64,000 bases of DNA from contig JAHCHG010000004.1 in assembly GCA_026129865.1 (NCBI GenBank), positions 124,001-188,000 of the forward strand, in the 5' to 3' direction. Position numbers and translations under genes: made by a program. Shown one piece after another: positions 1-64,000 of the stretch; within the stretch, counting starts at the first letter, position 1, and every line of letters starts with the position of its first letter. Source of the DNA: Pyrinomonadaceae bacterium. Lineage in GTDB: Bacteria > Acidobacteriota > Blastocatellia > Pyrinomonadales > Pyrinomonadaceae. The notes beneath the pieces are model-generated. The model was given only the letters and a program-made list of their open reading frames with translations, was not told the origin of the DNA and searched no databases.

Positions 1-607
1 CGCTCGGATAGATTACCTCGCGACCGACCTGTTCCCAATCCGGTTCGGCTAGAAATGCCGAAACGATGTAGGTTAAAAATATCAATGATAGGAAAAGAAA
101 AACCTGTTCAACGCGTCTCGGCGAACCTTTTACTACGAGCCACCAGACGACAACTGCCGTTACCGGTATCGTTATGTATCGCGAAATACCGAATATTTCC
201 GATGCCTGCGCAATTCCGACAAATTCAGCGGTAATTATTCCGGCGTTTGCGATCAATAACGAAAGCATGATCACAGCGGTCCAGCGAACACCGAAATTTT
301 CGCGTATTAGATCGGCAAGTCCCTGACCGGTGACGACACCCATCCGGACGCACATTTCCTGCGCAACCATAAAACAGATCGTCATGGGAATAAATGTCCA
401 GAGCAGCGTGTAGCCGTATTCGGCACCGGCGGACGAATATGTTGCGATTCCGCTGGCTTCGTTGCCGGCGTTTGCGGCGATCAATCCCGGACCGAGAATA
501 GCGAGGTAAGTAATGAAACGGTATTCAGAAACACTTCGACGTATTCGCGCCGGAAGCCGGCGCAGATTTTGAACGGATTTTTTTATCGAAAACCTTCCTG
601 AACTCAT
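1..607 (-). CDS. NRAMP-family divalent metal transporter (partial, runs off left edge)
   Basis: About 202 N-terminal residues are visible, starting at the ATG at 607 (MSSGRFSIKK). No other ATG lies between it and the in-frame stop just upstream. An arginine-rich cytoplasmic lead of about 30 residues precedes hydrophobic helices. TM1 reads LGPGLIAANAGNEASGI, which aligns with the SLC11/NRAMP TM1 signature; the canonical DPGN metal motif is EASG here (residues 50-53). Later helices include the stretch AEFVGIAQASEIFGIS. The family imports Mn2+, Fe2+ or, in some divergent branches, Mg2+ through the inner membrane. The substrate cannot be assigned because TM6, the other half of the metal site, is outside the window. 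It is divergent from acnA. Confidence 0.85.
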   Translation of the reverse strand, partial: MSSGRFSIKKSVQNLRRLPARIRRSVSEYRFITYLAILGPGLIAANAGNEASGIATYSSAGAEYGYTLLWTFIPMTICFMVAQEMCVRMGVVTGQGLADLIRENFGVRWTAVIMLSLLIANAGIITAEFVGIAQASEIFGISRYITIPVTAVVVWWLVVKGSPRRVEQVFLFLSLIFLTYIVSAFLAEPDWEQVGREVIYPS

Positions 608-950
608 TAAAACTACCGCCGTCTTCGTTCATTTCCAACTCCGAAACTACTTGTTTTTGTGTAGGTTGAATATATCGCGAATGATCGAAACTTAAAAGCG
701 CATGTACCGCGAACAGCAAATCCATAACCAAAATTCAACCGAAATGTTGATCAAACTCCCGAAAAATGGAAAAAGCACATTGCTTAAACAATCGCCGTGC
801 GATTAATAAGCAGACATCATAATAAATTTTTCGAAATGAAATCGATTAATAAAAATGGGTATTGCTTGAGTTTTGACAATCATCGGCTTATTCTCGAATT
901 ACGAAATTCATTGAATACGCCACGGTTTAGACAAAGGAACATAAGAAAAA
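608..950. other. Intergenic region between divergent transporter and acnA
   Basis: No gene is seen in these 343 bases. The stretch is AT-rich. A TTGACA hexamer at 873-878 could be a -35 box for acnA, but no good -10 follows at 16-18 bases, so no promoter is called. A GGA-containing purine run (AAAGGAAC) lies 15-20 bases before the acnA ATG, which is far for a ribosome binding site. Confidence 0.5.
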
Positions 951-3833
951 ATGACACATAATTTATTCAACAGCAGACAATTTTTTAAGACCGGAAATGG
1001 AAATGACGGCTCATTCTATTCGCTTCCGCAGCTCGAACGCGAAGGAATTGCAAAGGTTTCACGATTGCCTATTTCGATTCGTATCGTTTTAGAATCTGTT
1101 CTTCGTAATTTCGACGAAGGCAAAAAGATCAGCGAGGAAGATGTCCGCCGTTTTGCAAATTGGAATGCGAACGCCGAACGCGTCGAAGAAGTTCCGTTCG
1201 TCGTGGCTCGGGTTATTTTACAGGATTTTACCGGGGTTCCGCTTCTTGTGGACCTTGCAGCCATGCGCTCGGCGGTAGCACGAATGGACAAAGATCCGGG
1301 TGTAATAGAACCGCTCGTGCCGGTAGATCTTGTCATCGATCACTCCGTTCAGGTTGATTACGCCGGCAGCGAGCAAGCGTATCAAAAGAACATGGAGATG
1401 GAATTTAAGCGCAACGAACAGCGTTACCGTTTTCTAAAATGGGGCACTAAAGCATTTAGCGGATTTCGTGTTGTACCTCCCGGAATTGGGATCGTTCACC
1501 AGGTTAATCTTGAGTATCTCGCGAAAGGTGTTTTTGAACGGAACGGTGTTTATTTTCCCGATACATTGGTCGGAACAGATTCGCACACGACGATGATCAA
1601 CGGTCTCGGCATCGTCGGCTGGGGCGTCGGCGGAATTGAAGCAGAAGCCGGAATGCTCGGGCAGCCGGTTTATATTCTGACTCCTGATGTTGTCGGTGTT
1701 CACCTCTCCGGCTCGCTTCCCGAAGGGGCGACCGCGACCGATCTTGTGCTTCGGATCACGGAAATGCTTCGCGAAGCTAAGGTAGTAGGGAAATTTGTCG
1801 AATTTCACGGCGAAGGCGCGCGTGCTTTGCCGGCGACGGATCGCGCTACTATCGCAAACATGGCGCCGGAATACGGTGCGACGATGGGCTTTTTCGGAAT
1901 TGACGATAAAACTCTGGAATACTACCGTGCGACCGGTCGAACCGAAGAGCATATTGCAACCTTGAGAAATTACTATGAGGCGCAGGAAATGTTTGGTATT
2001 CCGCGTAAAGGCGAAGTGGATTACACGAACGTCCTCGAGCTTGACCTCGGGACGATCACACCTGCTGTGGCGGGACCAAAACGTCCGCAGGACCGCATTG
2101 AACTCGACGCGTTAAAGGAAAAATTCACAGAACTTTTTACCAAGCCTGTAGCCGAAAGCGGTTTTGGAAAGACTGCGGAAGATCTCGAACGAAGCTTCGG
2201 TGTTACGATCGGAGCCCATCTTGCGGACGTTGCCGTCGGCGGCGGTTCGCAAAGTTCGTCGGGAATTGCTCTTCCCGTTCTCAATAATATGAGTGTCGAG
2301 AATACAAACACCTGGACCGAAACAGAGATGGTCAATAACCGACCGACTCCGGACAGAGTAGAAAATCCGTCGGAAAACGCGATCGACGGTCCGGTAACGG
2401 CATCTATCGCGCACGGCGATGTTTTGATCGCAGCGATTACATCATGTACGAACACGTCGAATCCAAGCGTAATGCTCGCTGCCGGACTTCTGGCGAAAAA
2501 GGCGGTCGAACGCGGAATGACGGTTCCGCCGTACGTTAAGACTTCACTTGCTCCGGGATCGCGAGTTGTAACCGATTATTTGACCAAAACCGGTTTGCAG
2601 CATTACCTGGACGAGATCGGATTCGACCTTGTCGGTTACGGATGTACAACTTGCATTGGAAATTCCGGACCGCTTGACCCGTCTATCGAAGAAGCGATCG
2701 TTGAGAACGACCTCGTCGCGGCGTCGGTTCTTTCGGGAAATCGAAATTTTGAGGCTCGCGTTCATCAAAACATTAAAGCAAATTTTCTAATGTCGCCGCC
2801 GCTTGTCGTGGCATTTGCACTAGCGGGAAGCGTTACGGTCGATATTTCGAAAGATCCGCTTGGAAAAGACCGCGACGGCAACGACGTTTATTTGAAGGAC
2901 ATTTGGGCGAGTTTGGAAGAAGTAAAAGCGGTGATGGAGACCGCGTTCGATCCTGAAATGTTCAAAAAACTTTATGGAGATTTTGCGGATCAAAATCCTT
3001 TGTGGAATCAGATCCCGACAAGTGTGGGACAGGTTTATGAATGGGATGAAGATTCCACATACATTCAGGATCCGCCGTATTTCGAAGGATTTTCAATGGA
3101 AACGGGAAATTTCGCCGACATCAAAGGCGCGCGACCGCTCGCGATTTTCGGAAATTCGGTTACGACTGATCATATTTCACCGGCGGGAGCGATCAAGCCT
3201 AGTTCGCCTGCGGGACTTTATTTGCAGGAAAAGGGTGTGGTGCCGGCTGATTTCAATTCTTACGGTTCACGCCGCGGGAATGACCGGGTCATGCTGCGTG
3301 GAACATTCGCAAACGTTCGGATCAAAAATCTGCTTGTTTCGCCGAAAGAAGGCGGGTTTACAAAGTTTCAGCCAAGCGGTGAAGAGATGAGCATCTACGA
3401 TGCAGCCATGAAATATAAGGCAAACGACACGCCGCTTGTGATCATTGCCGGGCAGGAATACGGAACCGGCAGCTCGCGTGATTGGGCGGCGAAGGGAACC
3501 GCGTTGATGGGGGTAAAAGCCGTTATCGCGGAAAGCTACGAGCGAATTCATCGTTCGAATCTCATCGGAATGGGCGTGCTGCCGCTACAGTTTAAAGAAG
3601 GCGAATCCGGAGCGACGCTTGGCTTGGACGGGACAGAAACCTTTGATCTGATCGGTTTTGAAACCGAAGAGGTCAAGCCGCGCCAGAACATTACGTTGAA
3701 GATCCACCGGGCAAACGGGGAAGTTGCGGAGGCGCAGTTAACTTTGCGGATCGACACCCCGATCGAAGTCGAATACTACAAACACGGCGGCATTTTGCCG
3801 TATGTCTTGAGAGAGTTGATCTCGGGAAACTAA
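951..3833 (+). CDS. acnA: Aconitate hydratase (aconitase A)
   Basis: Interconverts citrate and isocitrate in the TCA cycle, in the cytoplasm, with a [4Fe-4S] cluster. The 960-residue protein has the full aconitase layout. The three cluster ligands are visible as C499 in [10 protein letters not shown] and C565/C568 in [10 protein letters not shown]. The swivel domain near the C-terminus carries [13 protein letters not shown] and [15 protein letters not shown]. It is slightly longer than the usual 890-900 residues of AcnA/IRP1-type enzymes. It is transcribed alone and ends in a strong hairpin terminator. The AcnA rather than AcnB assignment rests on domain order and motifs. Confidence 0.97.
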
Positions 3834-3835
3834 AA

Positions 3836-3873
3836 GAAAAAGGGTCGGAAACTCAGCATTTCCGACCCTTTTT
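3836..3873. terminator. Rho-independent terminator, probably bidirectional
   Basis: An 11-bp perfect stem (3841-3851 with 3859-3869) with a 7-base loop, flanked by an A-run on the left and a T-run on the right. It starts three bases after the acnA stop and also ends transcription from the facing small gene at 3895-4098. Confidence 0.9.
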
Positions 3874-3894
3874 GAAATTGGTGTTAAATATTCG

Positions 3895-4098
3895 TCAAGC
3901 CGCGACGGCAAGATACGGATTTTCTCGTGGTTTGGAATTCAATTCGTAAAACCGAACAGGCATCGCGCCGTTCACTTTGACTTTCTCTTTGCGCAACTCA
4001 TACCACTTATCGCACTCAGTACAATGATAAAATTTCATCGCTAGATCATCTGTTTGAAAATCGAACTTCAATTCGCTATTACAATGCCAACACATCAT
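3895..4098 (-). CDS. Small zinc-ribbon protein, function unknown
   Basis: A 67-residue protein with two Cys pairs, CWHC at residues 3-6 and CTEC about 20 residues later, which is the spacing of a single zinc ribbon. Between them lies an acidic/aromatic stretch (FDFQTDDLAMKFYHC). The C-terminal half (KPRENPYLAVAA) looks unstructured. Two ATG codons are in tandem at the start. The upstream region carries a CIRCE-like inverted repeat, which suggests heat-shock control by HrcA. I do not recognise a named family; a role in protein quality control or transcription would be guesswork. Confidence 0.65.
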   Translation of the reverse strand: MMCWHCNSELKFDFQTDDLAMKFYHCTECDKWYELRKEKVKVNGAMPVRFYELNSKPRENPYLAVAA

Positions 4099-4170
4099 AG
4101 GTTTAATAACCCCCCATTTGTCTTTTGAGCCATTCTACCATAGATGTACGGTGCGAAAGCAAGCAATTTT

Positions 4171-4197
4171 TTAGCACTCAATTGAGCCGAGCGCTTA
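4171..4197 (-). promoter_or_regulatory. CIRCE-like operator (putative HrcA site)
   Basis: Read on the + strand: TTAGCACTC, nine bases, GAGCGCTTA. The CIRCE consensus is TTAGCACTC-N9-GAGTGCTAA, so one arm is perfect, the other matches 7 of 9, and the spacer is exactly 9. It lies 73 bases upstream of the start of the minus-strand zinc-ribbon gene and downstream of the pssA stop. A TAGAAT hexamer between it and that gene could be a -10 box. Confidence 0.5.
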
Positions 4198-4288
4198 AGT
4201 CCTGCGCTCAGAGCGAATAATGTCTTTCGGATGACTTGAAAGCAATTTGATAGATCGGTTAAGCGAGTGAACGATTCGAAAAGCCCGT

Positions 4289-5161
4289 TCAGTCAACGAT
4301 CTCGGCAGTTTCGCTTTTCGATTTGAAATTGAAGACGCCTAGAAGGTAAAAGAGCACGCCGTGGGCGACGTATGTCGCGGTTACAAATAAAAGAAGATAT
4401 TGTGAGTAAAGCCATAAGAGCATTCCGAATGCAGCGATCAAAAGGATCAAATAGAGCTTTTGTCTGCCCATTCCAAATTCCTTAAAGCTTGTATAGCGAA
4501 TCGTGCTGATCATCAAAACTCCTAGAATCCCGATCAGGATCAGCATTGATACTCCGTAAAACCGCGAAAGACTTTCGCCGTAAACGTTTAACGAAACCGG
4601 TGAAATATGTACGATCGAAGCGATCAATCCGGCTGCAAGCGGAATCGGCAAACCGACGAACTGTTTTTTATCGATCTTCGGCGTACCTTCGATAAGAACG
4701 CGCGGACGCGTCGCCTGTAAATTGAACCGCGCAAGCCGGAACGCTCCGCACATCAGATAGAGAAAAAGTACAACCAGACCAAATCCGTGAAAAGTACTGT
4801 TTTCCGGAAAAACCGCGCCGATTCCCCAACAATATGCAAGCACGACCGGGGCGATCCCAAACGTTAATACATCTGCGAGCGAGTCCAGCTGAACGCCGAT
4901 CTCTGTCGCAGTTTTTGTCATTCTTGCAAGCCTGCCGTCGAGGGTATCAAAGAGGATCGCAAGACCGATGGCGATCGCGGCGTAATCGAAATACGCAGCT
5001 GCTTTTAAGGAATCGACAGCGACCACCTGAAATCCTCGAAGCGAAAAGAGCACGGCGAGAAAACCCATCCCGATGTTTGCCGCGGTGAATGAAGTCGGCA
5101 AAAGATAGAGTCCCTTTTTTAATCCCTTGTGAACGGGCTGAGTTTCTGCTTGGTCAATCAT
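4289..5161 (-). CDS. pssA: CDP-diacylglycerol-serine O-phosphatidyltransferase
   Basis: Makes phosphatidylserine from CDP-diacylglycerol and serine at the inner membrane, the first committed step to phosphatidylethanolamine. The CDP-alcohol phosphotransferase signature D-x2-D-G-x2-A-R-x8-G-x3-D-x3-D is complete: DTLDGRLAR followed by GVQLDSLAD. Several hydrophobic helices flank it. The reading frame is open to 5221, but that would overlap psd by 41 bases; the ATG at 5161 (MIDQAETQPV) gives about 290 residues and a 19-base gap after the psd stop, and the first helix begins soon after, so I prefer it. It forms an operon with psd, which uses its product. Confidence 0.93.
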   Translation of the reverse strand: MIDQAETQPVHKGLKKGLYLLPTSFTAANIGMGFLAVLFSLRGFQVVAVDSLKAAAYFDYAAIAIGLAILFDTLDGRLARMTKTATEIGVQLDSLADVLTFGIAPVVLAYCWGIGAVFPENSTFHGFGLVVLFLYLMCGAFRLARFNLQATRPRVLIEGTPKIDKKQFVGLPIPLAAGLIASIVHISPVSLNVYGESLSRFYGVSMLILIGILGVLMISTIRYTSFKEFGMGRQKLYLILLIAAFGMLLWLYSQYLLLFVTATYVAHGVLFYLLGVFNFKSKSETAEIVD

Positions 5162-5180
5162 ATTCGTGAAAATTATAACA

Positions 5181-5837
5181 TCAGCCGAGTTTAGCGATGA
5201 TCGTTTCGCCGCCGACGACACGGTCGCCTAGTTTTACCTTTAATTCAACGCCCGACGGCATTAAAAGATCGGTGCGCGAGCTGAACTTTATCAAACCGTA
5301 TTTTTGACCAAGCGCAAGTTCATCGCCTTGCTTGCTCCAGCAAACGATTCGCCTCGCAACGATTCCGGCGATCTGAGTGCATTTTACGGTCATCTTTTCA
5401 CCTTGAATAGTTATCGAATTTCGTTCATTTACAAAACTCGCATCGTTTCTTGTCGCCGGAACCTTCTTTCCTTTCACATATTCGAGCTCAATTATCTTTC
5501 CAGCGATCGGTGCGCGGTTAATATGAACATCCAAAGGCGAAAGAAAAACGCTGACAAGCTTACCGTTTTCATCTTCATCGATCCGTGTGACCTTCCCATC
5601 GGCTGCGGAAACGACGATATCATCCGCAGTCGGAACGTTTCTCTTCGGATCTCTGAAAAAATAAGCCATAAAGAACATCAGCACCAACAGTAAAACTGCG
5701 ACGATCAAATATCCCAATGCGAAAGCAACAATTGCTGCCGCGAGCGGCAAGAATATGAACGGTAAACCTTCTTTAACCATAAAATTAAGCTGAAACAATA
5801 AAAGGTTAGACCGCAAGACGTAAGGAACATCAGACAT
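5181..5837 (-). CDS. psd: Phosphatidylserine decarboxylase (PSD-A type)
   Basis: Decarboxylates phosphatidylserine to phosphatidylethanolamine using a pyruvoyl group made by self-cleavage. The protein has an N-terminal double hydrophobic segment (about residues 25-60), FFRDPKR, and the conserved PLDVHINRAP (H105). At the self-cleavage site the usual Gly-Ser is Ser-Ser (S186-S187, in KFSSRTD), an unusual variant that I checked at codon level. At 218 residues it matches the short archaeal/proteobacterial form rather than the E. coli form. MVKEGLPFIF at residue 20 (ATG at 5780) looks like the usual family N-terminus and may be the true start. Co-transcribed with pssA. Confidence 0.92.
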   Translation of the reverse strand: MSDVPYVLRSNLLLFQLNFMVKEGLPFIFLPLAAAIVAFALGYLIVAVLLLVLMFFMAYFFRDPKRNVPTADDIVVSAADGKVTRIDEDENGKLVSVFLSPLDVHINRAPIAGKIIELEYVKGKKVPATRNDASFVNERNSITIQGEKMTVKCTQIAGIVARRIVCWSKQGDELALGQKYGLIKFSSRTDLLMPSGVELKVKLGDRVVGGETIIAKLG

Positions 5838-5889
5838 CTAACCCAAAATTAAACTGTATTCTACGTTAAATCGGACAGTTTGGAAAATA

Positions 5890-5920
5890 CAAAAAAATAC
5901 CCGGCGTTTTCGACGCCGGG
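5890..5920 (-). terminator. Rho-independent terminator
   Basis: A 7-bp GC-rich stem (cccggcg 5900-5906 with cgccggg 5914-5920) with a 7-base loop. On the minus strand the stem is followed by TATTTTTTT. It ends the small membrane protein gene at 5959-6165. Confidence 0.85.
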
Positions 5921-5958
5921 CTTCAAAGGAGGATTGCATGGAGAAAACCAAATGAAAA

Positions 5959-6165
5959 CTATCTGACGGGATGGTCGGAAGCATAACTATAAGCACACCA
6001 GGCGGCGATCAGATGAACGACCCAGCCGAGAAGTCCGGCAGAACCGATCCAGGAAAATCCTGTCAAGATCAACCAAATAATTCCAACCAAAACTCTTCCG
6101 TTATAAATTTGTCCAAGTCCGGGTATCAAAAGACTTAAAAGTCCGGCTATCCAGGGTTCACGCAT
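5959..6165 (-). CDS. Small two-helix membrane protein (TM2-like)
   Basis: A 68-residue protein with two hydrophobic helices. The opening segment, IPGLGQIYNGR at about residues 14-24, is the hallmark of TM2-domain and related small membrane proteins, which often sit in the inner membrane with unknown role. The second helix (SAGLLGWVVHLIAAWCAYS) ends close to the C-terminus. A purine-rich region just upstream could serve as ribosome binding site. It follows dnaX on the same strand after about 70 bases and has its own terminator. No specific function can be assigned. Confidence 0.75.
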   Translation of the reverse strand: MREPWIAGLLSLLIPGLGQIYNGRVLVGIIWLILTGFSWIGSAGLLGWVVHLIAAWCAYSYASDHPVR

Positions 6166-6233
6166 CGTATTTAATTACCTCCGCTGTGTCTTACGACTCG
6201 CAGCGCGGTTTGTTCCCAAAAATCCGTAAAAAT

Positions 6234-8030
6234 TCAAGATTTTTTTCTGACGTCGACGATCTTTCCTCGAAATATTCTTAACGCCTTTTTTACAACGGGG
6301 TGAGCATGTGCGTATTTCATTAATTCTTCCCCGGTTGGGTTGTCGGGCAAGAGGGGCATTTCGTCGTACGATTCATCAGCGCTGAAATCGGGCATTAAAT
6401 GCGAAAACTCAGAACCGCCTACGCCTGCATTTGCAGATCTTGAATAAATCTCGGCGACGGATTCCGATTTTTCTTTGTATCCGGGAAGTTTTGCGGCTAT
6501 TTCGGATGCAGTTGCGATCAAACTTATTTCAGAGCCGGAGAGCGCTAGTTTCTTTTCATAAGCCGCGTCGAGCCAATTGTCGTCAAAATGTTCCAGCTCT
6601 TCCGAAGAGATCTGTATCGAGCCTTCAAAAAATTCCTCCGGCGAATTTGCCGTGAGCCGCGAAATAAAATCCTCATTTTTCGTAGATTCGAAGAAATCCG
6701 GCGGAGGTTCCGGGTCAAAATCCGGAGGTTCTTCGGAAATATCTCCCACGCTATCCGGAATCGGGTCCGAGTTTACCGGAAACGGCGCATCTTCGGGCTT
6801 TGCGTTAGAAATTAGAGTTTTTTTTTCCGGCGTCGGAGCTGCCGAAACGTGGTTTTGCGGTTGCGGCGCGCCTTCCAAAGCCGACAGGCGGCGAAGTATT
6901 TCCTCGATCGAATGAACACGACGCATTTCCACAAGTTTTATCAAGCCGATCTCAAGCAGATAGCGCGGCTGAAGGGCGTCGTGCAGCCTCATTTCGGTTT
7001 CACTTAGTGAATTGAAATAGCGGATCAGGTCAGATTCGGAAAATCCCTGTGCAAGTTTCTGCAGATCTGCCAGCGGGAAAACGGCAGTATCGAGCAGATT
7101 CTCAACGTCGCCTGCCATCTTGACGACAACCAGATCGCGAAAGACCGCCAGAAGATCGCGCGAAAAATTGCGAAGGTCTTGTCCGCGTGAGACGAGTTCG
7201 TCGACAACCTTAAGGATCTCGGAACTGTTTGAATCGGCGATCGCGCTGATCGTACGAGTTAAAAGCTCGGCGCTGGCAATTCCGAGCGCGCTGATAACGT
7301 TTTCAATATCGATCTTTTCGCCGGAAAAACTGATGACCTGGTCAAAATTGCTCTGGGCGTCGCGCATCGACCCTTCGCCGGAGCGCGCGATCTCGCGAAT
7401 GGCGGGTTCAGAGATGTTGATCGTTTCTGCGTCCGCGATCAACTTGAGCCGGTCGAAAATTTTATTCAGCGGAATCGAACGGAACAAAAATTCCTGACAT
7501 CGGGAAAGGATCGTATCCGGAAGTTTGTGAAGCTCGGTCGTCGCCATGATGAACGCAACGCGCGGCGGCGGCTCTTCCAATGTTTTCAAAAGTGCGTTAA
7601 ACGACGAGTTCGAAAGCATGTGAACCTCGTCTATGATAAAGATCTTAAAACGGTCGCGAGCGGGGTTAATGTTAATACTTTCAAGGATCAATTCACGGAT
7701 GTCGTCGACGCCCGTGTGCGACGCCGCATCAAATTCGAAAACGTCGATCGAGCGGCTTTCCGATATCTCTTTACACGAAGCGCACGCGTTTCCTTCGTCT
7801 GTCCGGCAAGGATCCGGATTCGGCTCGCTGGTCTTGTGGCAATTTAAGGCTTTGGCAAGCAGGCGTGCAGTTGTTGTCTTACCAACGCCTCGCGAACCGC
7901 TGAAGATGTACGCGTGATGAAGACGATCGTTCTCGATCGCATTTTTCAGCGTGTGAGTGATCGTCTCCTGACCGGTCACTTCTTCAAATGTTTGCGGTCG
8001 CCATTTACGGGCGATTACCTGGTAAGACAT
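6234..8030 (-). CDS. dnaX: DNA polymerase III subunit gamma/tau
   Basis: The clamp-loader ATPase of the replicative polymerase. The AAA+ module has Walker A GSRGVGKTT (residues 45-53), Walker B FIIDEVHML (131-139) and the zinc module C64, C75, C83, C86 typical of gamma/tau. The sensor regions follow through about residue 370. The C-terminal 200 residues are acidic, Pro/Ser-rich and poorly conserved, as expected for the tau tail. No clear slippery sequence for a programmed gamma frameshift was noticed. It lies next to the SRP RNA gene, two tRNA-Ser genes and tadA, a neighbourhood also known in Bacillus subtilis. Confidence 0.97.
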   Translation of the reverse strand: MSYQVIARKWRPQTFEEVTGQETITHTLKNAIENDRLHHAYIFSGSRGVGKTTTARLLAKALNCHKTSEPNPDPCRTDEGNACASCKEISESRSIDVFEFDAASHTGVDDIRELILESININPARDRFKIFIIDEVHMLSNSSFNALLKTLEEPPPRVAFIMATTELHKLPDTILSRCQEFLFRSIPLNKIFDRLKLIADAETINISEPAIREIARSGEGSMRDAQSNFDQVISFSGEKIDIENVISALGIASAELLTRTISAIADSNSSEILKVVDELVSRGQDLRNFSRDLLAVFRDLVVVKMAGDVENLLDTAVFPLADLQKLAQGFSESDLIRYFNSLSETEMRLHDALQPRYLLEIGLIKLVEMRRVHSIEEILRRLSALEGAPQPQNHVSAAPTPEKKTLISNAKPEDAPFPVNSDPIPDSVGDISEEPPDFDPEPPPDFFESTKNEDFISRLTANSPEEFFEGSIQISSEELEHFDDNWLDAAYEKKLALSGSEISLIATASEIAAKLPGYKEKSESVAEIYSRSANAGVGGSEFSHLMPDFSADESYDEMPLLPDNPTGEELMKYAHAHPVVKKALRIFRGKIVDVRKKS

Positions 8031-8131
8031 CGGGTAAAAAAATAGAAAAACGGAAAATGGATTAACAACAGTTTATGCAAGTTCACCGAACCTGTCTAAC
8101 TGATCGCCCATTTTCCGCTTAAAAATTTGGA

Positions 8132-8231
8132 GGCTTCAGACTTAACCGCAACACAGGCTGAAATTGCTACCGTTGCTCGATTCCTCGCCTAGCGGAGTTC
8201 ACAACTCAAACCTTGTGCGGAGCCTGAAGCC
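8132..8231 (-). ncRNA. ffs: 4.5S signal recognition particle RNA (short bacterial type)
   Basis: About 100 nt. The terminal arms GGCTTCAG (8231-8224) and CTGAAGCC (8139-8132) pair perfectly, and inner segments TCCGCACAAGG and CCTGTGTTGCGG continue the rod. The apical domain reads GTGAACTCCGC-TAGG-CGA-GGAA-TCG-AGCA-ACGGTAGC, which holds the universal SRP features: an AGG/AGCA internal loop and a GGAA tetraloop closed by a short helix, the Ffh-binding site. There is no room for an Alu domain. Its position beside dnaX and tRNA-Ser supports the call. Ends are set by pairing and may be off by a few bases. Confidence 0.88.
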
Positions 8232-8238
8232 ATATTGT

Positions 8239-8300
8239 CAGTTATCAGTTATCAGTCAACAATGAAATCATTATTTATGTTGACTGATAACTGATAACTG
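8239..8300. repeat. Perfect 23-bp inverted repeat built of 7-base units
   Basis: Arms 8239-8261 and 8278-8300 are exact reverse complements, separated by 16 AT-rich bases. Each arm is a run of the heptamer TTATCAG (TTATCAG TTATCAG). It fills the gap between the SRP RNA and a tRNA-Ser gene. The sequence would fold to a long hairpin; there is no T-run, so it is not a classical terminator. A related element lies at 36608-36669. Confidence 0.85.
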
Positions 8301-8304
8301 TTTC

Positions 8305-8394
8305 TGGCGGAAAGGGTGGGATTCGAACCCACGGAACCCTTTCGAGCTCACAGCATTTCCAATGCTGCCAATTCAACCACTCTTGCACCTTTCC
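8305..8394 (-). tRNA. tRNA-Ser (anticodon GGA)
   Basis: Acceptor GGAAAGG pairs with CCTTTCC, followed by discriminator G and an encoded CCA. The anticodon arm is AGCAT-TGGAAA-ATGCT with GGA at positions 34-36 (reads UCC/UCU). The long variable arm typical of serine tRNAs (GTGAGCTCGAAAGGGTTCC region) and the T-arm GTGGGTTCGAATCCCAC are present. Confidence 0.96.
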
Positions 8395-8470
8395 GAAAAA
8401 CTTTATTTATCAAACAAAATTGCGGACTCTAACAAATCGAAAATCCGCAATCTAAGATCCAAAATTTAAA

Positions 8471-8560
<90 letters not shown>

Positions 8561-8616
8561 GCAAATAAAGTCTAAAAGTGCGAAAGATCAAAAGAGGAGA
8601 AGATACTTATCAATCT

Positions 8617-9093
8617 TCAACCTCGCTTATTCATTCGCAGCCTTTTAAACTTAAAAAACTCCTGCATCAAATTTCTACAATCCTCCGCTAACACTCCGGA
8701 TGTAATTTCAATTTGATGATTCAAAGAACTGGAATCGCAAATGCTGAAAACACTTTCAACGGCGCCGAAACGCAGATCGTGAGCACCGAAAACCAGCCGT
8801 TTTACACGTGCATTTACAAGCGCACCCGCGCACATTGCGCAAGGTTCAATGGTCGTATAAAGCACTGTATCCGTCAACCGATAATTGCCGATTTTCGCGG
8901 CAGCGCTGCGCAAAACTAAGATCTCGGCGTGAGCTGTCGGATCGTTGTCGGAAATCGTCCGATTTCCCGCGACAGAGAGCAATTCGCCGCCGGCATCTAT
9001 TAAGCATGCGCCGATCGGAACCTCGTCCGCTGCGAACGCCTTTCGTGCCGCGTCAAGTGCCTTTGCCATCCAGAACTCATCGGTTTCCGGCAT
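8617..9093 (-). CDS. tadA: tRNA(Arg) adenosine-34 deaminase
   Basis: Deaminates A34 to inosine in tRNA-Arg(ACG) so that it can read CGU, CGC and CGA. The zinc-dependent cytidine deaminase fold shows PTAHAE (His ligand and catalytic Glu) and [10 protein letters not shown] (two Cys ligands), followed by the TadA-specific [14 protein letters not shown]. The frame is open to a TTG at 9141; I chose the ATG at 9093 (MPETDEFW), which gives about 158 residues, the normal family length. It is first in the minus-strand row tadA, tRNA-Ser, tRNA-Ser, ffs, dnaX. Confidence 0.94.
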
Positions 9094-9291
9094 AATCTTA
9101 TCAAACGTCCGTTCGGACAAACAAAAAATATAAAGTCTCAAGATGCGTGTGTCAAGCGTTCGCCGGATTCAATCGAATGACATGAAGCTCAATAAGCTCG
9201 GGCTTTTTCTTGCGCGCGCTATCGATAAATGTTACAACGTTAAAGGGTCGCTGATCCGCGAATCCTGTCCCGCATTTTCACAAAAACGAAT

Positions 9292-10212
9292 ATGAAAAAT
9301 GAAGTTCGGCTCGAAACTGCCGAGCCGGAAAATAAGGAAGCCGAAATTAGAAATGAGTTTTTGCCGCTTTCGGAAGAAGTGCGTGTCAGAAGTTCAAAAC
9401 CGAAGACCGATCTTAAAAAGATTCCGCAAAAGCTTTCGGTTAGTGAATTTAACACGGCGATAACGCATTTTTACCGCGGCGAGATTTCACGTTCGAATGT
9501 ATGGCGAACGCGGCTCGATGCGACGACGAACTGGGCGGTGATCACCGCCGGCGCGACGCTTTCGTTCGTCTTCAGTTCACCGACAAATCCTGCGTTTGCA
9601 ATTCCCATAAACTCGCTTCTGGTTGCGATCTTTTTATTTATGGAAGCCCGGCGCTACCGTTATTACGAGGTTTGGGCGAACCGCGTGCGGGTTCTCGAGA
9701 CCGGATATTTCGCGCCGATGCTTTCGCATCAGACAATTCCGCCGGATAAAGAATGGGCTGAGCATATCTCGGGAGACCTGCTGACACCGCATTTTACGAT
9801 CACAATTTGGGAAGCTATCGGAAAGCGCCTGAGAAGCAACTATTTATGGATCTTTGTCTTGCTTGCTTTGAGCTGGGGATTAAAAATTTACATCCATCCG
9901 TTTCCGATACCGTACACGACAGCAGCGGAGCAAGCGAATTTTTGGAATGTGATGTTCTCACGTGCCCAGGTTGGCATTGCTTCGGGCTGGTTCGTAATTT
10001 CGGTTGGGATAATATTCAATTTCCTTGTATTTGCTTTCGCCATCGGTACGCTGAAACTCCGCGACGCGTCAAGCGAAGTTCTTCCGTCTGAAGATCTTGA
10101 GTGGCATCCGCTGAAACAGGTCTCAAACTGGGCTGGCAGCAATCTTAAACGGCGCAACACGATCAGACGCGTTAAACGAGCACGACAGCGCATAAAATCG
10201 GTCCAAAGCTGA
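9292..10212 (+). CDS. DUF2270 family integral membrane protein
   Basis: A 306-residue protein with a charged N-terminal 50 residues, then the DUF2270 signature FYRGEISRSNVWRTRLD and TTNWAVITAG. Hydrophobic segments follow at about 80-93, 103-113, 183-197 and 230-255. The central EARRYRYYEVWANRVRVLE stretch between helices 2 and 3 is also typical of the family. The C-terminus is strongly basic (RRNTIRRVKRARQRIKS), suggesting a cytoplasmic tail. The function of the family is unknown. It stands alone between tadA and a zinc-ribbon gene. Confidence 0.85.
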   Translation: MKNEVRLETAEPENKEAEIRNEFLPLSEEVRVRSSKPKTDLKKIPQKLSVSEFNTAITHFYRGEISRSNVWRTRLDATTNWAVITAGATLSFVFSSPTNPAFAIPINSLLVAIFLFMEARRYRYYEVWANRVRVLETGYFAPMLSHQTIPPDKEWAEHISGDLLTPHFTITIWEAIGKRLRSNYLWIFVLLALSWGLKIYIHPFPIPYTTAAEQANFWNVMFSRAQVGIASGWFVISVGIIFNFLVFAFAIGTLKLRDASSEVLPSEDLEWHPLKQVSNWAGSNLKRRNTIRRVKRARQRIKSVQS

Positions 10213-10309
10213 TAAATCATTTTAGTCCAAAAGATTCCGCAGGCAGAGATTTGGAACTCGGGGTCTTTTTTGCTAATTTCAAGGTAATTTCAAAAAAAGG
10301 AGATCTATA

Positions 10310-10597
10310 ATGTCAGAACAATTGGAAGACCGCGGTCGCGCGCTGGAAAACGAATATTTTCACAGGAAAGAGAAAGAACTGATCGAGAAAATGAAGGCGA
10401 AACTTGCAGCCTCGGAAACCGTTGACCTTAACTTGAATTGCCCCAAATGCGACGGAACGTTGGTTGAAACAGATTACGAAAACATCAAGATCGATGTTTG
10501 CAACAAATGTTCGGGAACCTGGTTCGACGCCGGAGAACTTGCCCAGGTCGTCGATAAGAACGAGAACAGCGGATGGTTAAGCAGACTATTTGGTTAA
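10310..10597 (+). CDS. TFIIB-type zinc-ribbon protein
   Basis: A 95-residue protein: an acidic, helical N-terminus (about 40 residues, likely coiled coil) and a zinc ribbon CPKCDGTL...CNKCSGTWFDAGEL. The GxWFDxGEL ending is the signature of the zf-TFIIB family of small bacterial proteins of unknown role. The ribosome binding site AAAGGAG sits about 8 bases before the ATG. It is followed closely by the esterase gene and may share its transcript. Confidence 0.85.
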   Translation: MSEQLEDRGRALENEYFHRKEKELIEKMKAKLAASETVDLNLNCPKCDGTLVETDYENIKIDVCNKCSGTWFDAGELAQVVDKNENSGWLSRLFG

Positions 10598-10613
10598 CTT
10601 ACGAGAAAACAAT

Positions 10614-11495
10614 ATGAGGCTGAATTTTCAAAAGATCGTCATCGCTTTTTCGCTGGTATTCCTGCTGTCTATTTCGGGAGCAGCACAAACTGCCGATAAT
10701 CCGGCAACAGGAAAAGTTTCGAAGCAAACGATAAAAAGTGAGCTGATGAAGCGCGAAATGCCTTATAACATTTATCTTCCGAAAAACTATGCGGAAAAAT
10801 CTAAGCTCGATCAGAAATTTCCGGTCATCTATTTGCTGCACGGATTGACCGGAAATTTTGAAAATTGGGCGCAAAAGACCGAGCTGGAAAAGTACGCTTC
10901 CGGTTATTCGTTCATCATTGTCATGCCGGACGGCGCGAACGGCTGGTACACGGACAGCGCGACTGAGCCGGACGATAAATACGAGAGCTTTTTGATTAAG
11001 GAACTGATCCCTGAGATCGAGTCGAAATTTCGAGCGAAATCGACTCGTGAAAATCGTGCGGTCGCGGGACTTTCGATGGGCGGCTACGGCGCAATGAAAT
11101 TCGGTTTAAAATATCCCGCGAACTTCGCACTTGTCGGAAGTTTCTCGGGAGCGCTCGGTATCACAGACATAACCGACAAAAACTCGCAGCCGTGGATTTC
11201 TGCTTCCGTCATGAAGGTTTACGGTGAAGCGGAAAGCAAAACCCGGACGGAAAACGATATTTTTAAGATCGTCCGGACGATGCCTGCAGAGTCGGTCAAA
11301 AACCTGCCGTTTATTTATCTCGATTGCGGAACCGAAGATTTTTTGATCGCAAACAACCGCGATTTTGTACTTGCGCTGGCGGAAAAGAAAATTCCGCACG
11401 AATACCGCGAATTGCCGGGCGGGCATGACTGGAAATTTTGGAATTCGCAGGCAGCTGAATTCATGCGAATTGCGGAAAGGTTGATCGCAAAATAA
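10614..11495 (+). CDS. Secreted alpha/beta-hydrolase esterase (esterase D/antigen 85-like)
   Basis: A serine hydrolase of the putative-esterase family that acts outside the cytoplasm. The ATG at 10614 gives a clean signal peptide (MRLNFQKIVIAF ... ISGAAQ); an upstream in-frame start would add eight non-hydrophobic residues and overlap the previous gene. YLLHGLTGN forms the oxyanion loop, GLSMGGYGAM holds the nucleophile (Ser154 from this start), and DCGTEDFL and GGHDWKFW supply the likely Asp and His. The natural substrate is unknown; relatives hydrolyse acyl or feruloyl esters and S-formylglutathione. Ends in a terminator. Confidence 0.88.
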   Translation: MRLNFQKIVIAFSLVFLLSISGAAQTADNPATGKVSKQTIKSELMKREMPYNIYLPKNYAEKSKLDQKFPVIYLLHGLTGNFENWAQKTELEKYASGYSFIIVMPDGANGWYTDSATEPDDKYESFLIKELIPEIESKFRAKSTRENRAVAGLSMGGYGAMKFGLKYPANFALVGSFSGALGITDITDKNSQPWISASVMKVYGEAESKTRTENDIFKIVRTMPAESVKNLPFIYLDCGTEDFLIANNRDFVLALAEKKIPHEYRELPGGHDWKFWNSQAAEFMRIAERLIAK

Positions 11496-11496
11496 A

Positions 11497-11530
11497 AAAT
11501 GGACCAGACGCACGCCTGATCCATTTTTAT
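11497..11530. terminator. Rho-independent terminator between converging genes
   Basis: AAAAAATGGACCAG pairs with CTGATCCATTTTT (one G-T wobble) around a short loop. The A-run and T-run on either side allow termination in both directions, for the esterase and for the facing DUF2911 gene. Confidence 0.8.
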
Positions 11531-11545
11531 CAAAGTCTCGGAAAC

Positions 11546-12385
11546 TTACTTTCCTTCCTTTAACTGTTTAAGCAGCGTTTCTGCGCCGCCGACATTTGCT
11601 GCCGGAGTTTGCGATTTGCCGAACGCAATTGCTTTTTCAGCCGCCGCCATCGCTTCCGCTTTCTTACCCATCGCGTTTAATAATCTAGCCTTTTGAAAAT
11701 GACCGTTATAACTTTCGGAAACCATCAAAGATGAATCGAGCCATTTCATCGCATCGGCATATCGGTCCGTCATTTTTGAATCAATAACATATCGCGCTGC
11801 GATAATTCCGCTTGAAACCATCTGCGATCTCGCTCCGTCAAGAAGGCGCTTATCGACATCGCCGACATTTACCGTAAAGGGGACGCGAAGTTTTTCCCAA
11901 GCAATTACAACGTCTGCTGAGTTGGCAGTAACGTTGTCGATCTCGATCGCCATCGTCTCTTTGAAATCACCCGCGACCGGTTTCGACGTTACACGCAGTG
12001 CATCCTGTTTTTCGTCGTATTGAAAACTGCCCCATTGATCCCAGACTTTGTTGAATATAATCGTCCATTCGTCTTTACCCGGAATTGTATGCAGGCTGTA
12101 TTTTCCTTTCGCGAGAGGCGTTCCGTTGATCGTTACATCTCCGGAAACTTCAAAGACGGTCGCTTCATTTGCGCCGGTTCGCCAAACTTTGTCCAAAGGA
12201 ACGAGTTCGCCCCAAACGGTTCTGTTCTTAACACTTGGACGATTGTAATCGATCATGATCACAGCGTCGCCGACGTTTTGCCAAACTTTCGAATTCGGGC
12301 TTGCCGGCGGGATGGAAACCTGTCCGACCGCCCCGATAACTGAAAACATTGCAATAAATGCAAGCAATAAAATAGATCTTTTCAT
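11546..12385 (-). CDS. DUF2911 domain secreted protein
   Basis: A 279-residue protein with a signal peptide (MKRSILLLAFIAMFSVIGAVGQ). The DUF2911 domain covers about residues 30-175, with VMIDYNRPSVKNRTVWGEL-like and WRTGANEATVFE motifs and KGKYSLHTIPG. The C-terminal third (about 190-279) is helical and TPR-like (YADAMKWLDSSLMVSESYNG, then AMGKKAEAMAAAEKAIAFG). The family is frequent in Acidobacteriota and Bacteroidota and is probably periplasmic, with no known activity. GGAGAAAA lies before the ATG. Confidence 0.87.
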   Translation of the reverse strand: MKRSILLLAFIAMFSVIGAVGQVSIPPASPNSKVWQNVGDAVIMIDYNRPSVKNRTVWGELVPLDKVWRTGANEATVFEVSGDVTINGTPLAKGKYSLHTIPGKDEWTIIFNKVWDQWGSFQYDEKQDALRVTSKPVAGDFKETMAIEIDNVTANSADVVIAWEKLRVPFTVNVGDVDKRLLDGARSQMVSSGIIAARYVIDSKMTDRYADAMKWLDSSLMVSESYNGHFQKARLLNAMGKKAEAMAAAEKAIAFGKSQTPAANVGGAETLLKQLKEGK

Positions 12386-12405
12386 AATTTTCTCCGATAA
12401 AAAGT

Positions 12406-12894
12406 TTAAGATTGTTCCAATCGCATTCGGGCGCGCGAAACAAATTGTTTGATCATTTCTGCGATCCTTTTCGCCATTTCATTGCTGATCTGCATTTCGC
12501 TGGCGAGCGGCGCAAGTAAATGGAGTTCGCGGGCAGATTTGCGCCGGAGCTCAACCGCCTGACTAAACTGGATGATCGTTTTATTCGCGCTGACCTCAAA
12601 ATAATCAACGGCGTACCGCAGAAAATTCTTTGTCTCGCCGCTGACCGGCAGCCATTCCAGCCGTTCGTCGCTGTCTTCCGCGATATCGACGGAAAATTTC
12701 TCCGTAAATGCGCCGATCAATGGAATTTCCGCCTTTATTTTCCAGTGCGTAGTTCCTTTCCGGTCGGTGTGAATGCTTTCAATATTCGGCATCAGATCTA
12801 TAAAGTTCCTGATATCCGAAAAAAATTCCCGAACCCGTTCAAGGTTCGAACTGACTTCGATCTTATCGGTGTAAGCGGCGCGAATGGTGAACAT
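12406..12894 (-). CDS. SRPBCC (START-like) superfamily protein
   Basis: About 162 residues. The pattern IEVSSNLERVREFFSDIRNF followed by MPNIESIH, TTHWKIKAEIPLIG and a long C-terminal helix fits the helix-grip fold seen in CoxG, polyketide cyclases and lipid-binding proteins. The fold binds hydrophobic ligands; which one is unknown. The frame is open to a TTG at 12909, but the ATG at 12894 (MFTIRAAYTD) is the more natural start. It lies upstream of the DUF2911 gene on the same strand with a 20-base gap, so the two may be co-transcribed. Confidence 0.75.
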   Translation of the reverse strand: MFTIRAAYTDKIEVSSNLERVREFFSDIRNFIDLMPNIESIHTDRKGTTHWKIKAEIPLIGAFTEKFSVDIAEDSDERLEWLPVSGETKNFLRYAVDYFEVSANKTIIQFSQAVELRRKSARELHLLAPLASEMQISNEMAKRIAEMIKQFVSRARMRLEQS

Positions 12895-12979
12895 ATAAAT
12901 CGAGTTCAAACGTTTGCGGATCGCGGCGCTTTACCAAAAAAAGGGTCAAACCACGCTACGACCGCGAACCGTTAAGTTT

Positions 12980-15766
12980 CTAAAACGCTCCATTAAACAA
13001 CATTGAATTAATAAACGGTCTCGTCATCGAGCGGAAAATTCCTCGATAAAACGGCTCTTCGGCGAATAATATCACATGTCCGCCGCCGATCGGCTCGTCG
13101 ATCAAATAAGACGTTCCTTTCAGCAATCGTTCGGTATTGCCTTCCCAGACAAACCCGGAAATTGTCAGCGGTTTCTTCGGGTTCGGATCGAAAATTATCG
13201 CGTTCGTTCCTTCTTTTGAAATTCGGAAGAAATATCCTGACGCAAGAAGAACCGGAAGTTCGTTTTCCGTCATTCCGTATGTCAAATAATTTGTTCGGTC
13301 GACGGTGCCGCGCATTATCGCGCCCGGAATGCCTTCGGGAACCGCGCCTGCGTTTGCCGATGGAGACGCGATCGGCGGCAGAACCGGCGCGATTCCATCT
13401 GCTTTGTCCGATTCGGGAGTCGGCGTCGGTGCCGGTTCTTTTGCTTCCGAATTTCCGTCCGTTTTTCCTTTCTGCTCATCGTCGCTGCTTCCGACGAGTT
13501 TCGTCGACGTTAAACCGACGTCTTTAAGCGCTGCAAAAACAGACGCGCCGCGGACGGTGATGATCGTTCCGCCTTCCTGTACCCAATTTTTCAACGTCGA
13601 AACTCCGCCGCTCCCGAGCGATGCGAAATATCGTCCAGCCGATCCGTCCGGCATGATCAATACGTTGTAATCTTTCAAAGCTCCGCCGCGGACAGCGTTC
13701 ATGCTCATCGGCGTAAACTTGATTCCGTATCTGTCAAATGTCCACCAGATCGATCCGTAACTTGTCTGATCAATTCCTTCGTCGCCGACCATCGCTATTT
13801 TCGGCGATTTAAGCGAGATGACATTCTCGCCGCCCACTCCGGTGTCGCCTTCGTCGTTATAGCCGGTATTTACGGCAGTTACGCGAACGCCAAGCTCGCG
13901 TGCGAGTTCGGAAACGGCGTCATGAACCGAATCGGGATTTCGCGAAATTCTAATGACAAACGTTCCAGATTCCCAATTTCGACCGGCGGAATTGAGCGGA
14001 CGGGAAGTAACCGAAACCCGAAATCCTCTTTGAGCAAGTCTCAATGCCATAACGCCGGCGCCGTCCGTATTGTACGGAATGATATAAGCGATCTGAGCAC
14101 GCCCGGAAACCGATCCCGTTTTCATCTGTTTGATGTATTCGTCAGTTACAGCATTTCCCGTGAAGCTGCCTGCGTCCTCCGTCCAAAAAGCATCGACCCC
14201 AAAAGCAAGCGGCAGATTCCAGGCGGTGATATCGTAAAAACCGTAACCTTCTTTTGAATTGGAATTTCCGCGAAGTTCATTTCTCCGGAATCGCGCCATG
14301 TTGTCATCTATAAATTCCTTATCCTGCGGCGTGTCCTGTTCCATTAACGACTTTATCCAAAGTCTTTGCGGTTGATTAAGATCGATCACATACGCGCCCG
14401 GCTGAAACGTCTTGGAAACTGCCGGTGAATTCTTTTCCATGTAACTGTGAGCTCTGGTCGATGAAAATGACGACGACGCGACTTTTACTTCGACTCGTGC
14501 ATTTCTTAGAATCTCGATCATTTCCGCAGCCTTTACCGGATCTTTGTCGGGAATAATGACGATCCGCTTAAGCTGTTCTTTAGCATAATCATCGAGCGCT
14601 TTTTTTCGGAACTGATAAAAATCGACCAGGCGCTGAGTCTTGTTATCGGAAAGCACTTCAAGCGTCGCCAGCGATGCGACATAATGTTTCGCGATCGCAG
14701 AACGCAGCGTTACGATCGTTCCATCGTCGCGCCGCCATTTTAAGCCTTTAAATCCGCCGCCGTCAGTCTCATAGGTCATTCCGATCGCGCCGTTCAGCGA
14801 TGGAAAAGTATCCCAATAGCCCGGATAGAACAAATCGAAAATGTCGCGAACGTAGTAATCCCATCTTCGGGCGTCAAATTCTGCCGCATTTCCGCGACCG
14901 AACATATCCAGCCATTTATTTGTAACCGGCTGCGGAAGATTTGGATTGATCGGCAAAGCCGCCGGCGGAAAGAAAAATTGCGAAGGCTGCCCATGATGGT
15001 CGACGGAAACCTGCGGATTCCATTCAAGGTAAGCTTTCTGCATATTCTTGGTTTCTTTCTGAGTTGTTGCAATGTTATCGCGGTTCAGATCGAAGCGGTA
15101 ATGATTGTACCTTCCCATTATCGACCAAGGTTCACGATGTTCCATCGCCGCCGGATTCGGATCGCCGACCGCGACCGAATTGTACCAGGTTACAAAACGC
15201 TCATGACCGTCCGGATTTTCGCCGGTGATTACCAAAACGACCGTGTTATTGAGTATCTCAAGCGTTTTAGGCTCGTTCGAGGCAGCAAGCTGATAAATAA
15301 CCTGCATCATCGTTTCAAACGAAGCCGACTCGTTTCCGTGGATCGTGTACGCCATCCAGGCGATCGCCGGAGTATTTTCTGCGATCTGCGCGGCTTCGGA
15401 CGGGGAAGTCGACCGCGGATCGCTCAGACGCGCGACGTTTGCGCGGATTTGGTCGATCCGCGCCATGTTTTCCGGCGAACTTATCGCAACGATATGCTGC
15501 ATCCGGTTTTCGTTCGTTAACCCGATGTCATAGATCTTAACGCGATCGGACGCGGCTTTTTCGATAGAATAGACGACCTGTTCCATTTGTGCGTAAGTCG
15601 TGTGGTGGTCGCCAACGTCAAACCGCAAAATACTTTGCGGTCGCGGAACTTCCGTCCGATAAGAACCGCGCGAATAAAAATCGAATTTCGGCTCTTCCTG
15701 CGCGAAAATCGATTGGAATGAACAGAAACCAATTACGATCGCGAACAAAAATGTTACTTTTTTCAT
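12980..15766 (-). CDS. Secreted M14-family zinc carboxypeptidase, large
   Basis: About 928 residues with a signal peptide (MKKVTFLFAIVIGFCSFQSIFA). The M14 domain shows zinc ligands in TIHGNESAS (H and E near 144/147) and SVDHHGQ (near 258), substrate-binding NHYRFDLNRD (about 222-231) and the catalytic Glu in MTYETDGG (near 334). After about residue 400 come regions not part of the protease: a segment resembling a glutamine-amidotransferase-like fold (NVLIMPDGSAGRYF, then GGTIITVRGAS), then a Pro/Ala-rich linker at about 780-825, then a C-terminal beta domain. The long form is common in Acidobacteriota. Likely degrades extracellular peptides. Confidence 0.88.
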   Translation of the reverse strand: MKKVTFLFAIVIGFCSFQSIFAQEEPKFDFYSRGSYRTEVPRPQSILRFDVGDHHTTYAQMEQVVYSIEKAASDRVKIYDIGLTNENRMQHIVAISSPENMARIDQIRANVARLSDPRSTSPSEAAQIAENTPAIAWMAYTIHGNESASFETMMQVIYQLAASNEPKTLEILNNTVVLVITGENPDGHERFVTWYNSVAVGDPNPAAMEHREPWSIMGRYNHYRFDLNRDNIATTQKETKNMQKAYLEWNPQVSVDHHGQPSQFFFPPAALPINPNLPQPVTNKWLDMFGRGNAAEFDARRWDYYVRDIFDLFYPGYWDTFPSLNGAIGMTYETDGGGFKGLKWRRDDGTIVTLRSAIAKHYVASLATLEVLSDNKTQRLVDFYQFRKKALDDYAKEQLKRIVIIPDKDPVKAAEMIEILRNARVEVKVASSSFSSTRAHSYMEKNSPAVSKTFQPGAYVIDLNQPQRLWIKSLMEQDTPQDKEFIDDNMARFRRNELRGNSNSKEGYGFYDITAWNLPLAFGVDAFWTEDAGSFTGNAVTDEYIKQMKTGSVSGRAQIAYIIPYNTDGAGVMALRLAQRGFRVSVTSRPLNSAGRNWESGTFVIRISRNPDSVHDAVSELARELGVRVTAVNTGYNDEGDTGVGGENVISLKSPKIAMVGDEGIDQTSYGSIWWTFDRYGIKFTPMSMNAVRGGALKDYNVLIMPDGSAGRYFASLGSGGVSTLKNWVQEGGTIITVRGASVFAALKDVGLTSTKLVGSSDDEQKGKTDGNSEAKEPAPTPTPESDKADGIAPVLPPIASPSANAGAVPEGIPGAIMRGTVDRTNYLTYGMTENELPVLLASGYFFRISKEGTNAIIFDPNPKKPLTISGFVWEGNTERLLKGTSYLIDEPIGGGHVILFAEEPFYRGIFRSMTRPFINSMLFNGAF

Positions 15767-15827
15767 CAAATTTTCCGGATTTTACAGTTTGAATTTTTCG
15801 AGCTTTTTATCGATATTAAACCCGTAA

Positions 15828-16049
15828 ATGCATAAAAGCAAAACAAGTAAAGAATCTATGGACATGAGCTTGTGCCGAAGATGCGGCTCGTCTAAATTTG
15901 CCGAATTCGAAAAGCTGTCGGAAGACGAGAAGTTTATCGCCGAACGAACTGCGTCGGATTCTGATTTGCGCGGCGATAAAATAAAAGAACACCGCTTTTG
16001 TAAACGATGTCTTTTTCCGCAATTTATTGAAGCCGGAAATCGCGTTTAG
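15828..16049 (+). CDS. Small zinc-ribbon-like protein, hypothetical
   Basis: A 73-residue frame with CRRCGSSKF near residue 16 and CKRCLFPQF near residue 58, a plausible four-Cys zinc site with an acidic, charged loop between. The C-terminus is FIEAGNRV. No strong ribosome binding site is seen; the ATG at 15858 is an alternative start. It converges with the gene at 16060 and is divergent from the M14 peptidase. A minus-strand frame overlaps it but lacks any motif. No named family is recognised. Confidence 0.5.
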   Translation: MHKSKTSKESMDMSLCRRCGSSKFAEFEKLSEDEKFIAERTASDSDLRGDKIKEHRFCKRCLFPQFIEAGNRV

Positions 16050-16059
16050 ATCGCTCGCC

Positions 16060-16713
16060 TTATTTCATCTCGGCACTCAATTTTTTTGAGATCTCGCGAG
16101 CAAGGTTTTTCGCCAGGCTGCCCCACGAAGTAGTTTCGCCTGCGGCAATAACGGTTCCGCTTTTATTGTCGTAAACGCGCCACACGTACCGGTGAGTCAG
16201 CCAGCTCAGAGAAACATAACCGATCTCGATATAAAGGTCAGCGCCGTCTTTGTAACGCACGAGATTCAAATTTAGATCCTGCCAATCTTTTCTCTTTAAA
16301 AGTTCTTTTTCAAGCGCCTGCCGCGAAGGATGAAGCGACGATTTTTCGATAGCCACGGTTTTTGCCGCGGTCAAAGCCTCGTCGGGCTCCATCAAAATGC
16401 GTGAATCACCAGTGGGAAACTGCGCGGAAGGTTCGCTTATCTTTTCCTTGACCGGCTCGGATCCGGTCAGTTCGAACATGACAAGGATCAATTCGTCCGA
16501 AACTCCCGCTTTTTTCAGCTCGATCAACGCCGCAGAAGAAAGATCGAAATTTGTTGAAGATTCTTTCACTTTTTTAATAACGAGTTCTTTGCTCAAGCCC
16601 GCGCGTGTAAGTTGGATGACTTCGGAATTAGTCAAAACTTCACTCTGCGCAAATACAGTTGATGCAAGCAGCAGAAAGATCAATGGAACCGGTGTAAGCA
16701 GTTTTTTTCGCAT
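16060..16713 (-). CDS. Secreted hypothetical protein with helical repeat pair
   Basis: About 217 residues from the ATG at 16713, which begins a good signal peptide (MRKKLLTPVPLIFLLLASTVFAQ); the longer frame would bury it. After cleavage there are two related helical units, VLTNSEVIQLTRAGLSKELV and the second ending LKKAGVSDELILVMFE, a pattern common in Acidobacteriota secreted proteins. The C-terminal part (about 120-217) has DLYIEIGYVSLSWLTHRYVW and a lysine-rich helical end. Role unknown, probably periplasmic. It follows glnE on the same strand. Confidence 0.75.
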   Translation of the reverse strand: MRKKLLTPVPLIFLLLASTVFAQSEVLTNSEVIQLTRAGLSKELVIKKVKESSTNFDLSSAALIELKKAGVSDELILVMFELTGSEPVKEKISEPSAQFPTGDSRILMEPDEALTAAKTVAIEKSSLHPSRQALEKELLKRKDWQDLNLNLVRYKDGADLYIEIGYVSLSWLTHRYVWRVYDNKSGTVIAAGETTSWGSLAKNLAREISKKLSAEMK

Positions 16714-16848
16714 ATATTTGTTCAAAAAATTCAGGATCGAGCCGGACGATTTTGCTCCCTTTGCGGGTAACAAAGCCGTTTAGCTTTAGGCTAAAGTTCT
16801 TCTCTTTAATTTTGAACAAAAATGTGAGAGTTTTTCGAAGCGTCACAG

Positions 16849-19608
16849 TCAGTCGAGCATCAAATTGCGGAACGATTCGCGAATGTTCATGCGATGTATT
16901 GCGAGCTTTTCCGAAAGGTCCGACACGCTCGAGATAGACATCCGTTTTGCCAGAATTTCTAGCGCAGGTTTGTTTGCGAACGGGAGTGTCGTCGACCGAC
17001 CGACCGTTAAACGCAGGTTATGGTCGAGCTTTGTTAAAAATCGGTATCCTTTCGTAAAGTTTACGAAATCTTCTTCATTTAGAGATCCTTTATCAAATAG
17101 CTTTTGAATTGTGCTGAGAGTCGACCTGTCTTGCGGATCGTCCGGAACGTTGTCGCGAAGCTGCAAATAGCGCGTTGCAAAATAAACATCCAGCATTCCG
17201 CCTTCGCCGTATTTGATGTCAATGTCGCGCGATTTTCTTCGTGATGATTTTTCAATTTCAAGCCGTTCACGCACCCGCAGCGATTCTTCGCGCAGGTCAT
17301 TGGGATCCGCACTCAAAGCATTTTGATGGATTATCCTTTTCGCTTCGTCCTCAATTGCGGATGCGAGTTTGAGATCGCCCGCTGCGCCGCGGATCTTGAG
17401 ATACGCAAGCCATTCCCAAATCGCAGAGCGATTCGTTAAATAACTCAAAAACGATGATCTCGGAGAACTCGACGCGCCGTCATTGCCGTCCGGGCGAAGC
17501 CTCAGATCGACGCGGTAAACCAGCCCGTCGCGCGTCAAACTGGAAAGCGAAGTAACAAAAATTTCAACCAGACGGTGATAAAATTCGGCGTGTGTCGCGG
17601 TCGGGTCAGGCGAAGGATAAGAATCGTCATAGACCAATACGAGGTCAAGATCGGAGCCGTAATCCATTCCGCCGCCGCCGAGTTTTCCGAGCCCCATGAC
17701 CGCAAACGGAACCTTTGCCGTTGCCGGATCGATCCGCGATCTCAACTGCGAAACACTGATCGCAATGGCGGCATTGATCGCTGCTTCTGCAAGCTGTGTT
17801 TGCATTCTCTTTGATTCATTCATCGAGATCTTTCCAAACACATCGAGTTTTGCGATCTCCAAAAGATGACGCGCCCATCTTTGGCGGAGAATCGACAGCT
17901 TTTTCGGAAACGGAAGTTCATCGGCAGAAGATTCTGTCAGAGACTCGAAAAAATCGGTCGGATTCTCCGAAAAATCTTCAAAACTTTCAATAAGCGACGG
18001 ATTTGCAACGATCATTTCAGCAAAATTTGGCGAAATATTGCTGAACGCTTTAAGAGTTTTAACTGCCGCAGATCCTTTTTTCGCTTCGAAGTCCGATTTT
18101 TCAAGCGAAGACACGATCATTCGAAACGCGCGCGAGTCCGTTTCGATCTCAGGTTCCGGAATTTTTGCGTCTTTCGGCAAAATACCCGAATCTTCCGGTT
18201 CGTCGGGCGTACGTTTCGGATCTACGATCTCCGTTCCAAATATTCTGACAAACGTCCTGTGAACATTTTCGGTATGAACCATCAGCGCACGGTCAAAATG
18301 CGAAAGTTCGCGAAATTTCATTCGCTTTGCCAGTGCAGTTCTTCGTCCATCATTTGCCGGAACCAGATGAGTCTGCAGTCCGTTTTCCATCTGAAGACGA
18401 TGTTCGACCTTTCGAAGAAAATCGTAAGCATCCGACAACTGGCTGAATTCCTGCTCGGTCAGCAACTTTCGGTCGAACAAACGATTCAGGCTGATCAGCG
18501 TGTGAGGGCTTCGGATCCATTCGTCAGAACCGCCGTAGGCAAGCTGAAGCGCCTGCGCGATAAACTCGATCTCGCGAATTCCGCCGTTGCCGAGTTTTAC
18601 GTCAAACCCGCGATCCGTCGTTTTTTCAATGTTTATCTGCTCTTTTGAAAGGCGAACGTTCCTCAAGGCATTGGCGACCGTTTCGTCTTTTGAAAAAACC
18701 TTAGACTCTATTGCGCTAAAAAAACGTTCGAAGATCTCCGCGTTTCCCGCCGCAGCACGCGACCGGATCAGAACCTGCCGCTCCCAGTTTCGTGCCGAAG
18801 TTTTGTAATAATTTATCGCGTCGTCGACAGCGATCGCCGGTGCACCCACGCGCCCGTTCGGTCTCAGACGCAGATCGACTCGATACGCCGCGCCTTCCCC
18901 GGTTTGTCCGCCTACGAGACCGGTTACTGTCTGCGCAAGTTTAACGAAATATTCCCGATTGGTAATCGCGCCGCGGTCGCCGAGTCCGGTTGTCGTTCCT
19001 TCGCTTGAATAAATGAATAAAAGATCGATGTCCGACGCGTAATTGAGCTCCTTTGAACCGAGTTTTCCAAGCGCGGCAATGCATATCGAAGATTGTTTCG
19101 CTTTTCCGTTCTCGTCGGTTTCAAAAGGACTTCCGTAGCGGTTGTCGAGTTCCTGCAGAGCGATCCGCAGAGCGTACTCCAAGATCGCATCGGCAAGATT
19201 TGATATTTCTTCGGTTATTTCCGCGATCGTGCCGAGATTTCGAATATCGTTGAGATAAATACGCAGCAATTGCCGGCGGCGAAATCTTGCGAGCAGAATA
19301 TTTGTGTCGAGCCCCGAATTTGTCAGCGCAAAACGCGCGAGCGATTCGAGAAGCTCATCCTTTTCAGCAACTTTCGCCGACTCTCGCTGTTTTTTTAACC
19401 AGTTGATATATTCCGGATTCTGGATCAAAGTCGTCGCAAGCAGCGGGCTGAAGGACGCCAGCGAAAGCAGATCGGAATAAAGACCTTCGTCTTTTAGCAG
19501 TTTCTTTGCCTGAAGCGGATGCTCTTTTCGCAGATCCATCAAAAACCGCTCCGCACCGTCGGGATCGGGCAGATCTTTCAGAAAAATATGCAGCTTTTCT
19601 TCGCTCAT
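16849..19608 (-). CDS. glnE: Glutamine synthetase adenylyltransferase/adenylyl-removing enzyme
   Basis: Switches glutamine synthetase off by adenylylation and on by phosphorolysis, according to PII and glutamine. At 919 residues it has both nucleotidyltransferase halves. The N-terminal, adenylyl-removing domain has ALGKLGSKELNYASDIDLL and the C-terminal, adenylylating domain has GLGKLGGGGMDYGSDLDLV, each with the G-S/A-D-x-D metal motif. FDVKLGNGGIREIEF and DIKYGEGGMLDVYF mark the linker domains after each catalytic half. Length agrees with E. coli GlnE. It is not next to glnA or glnB here. Confidence 0.96.
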   Translation of the reverse strand: MSEEKLHIFLKDLPDPDGAERFLMDLRKEHPLQAKKLLKDEGLYSDLLSLASFSPLLATTLIQNPEYINWLKKQRESAKVAEKDELLESLARFALTNSGLDTNILLARFRRRQLLRIYLNDIRNLGTIAEITEEISNLADAILEYALRIALQELDNRYGSPFETDENGKAKQSSICIAALGKLGSKELNYASDIDLLFIYSSEGTTTGLGDRGAITNREYFVKLAQTVTGLVGGQTGEGAAYRVDLRLRPNGRVGAPAIAVDDAINYYKTSARNWERQVLIRSRAAAGNAEIFERFFSAIESKVFSKDETVANALRNVRLSKEQINIEKTTDRGFDVKLGNGGIREIEFIAQALQLAYGGSDEWIRSPHTLISLNRLFDRKLLTEQEFSQLSDAYDFLRKVEHRLQMENGLQTHLVPANDGRRTALAKRMKFRELSHFDRALMVHTENVHRTFVRIFGTEIVDPKRTPDEPEDSGILPKDAKIPEPEIETDSRAFRMIVSSLEKSDFEAKKGSAAVKTLKAFSNISPNFAEMIVANPSLIESFEDFSENPTDFFESLTESSADELPFPKKLSILRQRWARHLLEIAKLDVFGKISMNESKRMQTQLAEAAINAAIAISVSQLRSRIDPATAKVPFAVMGLGKLGGGGMDYGSDLDLVLVYDDSYPSPDPTATHAEFYHRLVEIFVTSLSSLTRDGLVYRVDLRLRPDGNDGASSSPRSSFLSYLTNRSAIWEWLAYLKIRGAAGDLKLASAIEDEAKRIIHQNALSADPNDLREESLRVRERLEIEKSSRRKSRDIDIKYGEGGMLDVYFATRYLQLRDNVPDDPQDRSTLSTIQKLFDKGSLNEEDFVNFTKGYRFLTKLDHNLRLTVGRSTTLPFANKPALEILAKRMSISSVSDLSEKLAIHRMNIRESFRNLMLD

Positions 19609-19860
19609 TATTTAGAATGTTCGATCGCGCAGGTTTTTGACGATATTCGATGCCGGAAAACTATCAATTATAGTCAAGAAAGTCGATTTGCACTTATTTT
19701 GACCTCTCGAAAATTGAAAGTCATGATCTCGTGATTTCGACTTTGCGCAGCGCAAATCATTCTAACAAAAGGCGCTTCTCTTCGCAGTTTGCAGCGATCC
19801 GGACGAGAAGATTTATTAGCGACAATGCCTCCATCGGAAAAACTGCGATACTATTTTTAT

Positions 19861-20733
19861 ATGAAAGACCGCTTCGAATTTGTCGTCTGCGAAAAGTATC
19901 ACCGCCGCCGCGTAGACGAATTTCTATTTGACGAATTTGCATCGCTCAGCAAAATGTACCTTCGCGATGTTTTGAAAGCGGAAAAATGCGAGGTAAACGG
20001 TTACGTAGTAAATTCGGGCAGCATTTTGCGGCAAAACGACTTCGTAGAGATCGAATTGGACATCAGCCGCGAAACGGCTATGAAACCGCAAAAAATGCCG
20101 ATCAATGTTGTTTACGAAGACAGGGATTTGCTGGTCGTCGACAAACCCGCCGGAATGCTCGTTCATCCGACACACCGCGACAAAAACGGAACGCTTCTCA
20201 ACGGGCTCGCATATTATCTGCGCATGAACGGCGGCGATACGCGATCGCTGCGTCCGGGATTGGTTCATCGGCTCGATAAACACACGTCCGGATTGATGGT
20301 AATATCCAAAACCGACCGTGCGCTGCGGCTTTTGACCGGCAAGTTTAAGAAAAAAACCGTGCGAAAGCGCTATTTTGCGCTGCTCGACGGAATCGTCGAA
20401 AAGGATTTCGGCGAGATCATCGCACCGATCGCCCGTTTTCATGATGAAAAAATTTGGAACGTACACGAAGATGGAAAATACGCCGAAAGCCGTTTTTGGG
20501 TGACCTCCCGACACAAAGATCGGACGCTTGTCGAACTAGAACCGGTAACCGGCAGAACAAATCAACTGAGAATTCACTGTGCGTTTATGGGAAATCCTAT
20601 CGTCGGCGACGTGAAATACGGCGGAAAAGAATTTGTCCGGATGTGTCTTCACGCCGGTGAACTCGCGTTCGAACATCCGGAAACCCGGAAGTTTATGGAA
20701 TTTACGTCAGAATTGCCGGTGGAATTTAAGTGA
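19861..20733 (+). CDS. RluA-family pseudouridine synthase
   Basis: Converts specific uridines in rRNA or tRNA to pseudouridine. An N-terminal S4 RNA-binding domain (about residues 10-60, including SKMYLRDVLKAEKCEVNG) precedes the catalytic domain. The catalytic Asp is in GLVHRLDKHTSGLMV and the C-terminal signature is PVTGRTNQLRIHCAFMG. I chose the ATG at 19861 (MKDRFEFVV), giving about 290 residues; an ATG at 19825 is possible. RluD is the closest in architecture, but RluC is not excluded, so no symbol is given. Confidence 0.92.
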   Translation: MKDRFEFVVCEKYHRRRVDEFLFDEFASLSKMYLRDVLKAEKCEVNGYVVNSGSILRQNDFVEIELDISRETAMKPQKMPINVVYEDRDLLVVDKPAGMLVHPTHRDKNGTLLNGLAYYLRMNGGDTRSLRPGLVHRLDKHTSGLMVISKTDRALRLLTGKFKKKTVRKRYFALLDGIVEKDFGEIIAPIARFHDEKIWNVHEDGKYAESRFWVTSRHKDRTLVELEPVTGRTNQLRIHCAFMGNPIVGDVKYGGKEFVRMCLHAGELAFEHPETRKFMEFTSELPVEFK

Positions 20734-20737
20734 AGTC

Positions 20738-20953
20738 TTAATCCGCCGGCAGCGAATAATCTTTCAAACATTCGGAACAAAGACAGCCGGTAAAGTTTTG
20801 TTTCAGTTCCGCTTGCGCATCTTTGGTTAAGCTGATCTTCATACACCAGCAGCCCTGCAGCGACGCACCGCACTTAAAATCGGATCCGCATTTACCGCAT
20901 TGTGTCGGCGCTTTTGACGCAGCAGAGATTAATTTGAAAGCTTTTTTGATCAT
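20738..20953 (-). CDS. Cysteine-rich CWC family protein
   Basis: A 71-residue protein with CGKCGSDFKCGA, then CWCMKI, then CLCSECLKDY: the cysteine-rich CWC family, probably a small zinc-binding protein. The ATG directly abuts the stop of the lipoprotein gene upstream (TAA then ATG), so the two are likely translationally coupled. Function unknown. Confidence 0.85.
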   Translation of the reverse strand: MIKKAFKLISAASKAPTQCGKCGSDFKCGASLQGCWCMKISLTKDAQAELKQNFTGCLCSECLKDYSLPAD

Positions 20954-21601
20954 TTAATTGCCGGATTTACAGGGCTTATCGCTTGAACTGTCTGCAAGCT
21001 CGCGCGCGCGTTTGTTTGCTTCGGGCGCAGGCTCGACTACATTCGTAATACATGAAACGTTCGGCGTTATTTTTGAAACTACGAGATACGAAATGGGTTT
21101 GGCGGATTCTTCGGAGTTTTTATCGACGTTATAGCGAACGATCAACGCGAAAGGCTGCGGCTTTCCGTCGATAGTTTTCATTCGCCATTCCGCCTTTTCG
21201 CCAAGCGACGAAAATCCGGACGAAACGATACGCGGGAAATCCAATTCTATTTTTTTCTTTTCGGGAGTGATCACGTTGATCGACTGCCGAAGATCGCCTT
21301 CAAATACCTCAAGATCGTAACCCGCCGTTCCCGAACATCTTTGAACGATCCACGCTTCCTCTTCGTTCGAATCTATCGTTTTGCATTTCGACGCCGCGAT
21401 ATCGGAATAAACCGATGTAATTCCGTCGGTTTGTCCGGCGTCATTGTTAGCCGGAGCCACCGGCGTCGGGCTGCTGACCGGAGTTCCGGTCGCCGCTGCC
21501 GAAACGGGTGTAGCGGCGTTCGACACTTTTTCCGGCGAGGAACACGCTGCCGCAAGCATTAAAAGAAAACTCAGTCCATAGATCGCTATTTTTGTGTTCA
21601 C
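20954..21601 (-). CDS. Putative lipoprotein, hypothetical
   Basis: A 215-residue protein with a signal peptide and lipobox LAAACSS, so probably lipid-anchored. A Thr/Pro/Ser/Ala-rich spacer (about residues 28-60) follows. The remaining domain contains four cysteines (near 73, 89, 180 and 211) that might form disulfides. No family is recognised. It overlaps the preceding gene by four bases (ATGA) and is immediately followed by the CWC gene, so all three form one operon. Confidence 0.75.
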   Translation of the reverse strand: MNTKIAIYGLSFLLMLAAACSSPEKVSNAATPVSAAATGTPVSSPTPVAPANNDAGQTDGITSVYSDIAASKCKTIDSNEEEAWIVQRCSGTAGYDLEVFEGDLRQSINVITPEKKKIELDFPRIVSSGFSSLGEKAEWRMKTIDGKPQPFALIVRYNVDKNSEESAKPISYLVVSKITPNVSCITNVVEPAPEANKRARELADSSSDKPCKSGN

Positions 21602-22533
21602 TGCTTTAACTCCACCGAAACAGTAACGTTCAGATCGCTATGATTATCCGGCGTGTCCGAAATATTTCCTATCTCGAAAACGAACTCGCTCGTCTCGCGA
21701 AGCTTCGCTTCCAAAACGTTCGTAGCACGGTAAGCGATATTCTTTTTCGCAGGTTTCGGATTCACGATCAGTTCCGCGTTGCCGCTAAAAAGCCGGAGAC
21801 GGGCGTTAGGCGAAGTTGTTGAAACGTAAAGCGTTTGCCCTTTGTCGCCGCGGATCGAAAACCGTTTGAACTCATCGCTTTTCGGGATCTTCAGATCGAA
21901 CGTGACCGCCGATGTTCCTTCGGAAAAAGCGATCGAAGTTGGCGGATAGATCGCGACCCGCGCCGGTTCTCCGATCTGCTGAAGATCGCCGTTCTCTAAT
22001 TTGTACCGCGAAGTTTCGATGAATTCGGCGCAGCACGGATCGCCCAAAATGCCCGGGCGGCTTCGTTCAAGGATCAAAATTCCGCCATCGACGCGAGCGC
22101 TGCGCAATCCGCCGGCGGCTCGGTCGCCGCCGTCAAGTCTGGCGATCAATGCCGCCTCGCCGTCTTTCGTCGAAAAAATAAATCCTTCTGTGTAACTTTC
22201 AATTCCGCCGCTGCTGCATGTCGTCAAAACGACCGCTTCCTTCACACCGTCGCCGCTCAGATCTCCGTAAACGATCTCAAAAGGTCTAAAATATTTACGT
22301 TCCCAAACCGGTTCGGGCGGCAGCTTCGACTTTTTCCCGGTTACAGGCGCAGGTATTTGACGCTCTTCATAAAATAAACCGTTGCGGACAGCGGTCGAAA
22401 CCGGCTCAGTTTTTCCGCAAAGCGGCTGGTAAGTAAAATTGTAAAAGTCGACCGATTTGTCCGGGGTTTGACCGAATGAGTTAGCGGTCGTAAACAGAAA
22501 TGCCAGAAAGAAAAGTTGAGCAATTCGCTTCAT
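21598..22533 (-). CDS. Secreted hypothetical protein
   Basis: A 311-residue protein with a signal peptide (MKRIAQLFFLAFLFTTANSFGQ). EIVYGDLSGDGVKEAVVLTT resembles an FG-GAP/calcium-loop unit. The C-terminal half (from about 190) is a beta-rich segment with KGQTLYVSTTSPNARLRLFS and EFVFEIGNISDTPDN, like pre-peptidase or galactose-binding-type domains. No enzyme motif is seen. GGAG lies before the ATG. It is the first gene of a three-gene operon with the lipoprotein and CWC genes. Confidence 0.72.
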   Translation of the reverse strand: MKRIAQLFFLAFLFTTANSFGQTPDKSVDFYNFTYQPLCGKTEPVSTAVRNGLFYEERQIPAPVTGKKSKLPPEPVWERKYFRPFEIVYGDLSGDGVKEAVVLTTCSSGGIESYTEGFIFSTKDGEAALIARLDGGDRAAGGLRSARVDGGILILERSRPGILGDPCCAEFIETSRYKLENGDLQQIGEPARVAIYPPTSIAFSEGTSAVTFDLKIPKSDEFKRFSIRGDKGQTLYVSTTSPNARLRLFSGNAELIVNPKPAKKNIAYRATNVLEAKLRETSEFVFEIGNISDTPDNHSDLNVTVSVELKQ

Positions 22534-22633
22534 GAAATATTAACTCCTGATCGTTTAAGGTTTAATAAAATTTACGATACCGTAACATAAAGTATGCAAA
22601 TGGAACAATTTAAGAAATTGTCATTTACATATT

Positions 22634-24229
22634 TTATTTTTTCCCGGGACCATATATCGCCTGTCCCGGCATCTTTCCGGTCATTTTTTCGCCGGCAAAA
22701 ACCGGCTCGCCGTTTACGATAATATGCGAAAAACCTTTGGCATATTGGTGAGGCGCTTCAAAAGTAGCCGCATCTGCGACAGTGTTTTCATCAAAAATGA
22801 CGAGGTCGGCTGCAAAACCTTCGCGGATCAATCCGCGATCCCTTAAGTTAAAAGTCTGCGCCGGAAGCGAGGTCATTTTTCTGATCGCGTCTTCGAGCGA
22901 AATTATCTTCATCTCGCGGACGTATTTTCCAAGAACGCGAGCGTTATTTCCGTATCCTCGCGGATGCGGCATTCCTTCACCGAAATCGCGAACGCCCGAG
23001 TCGGATGCGATCATGGTAAACGGCTGGCGCATAATGTTTTTCACGTCTTCTTCGCTCATCACGCGATAAACCATTCCCGCACCGCCTTTTTCGTACATTT
23101 CAAAGATCTGATCTATTTGAGCGTCAAGCTTGCTGCTGCCGCGCTCGGTTTTTGTAATTTCTGCAATGTTCTTTCCGTTAAATTCCGGATTCGGCGAATA
23201 AGATGCGACATATGCGAAACTGTAATCTTTGAAATCTTTCTTTTTCAGATCTTCCTTCATTTCGGCAATTATTTTTTTGCGCGTTTCCGGATCGGCGAGA
23301 CGTTTTTTGCCCGCTTCGCGACCGCCTGCGACAGACCAATTCGGCATCCGCGCGTCCAAAGATGTCGAAGAAGCTGTGTAGGCATATTGATCGACGGTTA
23401 CCTGAAATCCGCGTTTACGCGCGTCTTCGACCAGACCGATCGTCGTCGGAGTTTCGCCCCAGAGCGCTTTGCTTGAAATCTTAAAATGGGAAATTTCGAC
23501 GGGAAGTTTTGCCTGCTCTCCAATATTGATGGCTTCCTTTATTGCCTCGACGACCTTCGTTCCTTCGTCGCGAATATGGCTTGCATAAACGCCGTTGTAT
23601 TTTGCAGCGACCTTTGCGAGTTCGACGACTTCTTCGGTCGCAGCGAACGTACCGGGCACGTAGATCAAACCGGTCGACAGCCCGAGTGCGCCGTCTTTCA
23701 TCGCCTGTTCGACGATCGCATTCATTTTTGCCTGTTCTTCGGCGGTCGGCGGACGATTGTCGGTTCCCATCGCTTTTGAGCGAACGGAATTATGCCCGAT
23801 AAGCGTTGATAAATTAACGGCAAGCGGTTTTTCTTTGATCCGCCCGAGAAACCCGGCGACATCGGTGGTCGAACCGCCGCAGTTGCCGGTAACAAGTGTC
23901 GTTACGCCCATTCGGACAAAATTTTCCGCTGCCGGATTGTTGTAAATTCCTTCGGTATGCGCATGAACATCAATAAAACCGGGCGCCACGATCTGATCTT
24001 TTGCGTCGATGGTTTGCCCGGCGCCGGTTGCCTCGAAGCTGCCGATCTTCGCGATCTTTCCGTCTTTGACCGCGATCGAACCGCGAAACCAAGGGTTTCC
24101 GGTGCCGTCTATTATTCGCGCATTGGTAATGATAAGGTCAAATTTTTCCGCCGCAAACACAGGCGATAGCGCAAAATTTGTAAAAAGAAACGCGAAAAGC
24201 AAAAAGTACGAACAAAGTTGTTTTAACAT
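22634..24229 (-). CDS. Exported N-acyl-D-amino-acid deacylase family amidohydrolase
   Basis: A metal-dependent amidohydrolase of the D-aminoacylase group, probably removing acyl groups from D-amino acids released from cell walls. At 531 residues it has a signal peptide (MLKQLCSYFLLFAFLFTNFA), then RIIDGTGNPWFRG, the metal motif GFIDVHAHTEG, EISHFKIS and ASDSGVRDFGEG (metal/catalytic Asp). The C-terminal beta domain has the usual GLIREGFAADLVIFDENTV. Substrate specificity cannot be read from sequence; dihydropyrimidinase-like enzymes are alternatives. A hydrophobic start and GGGAGAA upstream support the start. Confidence 0.9.
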   Translation of the reverse strand: MLKQLCSYFLLFAFLFTNFALSPVFAAEKFDLIITNARIIDGTGNPWFRGSIAVKDGKIAKIGSFEATGAGQTIDAKDQIVAPGFIDVHAHTEGIYNNPAAENFVRMGVTTLVTGNCGGSTTDVAGFLGRIKEKPLAVNLSTLIGHNSVRSKAMGTDNRPPTAEEQAKMNAIVEQAMKDGALGLSTGLIYVPGTFAATEEVVELAKVAAKYNGVYASHIRDEGTKVVEAIKEAINIGEQAKLPVEISHFKISSKALWGETPTTIGLVEDARKRGFQVTVDQYAYTASSTSLDARMPNWSVAGGREAGKKRLADPETRKKIIAEMKEDLKKKDFKDYSFAYVASYSPNPEFNGKNIAEITKTERGSSKLDAQIDQIFEMYEKGGAGMVYRVMSEEDVKNIMRQPFTMIASDSGVRDFGEGMPHPRGYGNNARVLGKYVREMKIISLEDAIRKMTSLPAQTFNLRDRGLIREGFAADLVIFDENTVADAATFEAPHQYAKGFSHIIVNGEPVFAGEKMTGKMPGQAIYGPGKK

Positions 24230-24285
24230 TTAAATTCTCCCTGACAAGAAAACCGCCCGCAAGCCGAGCGTGCGAAAAAACTGAT

Positions 24286-25056
24286 TTAAACCCGGAACTT
24301 TTCCGCTGCCGATTCGCCGTGTTCGGTATAAGAATCGTGCAATTCGACAGGTTTGCCGCGTTTTCGAATCTTCATATTTAATAGTTCGACAAAAACAGAA
24401 AACGCCATTGCCCCGTAAATATAGCCTTTCGGAATATGCTGGTGGAATCCTTCGGCGACAAGTGTAAATCCGATAAGAAGTAGAAACGCGAGCGCCAGCA
24501 TTTTAACGGTCGGATGTTTCCCGACAAATTCGCCGATCGGTTTTGCGAAAAACATCATCGCAATGATCGAAACCGTGACTGCAGCGATCATTACCCAGAT
24601 ATTATCGACCATTCCGATCGCCGTGATGACCGAATCAAGCGAAAAGACGATATCGAGAAGTGTAATTTGAATGATCACGCTTGTGAACGAGGCAAAAACC
24701 TTTTTTGCTGCATGACCTTCCTCGCCTTCGAGCGATCCGTGAATTTCGTGCGTGCTTTTACCGATCAAAAAGAAGCCGCCGATAATCAAAATCAGATCGC
24801 GTCCTGAAACGGATCGATCGAAAAGCGTGAAAAGCGGTTCGACCAAACCCATGACCCAGGTCAGCGAAAACAGCAGCAGAATACGCATGATGAGCGCCAT
24901 TGAAAGCCCGATAAATCTTGCACGAGGCTGCTGATCGGCGGGAAGTTTGCCCGAAAGGATCGAAATAAAAATAATATTATCGATGCCCAAAACAAGTTCT
25001 AAAACCGAAAGCGTGAAAAACGCGATCCAGATCTGCGGGTCTGCGATCCATTCCAT
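24286..25056 (-). CDS. TerC-family integral membrane protein
   Basis: A 256-residue protein with about seven hydrophobic helices. The TerC signature residues are in ELVLGIDNIIFISIL (helix 1) and LLDIVFSLDSVITAIGMV (helix 4), with paired acidic residues inside the membrane. Members (Alx, YkoY, YceF, TerC) are proposed Mn2+ exporters that protect exoenzymes or confer tellurite resistance. I searched the 145-base upstream gap for a yybP-ykoY manganese riboswitch and did not see one. It stands alone. Confidence 0.9.
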   Translation of the reverse strand: MEWIADPQIWIAFFTLSVLELVLGIDNIIFISILSGKLPADQQPRARFIGLSMALIMRILLLFSLTWVMGLVEPLFTLFDRSVSGRDLILIIGGFFLIGKSTHEIHGSLEGEEGHAAKKVFASFTSVIIQITLLDIVFSLDSVITAIGMVDNIWVMIAAVTVSIIAMMFFAKPIGEFVGKHPTVKMLALAFLLLIGFTLVAEGFHQHIPKGYIYGAMAFSVFVELLNMKIRKRGKPVELHDSYTEHGESAAEKFRV

Positions 25057-25201
25057 AATGAATTATTCTCTCGAACAAAGATTTTGATCTTGAAAGACTT
25101 TCGCGATTTTAGCACGAACGAAATTAATCGACATATTGACTATCGGATTCAAACAGTTACAGAAATCATGGCTCATCGACTTTGCCCAAAGCGGATTCGT
25201 A

Positions 25202-26437
25202 TTATTTATTTACTGCAAGGCTTTTAACGCCTTCGATCAATCGGTCGATCTCGTCATTCGTCGTGTAACAGGCAATTCCGGCACGAACCAATCCTTCATT
25301 TTCCAAACCCAACCGCGCAACAACGGTCGATGCATAAAAATCGCCGTGAGACGTGAAAATACCGTGATCGACGAGTTTTTCGGTAACTTGCTGCGAGGTA
25401 AAACCTTTGACCGTGAAGCCGATCGTCGGTGTGCGCTTTTCGTGCGGATTCGGACCGAAAACGCGTACTTTCTCGATTTTCGATAATCCGCTCCAAAGTA
25501 TTCTAAACAAATCGCTTTTTCGGGCATGGAAACTCGAGAAAGTATTTTGAAGTTTTTCGCGGCGCGTTTCGCCGTCAGAAAGTCCAGCCAAAAAATCAAC
25601 CGCAGCGCCCGCACCTGCAATAGATTCGTGGCTCTGCGTTCCGGTTTCGGCTAATTCCGGCGAATAGTCAGGCGCGGGCTTCAATTTCGGAAAATCGATC
25701 GTTTCGAACAATTGCTTTCGTCCATAAAGAATACCGATATGGGGACCGTAAAATTTGTATGCCGAACACGCGAGAAAATCGCAGTCGAAATCCTGCACAT
25801 CGATGAGTTCGTGGGCGGCGTAGTGAACCGCATCTACAAAGGAAAGCGCGCCGTTTTCTTTTGCCAATCGGCAAGCGCGTTTTACATCGGAAATCGTCCC
25901 GACAGCATTGGAAGCCGCGCCGATGGCTAGCAATTTGGTTTTCGAGTTAAAAAGTTCTTCAATTGAGCCAAATTCCAATTTTCCGGTTTCGATATCCATC
26001 GGCGCTACGCGAATAGTAACGCCGCGCTCTTTCTCAAGCGATCGCCACGTATCGATATTCGCGTGATGATCGAGTTCCGTAACAATTATTTCGTCGCCCG
26101 CCGACCATTTTCTGCCCAAAGCTCGTGCAAGGTGAAAAGTCAGCGAAGTCATATTTTGCCCAAACGCTATTTCGTCCGCCGAAGCGTTTAAGAAATCTGC
26201 AATTGCGCCGCGCGAACCGGCGATGATCTCATCCGTTTCATTGCTTGTCGGAAACGCCCAGTGTGTGTTTGCATTGTGATTATAGATGTAATCGGACATT
26301 GCTTCGACGACCTGGCGCGGTACCTGCGTTCCGCCGGGACCGTCGAAATAGGCAACCGGAAAGCCGTTATGGAGCCGTTTCAAAGCCGGAAAATTAGTGC
26401 GAATCTCTTCGACGGAAGCCGATTTTCGGTCGTTCAT
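25202..26437 (-). CDS. Cysteine desulfurase-like class V aminotransferase
   Basis: A PLP enzyme of the subfamily typified by VC1184 (TIGR01976), related to SufS. At 411 residues it has YFDGPGGTQVPRQVV, HWAFPTSNETDEII, NMTSLTFHLARALGRKW, ELDHHANIDTW, the PLP-binding VDAVHYAAHELIDV and the Schiff-base Lys in CSAYKFYGPHIGILYG. The flexible Cys loop of true SufS is not evident, so desulfurase activity is uncertain. It follows pyrC on the same strand with a 31-base gap and may be read through from that operon. Confidence 0.9.
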   Translation of the reverse strand: MNDRKSASVEEIRTNFPALKRLHNGFPVAYFDGPGGTQVPRQVVEAMSDYIYNHNANTHWAFPTSNETDEIIAGSRGAIADFLNASADEIAFGQNMTSLTFHLARALGRKWSAGDEIIVTELDHHANIDTWRSLEKERGVTIRVAPMDIETGKLEFGSIEELFNSKTKLLAIGAASNAVGTISDVKRACRLAKENGALSFVDAVHYAAHELIDVQDFDCDFLACSAYKFYGPHIGILYGRKQLFETIDFPKLKPAPDYSPELAETGTQSHESIAGAGAAVDFLAGLSDGETRREKLQNTFSSFHARKSDLFRILWSGLSKIEKVRVFGPNPHEKRTPTIGFTVKGFTSQQVTEKLVDHGIFTSHGDFYASTVVARLGLENEGLVRAGIACYTTNDEIDRLIEGVKSLAVNK

Positions 26438-26468
26438 AAAGAAGTCCTTTTAATAAACGGGCGATCGT

Positions 26469-27752
26469 CTATCGTCGATAAACGATGCGTCCGCCAGCAA
26501 TTGTTGCGACGACTCCGCCGGTAAATTTCCAGCCGTCAAACGGCGAGTTTTTTGACTTAGATCTGGAATCGGCGTTTCGGTAAGTCCATTCGAGTTCGGG
26601 ATCGATGATCGTAACATCGGCAATCGATCCTGCTGTTAAAGTTCCGCGATCTTTCAATTTGAAAATCTTTGCGGGATTTGATGAACAAAGTTGAACGAGT
26701 TTCTGAAGATCAATGATTCCTTTATGAACGAGTTCGTTAAATGCCAAACCGATCGCGGTTTCAAGACCCGTGATTCCAAAAGGTGCACGATCGTATTCGA
26801 GAGCTTTTTCGTCGGAATGATGCGGAGCGTGGTCGGTTGCAATTGCGTCGATCGTGCCGTCTTTTATTCCTTCCAAAATCGCTTCCAGATGTTCTTCGGA
26901 CCGAAGCGGCGGAGCCATTTTCGTGTTTGTGTCGTATCCTTCGACTGCTTTGTCCGTCAAAGTAAAATGATGCGGCGTAACTTCACAGGTTACGTTAATT
27001 CCTTCATTTTTCGCACGTCTGACGGCTTCGATCGCGCCTTTGGTCGAAACATGCGCGATATGGATATGCGCGCCGGTTTCCTTCGCGAGAAGAATGTCTC
27101 GAACCGCGTCAACTTCTTCGGCAAGCGCGGGCATTCCTTTTAGCCCGAGAAGAAGGGAAATCTTGCCTTCATGCATGACGCCTCCGCTCGAGAGCGATTT
27201 GTCTTCGCAATGGTCGATCACGGGAAGGTCAAAATCTTTCGCGTATTCCATGGCGCGGCGCATCATTCCGGCGTTCGGAACGGGTCGTCCGTCGTCCGAA
27301 ACAGCGACTGCTCCCGCAGCTTTCATCTCGCCCATTTCGGCTAATTCCTTGCCGTCGGAAGATTTGGTGATCGCGCCGATCGGAAAGACATTTGCAAGCC
27401 CGGCATGTTCCGCTTGTTCGATCATATAACGCGTAATCGCTGCATTATCATTGATCGGATTCGTATTCGGCATCGGACAAACGCTCGTCCAGCCGCCCGC
27501 AACAGCCGCCGCCGCACCGGATGCGATCGTTTCTTTATGTTCCTGTCCCGGTTCTCTTAAATGAACGTGCAGATCGATAAATCCCGGCGCGACGAGCAAA
27601 CCGCTTGCGTCAAAAACCTCCGCATCTTCGGGAGCCTTTTCATCCTGTCTCAACCAGGCGGAAACTTTTCCGTCCTCGATCAAAACATTCATTCCGGTGT
27701 TTTCTTTTCCGATGGGATCGATCAAATGACCATTAGCAATTAAAAGTTTCAT
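26469..27752 (-). CDS. pyrC: Dihydroorotase (multifunctional-complex type)
   Basis: Closes the dihydroorotate ring in de novo pyrimidine synthesis. The 427-residue amidohydrolase has [15 protein letters not shown] (zinc HxH), [27 protein letters not shown] and [12 protein letters not shown] (metal Asp). It is the longer, type I form, which often pairs with PyrB. The frame starts with TTG-ATG; I use the ATG at 27752. It lies four bases after the stop of the TIMP-like gene and downstream of pyrR-pyrB on the same strand. Confidence 0.96.
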
Positions 27753-27756
27753 CAAC

Positions 27757-28518
27757 TTAATCTTTGGGTTTTTCGATTATTGCGTCAAACCAGCCACACT
27801 TGTTATTTCGAACTTCAACCTCATACTCAATATAGCCTCTCTTTTTACGGTCGATTCCGCCGCGTTTGATCACGCTATGCTGTTCTTCCCATTGTGAAAT
27901 TTTGACATCCGCTCCTTTCGGCGGGAACACTCGCACCTTATATCGACCTTCTTTCGAAACGACGATCTTGATGTCGCCGTTTTTGTCGCTTACCCCGGAG
28001 AGCACTTTCCCGCCGTCCTGAACTTCGGCTCGGACGCCTTCTATTGTCGGAGAACCAAGGAAAACACCCCGAACGGTGCCCCAGATCCAGTAGTTCGGAC
28101 TTCCGCTGTTCACTGCTTCGAAAAAGTCAAAATCGGCTAAGTTTTCATCGTAGATCGATGTTCGTGTACAAAAACCGGTGCCAAAATGATTTTCTCCGGT
28201 TTTGGTTTTGTTTCCGTAAAAGAGGAACTTTTCGCCCTCGCTAAATTCCCAGGCACACGAATTTGACCAATTGCGCGTAATCGCCAAATCGCTGTTGATG
28301 CCTTTGTAATTCTTTTCGACGTTGATCTCGACTTTCGGCTCAAACTGGTTCTCGTCGCCTTCTGAGTTGACTTTTGTTACCGTTCCGACAAAAACGACAT
28401 CAAATTTCGAATAATTATAACAAGGCGGCGGAGGCGCATAACAAGTGCATGCGAAAATTTTATTGACTCCCAGAATTAGAAGAATTGTGAGAGCAAACAA
28501 TATCTTTTGTAGTTTCAT
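27757..28518 (-). CDS. Secreted TIMP/NTR-like protein
   Basis: From the ATG at 28518 (preceded by AAGGAGG at 10 bases, which decides the start) the protein has about 253 residues. The signal peptide ends at FA, leaving a mature protein that begins [11 protein letters not shown] mature N-terminal Cys followed by CxC and a distant Cys resembles tissue inhibitors of metalloproteinases and NTR domains. Further Cys residues lie in WSNSCAWEF and GTGFCTRTS. The C-terminal part (about 145-253) has a carboxypeptidase-regulatory-like beta fold ([20 protein letters not shown]). Role unknown; similarity is by motif only. It lies between the toxin gene and pyrC. Confidence 0.78.
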
Positions 28519-28599
28519 CCGATAAATCCTCCTTAGCGCTTTTGATAAATGCCGATTTTCGGTGTTCCAACCGCGACCGCGTCCAATCAATAAAAATGT

Positions 28600-28758
28600 T
28601 TAATACGCGTATTTAATCGCAAATTGATCGGTTTTGAGATTACGTTTGGCAAGCAATTCAATATTGACATCAATTTTCTTCCAGCATATTCCGGTCGAAT
28701 CCTTAAAAATGTTGCGAGGGAATCCATTATTCTGCACATATCTAATACTTATTCGCAT
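28600..28758 (-). CDS. Possible 52-residue ORF downstream of toxin
   Basis: An open frame that starts at an ATG 17 bases inside the end of the PIN-toxin gene and fills the otherwise empty gap to the next gene. The product ends in IELLAKRNLKTDQFAIKYAY. It has no ribosome binding site of note and no recognised motif. It could be a remnant of an older gene. Kept only because no other explanation was found for this 150-base stretch. Confidence 0.25.
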   Translation of the reverse strand: MRISIRYVQNNGFPRNIFKDSTGICWKKIDVNIELLAKRNLKTDQFAIKYAY

Positions 28759-29140
28759 CGATAAAATCTAGTCCATATAGATCAAATACACGATCAGCGG
28801 ACAATAATTTAAAATTCTCTATGTTTGCTTGAGTAATCAACAATCGGTCAAAAGGATCTTTATGAATTTGCGGTAAATCTGTGATTGCCAGAGCGTGTCG
28901 TTGTGTGATGTCGAGAGATTTCAAATTTGCTCTGTTAATTCTGTCGGGAACATAGATTTCGGGTGAATCGGGAAGTTTGAGTTTGCCGATCCTATATTTT
29001 ATTGCGATTTCTAAAGAACTTGCAGATGAAAGAAAAAGATCATTGTTTGAGTTCTTTAAGAGTGCTGATACATTTGCCGAAATACGCGAAGGTGTGAGAA
29101 ACATCCAAAGAAAAATGTGAGTATCGATAAGAATTTTCAT
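28742..29140 (-). CDS. PIN-domain toxin of a type II toxin-antitoxin pair
   Basis: A 132-residue protein. MKILIDTHIFLWMFL is the first PIN acidic motif (D6), SSASSLEIAIKYRIGKL carries the second (E near 44), and KDPFDRLLITQA with SADRVFDLYGL the later acidic residues. PIN proteins are Mg2+-dependent ribonucleases, usually cutting tRNA or rRNA. It overlaps the antitoxin gene by four bases, with the antitoxin upstream, the normal arrangement. The pair lies inside the pyrimidine cluster. Confidence 0.9.
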   Translation of the reverse strand: MKILIDTHIFLWMFLTPSRISANVSALLKNSNNDLFLSSASSLEIAIKYRIGKLKLPDSPEIYVPDRINRANLKSLDITQRHALAITDLPQIHKDPFDRLLITQANIENFKLLSADRVFDLYGLDFIDANKY

Positions 29141-29373
29141 TCGATTTCTTTTCCTTCAAAAGCTTCAATTATATCTTGCGGCGTTTCGTCAAAATCGTCG
29201 GCGATCCAACCTTTGCCGTCATCCATTCCAAACCAATTTTCGTCGGATTTTACCGGCGACACTTTCGCTACGGGTTTGCCGTCTTTTTCGATTATCGTTT
29301 CTTCGCCAGCTAATGCTTTACGCAAAATTTCCGCCCAGCTTTTTTCAGCAGTTTGTAAAGATATTTGCGACAT
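29137..29373 (-). CDS. Phd/YefM-type antitoxin
   Basis: A 78-residue antitoxin. The N-terminal DNA-binding Phd fold has ISLQTAEKSWAEILRKALAG and ETIIEKDGKPVAKVSPV; the C-terminal, toxin-binding part is acidic (ADDFDETPQDIIEAFEGKE). The toxin gene starts within its stop codon (ATGA). Such pairs usually autorepress their promoter through the antitoxin. Confidence 0.88.
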   Translation of the reverse strand: MSQISLQTAEKSWAEILRKALAGEETIIEKDGKPVAKVSPVKSDENWFGMDDGKGWIADDFDETPQDIIEAFEGKEIE

Positions 29374-29410
29374 ATACTAAACTTCCTTTGCTCGCATTTT
29401 ACCCGAAAAA

Positions 29411-29767
29411 TCACTTTCCGACGAATTCTGCAATAACTTTGTTGTTTCCGACAATGTTCCTGTTAAGTTGTTCCAAATCTTCTGCCGGGATCCAATATTC
29501 TTCGTGAGTTTTGCCGCCGACAATTTTTGTTTCATATTTGTCGAGAAACTCTTTATTAACTTCAAATTTTGTAACGTAACCGAGTTTGTCGGCGTTAAAT
29601 TTTGCATTTCAATCGCGGGCGATTTGGATAGCGTAATTCTCGTTCAAAACGGGATAAAATATCGGTTGTTCGGGCAGACGCGGCGGAAAAGCGGTGAAAT
29701 CGCTTTCTTCGATCAACGCCAACTCATTTTTGCCGACGGGACGAAACAACGTGATCGTTTTACTCAC
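29411..29767 (-). pseudogene. Small conserved protein gene broken by an in-frame TGA
   Basis: The frame starts at a GTG at 29767 that overlaps the end of pyrB by eight bases and reads [20 protein letters not shown], then FPPRLPEQPIFYPVLNENYA, then IQIARD. There a TGA (29609-29611) interrupts it. The same frame goes on as NAKFNADKLGYVTKFEVNKE, then VGGKTHEEYWIPAEDLEQLN and ends at 29411. Related proteins of about 118 residues, often automatically named ADP-ribosylation/crystallin J1, have Trp (TGG) at this point as I recall them, so one G-to-A change explains the break. Everything else is intact, so the mutation is recent or a sequencing error. Confidence 0.8.
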
Positions 29768-30707
29768 TGCTAGCAGTTCCTCCGGTCGCCAGATAAAGAA
29801 CCGCCATGCGCACGGCGACGCCGTATTTTACCTGATCAAGGATGAGCGATCTTGAACTATCGGCGACGTCCGATGCGATCTCGATGCCGCGGTTCATCGG
29901 TCCGGGATGCAGGACGATCGCGTCTTCCTTGGCAAGGTTTAGCCGTTCATGCGTTAAGCCGTAATGAATCGAATATTCACGCAAGGTCGGAAAATACGCC
30001 GAATCTTGCCGTTCTTTCTGAATTCGCAAAATCATTACAACATCAGTTCCTTCAATTGCTTCTTCGATGTTTTTGCAAACGATCAAATCTTTTTCAACCA
30101 GATATTGAAAATCATCGGGAACGAGCGTCTTCGGTCCGGCAACTCTAACTCGCGCCCCGAGCTTTGTTAAAAGCTGAATGTTCGAACGCGCAACGCGCGA
30201 ATGAAGAATGTCGCCAACAATCGCAACCTCTAAATCCGCGATTTTCTTTTTATGTTCGCGGATGGTCATCGCATCGAGCAGCGCCTGCGTCGGATGTTCG
30301 TTCGTCCCGTCGCCGGCGTTGATGATCGCGGCTTTGGAAACTTTCGCTAACTGGTGGGGAACGCCCGCCGAACCGTGCCGGACGACGATGCAGTCCGGCG
30401 ACATCGCGTCCAGGTTCAGCGCCGTGTCGATCAATGTTTCGCCTTTCGCGACCGACGATGAAGAAATGCTGATATTTACGGCGTCTGCAGAAAGCCGTTT
30501 TGCTGCGAGCTCAAATGAAGTTCTCGTTCTGGTGGAATTTTCGAAAAAAAGATTGATGACGGTCTTACCGCGAAGCGTCGGAACCTTTTTGATCTCGCGG
30601 GCATTGATCTCGCGGAAATTCTCAGCAGTATCGAGAATGCCTTTGATCTCCTCCGCCGATAGATCGCGAATTCCGAGAAGATCTCTGCGTTTAAAAGGTT
30701 TTTCCAT
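29760..30707 (-). CDS. pyrB: Aspartate carbamoyltransferase, catalytic subunit
   Basis: Catalyses the first committed step of pyrimidine synthesis, carbamoyl phosphate plus aspartate. The 315-residue protein has the carbamoyl-phosphate motif [13 protein letters not shown], the [11 protein letters not shown] motif and [12 protein letters not shown] near the C-terminus, all intact. No pyrI regulatory gene is seen. It follows pyrR by 88 bases, separated by a hairpin terminator. The broken small gene begins within its last codons. Confidence 0.96.
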
Positions 30708-30758
30708 TATTTGATCAGCGATGATCTCACAAAATACCGGATAACATCGTTTCGGCTC

Positions 30759-30784
30759 AAAAAAAGCAAGGTGTTTGACCTTGC
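30759..30784 (-). terminator. Rho-independent terminator between pyrR and pyrB
   Basis: On the minus strand: GCAAGGT, a five-base loop, ACCTTGC, then TTTTTTT (stem 30766-30772 with 30778-30784). Its place between pyrR and pyrB is where PyrR-controlled attenuators sit in Bacillus, but no antiterminator pairing or PyrR-binding loop was recognised, so partial or constitutive termination is also possible. Confidence 0.8.
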
Positions 30785-30795
30785 TCTAAGAGAAA

Positions 30796-31365
30796 TTATT
30801 GATTTGGAATTTCATAAATACCAACCGCCTCGCGGTCGTCAAATTCTTTCAGCATTACCTTAATGATCTCTGTCTGTTTTGTCGGTACAAGCCTTCCGAC
30901 AAAATCTGCCTGAATCGGCAATTCGCGATGTTCGCGACCGCGGTCGATCAACACAGCCAGTTTTACTTTTCTCGGTCGTCCAAAATCCATCAATTGATCG
31001 AGCGCAGCGCGGATCGTTCGTCCGGTGTAAAGCACATCGTCGACGAGAATAATATTCTTATCTTCAATATCGGTCGCAAGTTCGGTTTTATTGACGATCG
31101 GGTTTGCACCGACCGTCGAAAGATCATCGCGGTAAAGCGTAATGTCGATAATTCCGTAAAGCGGCTTTTCGCCTTCGAGCTGTTCGATCTTGTTAAAAAG
31201 GCGTTCAGCAAGCGGAACGCCGCGGCGGCGGATGCCGACCAGATAAAGATCTTTTGCGCCTTGATTTTCCTCAACAATTTCAGACGCAAGCCGTGAAAGA
31301 GCACGTTTCATCCGTGCGCTATCCATGATGATCGCTTTTTCGATCAAATTATATTCATCTGCCAT
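30796..31365 (-). CDS. pyrR: PyrR: uracil phosphoribosyltransferase/pyrimidine operon regulator
   Basis: In Gram-positives this protein binds pyr mRNA in response to UMP and also has uracil phosphoribosyltransferase activity. The PRPP-binding loop [19 protein letters not shown] and the phosphoribosyltransferase core [17 protein letters not shown] are clear. The frame is open to 31428; the ATG at 31365 ([13 protein letters not shown]) gives about 189 residues, close to the known 180. It heads the minus-strand pyr genes and its start faces a TPR protein gene 114 bases away. Confidence 0.94.
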
Positions 31366-31479
31366 AAGTTTCCCGCAAATCGTAGCAAACAAGCTGTGCG
31401 GGTTACAAGTCGGAAGCAAATATGACAAATAAATTCGTAAAGCGTAAAATTGGTCAAATTCTTACGCGAGGTGAATTGA

Positions 31480-32313
31480 ATGAACTCAAATCGATCGTAT
31501 TTATGGATTGCCGTCACAGCGATCCTGATTTTCGGTTTTTCGGCTTACGCTCAGACACCGCGAACCTACACCGCCGAAGAAGAAGCACGTGCGGAAAAAA
31601 TGTTTTCGGACGCGAACGCGTTGATGGAAGCCAATAAACCGGCTGAAGCGCTTGCCAAATATAAGGAACTGCTAAATTTGTTTCCCGACGAGATGGGAGC
31701 GATGTATAACGGCGGTCTGGCGGCGTTTCAATCGAAGGATTTCGACCAGGCTCTGACACTTTGGAAGCGGTTAAAGCAGCTGGATGCTGACGATTGGCAA
31801 GTGCGCGCAAAGCTGATTCAGACTTATCAAAACCTCGGGAAAATGCCCGAACGCGACGCCGAACGCCGTGAATTAATTGAACTGAGGAAAAGCGGCAAGA
31901 TCGACGAGTTGAAAGAAGCGGAATATTATGTCCGCGAACAATCCGAACTTGGCGGTCGGTCGGTGATGGTTTTTGAACATTTCGACATGGTCGGACCGCG
32001 CGGCGTGAAATTTGTTTTCTACATTCTGGACAATGAAGGCGGGATAGATTATCGAATTTCACTCGGGTCATATGACACAACGAACGCGATCTGGCGCGAG
32101 ATCGAAAAGCGAAAGCCGGACGAAAGGCTTTTTCATCTTGACGGTTATTTCAAAAACGGCGCGCATGCGACTTACGGAATGTATCCCAAAGAACCGAACT
32201 ACGACGAAACGCGCGAGATCGTGAAAAACATTTTGGAAAAAAAGTCGAAACCTATTTCTGCTACTATTCCCGCCGCGCCGCCGAAGGCGCCGCCGGCAAA
32301 ACCGGTCAATTAA
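31480..32313 (+). CDS. Secreted TPR-repeat protein
   Basis: A 277-residue protein with signal peptide (MNSNRSYLWIAVTAILIFGFSAYA). Two or three tetratricopeptide units (about residues 35-140) include AEKMFSDANALMEANKPAEA and AAFQSKDFDQALTLWKRLKQ. The remainder (about 150-250) contains the stretches VKFVFYILDNEGGIDYRISL and HATYGMYPKEPNYDE and is not recognised. A short Pro/Ala-rich tail ends it. GAGGTGAA precedes the ATG. It lies 11 bases before pyrD and probably shares its transcript. Confidence 0.82.
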   Translation: MNSNRSYLWIAVTAILIFGFSAYAQTPRTYTAEEEARAEKMFSDANALMEANKPAEALAKYKELLNLFPDEMGAMYNGGLAAFQSKDFDQALTLWKRLKQLDADDWQVRAKLIQTYQNLGKMPERDAERRELIELRKSGKIDELKEAEYYVREQSELGGRSVMVFEHFDMVGPRGVKFVFYILDNEGGIDYRISLGSYDTTNAIWREIEKRKPDERLFHLDGYFKNGAHATYGMYPKEPNYDETREIVKNILEKKSKPISATIPAAPPKAPPAKPVN

Positions 32314-32323
32314 TGACGTATTT

Positions 32324-33391
32324 ATGAGTTTTTATGAATCGGCGATCCGACCGCTGCTGTTCAAAATTCCGGCGGAAACTGCACATGAATCCGGAATAAA
32401 CGCACTTCGCGTCGGGCTCGGCAGCGGGTTTGCGCGAAATTTAGTACGGCGAAAATTTGTGCCCGATCCGGTCTGCCGAACGGAATTATTCGGATTGAAA
32501 TTTGCGAGTCCGCTCGGGATCGCGGCGGGATTCGATAAGAACGGTATCGTCGTCAATCAACTTGCCGCGCTCGGCTTCGGCTTCGTCGAAGTTGGGACAG
32601 TGACCTTTGAACCACAGCCCGGAAATGAAAAACCGCGAATGTTTCGGCTTCCTGCTGACCGAGCGTTGATCAACCGGTTGGGATTTAATAATGAAGGTAC
32701 GCCGGCAGTCGTTCGTCGGCTTAAGCGCTTGAACCGCGAATGCGTTTTGGGAATCAACATCGGGAAGAACAAAGATGTCCCGAATGAAGAAGCGGTCGAA
32801 AATTATCTAAAGAGTTTTGACCTTGCCCATGCGGTCGCCGATTACATCGCGGTCAATGTTTCAAGCCCGAACACGCCGAACCTTCGCGAACTTCAAAAGG
32901 CTGATAATCTGGACGATTTGCTGCGTTCGCTGCAAAAAAGGAACAAGGAACTCGGAAAAAAACCGCTGCTTGTAAAGATCGCTCCGGACCTCGTCCCTGC
33001 GGAGGTCGAAGCGGTTGCCGGAATTGCCGTGGATCTGGGTCTGAGCGGAATAATTGCGACAAACACGACCATCGCGCGCACCGGTCTCAAAAACGATATC
33101 AACGAAACCGGCGGTTTAAGCGGAAAGCCGCTGGCGGAAATGTCGACTAGAATTATTTCAAAGCTTTTCGAGCTCACCGGTGGAAAATTGCCGATTATCG
33201 GCGTCGGCGGTGTTTTTACGGCGGACGATGCGTTTGAAAAAATTGCCGCCGGCGCGAGTTTAATTCAGGCATATACGGGTTTTGTTTACGGCGGTTTTTC
33301 GTTCGCAAATACAGTGAACCTGGGTCTTTCCAATATCTTGAAAGACCGCGGATTTGATCGGATCTCGGACGCAGTTGGATGCGGCAGATAA
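32324..33391 (+). CDS. pyrD: Dihydroorotate dehydrogenase (quinone), class 2
   Basis: Oxidises dihydroorotate to orotate with electrons passed to the quinone pool at the inner membrane. The 355-residue protein has the N-terminal membrane-associating helices of class 2 enzymes (YESAIRPLLFKIPAETAHES). FMN and substrate motifs are AGFDKNG, GTVTFEPQPGN, NVSSPNTPNLRELQ with the catalytic Ser, IATNTTIART and GGLSGKPL, and IIGVGGVF. It is apart from the minus-strand pyr genes across a divergent promoter region. Confidence 0.96.
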   Translation: MSFYESAIRPLLFKIPAETAHESGINALRVGLGSGFARNLVRRKFVPDPVCRTELFGLKFASPLGIAAGFDKNGIVVNQLAALGFGFVEVGTVTFEPQPGNEKPRMFRLPADRALINRLGFNNEGTPAVVRRLKRLNRECVLGINIGKNKDVPNEEAVENYLKSFDLAHAVADYIAVNVSSPNTPNLRELQKADNLDDLLRSLQKRNKELGKKPLLVKIAPDLVPAEVEAVAGIAVDLGLSGIIATNTTIARTGLKNDINETGGLSGKPLAEMSTRIISKLFELTGGKLPIIGVGGVFTADDAFEKIAAGASLIQAYTGFVYGGFSFANTVNLGLSNILKDRGFDRISDAVGCGR

Positions 33392-33530
33392 AGCGCTAAA
33401 TCGTTTTCGACGAGAAGTCGAAATTTTTGCGGCAATTGCTGTTTTCAATCGCTTGACAGCATTAATTCAATGGTTATACTTAGTTCTTTTGCATTTTGCG
33501 CTGTCTGAATCGCATGTTTGCAATGCAGGA

Positions 33531-34043
33531 ATGAAAATAGACGTTACAAAACTCGACGGGTCCGCATCGGAATTTTCTTTCAAGATCGATGGCGAAAATA
33601 TCGATCTCGGCGACGATGCTAAAGTTAAGAATTCTGCGAAGATCTCCGGAAAAGTCGAGAAACATGCGGCGGAAACGAAAATTCACGGAATTATCGACGC
33701 GACCGTCGTAAGCGAATGCAGCCGATGTCTTGATAAGATTGAAAACGATTTAGAGGTCAAATTCTCGACTTCATTTGTCAATCCGGAGAATTTTTCCGAC
33801 CAGCCGGAAAAGGAACTTCAGCAGGATGAAATGGAAGTTTCGGTTGCCGATTCGAGCGAGATCGATCTGAAAGAACTGGCTCGCGAACAGCTTTTGCTGG
33901 CGATGCCCGCACAGAATTTTTGCCGCGAAGATTGCAAAGGTTTATGCCCGGTATGCGGCGGCAATAAAAATTTGATAGATTGTAAATGTGAAGAAAAAGA
34001 GACCGATCCGCGTTGGTCGGCTCTGAAAAATTTAATAAAGTAA
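33531..34043 (+). CDS. YceD/DUF177 family protein
   Basis: A 170-residue protein from the ATG at 33531 (MKIDVTKLDGSA). CSRCLDKIEND at about 63-73 and CREDCKGLCPVCGGNKN near 135-150 are the conserved features of the family. YceD-like proteins affect 23S rRNA precursor levels in bacteria and plants and sit directly before rpmF, as here (19 bases). The 3' end LIDCKCEEKETDPRWSALKN is typical too. An earlier start in the frame would overlap pyrD and is not supported. Confidence 0.9.
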   Translation: MKIDVTKLDGSASEFSFKIDGENIDLGDDAKVKNSAKISGKVEKHAAETKIHGIIDATVVSECSRCLDKIENDLEVKFSTSFVNPENFSDQPEKELQQDEMEVSVADSSEIDLKELAREQLLLAMPAQNFCREDCKGLCPVCGGNKNLIDCKCEEKETDPRWSALKNLIK

Positions 34044-34062
34044 TTTTATATTTGAGGTTATT

Positions 34063-34248
34063 ATGCCAAATCCGAAAAGAAGACATTCAAAATCGCGCAC
34101 ACGTCAGCGTCGTGCCCACGACGCTCTGGAAGTGCCGCAGTTTTATTTAGACAAAGATTCGGGCGAACCCAAAGTTCCGCACCGTGTCGATCCGAAGCAC
34201 GGCACCTATAAAGGTCGCCAGATCATTGACGTAAAAGAAGAAGTATAA
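34063..34248 (+). CDS. rpmF: 50S ribosomal protein L32
   Basis: 61 residues: MPNPKRRHSKSRTRQRRAHD is the family signature, then a central FYLDKDSGEPKVPHRVDPKH segment. The zinc-binding Cys residues of many L32 proteins are absent (a Cys-free form). Operon with yceD upstream and the fab genes downstream, the widely conserved order. Confidence 0.96.
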   Translation: MPNPKRRHSKSRTRQRRAHDALEVPQFYLDKDSGEPKVPHRVDPKHGTYKGRQIIDVKEEV

Positions 34249-34334
34249 GCAATTATAACGCGAAGCTTCAGTTTGAATTTTCCTTCGAGGCAATCAGCTG
34301 AAATTCGCGTTGAATTTTTTAATACTGATAATAA

Positions 34335-35321
34335 ATGTCGAACATTAACGCAGGAATCATCGGCACCGGGCACAGTTATCCTGATGGGGTTCTAACGAAC
34401 GCCGATCTTGAAAAGATCGTCGATACTTCGGACGAATGGATAACTTCGCGCACGGGGATCAAACAGCGGCATAAAGCGGCTGATAACGAATACACGTCGC
34501 AATTTGGATCGAAAGCCGCTCTGCAGGCGATAGAGCGGGCAGGGCTGACTCCGGAAGATGTCGATATTATTGTTTGTGCGACGACGACCCCAGATCAGAT
34601 CATGCCGTCGACCGGTGCCTTGATACAGGCTCAGATCGGTGCAAAAAATGCCGCCGGAATGGATGTGTTTGCTGCGTGTTCGGGATTTATATACGGCGTG
34701 ACAATGGTCGAATCGATGATCCGCACCGGACAGATCCGATATGCACTCGTGATCGGCGCAGAGGTTTTGACCAAATACGTCGATTACACCGATCGCTCAA
34801 CCTGTGTAATTTTCGGCGACGGCGCCGGTGCTGCCGTTCTGGGACCGGTCGCTGAAAATAAGGGAATTTTGGCGACAAAGATCAGATCCGACGGTCGCTA
34901 TGAAGAACAGCTTTACGCGCCCGGCGGCGGAACCAAACTAGGCACAACCCACGAAACGATCGACAATCGGGAACATTTCTTTAAGATGAAAGGCAACGAG
35001 CTTTTTAAGGTTGCGGTGCGGTCAATGGCTGACATCTCGGCTGAAATGCTTGCTAAAGCGGGTTACACGGTTGATGATGTCGATATTGTTATCCCGCATC
35101 AGGCAAATCAAAGAATTACCGACGCTGTCGCTTCGCGGCTCGGCGTTCCGGAAGAAAAGGTTTATTCGAACATCGCCTATCACGGAAACACGTCGTCAGC
35201 GTCGATCCCGATCGCGCTTGACGAATGTATCGAACAGGGAAAAGTAAAGGAAGGCTCGCTTGTTTTGATGACGGCGTTCGGCGGCGGCGTTACGTGGGGC
35301 GGCACATTGGTCAGATTTTAA
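34335..35321 (+). CDS. fabH: Beta-ketoacyl-ACP synthase III
   Basis: Starts fatty acid chains by condensing acetyl-CoA with malonyl-ACP. The 328-residue thiolase-fold enzyme has its full triad: C115 in FAACSGFIYG, H255 in IPHQANQRI and N285 in YHGNTSSAS. GGGVTWGGTLVRF at the C-terminus is typical. It comes directly after rpmF; the plsX gene that usually lies between is absent. It is followed by fabD after 13 bases. Confidence 0.97.
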   Translation: MSNINAGIIGTGHSYPDGVLTNADLEKIVDTSDEWITSRTGIKQRHKAADNEYTSQFGSKAALQAIERAGLTPEDVDIIVCATTTPDQIMPSTGALIQAQIGAKNAAGMDVFAACSGFIYGVTMVESMIRTGQIRYALVIGAEVLTKYVDYTDRSTCVIFGDGAGAAVLGPVAENKGILATKIRSDGRYEEQLYAPGGGTKLGTTHETIDNREHFFKMKGNELFKVAVRSMADISAEMLAKAGYTVDDVDIVIPHQANQRITDAVASRLGVPEEKVYSNIAYHGNTSSASIPIALDECIEQGKVKEGSLVLMTAFGGGVTWGGTLVRF

Positions 35322-35334
35322 GTTTTTTTCGAAC

Positions 35335-36279
35335 ATGGGTAAGTTAGCGTATATTTTTCCGGGACAGGGAAGTCAGCACGTTGGTATGGGAAAGGATCTT
35401 TGTGATAATTTTCCCGCCGCGAAGCAGGTTTTCGAAGAAGCGAACGACGCTCTCGGTTTTTCATTGTCCGATCTTTGTTTTTCCGGTACCGAAGAAGACC
35501 TGGCGTTGACCGCAAATACTCAGCCGGCGATCTTGACGACTTCGGTCGCCGCATTTGAAGCGATGAAATCCGAAGGATTTCCGATGCCGTCTGTCGCTGC
35601 GGGACATAGTCTCGGCGAATATTCGGCGCTTGTTGCTGCCGGTGCGATCTCGCTTTCAGACGCTGTAAAAACGGTTAGGAAACGCGGCGAATTTATGCAG
35701 TCGGCGGTGCCGGTCGGAGTTGGCGCGATGGCGGCGATCCTTGCGCTTCCGCTTGAAACTATTGAGATCGCATGCGACGAAGCAGCAAACGGCGAAATTT
35801 GCAGTCCGGCAAACATTAACTCTCCGTCGCAGGTGGTAATAGCCGGAAATGCCGGTGCGATCGACCGGGCTTGCGAAATTTTGAAAACCAGGGGTGCGAA
35901 ACGTGCGGTCAAATTAAACGTTTCAGCGCCTTTTCATTGTGATCTAATGCTTCCCGCGCAGGAAAAACTGGAGAAAGTTCTTGCCGCGATCGATTTTAAC
36001 GATTTAAAATTTCCGATCGTCGAAAACGTTTCTGCGCAGTTAAATTCAGACGGTTCGCGCGTGGCGAAAGCCCTTACAAAGCAGGTTTCGTCGCCCGTTC
36101 GGTGGTCCGATTCGATCGTCAGCCTGGTCGCAGCGGAAATCACGGCGTTTGTAGAAGTTGGTGCCGGAAAAATTTTATGCGGTCTGGTCCGGCAAATAAA
36201 TCGTGATGCGAAGTGCTTTAACGTCGAAAACAAGGAGAGCCTTGAAAGCACCCTAAGCGCGCTCAATGAATTAAATTAA
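35335..36279 (+). CDS. fabD: Malonyl-CoA:ACP transacylase
   Basis: Loads malonyl groups on acyl carrier protein. The 314-residue protein begins YIFPGQGSQHVGMGKD and has the catalytic S92 in AGHSLGEYSALVA, with the catalytic His in VSAPFHCDLM (near 201). The C-terminal region includes FVEVGAGKILCGLVRQI. In the fab operon downstream of fabH; the next gene is acpP, with no fabG between. Confidence 0.97.
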   Translation: MGKLAYIFPGQGSQHVGMGKDLCDNFPAAKQVFEEANDALGFSLSDLCFSGTEEDLALTANTQPAILTTSVAAFEAMKSEGFPMPSVAAGHSLGEYSALVAAGAISLSDAVKTVRKRGEFMQSAVPVGVGAMAAILALPLETIEIACDEAANGEICSPANINSPSQVVIAGNAGAIDRACEILKTRGAKRAVKLNVSAPFHCDLMLPAQEKLEKVLAAIDFNDLKFPIVENVSAQLNSDGSRVAKALTKQVSSPVRWSDSIVSLVAAEITAFVEVGAGKILCGLVRQINRDAKCFNVENKESLESTLSALNELN

Positions 36280-36366
36280 GGGATGTCGAAAAGATTTGAG
36301 AACCAGGCGGGATTTCAAAAAATTTGGGAATTATTATAAATTCGTAAAATAGAAACAGGAGAAACT

Positions 36367-36606
36367 ATGTCAGAAATTCAAGAAAAAATTAAACAGATCG
36401 TAGTTGATGAATTAGGTGTCGATGAAGCGGAAGTTACTGAAAATGCTCGTTTTATCGAAGATTTGGGAGCAGATTCACTTGATCTGGTCGAACTCGTTAT
36501 GCGTTTTGAAGAGGAATTCGATATTGAAATTCCGGACGAGGACGCAGAGAAGATCCAGGCTGTTCGCGATGCTTACGCCTACGTCGAAGAACATCAAAAT
36601 AGCTAA
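36367..36606 (+). CDS. acpP: Acyl carrier protein
   Basis: 79 residues, strongly acidic. The phosphopantetheine attachment site is S37 in [13 protein letters not shown]. The ribosome binding site CAGGAGAAA is 5 bases before the ATG. An 87-base gap after fabD contains AT-rich sequence (TTGGGA and TAAAAT hexamers) that could be a separate acpP promoter. Confidence 0.97.
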
Positions 36607-36607
36607 A

Positions 36608-36669
36608 AATGGATAATTGATAATGGATAATGGTTCAGTCATTGAAGTTATCAATTATCAATTATCATT
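36608..36669. repeat. Imperfect inverted repeat of 7-base units
   Basis: The left arm (36608-36630) has heptamers of the type GATAATT/GATAATG and the right arm (36648-36669) has TTATCAATTATCAATTATCA. They pair over about 20 bases with small bulges around an 18-base loop. It occupies nearly the whole acpP-fabF gap. The build is the same as the element at 8239-8300, with A/T in place of G/C at one heptamer position. Confidence 0.7.
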
Positions 36670-36675
36670 TAAAAT

Positions 36676-37917
36676 ATGAAACGTCGTGTAGTTGTAACCG
36701 GATTCGGATTGGTCACGCCTTGCGGAAACACCGTCGATGAAACTTGGGCTGCGATCATGCAGAGCAAGAGCGGCGCCGGACCGATCCAGAAGTTCGACAC
36801 CGAAAAATTTTCTGTAAAATTTGCCTGCGAGGTCAAAAATTTTGACCCGCTGAATTTTATGGATAAAAAGGAAGCCCGGCGGATGGGCGCGTTTACACAT
36901 TTCGCAATTGCCGCATCCGATGAAGCCGTCAGGCACAGCGGATTGAAGATCGACGATTCGAATGCGGAGATGGTCGGAACTTACATCAGTTCCGGTATCG
37001 GTGATTTTTGGGCAATCGAACGGGAGCATGAAAAATTGCTTGCGTCCGGACCGGACCGGGTTTCGCCGTTTTTTATCGTTTCTGCGATCGTAAATCTCGC
37101 AGCCGGAAATGTTTCGATCCGACACGGCGCGAAAGGTCCAAATTCGGCAACTGCAACAGCTTGTTCGGCGGGAGCGCATGCTATCGGCGACAGTTTTCGC
37201 CTGATCGAACGCGGCGACGCCGATGCGATGATCTGCGGCGGCGCGGAAAGCGCAATTACACCGATGTCGGTCGCGGGGTTTGCTTCAATGCGTGCGCTGT
37301 CGACGAGAAACGACGAGCCGAAAAGAGCTTCGCGCCCGTTCGACGCGGAACGCGACGGTTTTGTGATCGGCGAAGGTGCGGGAATCGTAATTCTGGAAGA
37401 ACTCGAATTTGCAAAGAAACGCGGCGCGACCATTTACGCCGAGATCGTCGGTTACGGTATGAGCGGCGATGCGTATCACGTTTCTGCTCCGGACGAAACC
37501 GCGTCCGGCGCGATCCGCGTTATGACGAAAGCGATAAAAGACGCAGGAATATCGCCGGAAGAGATCGGTTATCTGAACGCGCACGGAACGTCGACGCCGT
37601 ACAACGACAAATTTGAAACGCTTGCGATCAAGAAGGTTTTCGGCGATCACGCTTACCGGTTGCCGGTGAGTTCGACGAAATCGATGACCGGACATGCGCT
37701 CGGCGCTGCCGGCGGTATCGAAGCAGTTCTTTCGGTTTTATCGATCGATAAGAATACTTTGCCGCCAACGATCAATTACGAAAATCCCGATCCTGACTGC
37801 GATCTCGATTACGTTCCGAATGAACCGCGGCAGACCGCAGTCGATTATGTTCTCTCGAACAGTTTCGGTTTTGGCGGTACGAATGCGACTCTTATTTTTA
37901 AGCGTTTTGTTGAGTAG
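36676..37917 (+). CDS. fabF: Beta-ketoacyl-ACP synthase II
   Basis: Elongates acyl-ACP chains. The 413-residue enzyme has the Cys-His-His triad: C163 in ATACSAGAHAIGD, H303 in NAHGTSTPYND and H340 in TGHALGAAGGIEA. The C-terminus SNSFGFGGTNATLIFKRF is standard. It is the last gene of the fatty acid cluster; a decayed hicBA pair starts two bases after its stop. Confidence 0.97.
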   Translation: MKRRVVVTGFGLVTPCGNTVDETWAAIMQSKSGAGPIQKFDTEKFSVKFACEVKNFDPLNFMDKKEARRMGAFTHFAIAASDEAVRHSGLKIDDSNAEMVGTYISSGIGDFWAIEREHEKLLASGPDRVSPFFIVSAIVNLAAGNVSIRHGAKGPNSATATACSAGAHAIGDSFRLIERGDADAMICGGAESAITPMSVAGFASMRALSTRNDEPKRASRPFDAERDGFVIGEGAGIVILEELEFAKKRGATIYAEIVGYGMSGDAYHVSAPDETASGAIRVMTKAIKDAGISPEEIGYLNAHGTSTPYNDKFETLAIKKVFGDHAYRLPVSSTKSMTGHALGAAGGIEAVLSVLSIDKNTLPPTINYENPDPDCDLDYVPNEPRQTAVDYVLSNSFGFGGTNATLIFKRFVE

Positions 37918-37919
37918 CG

Positions 37920-38113
37920 ATGAGAAAAGTTAAATACACTTTTTGGAAAGACGAAGATTTTTTATCGGATATTTGAATGATTATCCGGATTACCAAACGC
38001 AAGGTCGTTCAAAAGAAGAGCTAATTGAACATCTAAAAGACCTCTTGCAGGATTTGGAATCGGACGAGGTTCAATACGTTAAGAAAGTTGAGGAAATGGT
38101 TGTCGCCCGATGA
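37920..38113 (+). pseudogene. hicB: HicB-family antitoxin gene, frameshifted
   Basis: Frame 1 reads MRKVKYTFWKDEDF and soon stops at TGA. After adding one T to the run of six T at about 37958-37963 the frame continues FFIGYLNDYPDYQTQGRSKE, then LKDLLQDLESDEVQYVKKVE and ends VVAR at 38113. That is the standard HicB-like antitoxin of about 64 residues. A one-base loss in a T-run is the simplest cause; a sequencing error or programmed slippage on the T-run is possible. The hicA-like gene starts within its stop codon (ATGA). Confidence 0.75.
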
Positions 38114-38288
38114 ATCGTCGGAAATTGATCAAGCGACTTGAAGAACTGGGTTGCGTGCCTGTCAGGCACGGCGGAAAACACGATTGGTACGTAAATCAGG
38201 TAATGAAATTTCGCAGCCGGTTCCAAAACATTCTGAGATCAACGAAAACTTGGCGAGATCAATAATTAAAAAGCTTTCGGAAAAATAG
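38110..38288 (+). pseudogene. hicA: HicA-family mRNA interferase gene, frameshifted
   Basis: The frame begins MNRRKLIKRLEELGCVPVRH and continues GGKHDWYVNQ, the HicA double-stranded-RNA-binding fold with its catalytic His in GGKH. Then the reading frame changes: after the loss of one base near 38200 the expected ending appears in another frame, ISQPVPKHSEINENLARSII and KKLSEK, stopping at 38288. In the unshifted frame it stops at TAA near 38265. A complete gene would encode about 59 residues, the family's length. It starts 4 bases before the hicB stop. Confidence 0.75.
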
Positions 38289-38292
38289 TTTT

Positions 38293-39069
38293 ATGAAAAT
38301 CATTGTATTAATGAAGCAGGTTGCCAATAAAGATGCTGTTTTGCGAATTGGCAAGGACGAAAAATGGATCGATGAATCCGACGTGGCTCAGCAAACGAAC
38401 GAGTCAGACGGGTATGGTCTTGAAGAAGCGCTCCGTTTGAAAGAAGCAAAAGGCGAAGGCGAAGTGATCGTCTGTACACTCGGCGGTCAAAGTGCAAAAA
38501 CGGTTATCAAAGATGCGTTGGCACGCGGTGCGGACCGTGCAATTCATGTCGTTGTTGAAGATGACGAAAAGCTTTCGCCATATCAGATCGCAAAATCGAT
38601 CGCCGGAGCTGTTCGGGAGGAAAATGCCGATCTTATCTTTACAGGGCTCCAGTCCGACGACGCGGGTTACGGTCAAACCGGTGTAATTCTTGCAGAGCTT
38701 TTGGGAATTCCGCACGCGACTATCGTGATCGAGGTCGATCGAGAATCGTTAAACGGATCATTGCGCGTAAAACGCGAACTCGAAAGCGGCTGGTATCAAT
38801 GGTTCGATTACCAGCTTCCCGCGCTTTTGACCATTCAATCCGGAATTTCGCAGATCCGTTATGCAAGTTTGAAGGGAATTATGGCGGCAAAGAAAAAAGA
38901 GATCAGAGAGGTTAGTGCTTCGCCGGAAGCATTTTCGTCGGCACAAAAGATCGAAAAAGTTTATCTTCCGCTTAAATCTAAACAAACACAGATGCTCGGC
39001 AACGGCGACGCAAAAGCCGGGGCGGTCGAATTGGTCGAGAAACTGAAGAACGACATCCGCGTAATTTAA
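38293..39069 (+). CDS. etfB: Electron transfer flavoprotein, beta subunit
   Basis: A 258-residue subunit that with EtfA moves electrons from acyl-CoA dehydrogenases to ETF:quinone oxidoreductase. MKIIVLMKQVANKDAVLRIG, the AMP-binding GLQSDDAGYGQTG and RVKRELESGWYQWFDYQLPA are characteristic. The C-terminal IRYASLKGIMAAKKKEI contributes to EtfA docking. It starts five bases after the decayed hicA. etfA is 2.3 kb downstream on the same strand. Confidence 0.95.
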   Translation: MKIIVLMKQVANKDAVLRIGKDEKWIDESDVAQQTNESDGYGLEEALRLKEAKGEGEVIVCTLGGQSAKTVIKDALARGADRAIHVVVEDDEKLSPYQIAKSIAGAVREENADLIFTGLQSDDAGYGQTGVILAELLGIPHATIVIEVDRESLNGSLRVKRELESGWYQWFDYQLPALLTIQSGISQIRYASLKGIMAAKKKEIREVSASPEAFSSAQKIEKVYLPLKSKQTQMLGNGDAKAGAVELVEKLKNDIRVI

Positions 39070-39110
39070 CGTAAAGTCCAACAATTAAACAACCAATCTT
39101 TATATTAAAA

Positions 39111-39138
39111 AGATCGTTTTTCGGAACGGTCTTTTTTT
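39111..39138 (+). terminator. Rho-independent terminator after etfB
   Basis: AGATCGTT pairs with AACGGTCT (one G-T wobble) around a six-base loop (TTTCGG), followed by seven T. It separates etfB from the FG-GAP gene. Confidence 0.85.
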
Positions 39139-39164
39139 GTGTCTAAAGCGTTTCTCGAATCGGG

Positions 39165-39194
39165 TTTTCAATTCCCGGTAATTTGATTTATACT
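39165..39194 (+). promoter_or_regulatory. Candidate sigma-70-type promoter for the FG-GAP gene
   Basis: TTTTCA (39165-39170), an 18-base spacer, TATACT (39189-39194). It lies after the etfB terminator and would give a leader of about 170 bases that contains the hairpin at 39313-39347. The -35 box is weak, so this is tentative. Confidence 0.35.
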
Positions 39195-39312
39195 GCAACA
39201 CGTATTCATACAAATTAATTCGCTGCAGGATTTGCGTCCTGTTTGCGCTTGAGGATCGGAAACCTGTCGCTGTTTTTTGGCGGCTTAGTATTTGCCCTTA
39301 TAAATACCTAAC

Positions 39313-39347
39313 TCAATTGCAGCAGTCTTTCAGACTGCTGCAATTGA
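39313..39347. repeat. Perfect 16-bp hairpin in the leader of the FG-GAP gene
   Basis: Arms 39313-39328 and 39332-39347 are exact reverse complements (TCAATTGCAGCAGTCT) with a 3-base loop. It ends 22 bases before the ATG and just before the ribosome binding site AAAGGAG. There is no T-run, so it is not a classical terminator; it may stabilise or regulate the mRNA. Confidence 0.8.
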
Positions 39348-39369
39348 AATTAATCTAAAGGAGAAATCA

Positions 39370-41277
39370 ATGAACCGAATGAAAAATGAAAAGGGAAAAC
39401 CTGCGTGGTTTTCGAGTCTAAGTGTCGCCTTAGGGTTGGCATTTGCCTTAGGCGTAGGCGTGCTCGGCAGCGGCGTGCTGACCGATCGTGTGGAAGCTAA
39501 CGGAAGCCCTTTTATTTACGATAACGGCGGACTTGCGACGGGCGCTACATCAAACAGCGGAGCTTCCGCACCGTCGGGTACACAATGGAGCGAAGCGCAG
39601 AATGAAACCGGAAATACGACGTACTCTAACACTTTAGCGGGTGTTTCGTGTTCCGTGACAGCGACGCAATTTCGCTGTGCTGATGATTTTACTGTCCCGT
39701 CCGGTCAGACATGGACGATCAGTCAGGTTGTAACTTTTGCGTATCAAACGGGATTCGCAGGCACGACGAGTCCGGTAACCGGAGCGACCTTGCAAATTTG
39801 GAGTGGGCGACCCGGAGATTCCGGATCGACCGTGATCTTCGGCGACACTTCGACCAACAGACTTGGTTCGTCAACCGATTCCAGTTTGTTTAGAATCTTT
39901 AACAGTGCGGTTCCGGCACCCGGCTCAACGCCGGCAACTAACCGTCGAATCTGGCAAAATAATATTAACGTAAGCCCGGCACAAGTACTTTCTGCAGGAA
40001 CATATTGGGTTGATTTCCAAACGCAGATCGGTGCAACCACGGCGCATTTTGCCCCGCCGGTAACAATTCCGGGCGTTCGCAGTCAACCGGGAATGAACGC
40101 GCGGCAGTTTACCGGCACAGCTTGGCAGGACGTCATCGACGTTGGTAACCCGGATGCATCCGCACCGGACGTACCGCTCGATTTTCCGTTCAAATTGGTT
40201 GGAAGTATTGTCGGCGGTCCTAGCGCTCAGGCTCCGCAGATCGATTTTGACGGTGACGGCGAATCCGATTATTCGATCGTTCGCAACATTACTCCGGGAT
40301 TAGCAGACGGTTCGTCCATTCCGGGCACCCGACGGTCGATTCAAGAGCAGATGAAATCTCCCGGATTCCGACCTGCAGATACCGGCGCTAATTCAGCAGC
40401 ACCGAGCAATCATGGAACGAATCTCGGATGGTATATCCATAACAGTGGTTCGAACACTGCCAGAGTTCAGGGACACGGACAGCCTGCAACAGATTTCTGG
40501 GTTCCCGAAGACTATGACGGAGACGGCAAAGACGATATCGCGGTATGGCGCGGCGTAGCCGCAAGCGGACCGGGCGGCGGATTCTTCTACACGTATACGA
40601 GTTCCGATAATACCGTAAACGAAATAGATTTCGGTGTTCAGGGAGACAATCCAACCGTGGTCGGAGATTATGACGGCGACGGAAAAGCAGATCCTGCAGT
40701 CTTCCGCTGCCCATCGGGAGGCGGACAATGTACCTTCTTTTATCGTGGTTCGCTCAATAACCCGTCGGGCGCAATCACATATATTCCCTGGGGCAACAAC
40801 TCCACTGCTTTTATTCGTCCGTATCCCGGTGATTTTGACGGCGATGGCAAAAATGACGTTTGTATTTCACAGGGCGGTCAATACATTTTGCGGAGATCAT
40901 CGGATTCCGGCGTTGAATATATCAGCTGGGGTCTTCCGACGGATCCGACGATAGCGCCGGGCGATTATGACGGCGACGGAAAGACCGACTTTATGAATGT
41001 TCGTGTCAATGGATCCACCGTTGAATGGTGGCTGCGAACGCGCACGAACGTCCAGTCTACCCGTACATGGGGAGCGCTCGTTCCCGGATTCTCTGAATTT
41101 GCGACGCCGGGTGACTTTGACGGCGATGGGAAGACGGATCTATCCATTTGGAGAAGAGATAACTCGAGTAATACGAACAGCTTCTTCTATACCTTGCGTT
41201 CAAGCGACGGAATGCTGGAAGGATTCCAATGGGGCTCAATGGGCGATTCGCCCGTTCCGGGTTGGAACGCTAATTAG
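39370..41277 (+). CDS. Secreted FG-GAP/VCBS-type calcium-loop repeat protein
   Basis: A 635-residue protein. A signal segment (ALGLAFALGVGVLGSGVL) is followed by a beta-rich N-terminal domain (about 45-275) and then at least six repeats carrying the DxDGDGxxD calcium loop: DFDGDGESD, DYDGDGKDD, DYDGDGKAD, DFDGDGKND, DYDGDGKTD, DFDGDGKTD, spaced roughly 45-90 residues apart. Such blades form a beta-propeller like the integrin head. The start is fixed by AAAGGAGAAATCA before the ATG. Function unknown, likely surface or extracellular adhesion. It lies between etfB and etfA with its own terminator, so it is probably a separate unit. Confidence 0.85.
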   Translation: MNRMKNEKGKPAWFSSLSVALGLAFALGVGVLGSGVLTDRVEANGSPFIYDNGGLATGATSNSGASAPSGTQWSEAQNETGNTTYSNTLAGVSCSVTATQFRCADDFTVPSGQTWTISQVVTFAYQTGFAGTTSPVTGATLQIWSGRPGDSGSTVIFGDTSTNRLGSSTDSSLFRIFNSAVPAPGSTPATNRRIWQNNINVSPAQVLSAGTYWVDFQTQIGATTAHFAPPVTIPGVRSQPGMNARQFTGTAWQDVIDVGNPDASAPDVPLDFPFKLVGSIVGGPSAQAPQIDFDGDGESDYSIVRNITPGLADGSSIPGTRRSIQEQMKSPGFRPADTGANSAAPSNHGTNLGWYIHNSGSNTARVQGHGQPATDFWVPEDYDGDGKDDIAVWRGVAASGPGGGFFYTYTSSDNTVNEIDFGVQGDNPTVVGDYDGDGKADPAVFRCPSGGGQCTFFYRGSLNNPSGAITYIPWGNNSTAFIRPYPGDFDGDGKNDVCISQGGQYILRRSSDSGVEYISWGLPTDPTIAPGDYDGDGKTDFMNVRVNGSTVEWWLRTRTNVQSTRTWGALVPGFSEFATPGDFDGDGKTDLSIWRRDNSSNTNSFFYTLRSSDGMLEGFQWGSMGDSPVPGWNAN

Positions 41278-41298
41278 TTTTTCCGAACTTCTTAGTTT

Positions 41299-41329
41299 GG
41301 GGCTGGGTGCAATTCCCAGCCCTTTTTTT
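41299..41329 (+). terminator. Rho-independent terminator
   Basis: GGGCTGGG (41300-41307) pairs with CCCAGCCC (41315-41322) around a seven-base loop, followed by seven T. It ends the FG-GAP gene. Confidence 0.92.
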
Positions 41330-41421
41330 GTTGCACTGAACTTGTGACCGGCTTTTTGCCAAACAATACTTTCTTTGTCATAATTTTAGCTGATCAAATT
41401 TCCTTTTAAACGAAACTTAAA

Positions 41422-42399
41422 ATGAACAACATATTAGTATTTATCGAACATAAAGACTGCGTATTGAACAAGACTTCGCTTGAAGCAATTGCAGCGGGGC
41501 AATCGATCGGTGCGGATCTTGGGCTGACGGTATCAGCTGTTATTCCGTGCGACAAAGACTGCGCGCTGGCGAATGAGATATCACAGTACGACATTGAAAA
41601 AGTGATCGTTGCGAAGAACGAAAAATTGAATATGTATACGCCGGACGGCTATGCAGATGCTTTTGAATCCGTTATCAGATCGGAAAATCCGCAGTTCGTC
41701 GTAATGGCACACACTTATCAGGTTCGCGATTTTGCTCCGAAGGTTGCAGCGCGGTTTGAACGCGAAGTTGTCGGCGACTGTATTCGATATCGCGCTGAGA
41801 ATGGAAAGCTGGTTTTAACAAGAAGAATTTTCCTCGGAAAGCTTGATGCGGACGTAACTATCGGCGGCGACGCGCCGTATTTTGTAACTTTCCAATCCGG
41901 AGCTTTTCGCGGCGACAATGCCCGGAAGGGCGGTTCTGCGGCGGTTGAAAATGTCGAAGTCGAAGTTGGCGAAATTCGCATGAAAGCCGAGGCGCCTTTC
42001 CAGGAAGCAAAAGCGGCGGTCGATCTGACAAAATCGGAGATAATCGTCGCCGTCGGTCGCGGAATTAAATCGCAGGAAAACATTGCGATGGCAGAACAGC
42101 TTGCCGAAGTCCTGGGTGCAGATATTGCGGCATCGCGCCCGATCTGCGACAACGAATGGCTTTCGATCGATCGGCAGATCGGTTCATCCGGTCAAACTGT
42201 CGCCCCGAAAGTTTACATTGCGCTGGGCATTTCCGGTGCGATCCAGCATATCGTCGGAATGAAAAATTCCGGGACGATCATTGCGATCAACAAAGATTCG
42301 GAAGCTCCGATCTTTGATATTGCCGATTACGGTATTGTCGGCGATCTTTTCGAAGCTGTACCGGTTTTAGTCGAAGAGATAAAAAAAGCGAAAGCCTAA
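41422..42399 (+). CDS. etfA: Electron transfer flavoprotein, alpha subunit
   Basis: A 325-residue partner of EtfB that binds FAD. The C-terminal FAD domain shows [20 protein letters not shown], the [10 protein letters not shown] motif, [20 protein letters not shown] and GAIQHIVGM and [20 protein letters not shown]. Its N-terminal half is more divergent than in model EtfA proteins. It has its own upstream gap of about 145 bases after the FG-GAP terminator and ends in a terminator. Confidence 0.95.
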
Positions 42400-42423
42400 A
42401 CGCTTTTTCCATTTCAAAAATAA

Positions 42424-42453
42424 AAACCCGTCGAAAGTCCCGGCGGGTTTTTT
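42424..42453 (+). terminator. Rho-independent terminator after etfA
   Basis: ACCCGTCG pairs with CGGCGGGT (one wobble) around a seven-base loop, followed by TTTTTT. A run of A precedes it, so it may also serve the facing methyltransferase gene. Confidence 0.88.
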
Positions 42454-42516
42454 GTTGCCTGCGGAAACAGTAACGTATTTATTTTACGGTCAACATCATT
42501 GAAATCCGGTCGAAAA

Positions 42517-43716
42517 TCAGGCTATTAATTCTGGAAGATTTCTGTTCGCACTTAATAATTCATCCAGTCTTTGTTCTTGTATTGAATAAAAGCTTTTGAT
42601 CTTTTCGATCTGACTTCTTATACGACTTTCATCGATCGTCTTATCGCTTTTAATTCCGACGATCATATTGTTTTTCGGAGTATGTTCGGTCGAAATAAAC
42701 TCGAACACTTTTGTTTTGTACCCGCTTTCTTCCAGCAGCAGCGCACGCAGCCCGTCAGTTAGGGTTTCGGCTTCGCGTTCGAGCATTATTCCGTGTTTTA
42801 GGACATCTTTCAGCATCGCAGGCGGTTTTATTTGCGGACGCAGCTGCTGATGACAGCACGGCGCGCAAACGATCAGATCCGCGCCGGCTTTTATACCCTT
42901 AAAGATGGCATCGTCGGTTGCGGTATTGCATGCATGCAGCGCGATCAAAATATCCGTGTTTTTCAGATCGAAATTATCGATGAAACCGTTAACGAACGAC
43001 AGTCCGGTAAATTCGGACGATCTTGCTATATCGTTCCCAAGCCGGACAAGTTGGTCTTTGGTGTCGACACCGATCACTTCAACGTCAAGTCCGCGCGAAT
43101 TTTTAAAATGATCATACGTCGCAAAGGTCAGATAACCTTTGCCCGATCCCATATCTACAATTCGCAATTTTCTGCGGTCTGCAAGCGGGGAATTTTCGAA
43201 AAGATTATCGAGCGTTTCGATGAATTTATTGATCTGTTTCCATTTATCATGCTGTTTTGCGCGAATTTCGCCGCGATCGGTGGTAATGCCCAGAGCCTTT
43301 AGATAAAAGCTGTTCGGATCGACCAGAATGTTCTTTTCCCGGTCGTGATCGATCGACGGAAGCGATTTGAACGTCGGTTTTCCCTTGTTCAATCGCGATC
43401 TTCCTTTCTTTCCGATATCCAGCTGATGATCGTTCTCGACTGTAAACAGATGCCCGCTGAAAAAATCCTTTCCCAGAATATCGATTATTATGTTCAGCGC
43501 TTTTTCTTGATCAAAGTTCTTCGCGGTGTCGCGAGTATCGAAACGATAGAGAAAAAATAGACGGCTGCCTTTCTTCGTTTTAACAAGGCGAATCAGAAGT
43601 TTTTGCAAATGCGGGTCTTTTCCACGATAATTGCCCAAAGTTAATTTTACAAAAGTCTGTTTTTGAAGACTTTCGGAAAGAAGTTCAACGAATTTCGAAA
43701 TGTTTTCAGCAGACAT
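42517..43716 (-). CDS. SAM-dependent methyltransferase (Methyltransf_32-like)
   Basis: A 399-residue protein. The N-terminal 140 residues are unrecognised. The SAM-binding core starts at LRIVDMGSGKGYLTFATYDH (motif I), continues with VEVIGVDTKDQLVRLG, and carries ILIALHACNTATDDAI and VCAPCCHQQLRPQI, the hallmark of the methyltransferase group that includes eukaryotic METTL25 and GSTCD. The CAPCCH motif may bind metal. The substrate is unknown; RNA or protein are equally possible. It stands alone, facing etfA. Confidence 0.85.
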   Translation of the reverse strand: MSAENISKFVELLSESLQKQTFVKLTLGNYRGKDPHLQKLLIRLVKTKKGSRLFFLYRFDTRDTAKNFDQEKALNIIIDILGKDFFSGHLFTVENDHQLDIGKKGRSRLNKGKPTFKSLPSIDHDREKNILVDPNSFYLKALGITTDRGEIRAKQHDKWKQINKFIETLDNLFENSPLADRRKLRIVDMGSGKGYLTFATYDHFKNSRGLDVEVIGVDTKDQLVRLGNDIARSSEFTGLSFVNGFIDNFDLKNTDILIALHACNTATDDAIFKGIKAGADLIVCAPCCHQQLRPQIKPPAMLKDVLKHGIMLEREAETLTDGLRALLLEESGYKTKVFEFISTEHTPKNNMIVGIKSDKTIDESRIRSQIEKIKSFYSIQEQRLDELLSANRNLPELIA

Positions 43717-43773
43717 AATTAGCTTAATCAGATTAGCACAAACATTTTCAACTTCTTAGGCGGTAAATTTCGG

Positions 43774-44262
43774 ATGAAAAAAATAAATGGACAGGATTTT
43801 GTGAATTCGCTAAATTATCTATTCAAAGAAACTTTCGAAGGATCTCCGCCGGCGGGAAGCATTTACCTCGACCGCGGGATCGGCGTTTTCAATACAATTG
43901 AAAATATCGACGCCGCATCGGCTTCCAAGTTCGTTTCGACAACGACAGTTGCATCGCATGTCGAACATCTGCGTTACTATTTGGAAGTTTTGACCAATTT
44001 TATGCAGGGAATCGTTCAAATTGCCGACTGGGACAAGAGCTGGGCGAAAAAAGAGGTTTCGGAAGAAGAATGGGAAGAGTTAAAAAACAATTTGCGGACG
44101 ACGTACGAATCTGTCGTTACCGCTTACTCCGGTGTCGAATCATGGGACGAAGATAAAATGTCCGAGGCAATGGCGATCGTCGTTCACACCGCATATCACC
44201 TCGGCGCCATCCGGCAAATTGCAAAGTCTTTTGAACCGATAGTTTTGACAAAGATCCATTGA
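43774..44262 (+). CDS. DinB-like four-helix protein
   Basis: A 162-residue helical protein. The conserved pattern is a His in [18 protein letters not shown], and [18 protein letters not shown] at the C-terminus, matching the metal-binding helices of DinB/YfiT superfamily proteins. Many are metal-dependent enzymes in thiol or glutathione-like pathways; the ligand is unknown here. It is followed by a VOC-family gene after 31 bases, likely one transcript. Confidence 0.8.
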
Positions 44263-44293
44263 CGGATCCGAATTTCGAGGCGAACAAAATTTT

Positions 44294-44710
44294 ATGACGA
44301 ATCTGTTTCATTACGCGTTTCCGGTAAAAGATCTGAATGAATCGCGGGAATTTTATGGCGGAATTCTCGGGTGCGAAGAGGGACGAAGTTCCGAGAACTG
44401 GATCGATTTTAATCTTTTTGGACATCAGATCGTCGCGCATCTCGCGCCCGATGCGGTCGGCGTTCGCCACCGTAACGAGGTCGATGCCGATCATGTTCCG
44501 GTGCCGCATTTTGGAATTGTCTTGCCGATGAACGAATTTCGACAATTTGCAGAAAAACTTTCTGCAAAGGGCGTGAAATTCGTTATCGAACCAAAGATCC
44601 GTTTCGAAGGCGAAACCGGCGAACAGGCAACGATGTTTTTTCTCGACCCGAGCGGAAACGCGCTCGAGTTTAAGGCTTTTGCCGATTTTTCCCAGGTTTT
44701 CGCTAAATGA
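44294..44710 (+). CDS. VOC-superfamily (glyoxalase/dioxygenase-like) protein
   Basis: A 138-residue protein with two beta-alpha-beta-beta-beta modules. The first starts [20 protein letters not shown], and the second has [19 protein letters not shown] and [16 protein letters not shown], with the metal-ligand His and Glu of the VOC fold. It is a candidate for glyoxalase or ring-cleaving dioxygenase activity; the reaction is not determinable. Upstream lies a DinB-like gene and downstream a polysaccharide deacetylase. Confidence 0.87.
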
Positions 44711-44745
44711 TCGAAGCCGGTCTTTTCCTATTTAAAGGCTAAATA

Positions 44746-45690
44746 ATGAAGATAAAACTTTTCCTATTATTTTTTGCTGTTTTATTTTCTTCCGCTCATG
44801 CGCAGTTGCCGCAGAGATCGATCGCAATAACGATCGATGACTTGCCGGTCGTGGTAAAGAATAGTGATCTTAAAACGCGGCAGGAAATTACCAAAAAGCT
44901 TCTTAAACATATAGAAAAAGCAAAAGTTCCGGCGGTCGGTTTTGTGAATGAAGGCAAACTCTACAACGGAGAAAAACGCGATGAAGCCGAGATAGATCTG
45001 CTCCGGCAATGGATTCGCGCCGGGCTCGAACTCGGCAATCACACTTATTCGCATTTAAGTCTGCACGACAATCCGCTTGAAAAATACCAGGCTGAGATCC
45101 TGAAAGGCGAGATCATTACAAAAGAATTGCTCGGTGAAAAAGGTAGGAAGATTAGATATTTCCGGCATCCGTATCTTTGGACGGGTTTAAGTTTGGAAAT
45201 TAAGTCGAACCTTGCTCAGTTTTTAGCCGAGCACAATTACACGATCGCGCCGGTGACCATCGATAATTCCGATTGGATCTTTGCCCGAGCTTACGACAAC
45301 GCGATCGAAAAAAACGATAAAGGTCTGCAGCTAAAGATCGGCGAGGCTTATGTTCCGTACTTAATAGAGAAAACCGAATATTGGGAACGCCAGTCGGTAA
45401 AGCTATTCGATCGCGAAATAAAACAGATTCTTCTGCTTCATGCAAATTCGATCAATTCAGATTATTTTGATGACGTTGCTGCGGCGCTTGTGCGTCGAAA
45501 TTACGACTTTATTACACTGGAAGAAGCACTTGAGGACGAAGCCTTTAAACTGCCGGATAAATTTGTAAAAAGGAATGGAATCTCATGGCTGCATCGTTGG
45601 GCGCTCGATAAAGGGAGCGATTTTGTTTTGCCAAATGAACCGCGCGTCGCCGACTTTGTTCTGAAAGCTGCCGGGATGGACTCGGAATGA
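44746..45690 (+). CDS. Secreted polysaccharide deacetylase (NodB fold)
   Basis: A 314-residue protein with signal peptide (MKIKLFLLFFAVLFSSAHA). The NodB motifs are AITIDDLPVV (the Asp of motif 1), ELGNHTYSHLSLH (motif 2, metal His ligands) and KIRYFRHPYLW (motif 3). LLLHANSINSDYFDDVAAAL is the final His motif. Enzymes of this type remove N-acetyl groups from peptidoglycan, chitin or other glycans. The 3' end nearly touches the convergent DUF3592 gene (5-base gap). Confidence 0.9.
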   Translation: MKIKLFLLFFAVLFSSAHAQLPQRSIAITIDDLPVVVKNSDLKTRQEITKKLLKHIEKAKVPAVGFVNEGKLYNGEKRDEAEIDLLRQWIRAGLELGNHTYSHLSLHDNPLEKYQAEILKGEIITKELLGEKGRKIRYFRHPYLWTGLSLEIKSNLAQFLAEHNYTIAPVTIDNSDWIFARAYDNAIEKNDKGLQLKIGEAYVPYLIEKTEYWERQSVKLFDREIKQILLLHANSINSDYFDDVAAALVRRNYDFITLEEALEDEAFKLPDKFVKRNGISWLHRWALDKGSDFVLPNEPRVADFVLKAAGMDSE

Positions 45691-45695
45691 CCGTT

Positions 45696-46187
45696 TTATT
45701 TGAATCCGGGGTCGCGAATGAAAGCTGTTAGCGAGATAAATGAGAGCGCCAGCAAAAGCGCGGGAACTAAAAGAATAAACGTCATCCAGGCGATCGTAAA
45801 ACGACGGTCGATAACAGAATACCCGGGATCATCAGGGTCGACAAAAACGGCGGTTTCCGTTCGGTTTAAGTTTTCAAAAAAAACGGCGCTGTCATATTTG
45901 AACAAAGAAACACGCGTGCCTTTGAATTCCTGTCCGCCGAACGAATAACCGTATTCTGCGTCAACATACGCGCTGGCAGCGGATCTCGAAGAGCTTTTCG
46001 AAACATGCCGATCCCATTTTCGAATTACCGCCGGAACGCTGACTGAAGCACGCGTTTTCCAAAGACCGTAAAGCGGAGCGATCGTCAGGAAGTACAGAAA
46101 GACCGATCCGATCGTTCCGGAAACTAACGCGGTCAGAAGCCAAACGATGCGCGGCGGTTTTTTATGATCTTTAAATTTTTTACTCAC
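45696..46187 (-). CDS. DUF3592 domain membrane protein
   Basis: A 163-residue protein with a transmembrane helix at each end: about residues 14-40 (IVWLLTALVSGTIGSVFLYF) and 130-155 (TIAWMTFILLVPALLLALSF). The extracytoplasmic middle has the DUF3592 signature EYGYSFGGQEFKGTRVS and VFVDPDDPGYSVI. Function unknown. Converges with the deacetylase gene and is divergent from the FAD oxidoreductase gene. Confidence 0.85.
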   Translation of the reverse strand: MSKKFKDHKKPPRIVWLLTALVSGTIGSVFLYFLTIAPLYGLWKTRASVSVPAVIRKWDRHVSKSSSRSAASAYVDAEYGYSFGGQEFKGTRVSLFKYDSAVFFENLNRTETAVFVDPDDPGYSVIDRRFTIAWMTFILLVPALLLALSFISLTAFIRDPGFK

Positions 46188-46252
46188 AAAGACGACAGTG
46201 ATAAGTCCATTAAACTATAACAAATAGAACGGCAGCAGCGGAAGCTTTTTTT

Positions 46253-47443
46253 ATGAAGAATGCGGAAATCGTGATCATCGGCGGCGGTGTGGTGGGCGCA
46301 AGTGTTGCGCATCATTTGACAGCGCGCGGTGCTAAAAATGTTTTGATACTTGAAAGCGAGGATTCGCAGGGAAAAGGTTCGACCGGAAAAGCTACCGGCG
46401 GCGTGCGGGCGCAGTTTGAAACTGCGATAAACATAAAGATGTCGCTGTATTCGCTGGATTTTTTTAAAAACTGGGAATTCGATTGCGAATACGACCCGAA
46501 AGGATATTTGTTTTTTGCGACCAACGAAGCGCAATTCGATTATTTGAAGAGAAACGTCGAGTTTCAAAAGTCGCTTGGCGTAAAACAAGTGGAGATCGTC
46601 GATTGCGACCGGGTTTCAGAAATTTGTCCGATCCTAAATTGCGAGGACATTGCCGGTGGAAGTTTTGGAAAATCGGACGGATTTATCAACCCGATTGCGG
46701 TAATGAACGGATTCACGAGATCGGCACTGGCAAACGGTGCTGAGATCGAATATCGAAAAGAGGCTGTCTCGCTGATCGTTAAAGGCGGAAAAATAACCGG
46801 TGTTCAAACAAGCGACGGAAATATCAACTGTGAAACTGTCGTGATCTGCACCGGCGCGCGCGCAAAATTGCTTGCGGAAACGGCAGGCGTCAATCTGCCG
46901 GTCGAGCCGCAAAAACGTCAGATCGTCTGGGCGAGATCCGAATTGCCGTTACCCGCTGAAATGCCGATGGTTATTGACATAGGAACCGGATTTCATTTCC
47001 GTCCGGCGCGCGACTTCAGCGACAAGAGTGTTGCGAAAGATCCGAGTATTCAGAGCAATGACGAGATTCTTTTCGCATATCCCGACCCCGATGAAAGATC
47101 TTCGTTCGACGTAGAGTTTGACGAATCTTTCATCAGCAAGGTGTACGACCGGGCACGCCGTCGTTCACCGTTTCTTTTTCGAACAAAAGTAATTAGGGAA
47201 AAATGCCGTGCCGGTTTGTATGAAAATACGCCGGATCACCATGCGATCCTCGGCGGCTGCGATGTGGAAGGACTTTACTTTGCCAGCGGTTTTTCCGGTC
47301 ATGGCGTAATGCATTCTCCTGCGACGGGGCGCGCGGTTGCCGAGATCATACTGGACGGACATTCTTCATTTTTGGATGTTTCAGATCTTCGGCTCGATCG
47401 TTTTGAAAAGGGAAAAATGCTGCATGAGACAGCGTTTATTTAG
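46253..47443 (+). CDS. FAD-dependent oxidoreductase (DAO/sarcosine oxidase beta-like)
   Basis: A 396-residue protein with a dinucleotide fold VIIGGGVVGASVAHHLTARG at the N-terminus, the DAO-family GSTGKATGGVRAQF, and SGFSGHGVMHSPATGRAVAE for FAD at the C-terminus. These enzymes oxidise amines such as sarcosine, glycine, D-amino acids or proline. The next gene, convergent, overlaps its 3' end by 8 bases. No partner subunits are nearby, so it acts alone. Confidence 0.9.
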   Translation: MKNAEIVIIGGGVVGASVAHHLTARGAKNVLILESEDSQGKGSTGKATGGVRAQFETAINIKMSLYSLDFFKNWEFDCEYDPKGYLFFATNEAQFDYLKRNVEFQKSLGVKQVEIVDCDRVSEICPILNCEDIAGGSFGKSDGFINPIAVMNGFTRSALANGAEIEYRKEAVSLIVKGGKITGVQTSDGNINCETVVICTGARAKLLAETAGVNLPVEPQKRQIVWARSELPLPAEMPMVIDIGTGFHFRPARDFSDKSVAKDPSIQSNDEILFAYPDPDERSSFDVEFDESFISKVYDRARRRSPFLFRTKVIREKCRAGLYENTPDHHAILGGCDVEGLYFASGFSGHGVMHSPATGRAVAEIILDGHSSFLDVSDLRLDRFEKGKMLHETAFI

Positions 47444-47828
47444 ACCCGACGTCGACGAAATGTCTAACGGTTTCAGTCAGCGAATCGAAATACGGCTTTA
47501 AAACATAAGATTCCGCACCTGCCGCGAGCCCTAGCCGCCGGTCCGGTTCGGCAGCGTCGCTGGTAAAAAATACGACCGGAGATTTTGGCGAATTCTTTTT
47601 GATCTTGCGGCATAATTCAAATCCGTTTCCGTCAGGAAATCTCGTTTCCAGCAGGAATAGATCAAATTTTTCCACCGATGCGAAAAAGAGCGCGTCCGCC
47701 GTGTTGTTGACGTGAACGATGTCCGTGAACGGTGAACCGATAGCCGTTTTCATCAGCAATCCATCTTCTTCGCTCGACGCTGCGTACAAGATCTTGAACG
47801 TTGTTCGCGCATCAACTTTACTCGCCAT
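47436..47828 (-). CDS. Stand-alone receiver-like domain without phosphoacceptor Asp
   Basis: A 130-residue protein of CheY fold. The usual acidic pair at the start is missing (ILYAASSEEDG), and the phosphorylation site is Glu61 (FDLFLLETRFPDGNGFELCR) instead of Asp. The switch Thr (VVFFTSDAA) and Lys (YVLKPYF) are present. It is probably a pseudo-receiver in a permanently active-like state, or one acting in protein contacts only. GAGGTGAAATT lies before the ATG. No kinase is nearby. Confidence 0.87.
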   Translation of the reverse strand: MASKVDARTTFKILYAASSEEDGLLMKTAIGSPFTDIVHVNNTADALFFASVEKFDLFLLETRFPDGNGFELCRKIKKNSPKSPVVFFTSDAAEPDRRLGLAAGAESYVLKPYFDSLTETVRHFVDVGSK

Positions 47829-48000
47829 AATTTCACCTCGTTGTTCTTTTTTTCTGATTTCTGAAATCTTAGAGTCCGACCCGAGTTTTACATTAAAACC
47901 GGACGGTTGAGAAATTCTTGAGAATCTACTTCCGCAGCATTTAAGACAGCCGGTTGTCGTTCGAGGGCAGGCAAGTTTATTCTAAGTACAGTAAATAATT

Positions 48001-48945
48001 ATGAAAACAGCCTTAATACATCATCCGGTGTTTGAACTCCACAAGACCGGAACGGGACATCCCGAAACTCCGCAGCGTTACCGCGCGATCATGGAGGCGC
48101 TGCAGGACGACGAAGTGCTTTTTAATTCGTTGATCGTGAAAGAAGCCGAGCAGGTTTCGCGCGGAGTGATCCAGTCGGCGCATGCAAAAAAGCATTACGA
48201 TCTGATAGAAAATGCATTCGCGAGCGGCACAGAATATCTCGACGCGGATACGATCGTTTCGCTAAAATCCTTTGACGCCGCAGTTTATGCCGCCGGCGGC
48301 GTTTGCCTTGGCGTCGATACGGTGATGAGCGGCGAAGCAGATAATGCATTCATCGCAGTTCGACCGCCAGGTCATCATGCAACTGCTGAAAATGCAATGG
48401 GTTTTTGTCTATTCAACAACGTCGCGGTCGCAGCCAGATATGCGCAGAATAAATATGCCGAGATCGAACGCGTTGCGATCATCGATTGGGATGTTCATCA
48501 CGGAAACGGCACACAGGGAATTTTCTTTGACGACCCGACGGTGCATTTCTTTTCGATGCATCAATATCCCTGGTATCCCGGTTCGGGAAGCCGCGGCGAG
48601 ACCGGTTTCGGTCGCGGGAAAGGATATACGCTAAACGTTCCCGTAAAAGCGCGGACGGACGCATTGCACCAGCGGAGAATGTTTGAAAATGCTCTGGAAG
48701 ATATTTCGCGGGATTTCAAACCGGACTTGATCATTATTTCGGCAGGTTTTGACGCGCATTTGACCGATCCGCTCGGACAGCTGCGGTTGGAAGACGAAGA
48801 TTTTGCGGCAATGACGCACGTTGTAAAACAATGGGCGGACGAAGCCTGTTCGGGGCGCATCGTCTCCGCTCTCGAAGGCGGTTATAACCTTAAAACGCTC
48901 GGACCAACGGTGAAGCGCCATATCGAAGCGCTGCAGCAAGATTAA
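48001..48945 (+). CDS. Histone deacetylase-superfamily amidohydrolase
   Basis: A zinc-dependent deacetylase of 314 residues. It has GTGHPETPQRYRAIM, AVRPPGHHATAENAMGFCLF (catalytic His pair), AIIDWDVHHGNGTQGIF (Zn Asp/His) and IISAGFDAHLTDPLG (Zn Asp). Bacterial relatives deacetylate acetyl-lysine (AcuC-like), acetylpolyamines or small amides; the residues do not tell which. The 3' end includes a perfect hairpin over the stop codon. Confidence 0.94.
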   Translation: MKTALIHHPVFELHKTGTGHPETPQRYRAIMEALQDDEVLFNSLIVKEAEQVSRGVIQSAHAKKHYDLIENAFASGTEYLDADTIVSLKSFDAAVYAAGGVCLGVDTVMSGEADNAFIAVRPPGHHATAENAMGFCLFNNVAVAARYAQNKYAEIERVAIIDWDVHHGNGTQGIFFDDPTVHFFSMHQYPWYPGSGSRGETGFGRGKGYTLNVPVKARTDALHQRRMFENALEDISRDFKPDLIIISAGFDAHLTDPLGQLRLEDEDFAAMTHVVKQWADEACSGRIVSALEGGYNLKTLGPTVKRHIEALQQD

Positions 48946-48956
48946 TTTTGCTGCAG
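48930..48956 (+). repeat. Hairpin over the deacetylase stop codon
   Basis: GCTGCAGCAA (48930-48939) and TTGCTGCAGC (48947-48956) pair over ten bases; the stop codon TAA (48943-48945) lies in the loop. No T-run follows. It could act as a weak terminator or mRNA end stabiliser. Confidence 0.6.
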
Positions 48957-49031
48957 CTTGAACCCAATTTCCGGTGTTTATGTTAGAATTGTCCGTAAAC
49001 CAGACAAACTCTTCAAAAACGGAGGTGAACA

Positions 49032-49316
49032 ATGCCGGAAGTCGAAATTCCATGTGTTCAATGCAAAGAAATATTTATATTTTCCGAGAAAGAGCAGCAG
49101 CTTTTTTACGAACGAAACATGCCCACGCCGCAGCGCTGCACGAAATGCCGTTCAAAGAAAAATGCTTCAAAAGCGGCAGATCCATCTTCGAAATTTGAGA
49201 TCGTCTGCGACAATTGCGGCAGACATGACAGGGTTCCATTTCAACCGAAAACCGGTCGCACGGTGCTTTGCCGCGATTGCTATCAGGCAAGCCGTTCGCG
49301 TGCGCGGGTAGCATAA
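49032..49316 (+). CDS. Two-zinc-ribbon protein (zf-trcl-like)
   Basis: A 94-residue protein with the first zinc ribbon CVQCKEIFIFSEKEQ ... RCTKCRSKK (residues 8-41) and a second, CDNCGRHDRVPFQPKTGR then CRDCYQASR (about 56-90). The first is like the probable zinc-ribbon domain PF13451 and the second resembles the CxxC-CxxC group that often follows it. The start is fixed by GGAGGTGAACA. Unknown function, perhaps nucleic acid binding. The next gene starts 19 bases later. Confidence 0.86.
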   Translation: MPEVEIPCVQCKEIFIFSEKEQQLFYERNMPTPQRCTKCRSKKNASKAADPSSKFEIVCDNCGRHDRVPFQPKTGRTVLCRDCYQASRSRARVA

Positions 49317-49334
49317 TGTCCAAAAAACTCATTT

Positions 49335-50126
49335 ATGTTTGAAACCGTTAAATACGAAGCTGACGGAAGCGTCGCGTTCATCATTCTTAACCGTCCTGAC
49401 GCACTCAATGCGCTTTCGCTTCAGTTGACCAGGGATCTTCATGCCGCGATCCAAAAAGCGATAGACGAAAACGTCAGATGCATTGTTCTTTCGGGCGAAG
49501 GAAGAGCTTTCTGTTCCGGCGGCGATCTTCGCGAAATGCAGTCAATGTGGAAACAGGAAGGCAGGATCGAAGCGTTTTTAGAAGAACCTTTGAAAGCTCT
49601 GCACGACCTGATACTTTTGATCCGCGAAACTCCGGTGCCTTTTTTGGGGTCGATCAACGGAGTCTGTGCCGGAGCGGGAACCAATCTGGCGTTGGCGTGC
49701 GATCTGATAATTGCTGCGGAAGAAGCGAGCTTTAACGAAGCATTTGTAAAGATCGGGTTGTCGCCGGATTGCGGAGGAACATTTTTTCTGCCGCGCGCTG
49801 TCGGCGAAAAGCGCGCCGCTGAAATGCTGATGCTTGGCGAAACGATCAGTGCCGAAACCGCGAAGGAGTTCGGCTTGGTCAATCGCGTCGTTCCGGCTGA
49901 ATTTCTAATTCAGGAAACGAAAACGCTTGCAGAAAAATTGTCGCTTGCGCCGACAGGCTCGCTCGGGCGGATCAAAAAAATGCTCAACGCTTCTTTTTCG
50001 AACGACCTTGCTGCTCAGCTTGATATCGAACATAAATTGCAGATCGAGTCCGGTCGCTCGTTGGACTTTAAAGAAGGCGTCAATGCATTTTTCGAGAAAC
50101 GACCGCCTGCATTTACCGGTCAATGA
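49335..50126 (+). CDS. Enoyl-CoA hydratase/isomerase family (PaaG-like)
   Basis: A 263-residue crotonase. GEGRAFCSGGDLREM and GVCAGAGTNLALACDL are the oxyanion loops. The segment FVKIGLSPDCGGTFFLPRAV has Asp where hydratases have Glu, resembling PaaG-type isomerases of phenylacetate degradation. The usual second catalytic Glu of hydratases is not in place, so isomerase chemistry is likelier than hydration. It follows the zinc-ribbon gene and may be independent of the carotenoid genes downstream. Confidence 0.88.
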   Translation: MFETVKYEADGSVAFIILNRPDALNALSLQLTRDLHAAIQKAIDENVRCIVLSGEGRAFCSGGDLREMQSMWKQEGRIEAFLEEPLKALHDLILLIRETPVPFLGSINGVCAGAGTNLALACDLIIAAEEASFNEAFVKIGLSPDCGGTFFLPRAVGEKRAAEMLMLGETISAETAKEFGLVNRVVPAEFLIQETKTLAEKLSLAPTGSLGRIKKMLNASFSNDLAAQLDIEHKLQIESGRSLDFKEGVNAFFEKRPPAFTGQ

Positions 50127-50229
50127 TAGTTAGTGTTTCGACGCGGCAAATGCAAATTTAAATTGCTTTGAAATGAATCCGAATTTTCCTTTCATTCGAA
50201 TCTACGATCAAACAATCGATCTTTAATTC

Positions 50230-51123
50230 ATGAAGGAAATGAGACAAAGTAACTACCCTACAGATCTATTGGCTCGCGGATTTTTGGAATGTAAATCGAT
50301 CACGCGCCGCTACGGCACAAGCTATTTTTTTGCCACGCAGTTTTTCCCAGAAGAAACCCGAAAAGCTATTTACGCGATATATGCGTTTGCGAGAATCCCG
50401 GACGAGATAGTTGACGATCCGAACTCTGGCGGCAAAGCAGACGTTATTGCAAAGCTGGACAAATGGCGCCTTGATTGGGTCGTGGCGATGGATGAAGGCT
50501 GGAGCGACGATCCGGTTCTGGCAGCAATTGTACATACTTTCAAAAAATACCAAATTCCGCGGAGCGAAGGCGAAGCATTTTTGCGGTCGATGTTCATGGA
50601 CGAAGAGCGTTCATCGTATGAAAATTATGACGAATTGACGGAATATATGTACGGTTCCGCCGGCGTCATCGGATTGATGGTGACGCGGATCATCGGATTT
50701 TCGTCAAATTCTGCATTTCAGTACGCATTAAAACTCGGATACGCATTTCAGCTGACAAATTTTCTGCGCGACATTCGCGAGGACGCGGAAGACCTCGGTC
50801 GGATCTATATGCCGCGCGACGAAATGCAGCGATTTAGCCTCCGCGAGCGGGATATTCTGGAGAAAAAGATCGATCAGCGGTTCGTCGATTTTATGAAATT
50901 TCAAATTTCCCGCAATAAACAGATCTATCGCGAAGCGCTTCCGGGAATTGACCTGTTAAATTGGAAGGGACGGTTCGCGGTCAGGATCTCGTACGTGCTT
51001 TACAAGGCTATTTTGACTGAGATCGAAAAATCCAATTACGACGTTTACTCGCACCGCGCCAGAACAAATTTCACGCAAAAGCTGATGCTTTCCTTAAAAG
51101 CTCTCGTCGGAATTTATGAATAA
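50230..51123 (+). CDS. crtB: Phytoene synthase
   Basis: Joins two geranylgeranyl diphosphates head to head to phytoene, the start of the C40 carotenoid pathway. At 297 residues it has both Asp-rich motifs: YAFARIPDEIVDDP (about 51-64) and AFQLTNFLRDIREDAEDLGR (about 175-195). Squalene synthase is unlikely because crtI follows. The gene overlaps crtI by 8 bases, so they are coupled. Confidence 0.93.
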   Translation: MKEMRQSNYPTDLLARGFLECKSITRRYGTSYFFATQFFPEETRKAIYAIYAFARIPDEIVDDPNSGGKADVIAKLDKWRLDWVVAMDEGWSDDPVLAAIVHTFKKYQIPRSEGEAFLRSMFMDEERSSYENYDELTEYMYGSAGVIGLMVTRIIGFSSNSAFQYALKLGYAFQLTNFLRDIREDAEDLGRIYMPRDEMQRFSLRERDILEKKIDQRFVDFMKFQISRNKQIYREALPGIDLLNWKGRFAVRISYVLYKAILTEIEKSNYDVYSHRARTNFTQKLMLSLKALVGIYE

Positions 51124-52618
51124 GAAAGTGGTCATAATCGGCTCCGGGATCGGCGGTCTCGGAGCCGCATGTCTTTTTGCGAAAAAAGGTTACGAAGTCG
51201 CCGTTTTTGAAAAGAACGACAACTTCGGCGGTCGCGCCAATATCTTTGAGGCAAACGGCTTCCGGTTCGATATGGGACCGTCGTGGTATCTGGCGCCGGA
51301 CATCTTCGAGCATTTTTTCAATTTGGTCGGCGAGAAAGTTGAAGATCACCTTGACCTCGTAACGCTTCAGCCTTCATACCGCATATTTTTCCGGAACGAT
51401 CCTCAGAGCTTAGACATTCACTCCGACATAGAGCGCGACGCCGCGACGTTCGAAGCGATCGAACCGGGCGCGGGCGAGCAGTTAAGAGCGTATTTGAAAC
51501 AATCAGAATATCAATACAAGGTCGCGACCGAACATTTTATGTTCAAGAATTACGACACGATCTTCGATTTTTTCAACCGCCGCGTGATGACCGAAGGACA
51601 GAAGCTTTCGGTTTTTTCGAAGATGCATAAATTTGTCTCGAGATTTTTTAAGACCGAAAAACTGCGGCAGGTGATGGAATATACGATGGTTTTTCTCGGG
51701 ACGTCGCCGTATGAAGCGCCGGCGCTTTACAACCTGATGAGCCATATGGACTTCAATCAGGGGGTTTTTTATCCGCGCGGCGGATTTTACGAACTGATCA
51801 ACGCTTTATGCCGCATTGCGGAAAAAAACGGCGCCGTGCTGCGAAATTCGTGCGCTGTAGATGAAATTATCGTTGAAAATGGAAAAGCATCAGGCGTTCG
51901 GCTTGAATCAGGGGAAGTTGTCGAAGCCGACATGGTCATTTCCAACGCCGACATGTGGTTTACCGAAACCAGATTGCTTAAAAAGAAAGAGCGGACATAC
52001 AGCGAACGATATTGGCGCAAGCGCGTGATGGCGCCTTCGGCTTTCATTATGTATCTCGGAGTCAGTGAGAAACTTCAGGGAATTACGCATCACAATTTGA
52101 TCTTTTCCGAAGATTGGCGCAAGAATTTTGACGATATTTACAAAGATCCGCAGCTTCCGATAGAGCCGTCTTTGTACGTTTGCGCGCCAAGCGTCACCGA
52201 CAATACGGTTGCGCCTGAAGGCAAAGAGAATCTATTCGTTCTTGTCCCGATCGCTTCCGATCTAAAAATTTCCGAAGACGAAAAAGAAGCATATGCCGAC
52301 AGGATTTTGGCGGAAATGGAGCGGGAAATGAAGCTTCCGGGTCTTCGACAAAAGATCGAATACAAGCGAATATACACGGTTGATAATTTTGCCGCAGATT
52401 ATCACAGCTTTAAAGGCTCTGCGCTCGGGCTGGCACATACGCTTCGTCAAACGGCGATCTTTCGACCGAAAAATTATTCAAAAAAGGCGAAAGATCTGTT
52501 TTATGTCGGCGCCGGAGTCAATCCGGGAATCGGCACGCAGATCTGTTTGATCAGCGCCGAACTTGCGTATAAACGCGTTCATGGAATAAAGACAGCGGAG
52601 CCGATGACGGAACTCTAG
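51116..52618 (+). CDS. crtI: Phytoene desaturase
   Basis: Introduces double bases of the polyene chain, usually phytoene to lycopene or neurosporene. The 500-residue protein has the FAD/NAD Rossmann start IIGSGIGGLGAACLFAKKG, the CrtI-specific FRFDMGPSWYLAPDIFEHFF near residues 50-70, MVFLGTSPYEAPALYNLMSH and the C-terminal FYVGAGVNPGIGTQICLISA. The start overlaps the end of crtB. The number of desaturation steps cannot be read. Its 3' end overlaps the convergent prenyltransferase gene by 4 bases. Confidence 0.95.
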   Translation: MNKKVVIIGSGIGGLGAACLFAKKGYEVAVFEKNDNFGGRANIFEANGFRFDMGPSWYLAPDIFEHFFNLVGEKVEDHLDLVTLQPSYRIFFRNDPQSLDIHSDIERDAATFEAIEPGAGEQLRAYLKQSEYQYKVATEHFMFKNYDTIFDFFNRRVMTEGQKLSVFSKMHKFVSRFFKTEKLRQVMEYTMVFLGTSPYEAPALYNLMSHMDFNQGVFYPRGGFYELINALCRIAEKNGAVLRNSCAVDEIIVENGKASGVRLESGEVVEADMVISNADMWFTETRLLKKKERTYSERYWRKRVMAPSAFIMYLGVSEKLQGITHHNLIFSEDWRKNFDDIYKDPQLPIEPSLYVCAPSVTDNTVAPEGKENLFVLVPIASDLKISEDEKEAYADRILAEMEREMKLPGLRQKIEYKRIYTVDNFAADYHSFKGSALGLAHTLRQTAIFRPKNYSKKAKDLFYVGAGVNPGIGTQICLISAELAYKRVHGIKTAEPMTEL

Positions 52619-53460
52619 AGGAATTTATTTAACGCGATGATCCAGAATAAAACAAAGCCGGCGCCGGCGTTTACGATCGGAAAAGCTTTATAAACTTTGA
52701 AAATTTGATCGGTTCTTGAAAATTTGAATGAAACAAAGATCATAGCGGTAAAGACCGCTGCAAAAATTGCGCTGAAAGCTCCGAGTTCCGGAAAGGCGAG
52801 CGCCGCAGAAGCCGTGTAAAAGATCAGACAAAAAACAAGAGTTCCGCCCGCGCCGAGAACGGTCGCAACGGTTTGGAGACTTGCTTCGCGGTCCGCCTTT
52901 ATATCGGGAATGGCTGAGTATGCATGCATTGCCATTGTCCAAAAACCGCCGGCAACGATGATCCGCAATGGAGGAAATTCGCCGGTCAGCATTTGGTAGG
53001 AGAAAACCCCTGGAAATATATAAAGGACATTAAAAATTGAATCGAGGAACGGTTTTGTCTTAGCTCTGATCGGCGGCGCGGAATAAAAGATCGAAAAGAA
53101 CAAAAAAAGTCCGAGCGCCGGAAGCGTCCGCGGTGCAAGAAAAAATGCGGCGATCCAAAAGGGAAGATTTAGGAGAATAATAACCGAGATCAGAGAGCTT
53201 CGGTCGCCGGGGCGGACGAGCATTTCGTATTCCGCTTTCTTGGCATTTATACGGTCGGTTTCGTAATCGAAAATATCGTTGATCCCGTAAACCAAAATGT
53301 TTGCCGGCATTGTAAAATAGATACCGAACAGAACGCTTGCGAACATATAAACGTCCGATTCTTCCACGGCTCCGGCGGCTATGCCGATAAGATATGGACC
53401 AAAAAGGTAGATCCAGAAACGAATTCGGCTGACCTGAAGAAAAAATGCGGGTTCGGGCAT
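52615..53460 (-). CDS. UbiA-family prenyltransferase, lycopene elongase-like
   Basis: About 281 residues from the ATG at 53460 (a GTG at 53478 is possible). It is an integral membrane prenyltransferase with the metal motifs NDIFDYETDRINAKK and AIPDIKADREA. SRIRFWIYLFGPYLIGIA, YSAPPIRAKTKPFLDSIFN, LYIFPGVFS and AMHAYSAIPDI match my recollection of archaeal and actinobacterial lycopene elongases (LyeJ/CrtEb) better than ubiquinone-type UbiA. Those add dimethylallyl units to the ends of lycopene to form C45/C50 carotenoids. The neighbours crtB, crtI and the CruF-Idi fusion support this; family-level annotation is safe, the elongase role is inferred. Confidence 0.85.
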   Translation of the reverse strand: MPEPAFFLQVSRIRFWIYLFGPYLIGIAAGAVEESDVYMFASVLFGIYFTMPANILVYGINDIFDYETDRINAKKAEYEMLVRPGDRSSLISVIILLNLPFWIAAFFLAPRTLPALGLFLFFSIFYSAPPIRAKTKPFLDSIFNVLYIFPGVFSYQMLTGEFPPLRIIVAGGFWTMAMHAYSAIPDIKADREASLQTVATVLGAGGTLVFCLIFYTASAALAFPELGAFSAIFAAVFTAMIFVSFKFSRTDQIFKVYKAFPIVNAGAGFVLFWIIALNKFL

Positions 53461-53478
53461 GAAATAAGTATAAACCAC

Positions 53479-54789
53479 TTGAACAGAAATCTTTACAGCG
53501 AGATAAAAGCGCTTTTGGTGCTGATGCCGATACTTTTTGCGTCGGCATTTTTCACGGTCAATGCGCCGATGCCGCCGTGGGCTTTTGCGGTCTCAAATGC
53601 GAGCATTCTGCTATTTGCCGCACCTTCGTTTTTCGCTGCCCGGCGATGGATCGGGACGCGCGGCGCTGTAGTGTTATTCGGCATTCTGGGGCTTTTCGCG
53701 CTCGCGATCGAAACCGCCGCGATCGCGACCGGAATTCCATACGGAAACTTTGCATACAGCGAAATGCTCGGCTTCAAACTGTTCGGTTTAACGCCCTGGA
53801 CGATACTTTTTGCCTGGACTCCGCTGATGATCGCGGCGTATGCGGTCGCACGAATTTATTTTGAAAATTGGATCATTCGCACGGCTGCGGTTGCCTCTAT
53901 TTTAGTAGGTTTCGATCTGGTTCTAGACCCCGGCGCCGTGAGTTTGCGTTTCTGGAGTTTCCAAAACGGCGGATGGTTTTACAGCGTTCCCGTTTCAAAT
54001 TTCGTCGGATGGCTGATCTCCGGAGCGGTCGGCGCGCTGATCCTGGAAACATTTCTTTATTACTTAAAGCCGCTTTTGCCGGTTCCCGTTCAATTGATTC
54101 AGAGCGCATTTTTAATCTTGATCTTCTGGGTGTCGATCGCATTCTGGAGCGCTCTCTGGATGCCGTTCTTTGTTGGAATCTTACTGCTCATCGTTCTCGC
54201 GGTTATATATTCCCGTCATATTTACCGGTTCGATGAAATGATCGTGCTGGTCAATGAAAAGAACGAACCTATCGCTACGGCTGAAAAACTTTCTAACCAT
54301 CATGACAAGACTCCGCTTCATCGTGCTTTTTCGATTTTTCTTTTTAGCGGTGAGGGTAAAATGCTGCTTCAAAAACGGGCTTCGCACAAGAAAACCTGGG
54401 GCGGAATATGGTCAAATTCCTGCTGCGGACATTTGATGCTGCATGAATCTCTGGAAAACGCGGCGAAAAGGCGTGTGAAATACGAACTCGGCATTAAGAA
54501 GATCGAACCCATCGTTATCCTGCCGGACTTTCGCTACCGTGCTGAAAAGGACGGAATAGTTGAAAATGAAATATGCCCTGTGATGGCGGCGTTTATCGAT
54601 AGCGAGCCCCGTCCGAACGCGGCTGAGGTGGAAGATTTTGAATGGATCGAGTGGAAAAGTTTCGTTGATGAGATCGCAAAACCGGACGATCGATACTCGC
54701 CGTGGGCGAAACTTGAGACCGAAGAGCTCGAAAAGAGTGAACTTTTTCAAAAATGGCTTTCCGGCGTCGTCAAAAAGGGCGGTATATGA
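53479..54789 (+). CDS. Fusion: CruF-like carotenoid hydratase + type I isopentenyl diphosphate isomerase
   Basis: A 436-residue two-domain protein. Residues 1-245 form 7-8 membrane helices with the CruF/carotenoid-synthesis family motifs ATGIPYGNFAYSEMLGFKLF, DLVLDPGAVSLRFWSF and NGGWFYSVPVSNFVGWLISG; CruF hydrates acyclic carotenoid ends. Residues about 250-436 are a Nudix type I Idi: LQKRASHKKTWGGIWSNSC with catalytic C316, H318 (CCGHL), Nudix box LENAAKRRVKYELGI and VENEICPVMAA (E362/E364). Idi equilibrates IPP and DMAPP. A fusion of these two is unfamiliar to me. Start is TTG at 53479; the ATG at 53524 is an alternative. Back to back with the elongase-like gene. Confidence 0.88.
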   Translation: MNRNLYSEIKALLVLMPILFASAFFTVNAPMPPWAFAVSNASILLFAAPSFFAARRWIGTRGAVVLFGILGLFALAIETAAIATGIPYGNFAYSEMLGFKLFGLTPWTILFAWTPLMIAAYAVARIYFENWIIRTAAVASILVGFDLVLDPGAVSLRFWSFQNGGWFYSVPVSNFVGWLISGAVGALILETFLYYLKPLLPVPVQLIQSAFLILIFWVSIAFWSALWMPFFVGILLLIVLAVIYSRHIYRFDEMIVLVNEKNEPIATAEKLSNHHDKTPLHRAFSIFLFSGEGKMLLQKRASHKKTWGGIWSNSCCGHLMLHESLENAAKRRVKYELGIKKIEPIVILPDFRYRAEKDGIVENEICPVMAAFIDSEPRPNAAEVEDFEWIEWKSFVDEIAKPDDRYSPWAKLETEELEKSELFQKWLSGVVKKGGI

Positions 54790-54883
54790 AGTTGTGAATT
54801 CGAATTGAAATCCTCTAGGGCAAGAAGTTAAAGTTTTAAACTGTCGTCGAACGAGATCCGGCGGCGGTTTTTGATTTTGCTTT

Positions 54884-56215
54884 ATGAATTTAACCTATAC
54901 CGAGCTGCTGAAAAGCAACCGAAATTTCAGAAACCTGCTTTGGGGTCAGTTTGTCAGCGAAATGGGAAACTGGTTCAATTTCATCGCGGGGCTCGGTTTG
55001 GTGCGCGTGGTTTCGGACGCTTCGCCGACCGCGGCGGGAATTCTTTTTGTCGCGCGAATCATTCCGTTTGCGGTCTTTTCACCGATCGCCGGAACGTTTG
55101 TCGATCGATTTTCACGTCGCCAGGTGATGATCTGGTCGGACCTTGCGCGAATGTTTATCGCGCTGGCATTTCTGCTCGTTTCAACTGCTGATGATCTTTG
55201 GATCGCTTATTTGGCGATGGCTTCGCTTTCAATGTTCGGCGCGTTTTTTGAGGGCGCGAAAAATGCGGCTGCACCGAATTTGACCGGCAAAGAAGGACTT
55301 CTGGCGGGTACCGCCTTACTTTTTTCCACGCGATTTTTATTAATGGCGATCGGTTCCGCGCTCGGCGGATTTGCCGCAACGTTCTTCGGTTACGAGATAG
55401 CATTTATCATTAACGCGGCTTCGTTCGGATTTTCCGCATTTTCCGTTTGGCTGATTCCGGATGAAGCAACTCGCGCTCAGCTTCGACCGCGCGAGCTTGC
55501 CGAACCTGTAATTCCCGCGCCGATCACTCCGGCGGGCGGCTTTACCCAAACCGCGCCGTTAAAACCGCCGCGCCGCGAATCGTTTTACTCGGAGTTAAAA
55601 GAAGGATTTCACTACACCGTTAAGAACCGTTTCGCGCTGACGATCCTTTTGATGAACATAATTTGGGCGACGGGCGGCGGCGCGATTAATGTCATTTTCG
55701 AGCGAATGGGCGGCGTTTATTTTGCTGATCGCGAAAATTGGCATCCCGATCTTGCGGTGGCTATTTTATGGACGGCTGGCGGGCTCGGTCTGACGCTTGG
55801 AATGCTCGTCGCTCACCGGACCGAAGCAGCAATAGATAGAAATAAATCGCATTCAAAATTTATCGTCGCCACGCTTGTCATTCACGGCATTCTCTTCGCG
55901 GTCGGCGGAATAATGCCAACGCTTTTGCTGTTCGTTGTATTCGTGTTCATTTCCCGCGCTTTGATAGGTGTGGAGTATGCAGTTCAGGAAACGCTTTTTC
56001 AGCGAAGTCTGCCGGATCGTATTCGCGGGAGAATTTCGACGCTCGACCGCGGCGCCGAAATGCTGGTCTTCGGACTTTCGAGCTATCTTGCAAGCGAATT
56101 GATGTTTCTTATTACACCGCAAACCCTGACCGTAATTTCAGGTCTTTTGTCTGCTGCCGCCGGACTTGTTTGGTTTTTCCGTGAGCGAAACGAAGCCAAA
56201 TGGGCGAAAAATTGA
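54884..56215 (+). CDS. MFS transporter
   Basis: A 443-residue major facilitator with about twelve helices. LLWGQFVSEMGNWFNFIAG starts helix 1, and FVDRFSRRQVMIWSDLARM is the MFS loop 2-3 motif (DRxxRR-like). A Pro-rich cytoplasmic loop (about 200-230, PVIPAPITPAGGF) separates the halves. The family of NreB/ENTS-type exporters has the same start. Substrate unknown. It starts about 95 bases after the CruF-Idi gene, and a link to the carotenoid genes is not shown. Confidence 0.88.
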   Translation: MNLTYTELLKSNRNFRNLLWGQFVSEMGNWFNFIAGLGLVRVVSDASPTAAGILFVARIIPFAVFSPIAGTFVDRFSRRQVMIWSDLARMFIALAFLLVSTADDLWIAYLAMASLSMFGAFFEGAKNAAAPNLTGKEGLLAGTALLFSTRFLLMAIGSALGGFAATFFGYEIAFIINAASFGFSAFSVWLIPDEATRAQLRPRELAEPVIPAPITPAGGFTQTAPLKPPRRESFYSELKEGFHYTVKNRFALTILLMNIIWATGGGAINVIFERMGGVYFADRENWHPDLAVAILWTAGGLGLTLGMLVAHRTEAAIDRNKSHSKFIVATLVIHGILFAVGGIMPTLLLFVVFVFISRALIGVEYAVQETLFQRSLPDRIRGRISTLDRGAEMLVFGLSSYLASELMFLITPQTLTVISGLLSAAAGLVWFFRERNEAKWAKN

Positions 56216-56252
56216 TTCGGATGTCGTTTACGGATAAACTAACAACAAATCT

Positions 56253-57149
56253 ATGAACAATTTAGAACGAATAAGGGTTGCGACTCTGCAATATTTCATT
56301 CGACCGGTGGCATCGTTCGAGCAGTTTGAAGAACAGGTGTCCGCGCTGGTTGAAACCGCCGCGGATTACAAATGTCATCTGCTTGTTTTTCCGGAATATT
56401 TCACGGCGCAGCTTTTGACCTTGGGCGACATTAAACGTCCGATTTCCACACAGATCCGCGATCTCGCGGGGAATGTTTCGCGATACATCGAGATGTTCGA
56501 AAAGCTGGCTAAAGACAGCGGAATTTACATTGTCGGCGGAACGATTCCGACGATCGAAGACGGACGGGACGAGATTTTCAATAAATGCTACTTGTTCTCA
56601 CCGAAAGGCGGTTACGGAACGCAGGGCAAGCTGCATATGACGCGCTTTGAACGTGAAGAATGGCTCGTTTCGGCGCATTCGTCGGTCAAGGTATTTGACA
56701 CAGATCTCGGTCGAATTGCGATAGCGATCTGTTACGATGTTGAATTTCCCGAAATCACGCGCGAAGCCGCGCGGCGCGATGCAAACATTCTCATCGTTCC
56801 GAGCTGTACCGATGACCGGCAGGGATTTTTGCGCGTCAGATACTGTGCGCAGGCAAGGGCGATCGAAAATCAGATCTATGTTATTACCTCATCGACCGTC
56901 GGATCTCTGCCGCAGGTTCCGGCAGTTTCACTTAATTACGGGCAGGCTGCGATCCTAACTCCGTCGGATTTTGCATTTTCACGCGATGGAATTTTGGCGG
57001 AAGGGAACTTTAATCAGGAAATGATGGTGATCGGCGAGTTAAATTTGAAAACGATCAATGAATCTCGGTCAGGCGGAACGGTCTTGCCTCTTAACGACAG
57101 TTTTCACACCGCGGAACTCATTTCGCATGTCAGTGTCGTGGAGATCTAA
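56253..57149 (+). CDS. Carbon-nitrogen hydrolase (nitrilase superfamily)
   Basis: A 298-residue enzyme with the Glu-Lys-Cys triad: E in LLVFPEYFTAQLLT, K in GKLHMTRFEREEW and C in IAICYDVEFPEITREAARR. The N-terminus IRVATLQYFIRPVASFEQFE is as in the nitrilase half of the widely found GNAT-nitrilase fusion proteins. It probably hydrolyses an amide; the substrate is unknown. A GNAT gene follows 13 bases later, replacing the fusion. Confidence 0.92.
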   Translation: MNNLERIRVATLQYFIRPVASFEQFEEQVSALVETAADYKCHLLVFPEYFTAQLLTLGDIKRPISTQIRDLAGNVSRYIEMFEKLAKDSGIYIVGGTIPTIEDGRDEIFNKCYLFSPKGGYGTQGKLHMTRFEREEWLVSAHSSVKVFDTDLGRIAIAICYDVEFPEITREAARRDANILIVPSCTDDRQGFLRVRYCAQARAIENQIYVITSSTVGSLPQVPAVSLNYGQAAILTPSDFAFSRDGILAEGNFNQEMMVIGELNLKTINESRSGGTVLPLNDSFHTAELISHVSVVEI

Positions 57150-57162
57150 CTTTTTCCATAAT

Positions 57163-57789
57163 ATGAAATTCAGGATCAGAAATACCGAACCGCGGGATTT
57201 CGCTGAAATTATCGAGATTTCAGCAAAGATCTACCGGAAGAAAACCGCGTGGACCGTTCGCGAGCTCGAGTCTCATCTGAATATCTTCCCCGAAGGACAG
57301 TTTGTCGCAGAAGAGATATCTACCGGAAAGATCGTCGGAATGTCGGCAAGTCTTGTCGTTCTCTGGCACGATTACGAAGTAAAGGAAAACTGGGAAGATT
57401 TTACCGACTGCGGAATGTTTACCAACCACGATATCGAAAACGGGCGAACGCTTTACGGCGCGGAAGTGATGGTTTCGCCGGAAATTCGCCGTTCGGGTGT
57501 CGGAAAGCGGCTTTACGATGTTCGTAAAAAGCTTGTGAAACAGCTTGGCTTGCTGAGAACTCGCGCCGGTGCCCGCTTGCGAAATTACCATCGTTTTGCC
57601 GGAAAGATGAGCGCAGATGAATACGTCGAACTCGTTAAGCAAGGCAAACTGAAAGATCCGACGCTTTCGTTTCAATTAAAACAGGGGTTTAACGTAATTG
57701 CCGTCGTTTCCGGTTATTTGCCGGACGATCCCGAAAGTCTGGGAAAAGCGGCAGTGATCGAGTGGAGAAATCCAGATAAGAATTCTTAG
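57163..57789 (+). CDS. GNAT-family N-acetyltransferase (partner of the nitrilase-type gene)
   Basis: A 208-residue acetyltransferase from the ATG at 57163 (MKFRIRNTEPRDFAEIIEI); an earlier in-frame start would overlap the nitrilase gene. ESHLNIFPEGQFVAEE, VLWHDYEVKENWEDF, TLYGAEVMVSPEIRRSGVGK (acetyl-CoA loop) and RAGARLRNYHRFAGKMSADE, then DPTLSFQLKQGFNVI match the GNAT half of the fusion family as I know it. Here the halves are separate and in reversed order. Its 3' end overlaps folK by 4 bases. Confidence 0.9.
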   Translation: MKFRIRNTEPRDFAEIIEISAKIYRKKTAWTVRELESHLNIFPEGQFVAEEISTGKIVGMSASLVVLWHDYEVKENWEDFTDCGMFTNHDIENGRTLYGAEVMVSPEIRRSGVGKRLYDVRKKLVKQLGLLRTRAGARLRNYHRFAGKMSADEYVELVKQGKLKDPTLSFQLKQGFNVIAVVSGYLPDDPESLGKAAVIEWRNPDKNS

Positions 57790-58301
57790 TGATGGGAACT
57801 TAGCGGGCTCCAACGCGTTACCTCGTGATGGTCGATCAGTACATGAAGAGCGTCCTGCACGGCAATATCAAGGGTTGGAATTATAAGATGCGGATTTAGT
57901 TCGCAAAGCGGTTTCAGGACAAAACGTCGTTCGTGCATCCGCGGATGCGGGATCGTCAAAAAATCGGTCTGCATGACAAGGTCGCCGTAGAGCAAAAGGT
58001 CCAGATCGACTGTTCGCGGCGTTTTCAGATTCTTTTCCTTTCTTCCTAGCAGATATTCGATCCGGAGCATGCGCGCCAGCATCTGCGACGGAGAAATATT
58101 GGTGACGCAGATCTCTGCGACCATGTTTAGAAAAGGCGGATGCCCGACAACGCCGATGGGTTCGGTTTCGTAAACGGCGGAAAGTTTATTGACGACAAAA
58201 CTTGCTTCCATCAAACCGCGAGCCGCGAGAAGTAAATTTCCCGCCCGATCACCAAGATTTGATCCCAAACCGACGTAGGCTGTAATGACTTCAGTTTCCA
58301 C
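57786..58301 (-). CDS. folK: Folate biosynthesis pyrophosphokinase (HPPK)
   Basis: Transfers pyrophosphate from ATP to 6-hydroxymethyl-dihydropterin in folate synthesis. The 171-residue protein has the start AYVGLGSNLGDRAGNLLLAA, YETEPIGVVGHPPFLNMV, and the HPPK signature RTVDLDLLLYGDLV (two Mg2+ Asp residues) with PHPRMHERRFVLKPLCEL. It is alone; no folB or folP nearby. Confidence 0.96.
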   Translation of the reverse strand: METEVITAYVGLGSNLGDRAGNLLLAARGLMEASFVVNKLSAVYETEPIGVVGHPPFLNMVAEICVTNISPSQMLARMLRIEYLLGRKEKNLKTPRTVDLDLLLYGDLVMQTDFLTIPHPRMHERRFVLKPLCELNPHLIIPTLDIAVQDALHVLIDHHEVTRWSPLSSHH

Positions 58302-58443
58302 TTTTTGATTCCGGATTAAGATGAAAAATCGAATCTAGTGTGCGAAAAATAGCTCATTTAATCAAACTGCGGGCTAATATTTGAAGGTTCTTTTACATTT
58401 GCAACCTGAAATGATTCAATAAATACAGCAATAAAATTCCAGT

Positions 58444-58464
58444 AATGCTCGATTTTCGAGCATT
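58444..58464. repeat. Inverted repeat upstream of the AlbA-type gene
   Basis: AATGCTCGA pairs with TCGAGCATT (9 bp, 3-base loop). It is followed by smaller inverted pieces (GGCAC G GTGCC) and CGGGC ... GCCCG within the next 45 bases, just before the ATG at 58513. It may be an operator or structured leader; the type is not clear. Confidence 0.5.
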
Positions 58465-58512
58465 CGGGCGGCTGGCACGGTGCCGTCATGACAAAAATAG
58501 CCCGCCGAAAAA

Positions 58513-59805
58513 ATGTCACGAAAAAAATTTCGTCGAAGCCAGAGATTTGAACCCACCGGGGATCGCTCTTTTCAAGAATACATCATAAACACGCCCGCGC
58601 CGCCGACAACGCGGTCCGAACTTTTGCGCCTGATCCGCGGCGGTGAAGACACCTATCTCGAACTAAAAGTTAAGCTATCGAATTCAGAGCGGGTGGCACA
58701 GGAGATAATCGCGATCGCCAATACAGCCGGCGGCGTTATGATCTTCGGCGTTTCCGACCAGTTAAGGATCGAAGGCGTCAATAATCCGGAAGGCGTTCAG
58801 GAAGAACTAGTTAAGATCTGCCGCGAAGAGATCTATCCGCCCCTGATTCCGCTGCTCGACTGCATTTCGTTCGACAATGGGCGGCGGATCGTCGTTTTGG
58901 ACATAGATCCGAAACGGCGACCTTACCGGACGAAAGACGGTCGTTTTTACCTCCGCATCGGCGCAGAAAAGCGGGAATCGACGCGCGAAGAACTCTCGGA
59001 CCTGCTTGAAGAAACGCGACCGGTCGCGTTCGAAGATATTCCCGTTCAAACCGCTACGGAAGACGATTTTGACGACGGAATTCTATGGAGCTTTGCCGAG
59101 GCGTTCGACGACGAGTTTCTCCAAAAGAATCTGTATCAAACCGTCGAATTCTTGAAACGCGATCTGGTTTTGGCGTTGGGCGAAGGCGATGAATTTCGTC
59201 CGACCGTCGCCGCCGTTCTTCTTTTCGGCAAAAGCGAACGCGTCGGCGAGATCGTTCCGCGTTCGGGCATAACCGCGACGCGGTATTCAGGAAATTCTTC
59301 AAATTTTCAGATCGTCGAAACGCACGAACTTAACGGAAATCTCCTGACACTTTACGAATCGTCGATGCGTTTCATCAAACGCTTCTGCGATCTTGAAAAA
59401 TTCAGACCGAAAAGATCGGTAGAAAATTCTGCAGCGCCGGTTGAGCCGCGCAAAAATTATCATATTTATGCGGTCCGCGAAGGAATTATCAACGCGCTTA
59501 TCCATCGCGATCTTGCGCTCCGCGACGGAGAAACGCGGATAAATGTTTTCGACGATTCGATCGAGATCATCAATCCCAGGAGAACGAACGGCTTTGTTCC
59601 GCCGTCGTCGAGAGCGATCAGGTTTGGCATTACGCAGGCGATTAATCCGCAGATAGCGGCGATCTTTAAGCGACGTGAATACGGAACGAACGTACCGCGC
59701 GGCGGAATTCCGATGATCCTTAAACAATCGCGCCTGTTTTCCGGCAGGCGGGCTGAAATTTATACTTCGGGCGATGAGTTTAAATTAAAGATCTTTGGGT
59801 TCTAA
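58513..59805 (+). CDS. Schlafen AlbA_2 domain protein with ATPase-like C-terminus
   Basis: A 430-residue protein. Residues about 35-155 form the AlbA_2 (divergent AAA_4) domain: GGEDTYLELKVKLSNSERVA, IAIANTAGGVMIFGVSD, RFYLRIGAEKRESTREEL. Residues about 320-430 contain YAVREGIINALIHRDLALRD and INVFDDSIEIINPRRTNGF, typical of the HATPase_c_4 domain that often follows. It is annotated in many genomes as a putative transcriptional regulator or RNA-binding protein. The 5' region contains a hairpin and little else. Its cellular role is unknown. Confidence 0.88.
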   Translation: MSRKKFRRSQRFEPTGDRSFQEYIINTPAPPTTRSELLRLIRGGEDTYLELKVKLSNSERVAQEIIAIANTAGGVMIFGVSDQLRIEGVNNPEGVQEELVKICREEIYPPLIPLLDCISFDNGRRIVVLDIDPKRRPYRTKDGRFYLRIGAEKRESTREELSDLLEETRPVAFEDIPVQTATEDDFDDGILWSFAEAFDDEFLQKNLYQTVEFLKRDLVLALGEGDEFRPTVAAVLLFGKSERVGEIVPRSGITATRYSGNSSNFQIVETHELNGNLLTLYESSMRFIKRFCDLEKFRPKRSVENSAAPVEPRKNYHIYAVREGIINALIHRDLALRDGETRINVFDDSIEIINPRRTNGFVPPSSRAIRFGITQAINPQIAAIFKRREYGTNVPRGGIPMILKQSRLFSGRRAEIYTSGDEFKLKIFGF

Positions 59806-59807
59806 AA

Positions 59808-59843
59808 CAAAAAAAAGCCGGCGTCCGAAACGGATTCGCCGGC
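59808..59843 (-). terminator. Rho-independent terminator for the VWA gene
   Basis: GCCGGCG (59817-59823) pairs with CGCCGGC (59837-59843), and inner TCCG with CGGA. On the minus strand the stem is followed by TTTTTTTTG. It lies 24 bases after the minus-strand VWA gene and just after the facing gene's stop. Confidence 0.92.
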
Positions 59844-59866
59844 GAACTTACTGCTTTTTGAATAAA

Positions 59867-61123
59867 TTACTTCTTCTCTTTTCCCGGTTCTTCCGGAGTT
59901 ACATAAAACGGTCGGTGCTGAACCTGAAATTGTTTATTGTCGTAAACTCCGTCGCCGTTTACATCAACTTTTACTTCGAGCTTGTTCTTTTTTCCCGGCT
60001 GATTTTCTTCATTCAGATCGTATGCAATGCTGTACTGATTTCGAAGCATCGCATTTATACTCTGCAAATAATCGGGAATTTCTCCCTGAAATGTCATCTC
60101 GTAATGCTTGCCGCCAGATTCTTTCGCGAAAGTGTTCATGGTGTTGCGCGCCTGCAAAAATGTCAGCCGACCGGGAAACCCGTCAATTCCGTCCATCGGT
60201 CCGATAAGGTGTTCGTTTCGCTTAAAGAAAAAATTGCCCGTACTGATAACGTAGATCGGAATACCGGATTCCTGTACGATCTTCCTCGCTTCGCTGTAAC
60301 TGGTCTTGCTGAAAGTATCTATTCCTGAAGCAACCAGAATGATCGCCCGCCGATTTGCCTTAACATCGACCATTCCGCCGTACTGCGCATATTCTTCCGG
60401 CGAGTCTTCCAAAACTACGGAATCGCCTTTTCCGCCGATAAGGGCAAATTTCAGCGCGTCAAACAGGTTGTTTTCCCGAAATGCCGGGCTGTTTCTCAGT
60501 AAAAGATCGATGGATTGTCTGATCCTAACCGGATCGTTCGTAAAATCCGTTATCGGCGTGGGTCGCATATCAAACGCGATCAGCGAAGCATAATCGTTCG
60601 GAGGTTTGATGAAATTTGAAAGAAAATATGCGACCGGACGAACGACTTCCAGCTTTCCGGAGTCGCGCCCCATTCCGCGTTCATAACCGAAGATCTCCGA
60701 CCATTTGCTGTACTCCATTACAAGCGTAACCGTGATCGGCGATTCCGGCGTGGCGAAATTTGTAATTTCCTGCTTAACCCCGTTTTCAAAGACGGAAAAA
60801 TTTTCCTTCTTTAATCCGGTCACGATCTGACCGGTTTTCTTGTTGTAAACGACCGCATCGACATTGACGATCTTCGTTTTAATATCGATGATCTCGTCGT
60901 CGACGACGGCATTTCGCTGCATTTCTTCAAGTTTTCGCTTTTCTTCTTCCGCGGCAAGTTCTTCGGCGGTCTTCGGTTTAGGGCGCTTATTGGCTTTCTC
61001 GTTGCCCGTGTTGTCCGGGCGCTGCGGTCGCGATTGGGCGCTTGCGATCGCGCCGAATAAAAATAGTAAGGCAATTGCCCAAATGGACAATTTAAATAAA
61101 CTGCGGAGAGTTGCTGACTTCAT
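59867..61123 (-). CDS. VWA-domain secreted protein of the acidobacterial type
   Basis: A 418-residue protein with signal peptide (MKSATLRSLFKLSIWAIALL ... ASAQ). After a charged linker (about 28-70) comes IDIKTKIVNVDAVVYNKKTG and ENFSVFENGVKQEITNFATP, the start of the VWA-related family found mostly in Acidobacteriota (TIGR03436). The VWA fold follows, with MEYSKW in place of the usual MIDAS DxSxS, and GIDTFSKTSYSEAR. The MIDAS is thus poorly conserved. The C-terminus has KVDVNGDGVYDNKQFQVQHR. Likely protein-protein binding in the envelope. Confidence 0.9.
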   Translation of the reverse strand: MKSATLRSLFKLSIWAIALLFLFGAIASAQSRPQRPDNTGNEKANKRPKPKTAEELAAEEEKRKLEEMQRNAVVDDEIIDIKTKIVNVDAVVYNKKTGQIVTGLKKENFSVFENGVKQEITNFATPESPITVTLVMEYSKWSEIFGYERGMGRDSGKLEVVRPVAYFLSNFIKPPNDYASLIAFDMRPTPITDFTNDPVRIRQSIDLLLRNSPAFRENNLFDALKFALIGGKGDSVVLEDSPEEYAQYGGMVDVKANRRAIILVASGIDTFSKTSYSEARKIVQESGIPIYVISTGNFFFKRNEHLIGPMDGIDGFPGRLTFLQARNTMNTFAKESGGKHYEMTFQGEIPDYLQSINAMLRNQYSIAYDLNEENQPGKKNKLEVKVDVNGDGVYDNKQFQVQHRPFYVTPEEPGKEKK

Positions 61124-61216
61124 AGAATTGCTGCCTCGGAAACTGGTTTCTTTTTTAGATACCGATTGATGCGCTCGGGTTGGAAATGCAAACAGATGAA
61201 AAGAATTAATATCGAT

Positions 61217-61990
61217 CTAGTTTCCAGATCCGGGGTCGATCTCGATCGTAACATCGAACGATCCCGAATTGTCGCTCAAATTTCCTTCATTTACGCCAAG
61301 AAAAAGATCGCCGTCGCGCGCGGCGACAAATTCATAATTTTCGCCGATAAAGATGAAATCGTTATTGTCCGCGCCGATAACCGCGATCAAACCGCCTGTC
61401 GGCTGATTTTTGATCAGCTTATCGGTGTCCGGAAGAGTCGCGATTCCGCCCGGCAGCGCATATCTGCCGTTTCCCAGCGAAATTCGTCCCGTCGCTTTTA
61501 TCCTTATTCGCTGCCCTTTACGAACGACCCAGCCGGAATTTGTCCAGCCGTTTGCCGTGTCGTCGGCAAGGACCGGAAGATTCAAAGTGATCGGTCGGGA
61601 AGTTGTTATAGTTGTTTTCGGTTGAGTTAGTGCAGGTTCCGGCGCTTTTATCGGTGCCGGTTCGACCGGCTTGTTTTGTCCGACCGTGATGATCGTTGTG
61701 CCGTCTTCTGTTGTTCGCTTTATCGGAGTAGAAGTCGTGGACACGCCGGTTGCAGGTGCGGGAACGCCGTTCGAGTCAAAGCTGATCGAATCGACTTCAT
61801 CAGCCGAAAAATAAAGAGTTCGCTGGCGAACGCCGTCGTCGATCAAAACTGTGAACTTGCCGTCGCCGAATGTAATGATCTTGCCCTTTATGATGCTCCC
61901 GTTTTTCAAACGAAGCGTGTCGGCAAACCCAACCGCGGTCAGCACAAAAATAACGATCAAAACTGATAAAAATCTGGCAAAATTAGACAT
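61217..61990 (-). CDS. Secreted protein with LecA/PA-IL-like C-terminal domain
   Basis: A 257-residue protein with signal peptide (MSNFARFLSVLIVIFVLTAV). An N-terminal segment DTLRLKNGSIIKGKIITFGD (about 24-70) looks like a small beta domain seen in many secreted proteins. A Pro/Thr linker follows (85-135). The C-terminal half has GWTNSGWVVRKGQRIRIKAT, PTGGLIAVIGADNNDFIFIG and LFLGVNEGNLSDNSGSFDVT, the features of the PA-IL (LecA) galactose-binding fold. Sugar binding is inferred from the fold only. GGAGG precedes the ATG. Confidence 0.82.
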   Translation of the reverse strand: MSNFARFLSVLIVIFVLTAVGFADTLRLKNGSIIKGKIITFGDGKFTVLIDDGVRQRTLYFSADEVDSISFDSNGVPAPATGVSTTSTPIKRTTEDGTTIITVGQNKPVEPAPIKAPEPALTQPKTTITTSRPITLNLPVLADDTANGWTNSGWVVRKGQRIRIKATGRISLGNGRYALPGGIATLPDTDKLIKNQPTGGLIAVIGADNNDFIFIGENYEFVAARDGDLFLGVNEGNLSDNSGSFDVTIEIDPGSGN

Positions 61991-62194
61991 TGAAAACCTC
62001 CGCTAAGATGATGTTCCGGGGAAAGTCGGTAAAGATTTTGTAAAAGCAGCTGTTCAGGAACTGTTGTTGTGAACGGCGCCGAAAACCGTTTAATAGATGC
62101 GGCATCTCGATCGAAGGATCGCAGAAAATCGGCTGAAAAAACCTTAAGCGCGATTATACACAATCCTAAAAGCGATGTGAATTTTCAAAAATTT

Positions 62195-63166
62195 TCATTT
62201 TTTGAGCATATCTTTCAAAACCGCTCCGGCAATTTCCGGAATAATCGTCCGAACCTGCGCGTTATTTTTTGTAAACACGACGATCACGACCTCGACACCG
62301 TCGGCAGTTTTTATGTAAGCAGCATCGTGCCGCGTCGAGCTTGTCCAGCCGGCTTTCGAATAAAGTTTTGCGTCTTTCAATCCCAGATCGATTAGTGCGA
62401 TTCCGGTAAACCCGTGCGCCTGGTCGTCAATATCCTTCGTCGGCGCAAAGGGATCGCGTGCCATCAGATCAAGCATTTTTGCACTTCGTTCCTTTGAAAC
62501 GAATTCTCCGCGTGCAATTTCGGCAAGCAGCCGCGCAGTGGCGTTCGTTGTCAGCATATTTCGGTTTTCGCCGCGAAAATTTCGAAATTGCTGCTCGCGA
62601 CCGTATGCGTCTTCGCAATAGGTTTTTTGATTCACATTGATGTTTTCATAACCGAGCGACGAAAAGTATCTGTTGACGGCGTTTCGTTTGAATGACCATT
62701 CCTGAAACTCTTTTTCCGGAAGTTCGCCGCCGCTCGAGGTGTCGGTTAAAACATCCAAAATATAATGCGTAGCGTCATTCGAAGAATCGACGATCATATC
62801 CTTCAAGCCGCGCTCGAGTTCCGGGGTCAATTTGATCTTTCCGTCTTCAAGCCAGCGATGGATCGCTGCCAGATAGAACATTTTGACGACACTTGCCGGA
62901 TAGATCTTCTGATCGCCGTTTACATCGGCATAAGTCATTGTTTTTAAGTCGATTACCGTCGCAGCGACATCTTCGGATTTAACATTTTTAACGGAATCAG
63001 CATCGATCGCTTTCGCCACAGCACTGGAAAGACTCTGCGCGAGCGTTTCCGAACGCTTGAACTTTTCTTCGAAACCGATCTTTTTACCGGTTGCCGTCAG
63101 ATCTTGACCTGCAGCTGCAGCAGAAAGCAGCACAAGCGACATAAAGATTGCAGTAAATGTTCGCAT
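62195..63166 (-). CDS. Secreted beta-lactamase-fold serine hydrolase
   Basis: About 323 residues with a signal peptide (MRTFTAIFMSLVLLSAAAAG). The catalytic SxxK is ASVVKMFYL (S near 93), the second motif is DSSNDATH (SSN, replacing SDN) and the third is SKAGWTSS (KAG in place of KTG/KSG). Related to class A beta-lactamases and peptidoglycan enzymes; the KAG variant argues against a typical beta-lactamase but does not exclude it. The start is TTG-ATG; the ATG with AAGGAG upstream is used. Confidence 0.88.
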   Translation of the reverse strand: MRTFTAIFMSLVLLSAAAAGQDLTATGKKIGFEEKFKRSETLAQSLSSAVAKAIDADSVKNVKSEDVAATVIDLKTMTYADVNGDQKIYPASVVKMFYLAAIHRWLEDGKIKLTPELERGLKDMIVDSSNDATHYILDVLTDTSSGGELPEKEFQEWSFKRNAVNRYFSSLGYENINVNQKTYCEDAYGREQQFRNFRGENRNMLTTNATARLLAEIARGEFVSKERSAKMLDLMARDPFAPTKDIDDQAHGFTGIALIDLGLKDAKLYSKAGWTSSTRHDAAYIKTADGVEVVIVVFTKNNAQVRTIIPEIAGAVLKDMLKK

Positions 63167-63290
63167 CAATTAAACTCCTTCGAGACAGTTTTCAAATCTA
63201 CTATAAACCATCGTTCCGTAACAATTAAAAGTTCAAAACTGCTGAGAGCAATCGTGCGGTTTTGTTGTCCGGAAATATTTTAATACCGAT

Positions 63291-64000
63291 ATGCAGGAAG
63301 AAAAACTGATCCGCGGGATAAGCCGCAACGACCTAATCGCCATCACAATCAATACAATTATCGGCGCCGGAATTTTTGGTCTTCCGTCAAAGGTTAATGC
63401 GCTGATCGGCAGTTACAGTTTGATCGCGTTCGTAGTTTGCGCGCTGATCGTCGGATTTATCGTCCTCTGTTTTGCCGAAGTCAGCAGCCGGTTTGACTCA
63501 ACCGGCGGTTCGTATCTTTATGCAAATGAGGCATTTGGCTCGTTCGTCGGTTTCGAGGTCGGTTGGATGTATTGGATCGTCCGCGTTACGACATTTGCGG
63601 CGAACTGTAATCTGCTGGTCGCTTATCTGGGATTTTTTTACGACGGAGCAAATACGGGAACGAGTCGAATAGTCTTGGTCGCGTCGATCGTCACGGTCAT
63701 CTCTATCATAAATTTGGTCGGTGTCAGACCGTCGGCGATCGTCACTAATATTTTCACTGTCGGAAAGCTCGTCCCGCTCGTTATTTTTATCGTGGTCGGT
63801 CTGTTTTACATTCGACCCGAGAATTTTGTTTTTGATGTGGTGCCGGAAGCCGGAGCTTTTTCAGGCGCGGTGTTGATCCTGATCTATGCCTTCGTCGGTT
63901 TTGAGGTCGCTGCTATTCCGGCGGGTGAAACGAAAGATCCGCAGCGAAACGTGCCGATCGCGCTCCTTTCTGCCCTCGGGATTGTGGCGATACTTTATAT
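63291..64000 (+). CDS. APC-family amino acid permease (partial)
   Basis: The visible 236 residues start MQEEKLIRGISRNDLIAITI and include the APC signature IIGAGIFGLPSKVNALIG in helix 1 (Gly-rich, unwound). Helices 2-7 follow: LIAFVVCALIVGFIVLCFAE, WMYWIVRVTTFAANC and SAIVTNIFTVGKLVPLVIFI. VGFEVAAIPAGETKDPQRNV is the conserved region after helix 6. The gene runs beyond the window. It is an amino acid or polyamine transporter; the substrate is not determined. Confidence 0.9.
   Translation, partial: MQEEKLIRGISRNDLIAITINTIIGAGIFGLPSKVNALIGSYSLIAFVVCALIVGFIVLCFAEVSSRFDSTGGSYLYANEAFGSFVGFEVGWMYWIVRVTTFAANCNLLVAYLGFFYDGANTGTSRIVLVASIVTVISIINLVGVRPSAIVTNIFTVGKLVPLVIFIVVGLFYIRPENFVFDVVPEAGAFSGAVLILIYAFVGFEVAAIPAGETKDPQRNVPIALLSALGIVAILY

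Follow-up and report, generated by a model that had tools for sequence, protein, structure and literature searches.

A CruF-like membrane domain fused to a type I IPP isomerase in a predicted bacterioruberin-type gene cluster of the Pyrinomonadaceae

Haloarchaeal and actinobacterial bacterioruberin clusters, such as those of Haloarcula japonica (c0507-c0506-c0505) and Arthrobacter agilis, encode a phytoene synthase, a CrtI/CrtD desaturase, a Lye elongase and CruF, the last as a separate protein. In H. japonica, the route from lycopene to bacterioruberin involves LyeJ and CruF, and a single CrtI homologue able to carry out both phytoene desaturation and 3,4-desaturation has been described (PMC11946383). 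The IPP isomerase gene, idi, is also a separate gene in Arthrobacter, where it is clustered with idsA, crtB and crtI (PMC9122864). The nearest precedent for an IPP isomerase and another isoprenoid enzyme in one protein is the IDI-squalene synthase fusion of algae and diatoms (PMC9033121), although its hosts are eukaryotic and the partner is squalene synthase, not a carotenoid hydratase. No bacterioruberin-type pathway described for the Acidobacteriota was found in the literature searched. The locus presented here lies in a 64,000-nucleotide stretch of a Pyrinomonadaceae contig (the window) and encodes the same four types of protein, but with cruF and idi joined in one gene and the elongase gene on the opposite strand. 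The component families are well known; what appears to be new is the joining of CruF to an IPP isomerase.

The fusion occupies positions 53479-54789 (+) of the window as a single open frame of 436 amino acids plus stop (Table 1). The original prediction of a complete CruF module followed, in one uninterrupted frame, by a complete Nudix isomerase is borne out by the frame itself and by its matches to domain models. PF04240 covers residues 43-239 with 135.9 bits (Pfam gathering cut-off 25) and is directly followed by type I IDI models at residues 252-423, where both NF002995 (208.5 bits, cut-off 127) and TIGR02150 (133 bits, cut-off 105.8) pass; a NUDIX match spans residues 280-409. The CruF half scores below the cut-offs of two CruF equivalog models, TIGR03460 (113.3 against 154.7 bits) and NF041333 (102.4 against 300 bits), and is therefore filed as CruF-like and not as an equivalog, its substrate being assigned from gene context. 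The gene does lie beside a Lye elongase and a CrtI/CrtD desaturase, the setting expected of a bisanhydrobacterioruberin hydratase. For comparison, an unfused CruF encoded in another genome (G026) reaches 151.4 bits on TIGR03460.

The predicted start codon, TTG at 53479, is the most upstream ATG, GTG or TTG in frame. Taken at their longest, the frames of the fusion (TTG, + strand, from 53479) and of the elongase (GTG, - strand, from 53478) lie head to head with zero bases between them. An internal start at Met254, from which the isomerase would be translated on its own, was considered and rejected: six copies have K, R or I in place of this border Met, so the position offers no conserved start.

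Table 1. Positions of the cluster genes in the window and of related loci in other genomes
Feature	Sequence	Position	Strand	Remarks
crtB phytoene synthase	window	50230..51123	+	PF00494 226 bits
crtI/crtD-type desaturase	window	51116..52618	+	TIGR02734 over cut-off; NF058655 below
ubiA-family lycopene elongase, Lye type	window	52615..53478	-	PF01040; NF009516; divergent from fusion gene
cruF::idi, CruF half	window	53479..54225	+	residues 1-249; eight predicted TM helices; PF04240
cruF::idi, type I IPP isomerase half	window	54226..54789	+	residues 250-436; NF002995
cruF::idi alone at g9 site	L069 (G162)	6745-8097		
cruF::idi alone at g9 site	L070 (G164)	6676-8061		
cruF::idi alone at g9 site	L071 (G171)	1778-3085		
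isomerase alone at same site	L047 (G087)	8070-8741		crt genes and CruF half absent
isomerase alone at same site	L072 (G163)	6996-7595		crt genes and CruF half absent
tandem PF04240 protein	L084 (G299)	3918-5564	-	548 amino acids
YciB-Nudix protein	L086	5364-6464	-	
YciB-Nudix protein	L087	2235-3314	-	

Judged by sequence, the genes around the fusion form a bacterioruberin-type cluster of crtB, a CrtI/CrtD-type desaturase, a Lye-type elongase and cruF::idi. The original prediction had named only the elongase, which does lie next door, while the whole cluster is of this type and matches the gene set and order of a haloarchaeal plasmid, Halarchaeum NZ_CP054708 (crtB-crtI-prenyltransferase-cruF), with identities of 43% for the desaturase, 43% for the elongase and 40% over the aligned part of CruF. 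The elongase scores 262 bits on NF009516 (cut-off 205), a model that the Halarchaeum prenyltransferase also passes (397.5 bits), and it keeps the prenyltransferase Asp motif NDxFDxxxD. No PF00494 gene other than crtB was found in the window's genome. The desaturase falls slightly short of the CrtID model NF058655 (612.3 bits against a cut-off of 640); as the sole CrtI-type match in the genome, it probably performs both phytoene desaturation and 3,4-desaturation, and must do so if the product is bacterioruberin. The product of the cluster would then be a red C50 carotenoid of the bacterioruberin type.

The whole-protein structural model has a mean pLDDT of 88 and a pTM of 0.81, and a further model for the CruF half has a pLDDT of 93. 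Eight helices were counted as membrane-spanning in the CruF half of the model, in agreement with hydropathy; the last reaches residue 247, with the isomerase starting near residue 252. The distribution of positive charge among the loops favours a topology with both termini in the cytosol, so the isomerase half is predicted, from charge pattern and model, to lie on the cytosolic face. The model comes without inter-domain confidence values, and the relative orientation of the domains is therefore not claimed. The modelled isomerase fold matches E. coli IDI structures with TM-scores of 0.88-0.90 (normalised to the target) at 41% identity; the catalytic residues are the same, and Idi is a stand-alone protein in E. 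coli but fused here. No solved structure matching the CruF half by sequence was found, and a Foldseek search with the CruF fold gave zero matches under E 0.001. VIA-align, run on CruF model residues 60-200, placed the bacterial Insig homologue MvINS (4xu4) first, with Z 8.5 over 133 residues and an rmsd of 3.2, the next match being at 6.2; this match is a lead only.

Alignment with E. coli IDI maps nine residues onto the isomerase half: H274, H281, C316, H318, E336, Y353, E362, E364 and W409. In the E. coli enzyme, C316 corresponds to the catalytic Cys and E362 and E364 to active-site Glu residues, the metal-binding set includes the counterparts of H274, H281, H318 and E336, and Y353 and W409 correspond to the active-site Tyr and Trp. 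All nine are invariant in 25 aligned fusion proteins, confirming the intact catalytic Cys and His of the original prediction and ruling out a dead isomerase domain. In the CruF half, E78, D146, D150, N174 and W178 are invariant as well. Furthermore, residues 140 to 415 align with zero gaps across the 25 copies, indicating that the length and spacing of the linker are fixed; identity between the window protein and the other fused copies is 48-54%. In the four closest fusion pairs, dN/dS is about 0.04-0.14 in both halves.

In a genome survey of the phylum Acidobacteriota, PF04240 and a type I IDI domain were found fused in 27 of the 162 genomes of the class Blastocatellia, in three genera of one family, the Pyrinomonadaceae. 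With the same fused frame repeated in 27 genomes, chance, a sequencing or assembly error, or a stop or frameshift between the domains is ruled out as an explanation for the fusion. One further copy, in G168, lies on a contig that ends within the CruF half. The fusion was found in no other family of the class, nowhere else among 297 genomes sampled from the Acidobacteriota, on none of 72,556 plasmid records and on no viral contig. A contig scan by short exact peptides returned a single relative, apparently the contig of G067. No described fusion joining CruF to an IPP isomerase was found in the open-access literature searched, which yielded only the algal IDI-squalene synthase case.

Long Idi-like frames in Acidobacteriota family f33 (L085-L087) proved to be YciB-Nudix proteins. 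These too combine a membrane protein with an IDI-like Nudix domain, but their membrane part is PF04279 (YciB/IspA), and in L086, the one read, the isomerase cysteine is replaced (TAVGGHA), so that this copy is not an IDI. The Nudix domain at L086 and L087 resembles IDI or YfcD; for L085 the evidence is an Idi-like frame alone. Separately, the protein listed for G299 contains two tandem PF04240 stretches, and the two overlapping PF04240 frames of L088 (G266) may resemble it.

In the window's genome (~96% complete) a single IPP isomerase was found, the fused domain: no other type I and no type II enzyme scored over its cut-off, and the lone weak type II match had 21 bits against a cut-off of 281. 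IspH, a marker of the MEP pathway, is present. A C50 carotenoid requires four DMAPP and six IPP, i.e. 40% DMAPP, compared with 25% for a C40 carotenoid. Since the IPP:DMAPP output of the MEP pathway is given as 85:15 (PMC9033121), the demand of a C50 pathway exceeds both that of a C40 pathway and the MEP supply of ~15%, which is a simple reason to make an isomerase together with the pathway. We consider it fairly probable that the fusion is a bifunctional membrane protein, a CruF-type hydratase and IPP isomerase that contributes to DMAPP supply for the C50 pathway; both enzyme activities, and any benefit of their physical proximity, are what we infer. The CruF domain would most likely complete bacterioruberin by hydrating the C50 carotenoid at its terminal C5 units. 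IPP and DMAPP would be interconverted by the C-terminal domain, which follows the last helix after a few residues and is predicted on the cytosolic face; an isomerase produced along with the pathway would keep DMAPP from running short.

The same two activities are assumed by a rival account that differs as to why the fusion exists, and to which we give a little less than an even chance. Here, the isomerase is a general IPP isomerase and the join only ensures co-expression, so that membrane position is irrelevant and there is no channelling. That no other IPP isomerase was found in the genome fits this account, as does the survival of the isomerase alone at the same site in two genomes nested among the fused copies (G087 and G163, see below). 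However, the join and the exact linker length have been kept over ~50% sequence divergence in three genera, a degree of conservation that exceeds the need for co-expression, which an operon would serve.

In genus g9 the cluster is found at a conserved chromosomal site, among genes that we take to be CoaBC, uracil-DNA glycosylase-like, asparaginase-like and CinA genes, and some genomes carry it in full. At this site cruF::idi stands alone in G162, G164 and G171, and no elongase, CrtI or phytoene/squalene synthase family (PF00494) member was found anywhere in these three assemblies, which are 78-87% complete and may lack some sequence; the chance that a relocated cluster was missed in all three is about 0.4% by simple multiplication. 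Two further genomes, G087 and G163, have the isomerase alone at the same site, and neither the fusion nor CrtI/CrtB was found in G080, G082 and G084. In trees, some nodes of which are weakly supported, G164 groups with the cluster-bearing G146 and G065, G162 and G171 group with the cluster-bearing G153, and the stand-alone isomerases of G087 and G163 are nested among fused copies. By these placements, the cluster losses look derived and appear to have happened more than once, and it seems that the CruF half was lost on two occasions while the isomerase was kept. A converse case is G026, which has crtB, crtI, an elongase and unfused cruF; no isomerase was found in this genome, where the contig ends 310 bases past cruF and an adjacent separate idi may lie beyond. 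Three genomes with the fusion but no pathway found, and one with the pathway but no isomerase found, indicate that neither half strictly needs the other. Taken together, the loss series and G026 speak for an isomerase of general use that is joined to a carotenoid enzyme, more than for a dedicated partner of the elongase.

The same exceptions bear on the idea of DMAPP channelling, by which the fused isomerase would dock with the product of the adjacent elongase gene and pass DMAPP to it at the membrane. Such a handover looks improbable: the elongase adjoins the fusion in 24 of the 27 fused genomes, the isomerase is predicted on the cytosolic side and the linker is fixed, yet no elongase was found in G162, G164 and G171, which carry the fusion, no isomerase was found in G026, where an elongase accompanies an unfused CruF, and the elongase gene is divergently oriented, outside the fusion's transcript. 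The original prediction, that the fusion could place DMAPP supply at the membrane for the neighbouring elongase, is supported only in part. Placement at the membrane fits the model, with its eight TM helices and an isomerase placed in the cytosol by charge pattern, whereas supply for the elongase specifically is called into question by the three fused genomes in which none was found, by the unfused G026, and by G087 and G163, with the isomerase alone.

The genomes with the fusion alone also speak to a non-carotenoid role for the CruF half, which might act on a different isoprenoid or anchor the isomerase in the membrane; we regard such a role as unlikely. The CruF half has been kept in two separate lineages with no PF00494 or CrtI match in the assembled genome, retains E78, D146 and D150, and between G162 and G171 is still under purifying selection, with a dN/dS of 0.05 (95% range 0.02-0.09), like that of full-cluster pairs. 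Against this, at the completeness of these assemblies a relocated cluster could be missed. Moreover, the CruF half has changed about twice as fast in the cluster-less genomes as in the closest relatives that make carotenoids (40 to 19 sites, p 0.009, in a test that pools two comparisons, neither significant alone), while the isomerase half is not faster (19 to 13 sites); the faster change of the CruF half hints at loosened constraint.

On the reading that we prefer, a bifunctional hydratase and isomerase, the fusion would be a conserved, naturally occurring tie between the balance of isoprenoid precursors and those steps of C50 carotenoid synthesis that take place at the membrane. It also offers a ready test of whether a membrane-tethered IPP isomerase helps terpenoid yield. 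The genomes that have the fusion without the pathway raise the question of the role of CruF; were a non-carotenoid role true, it would mean that CruF has a second substrate, or that an IPP isomerase anchored in the membrane is a functional unit by itself.
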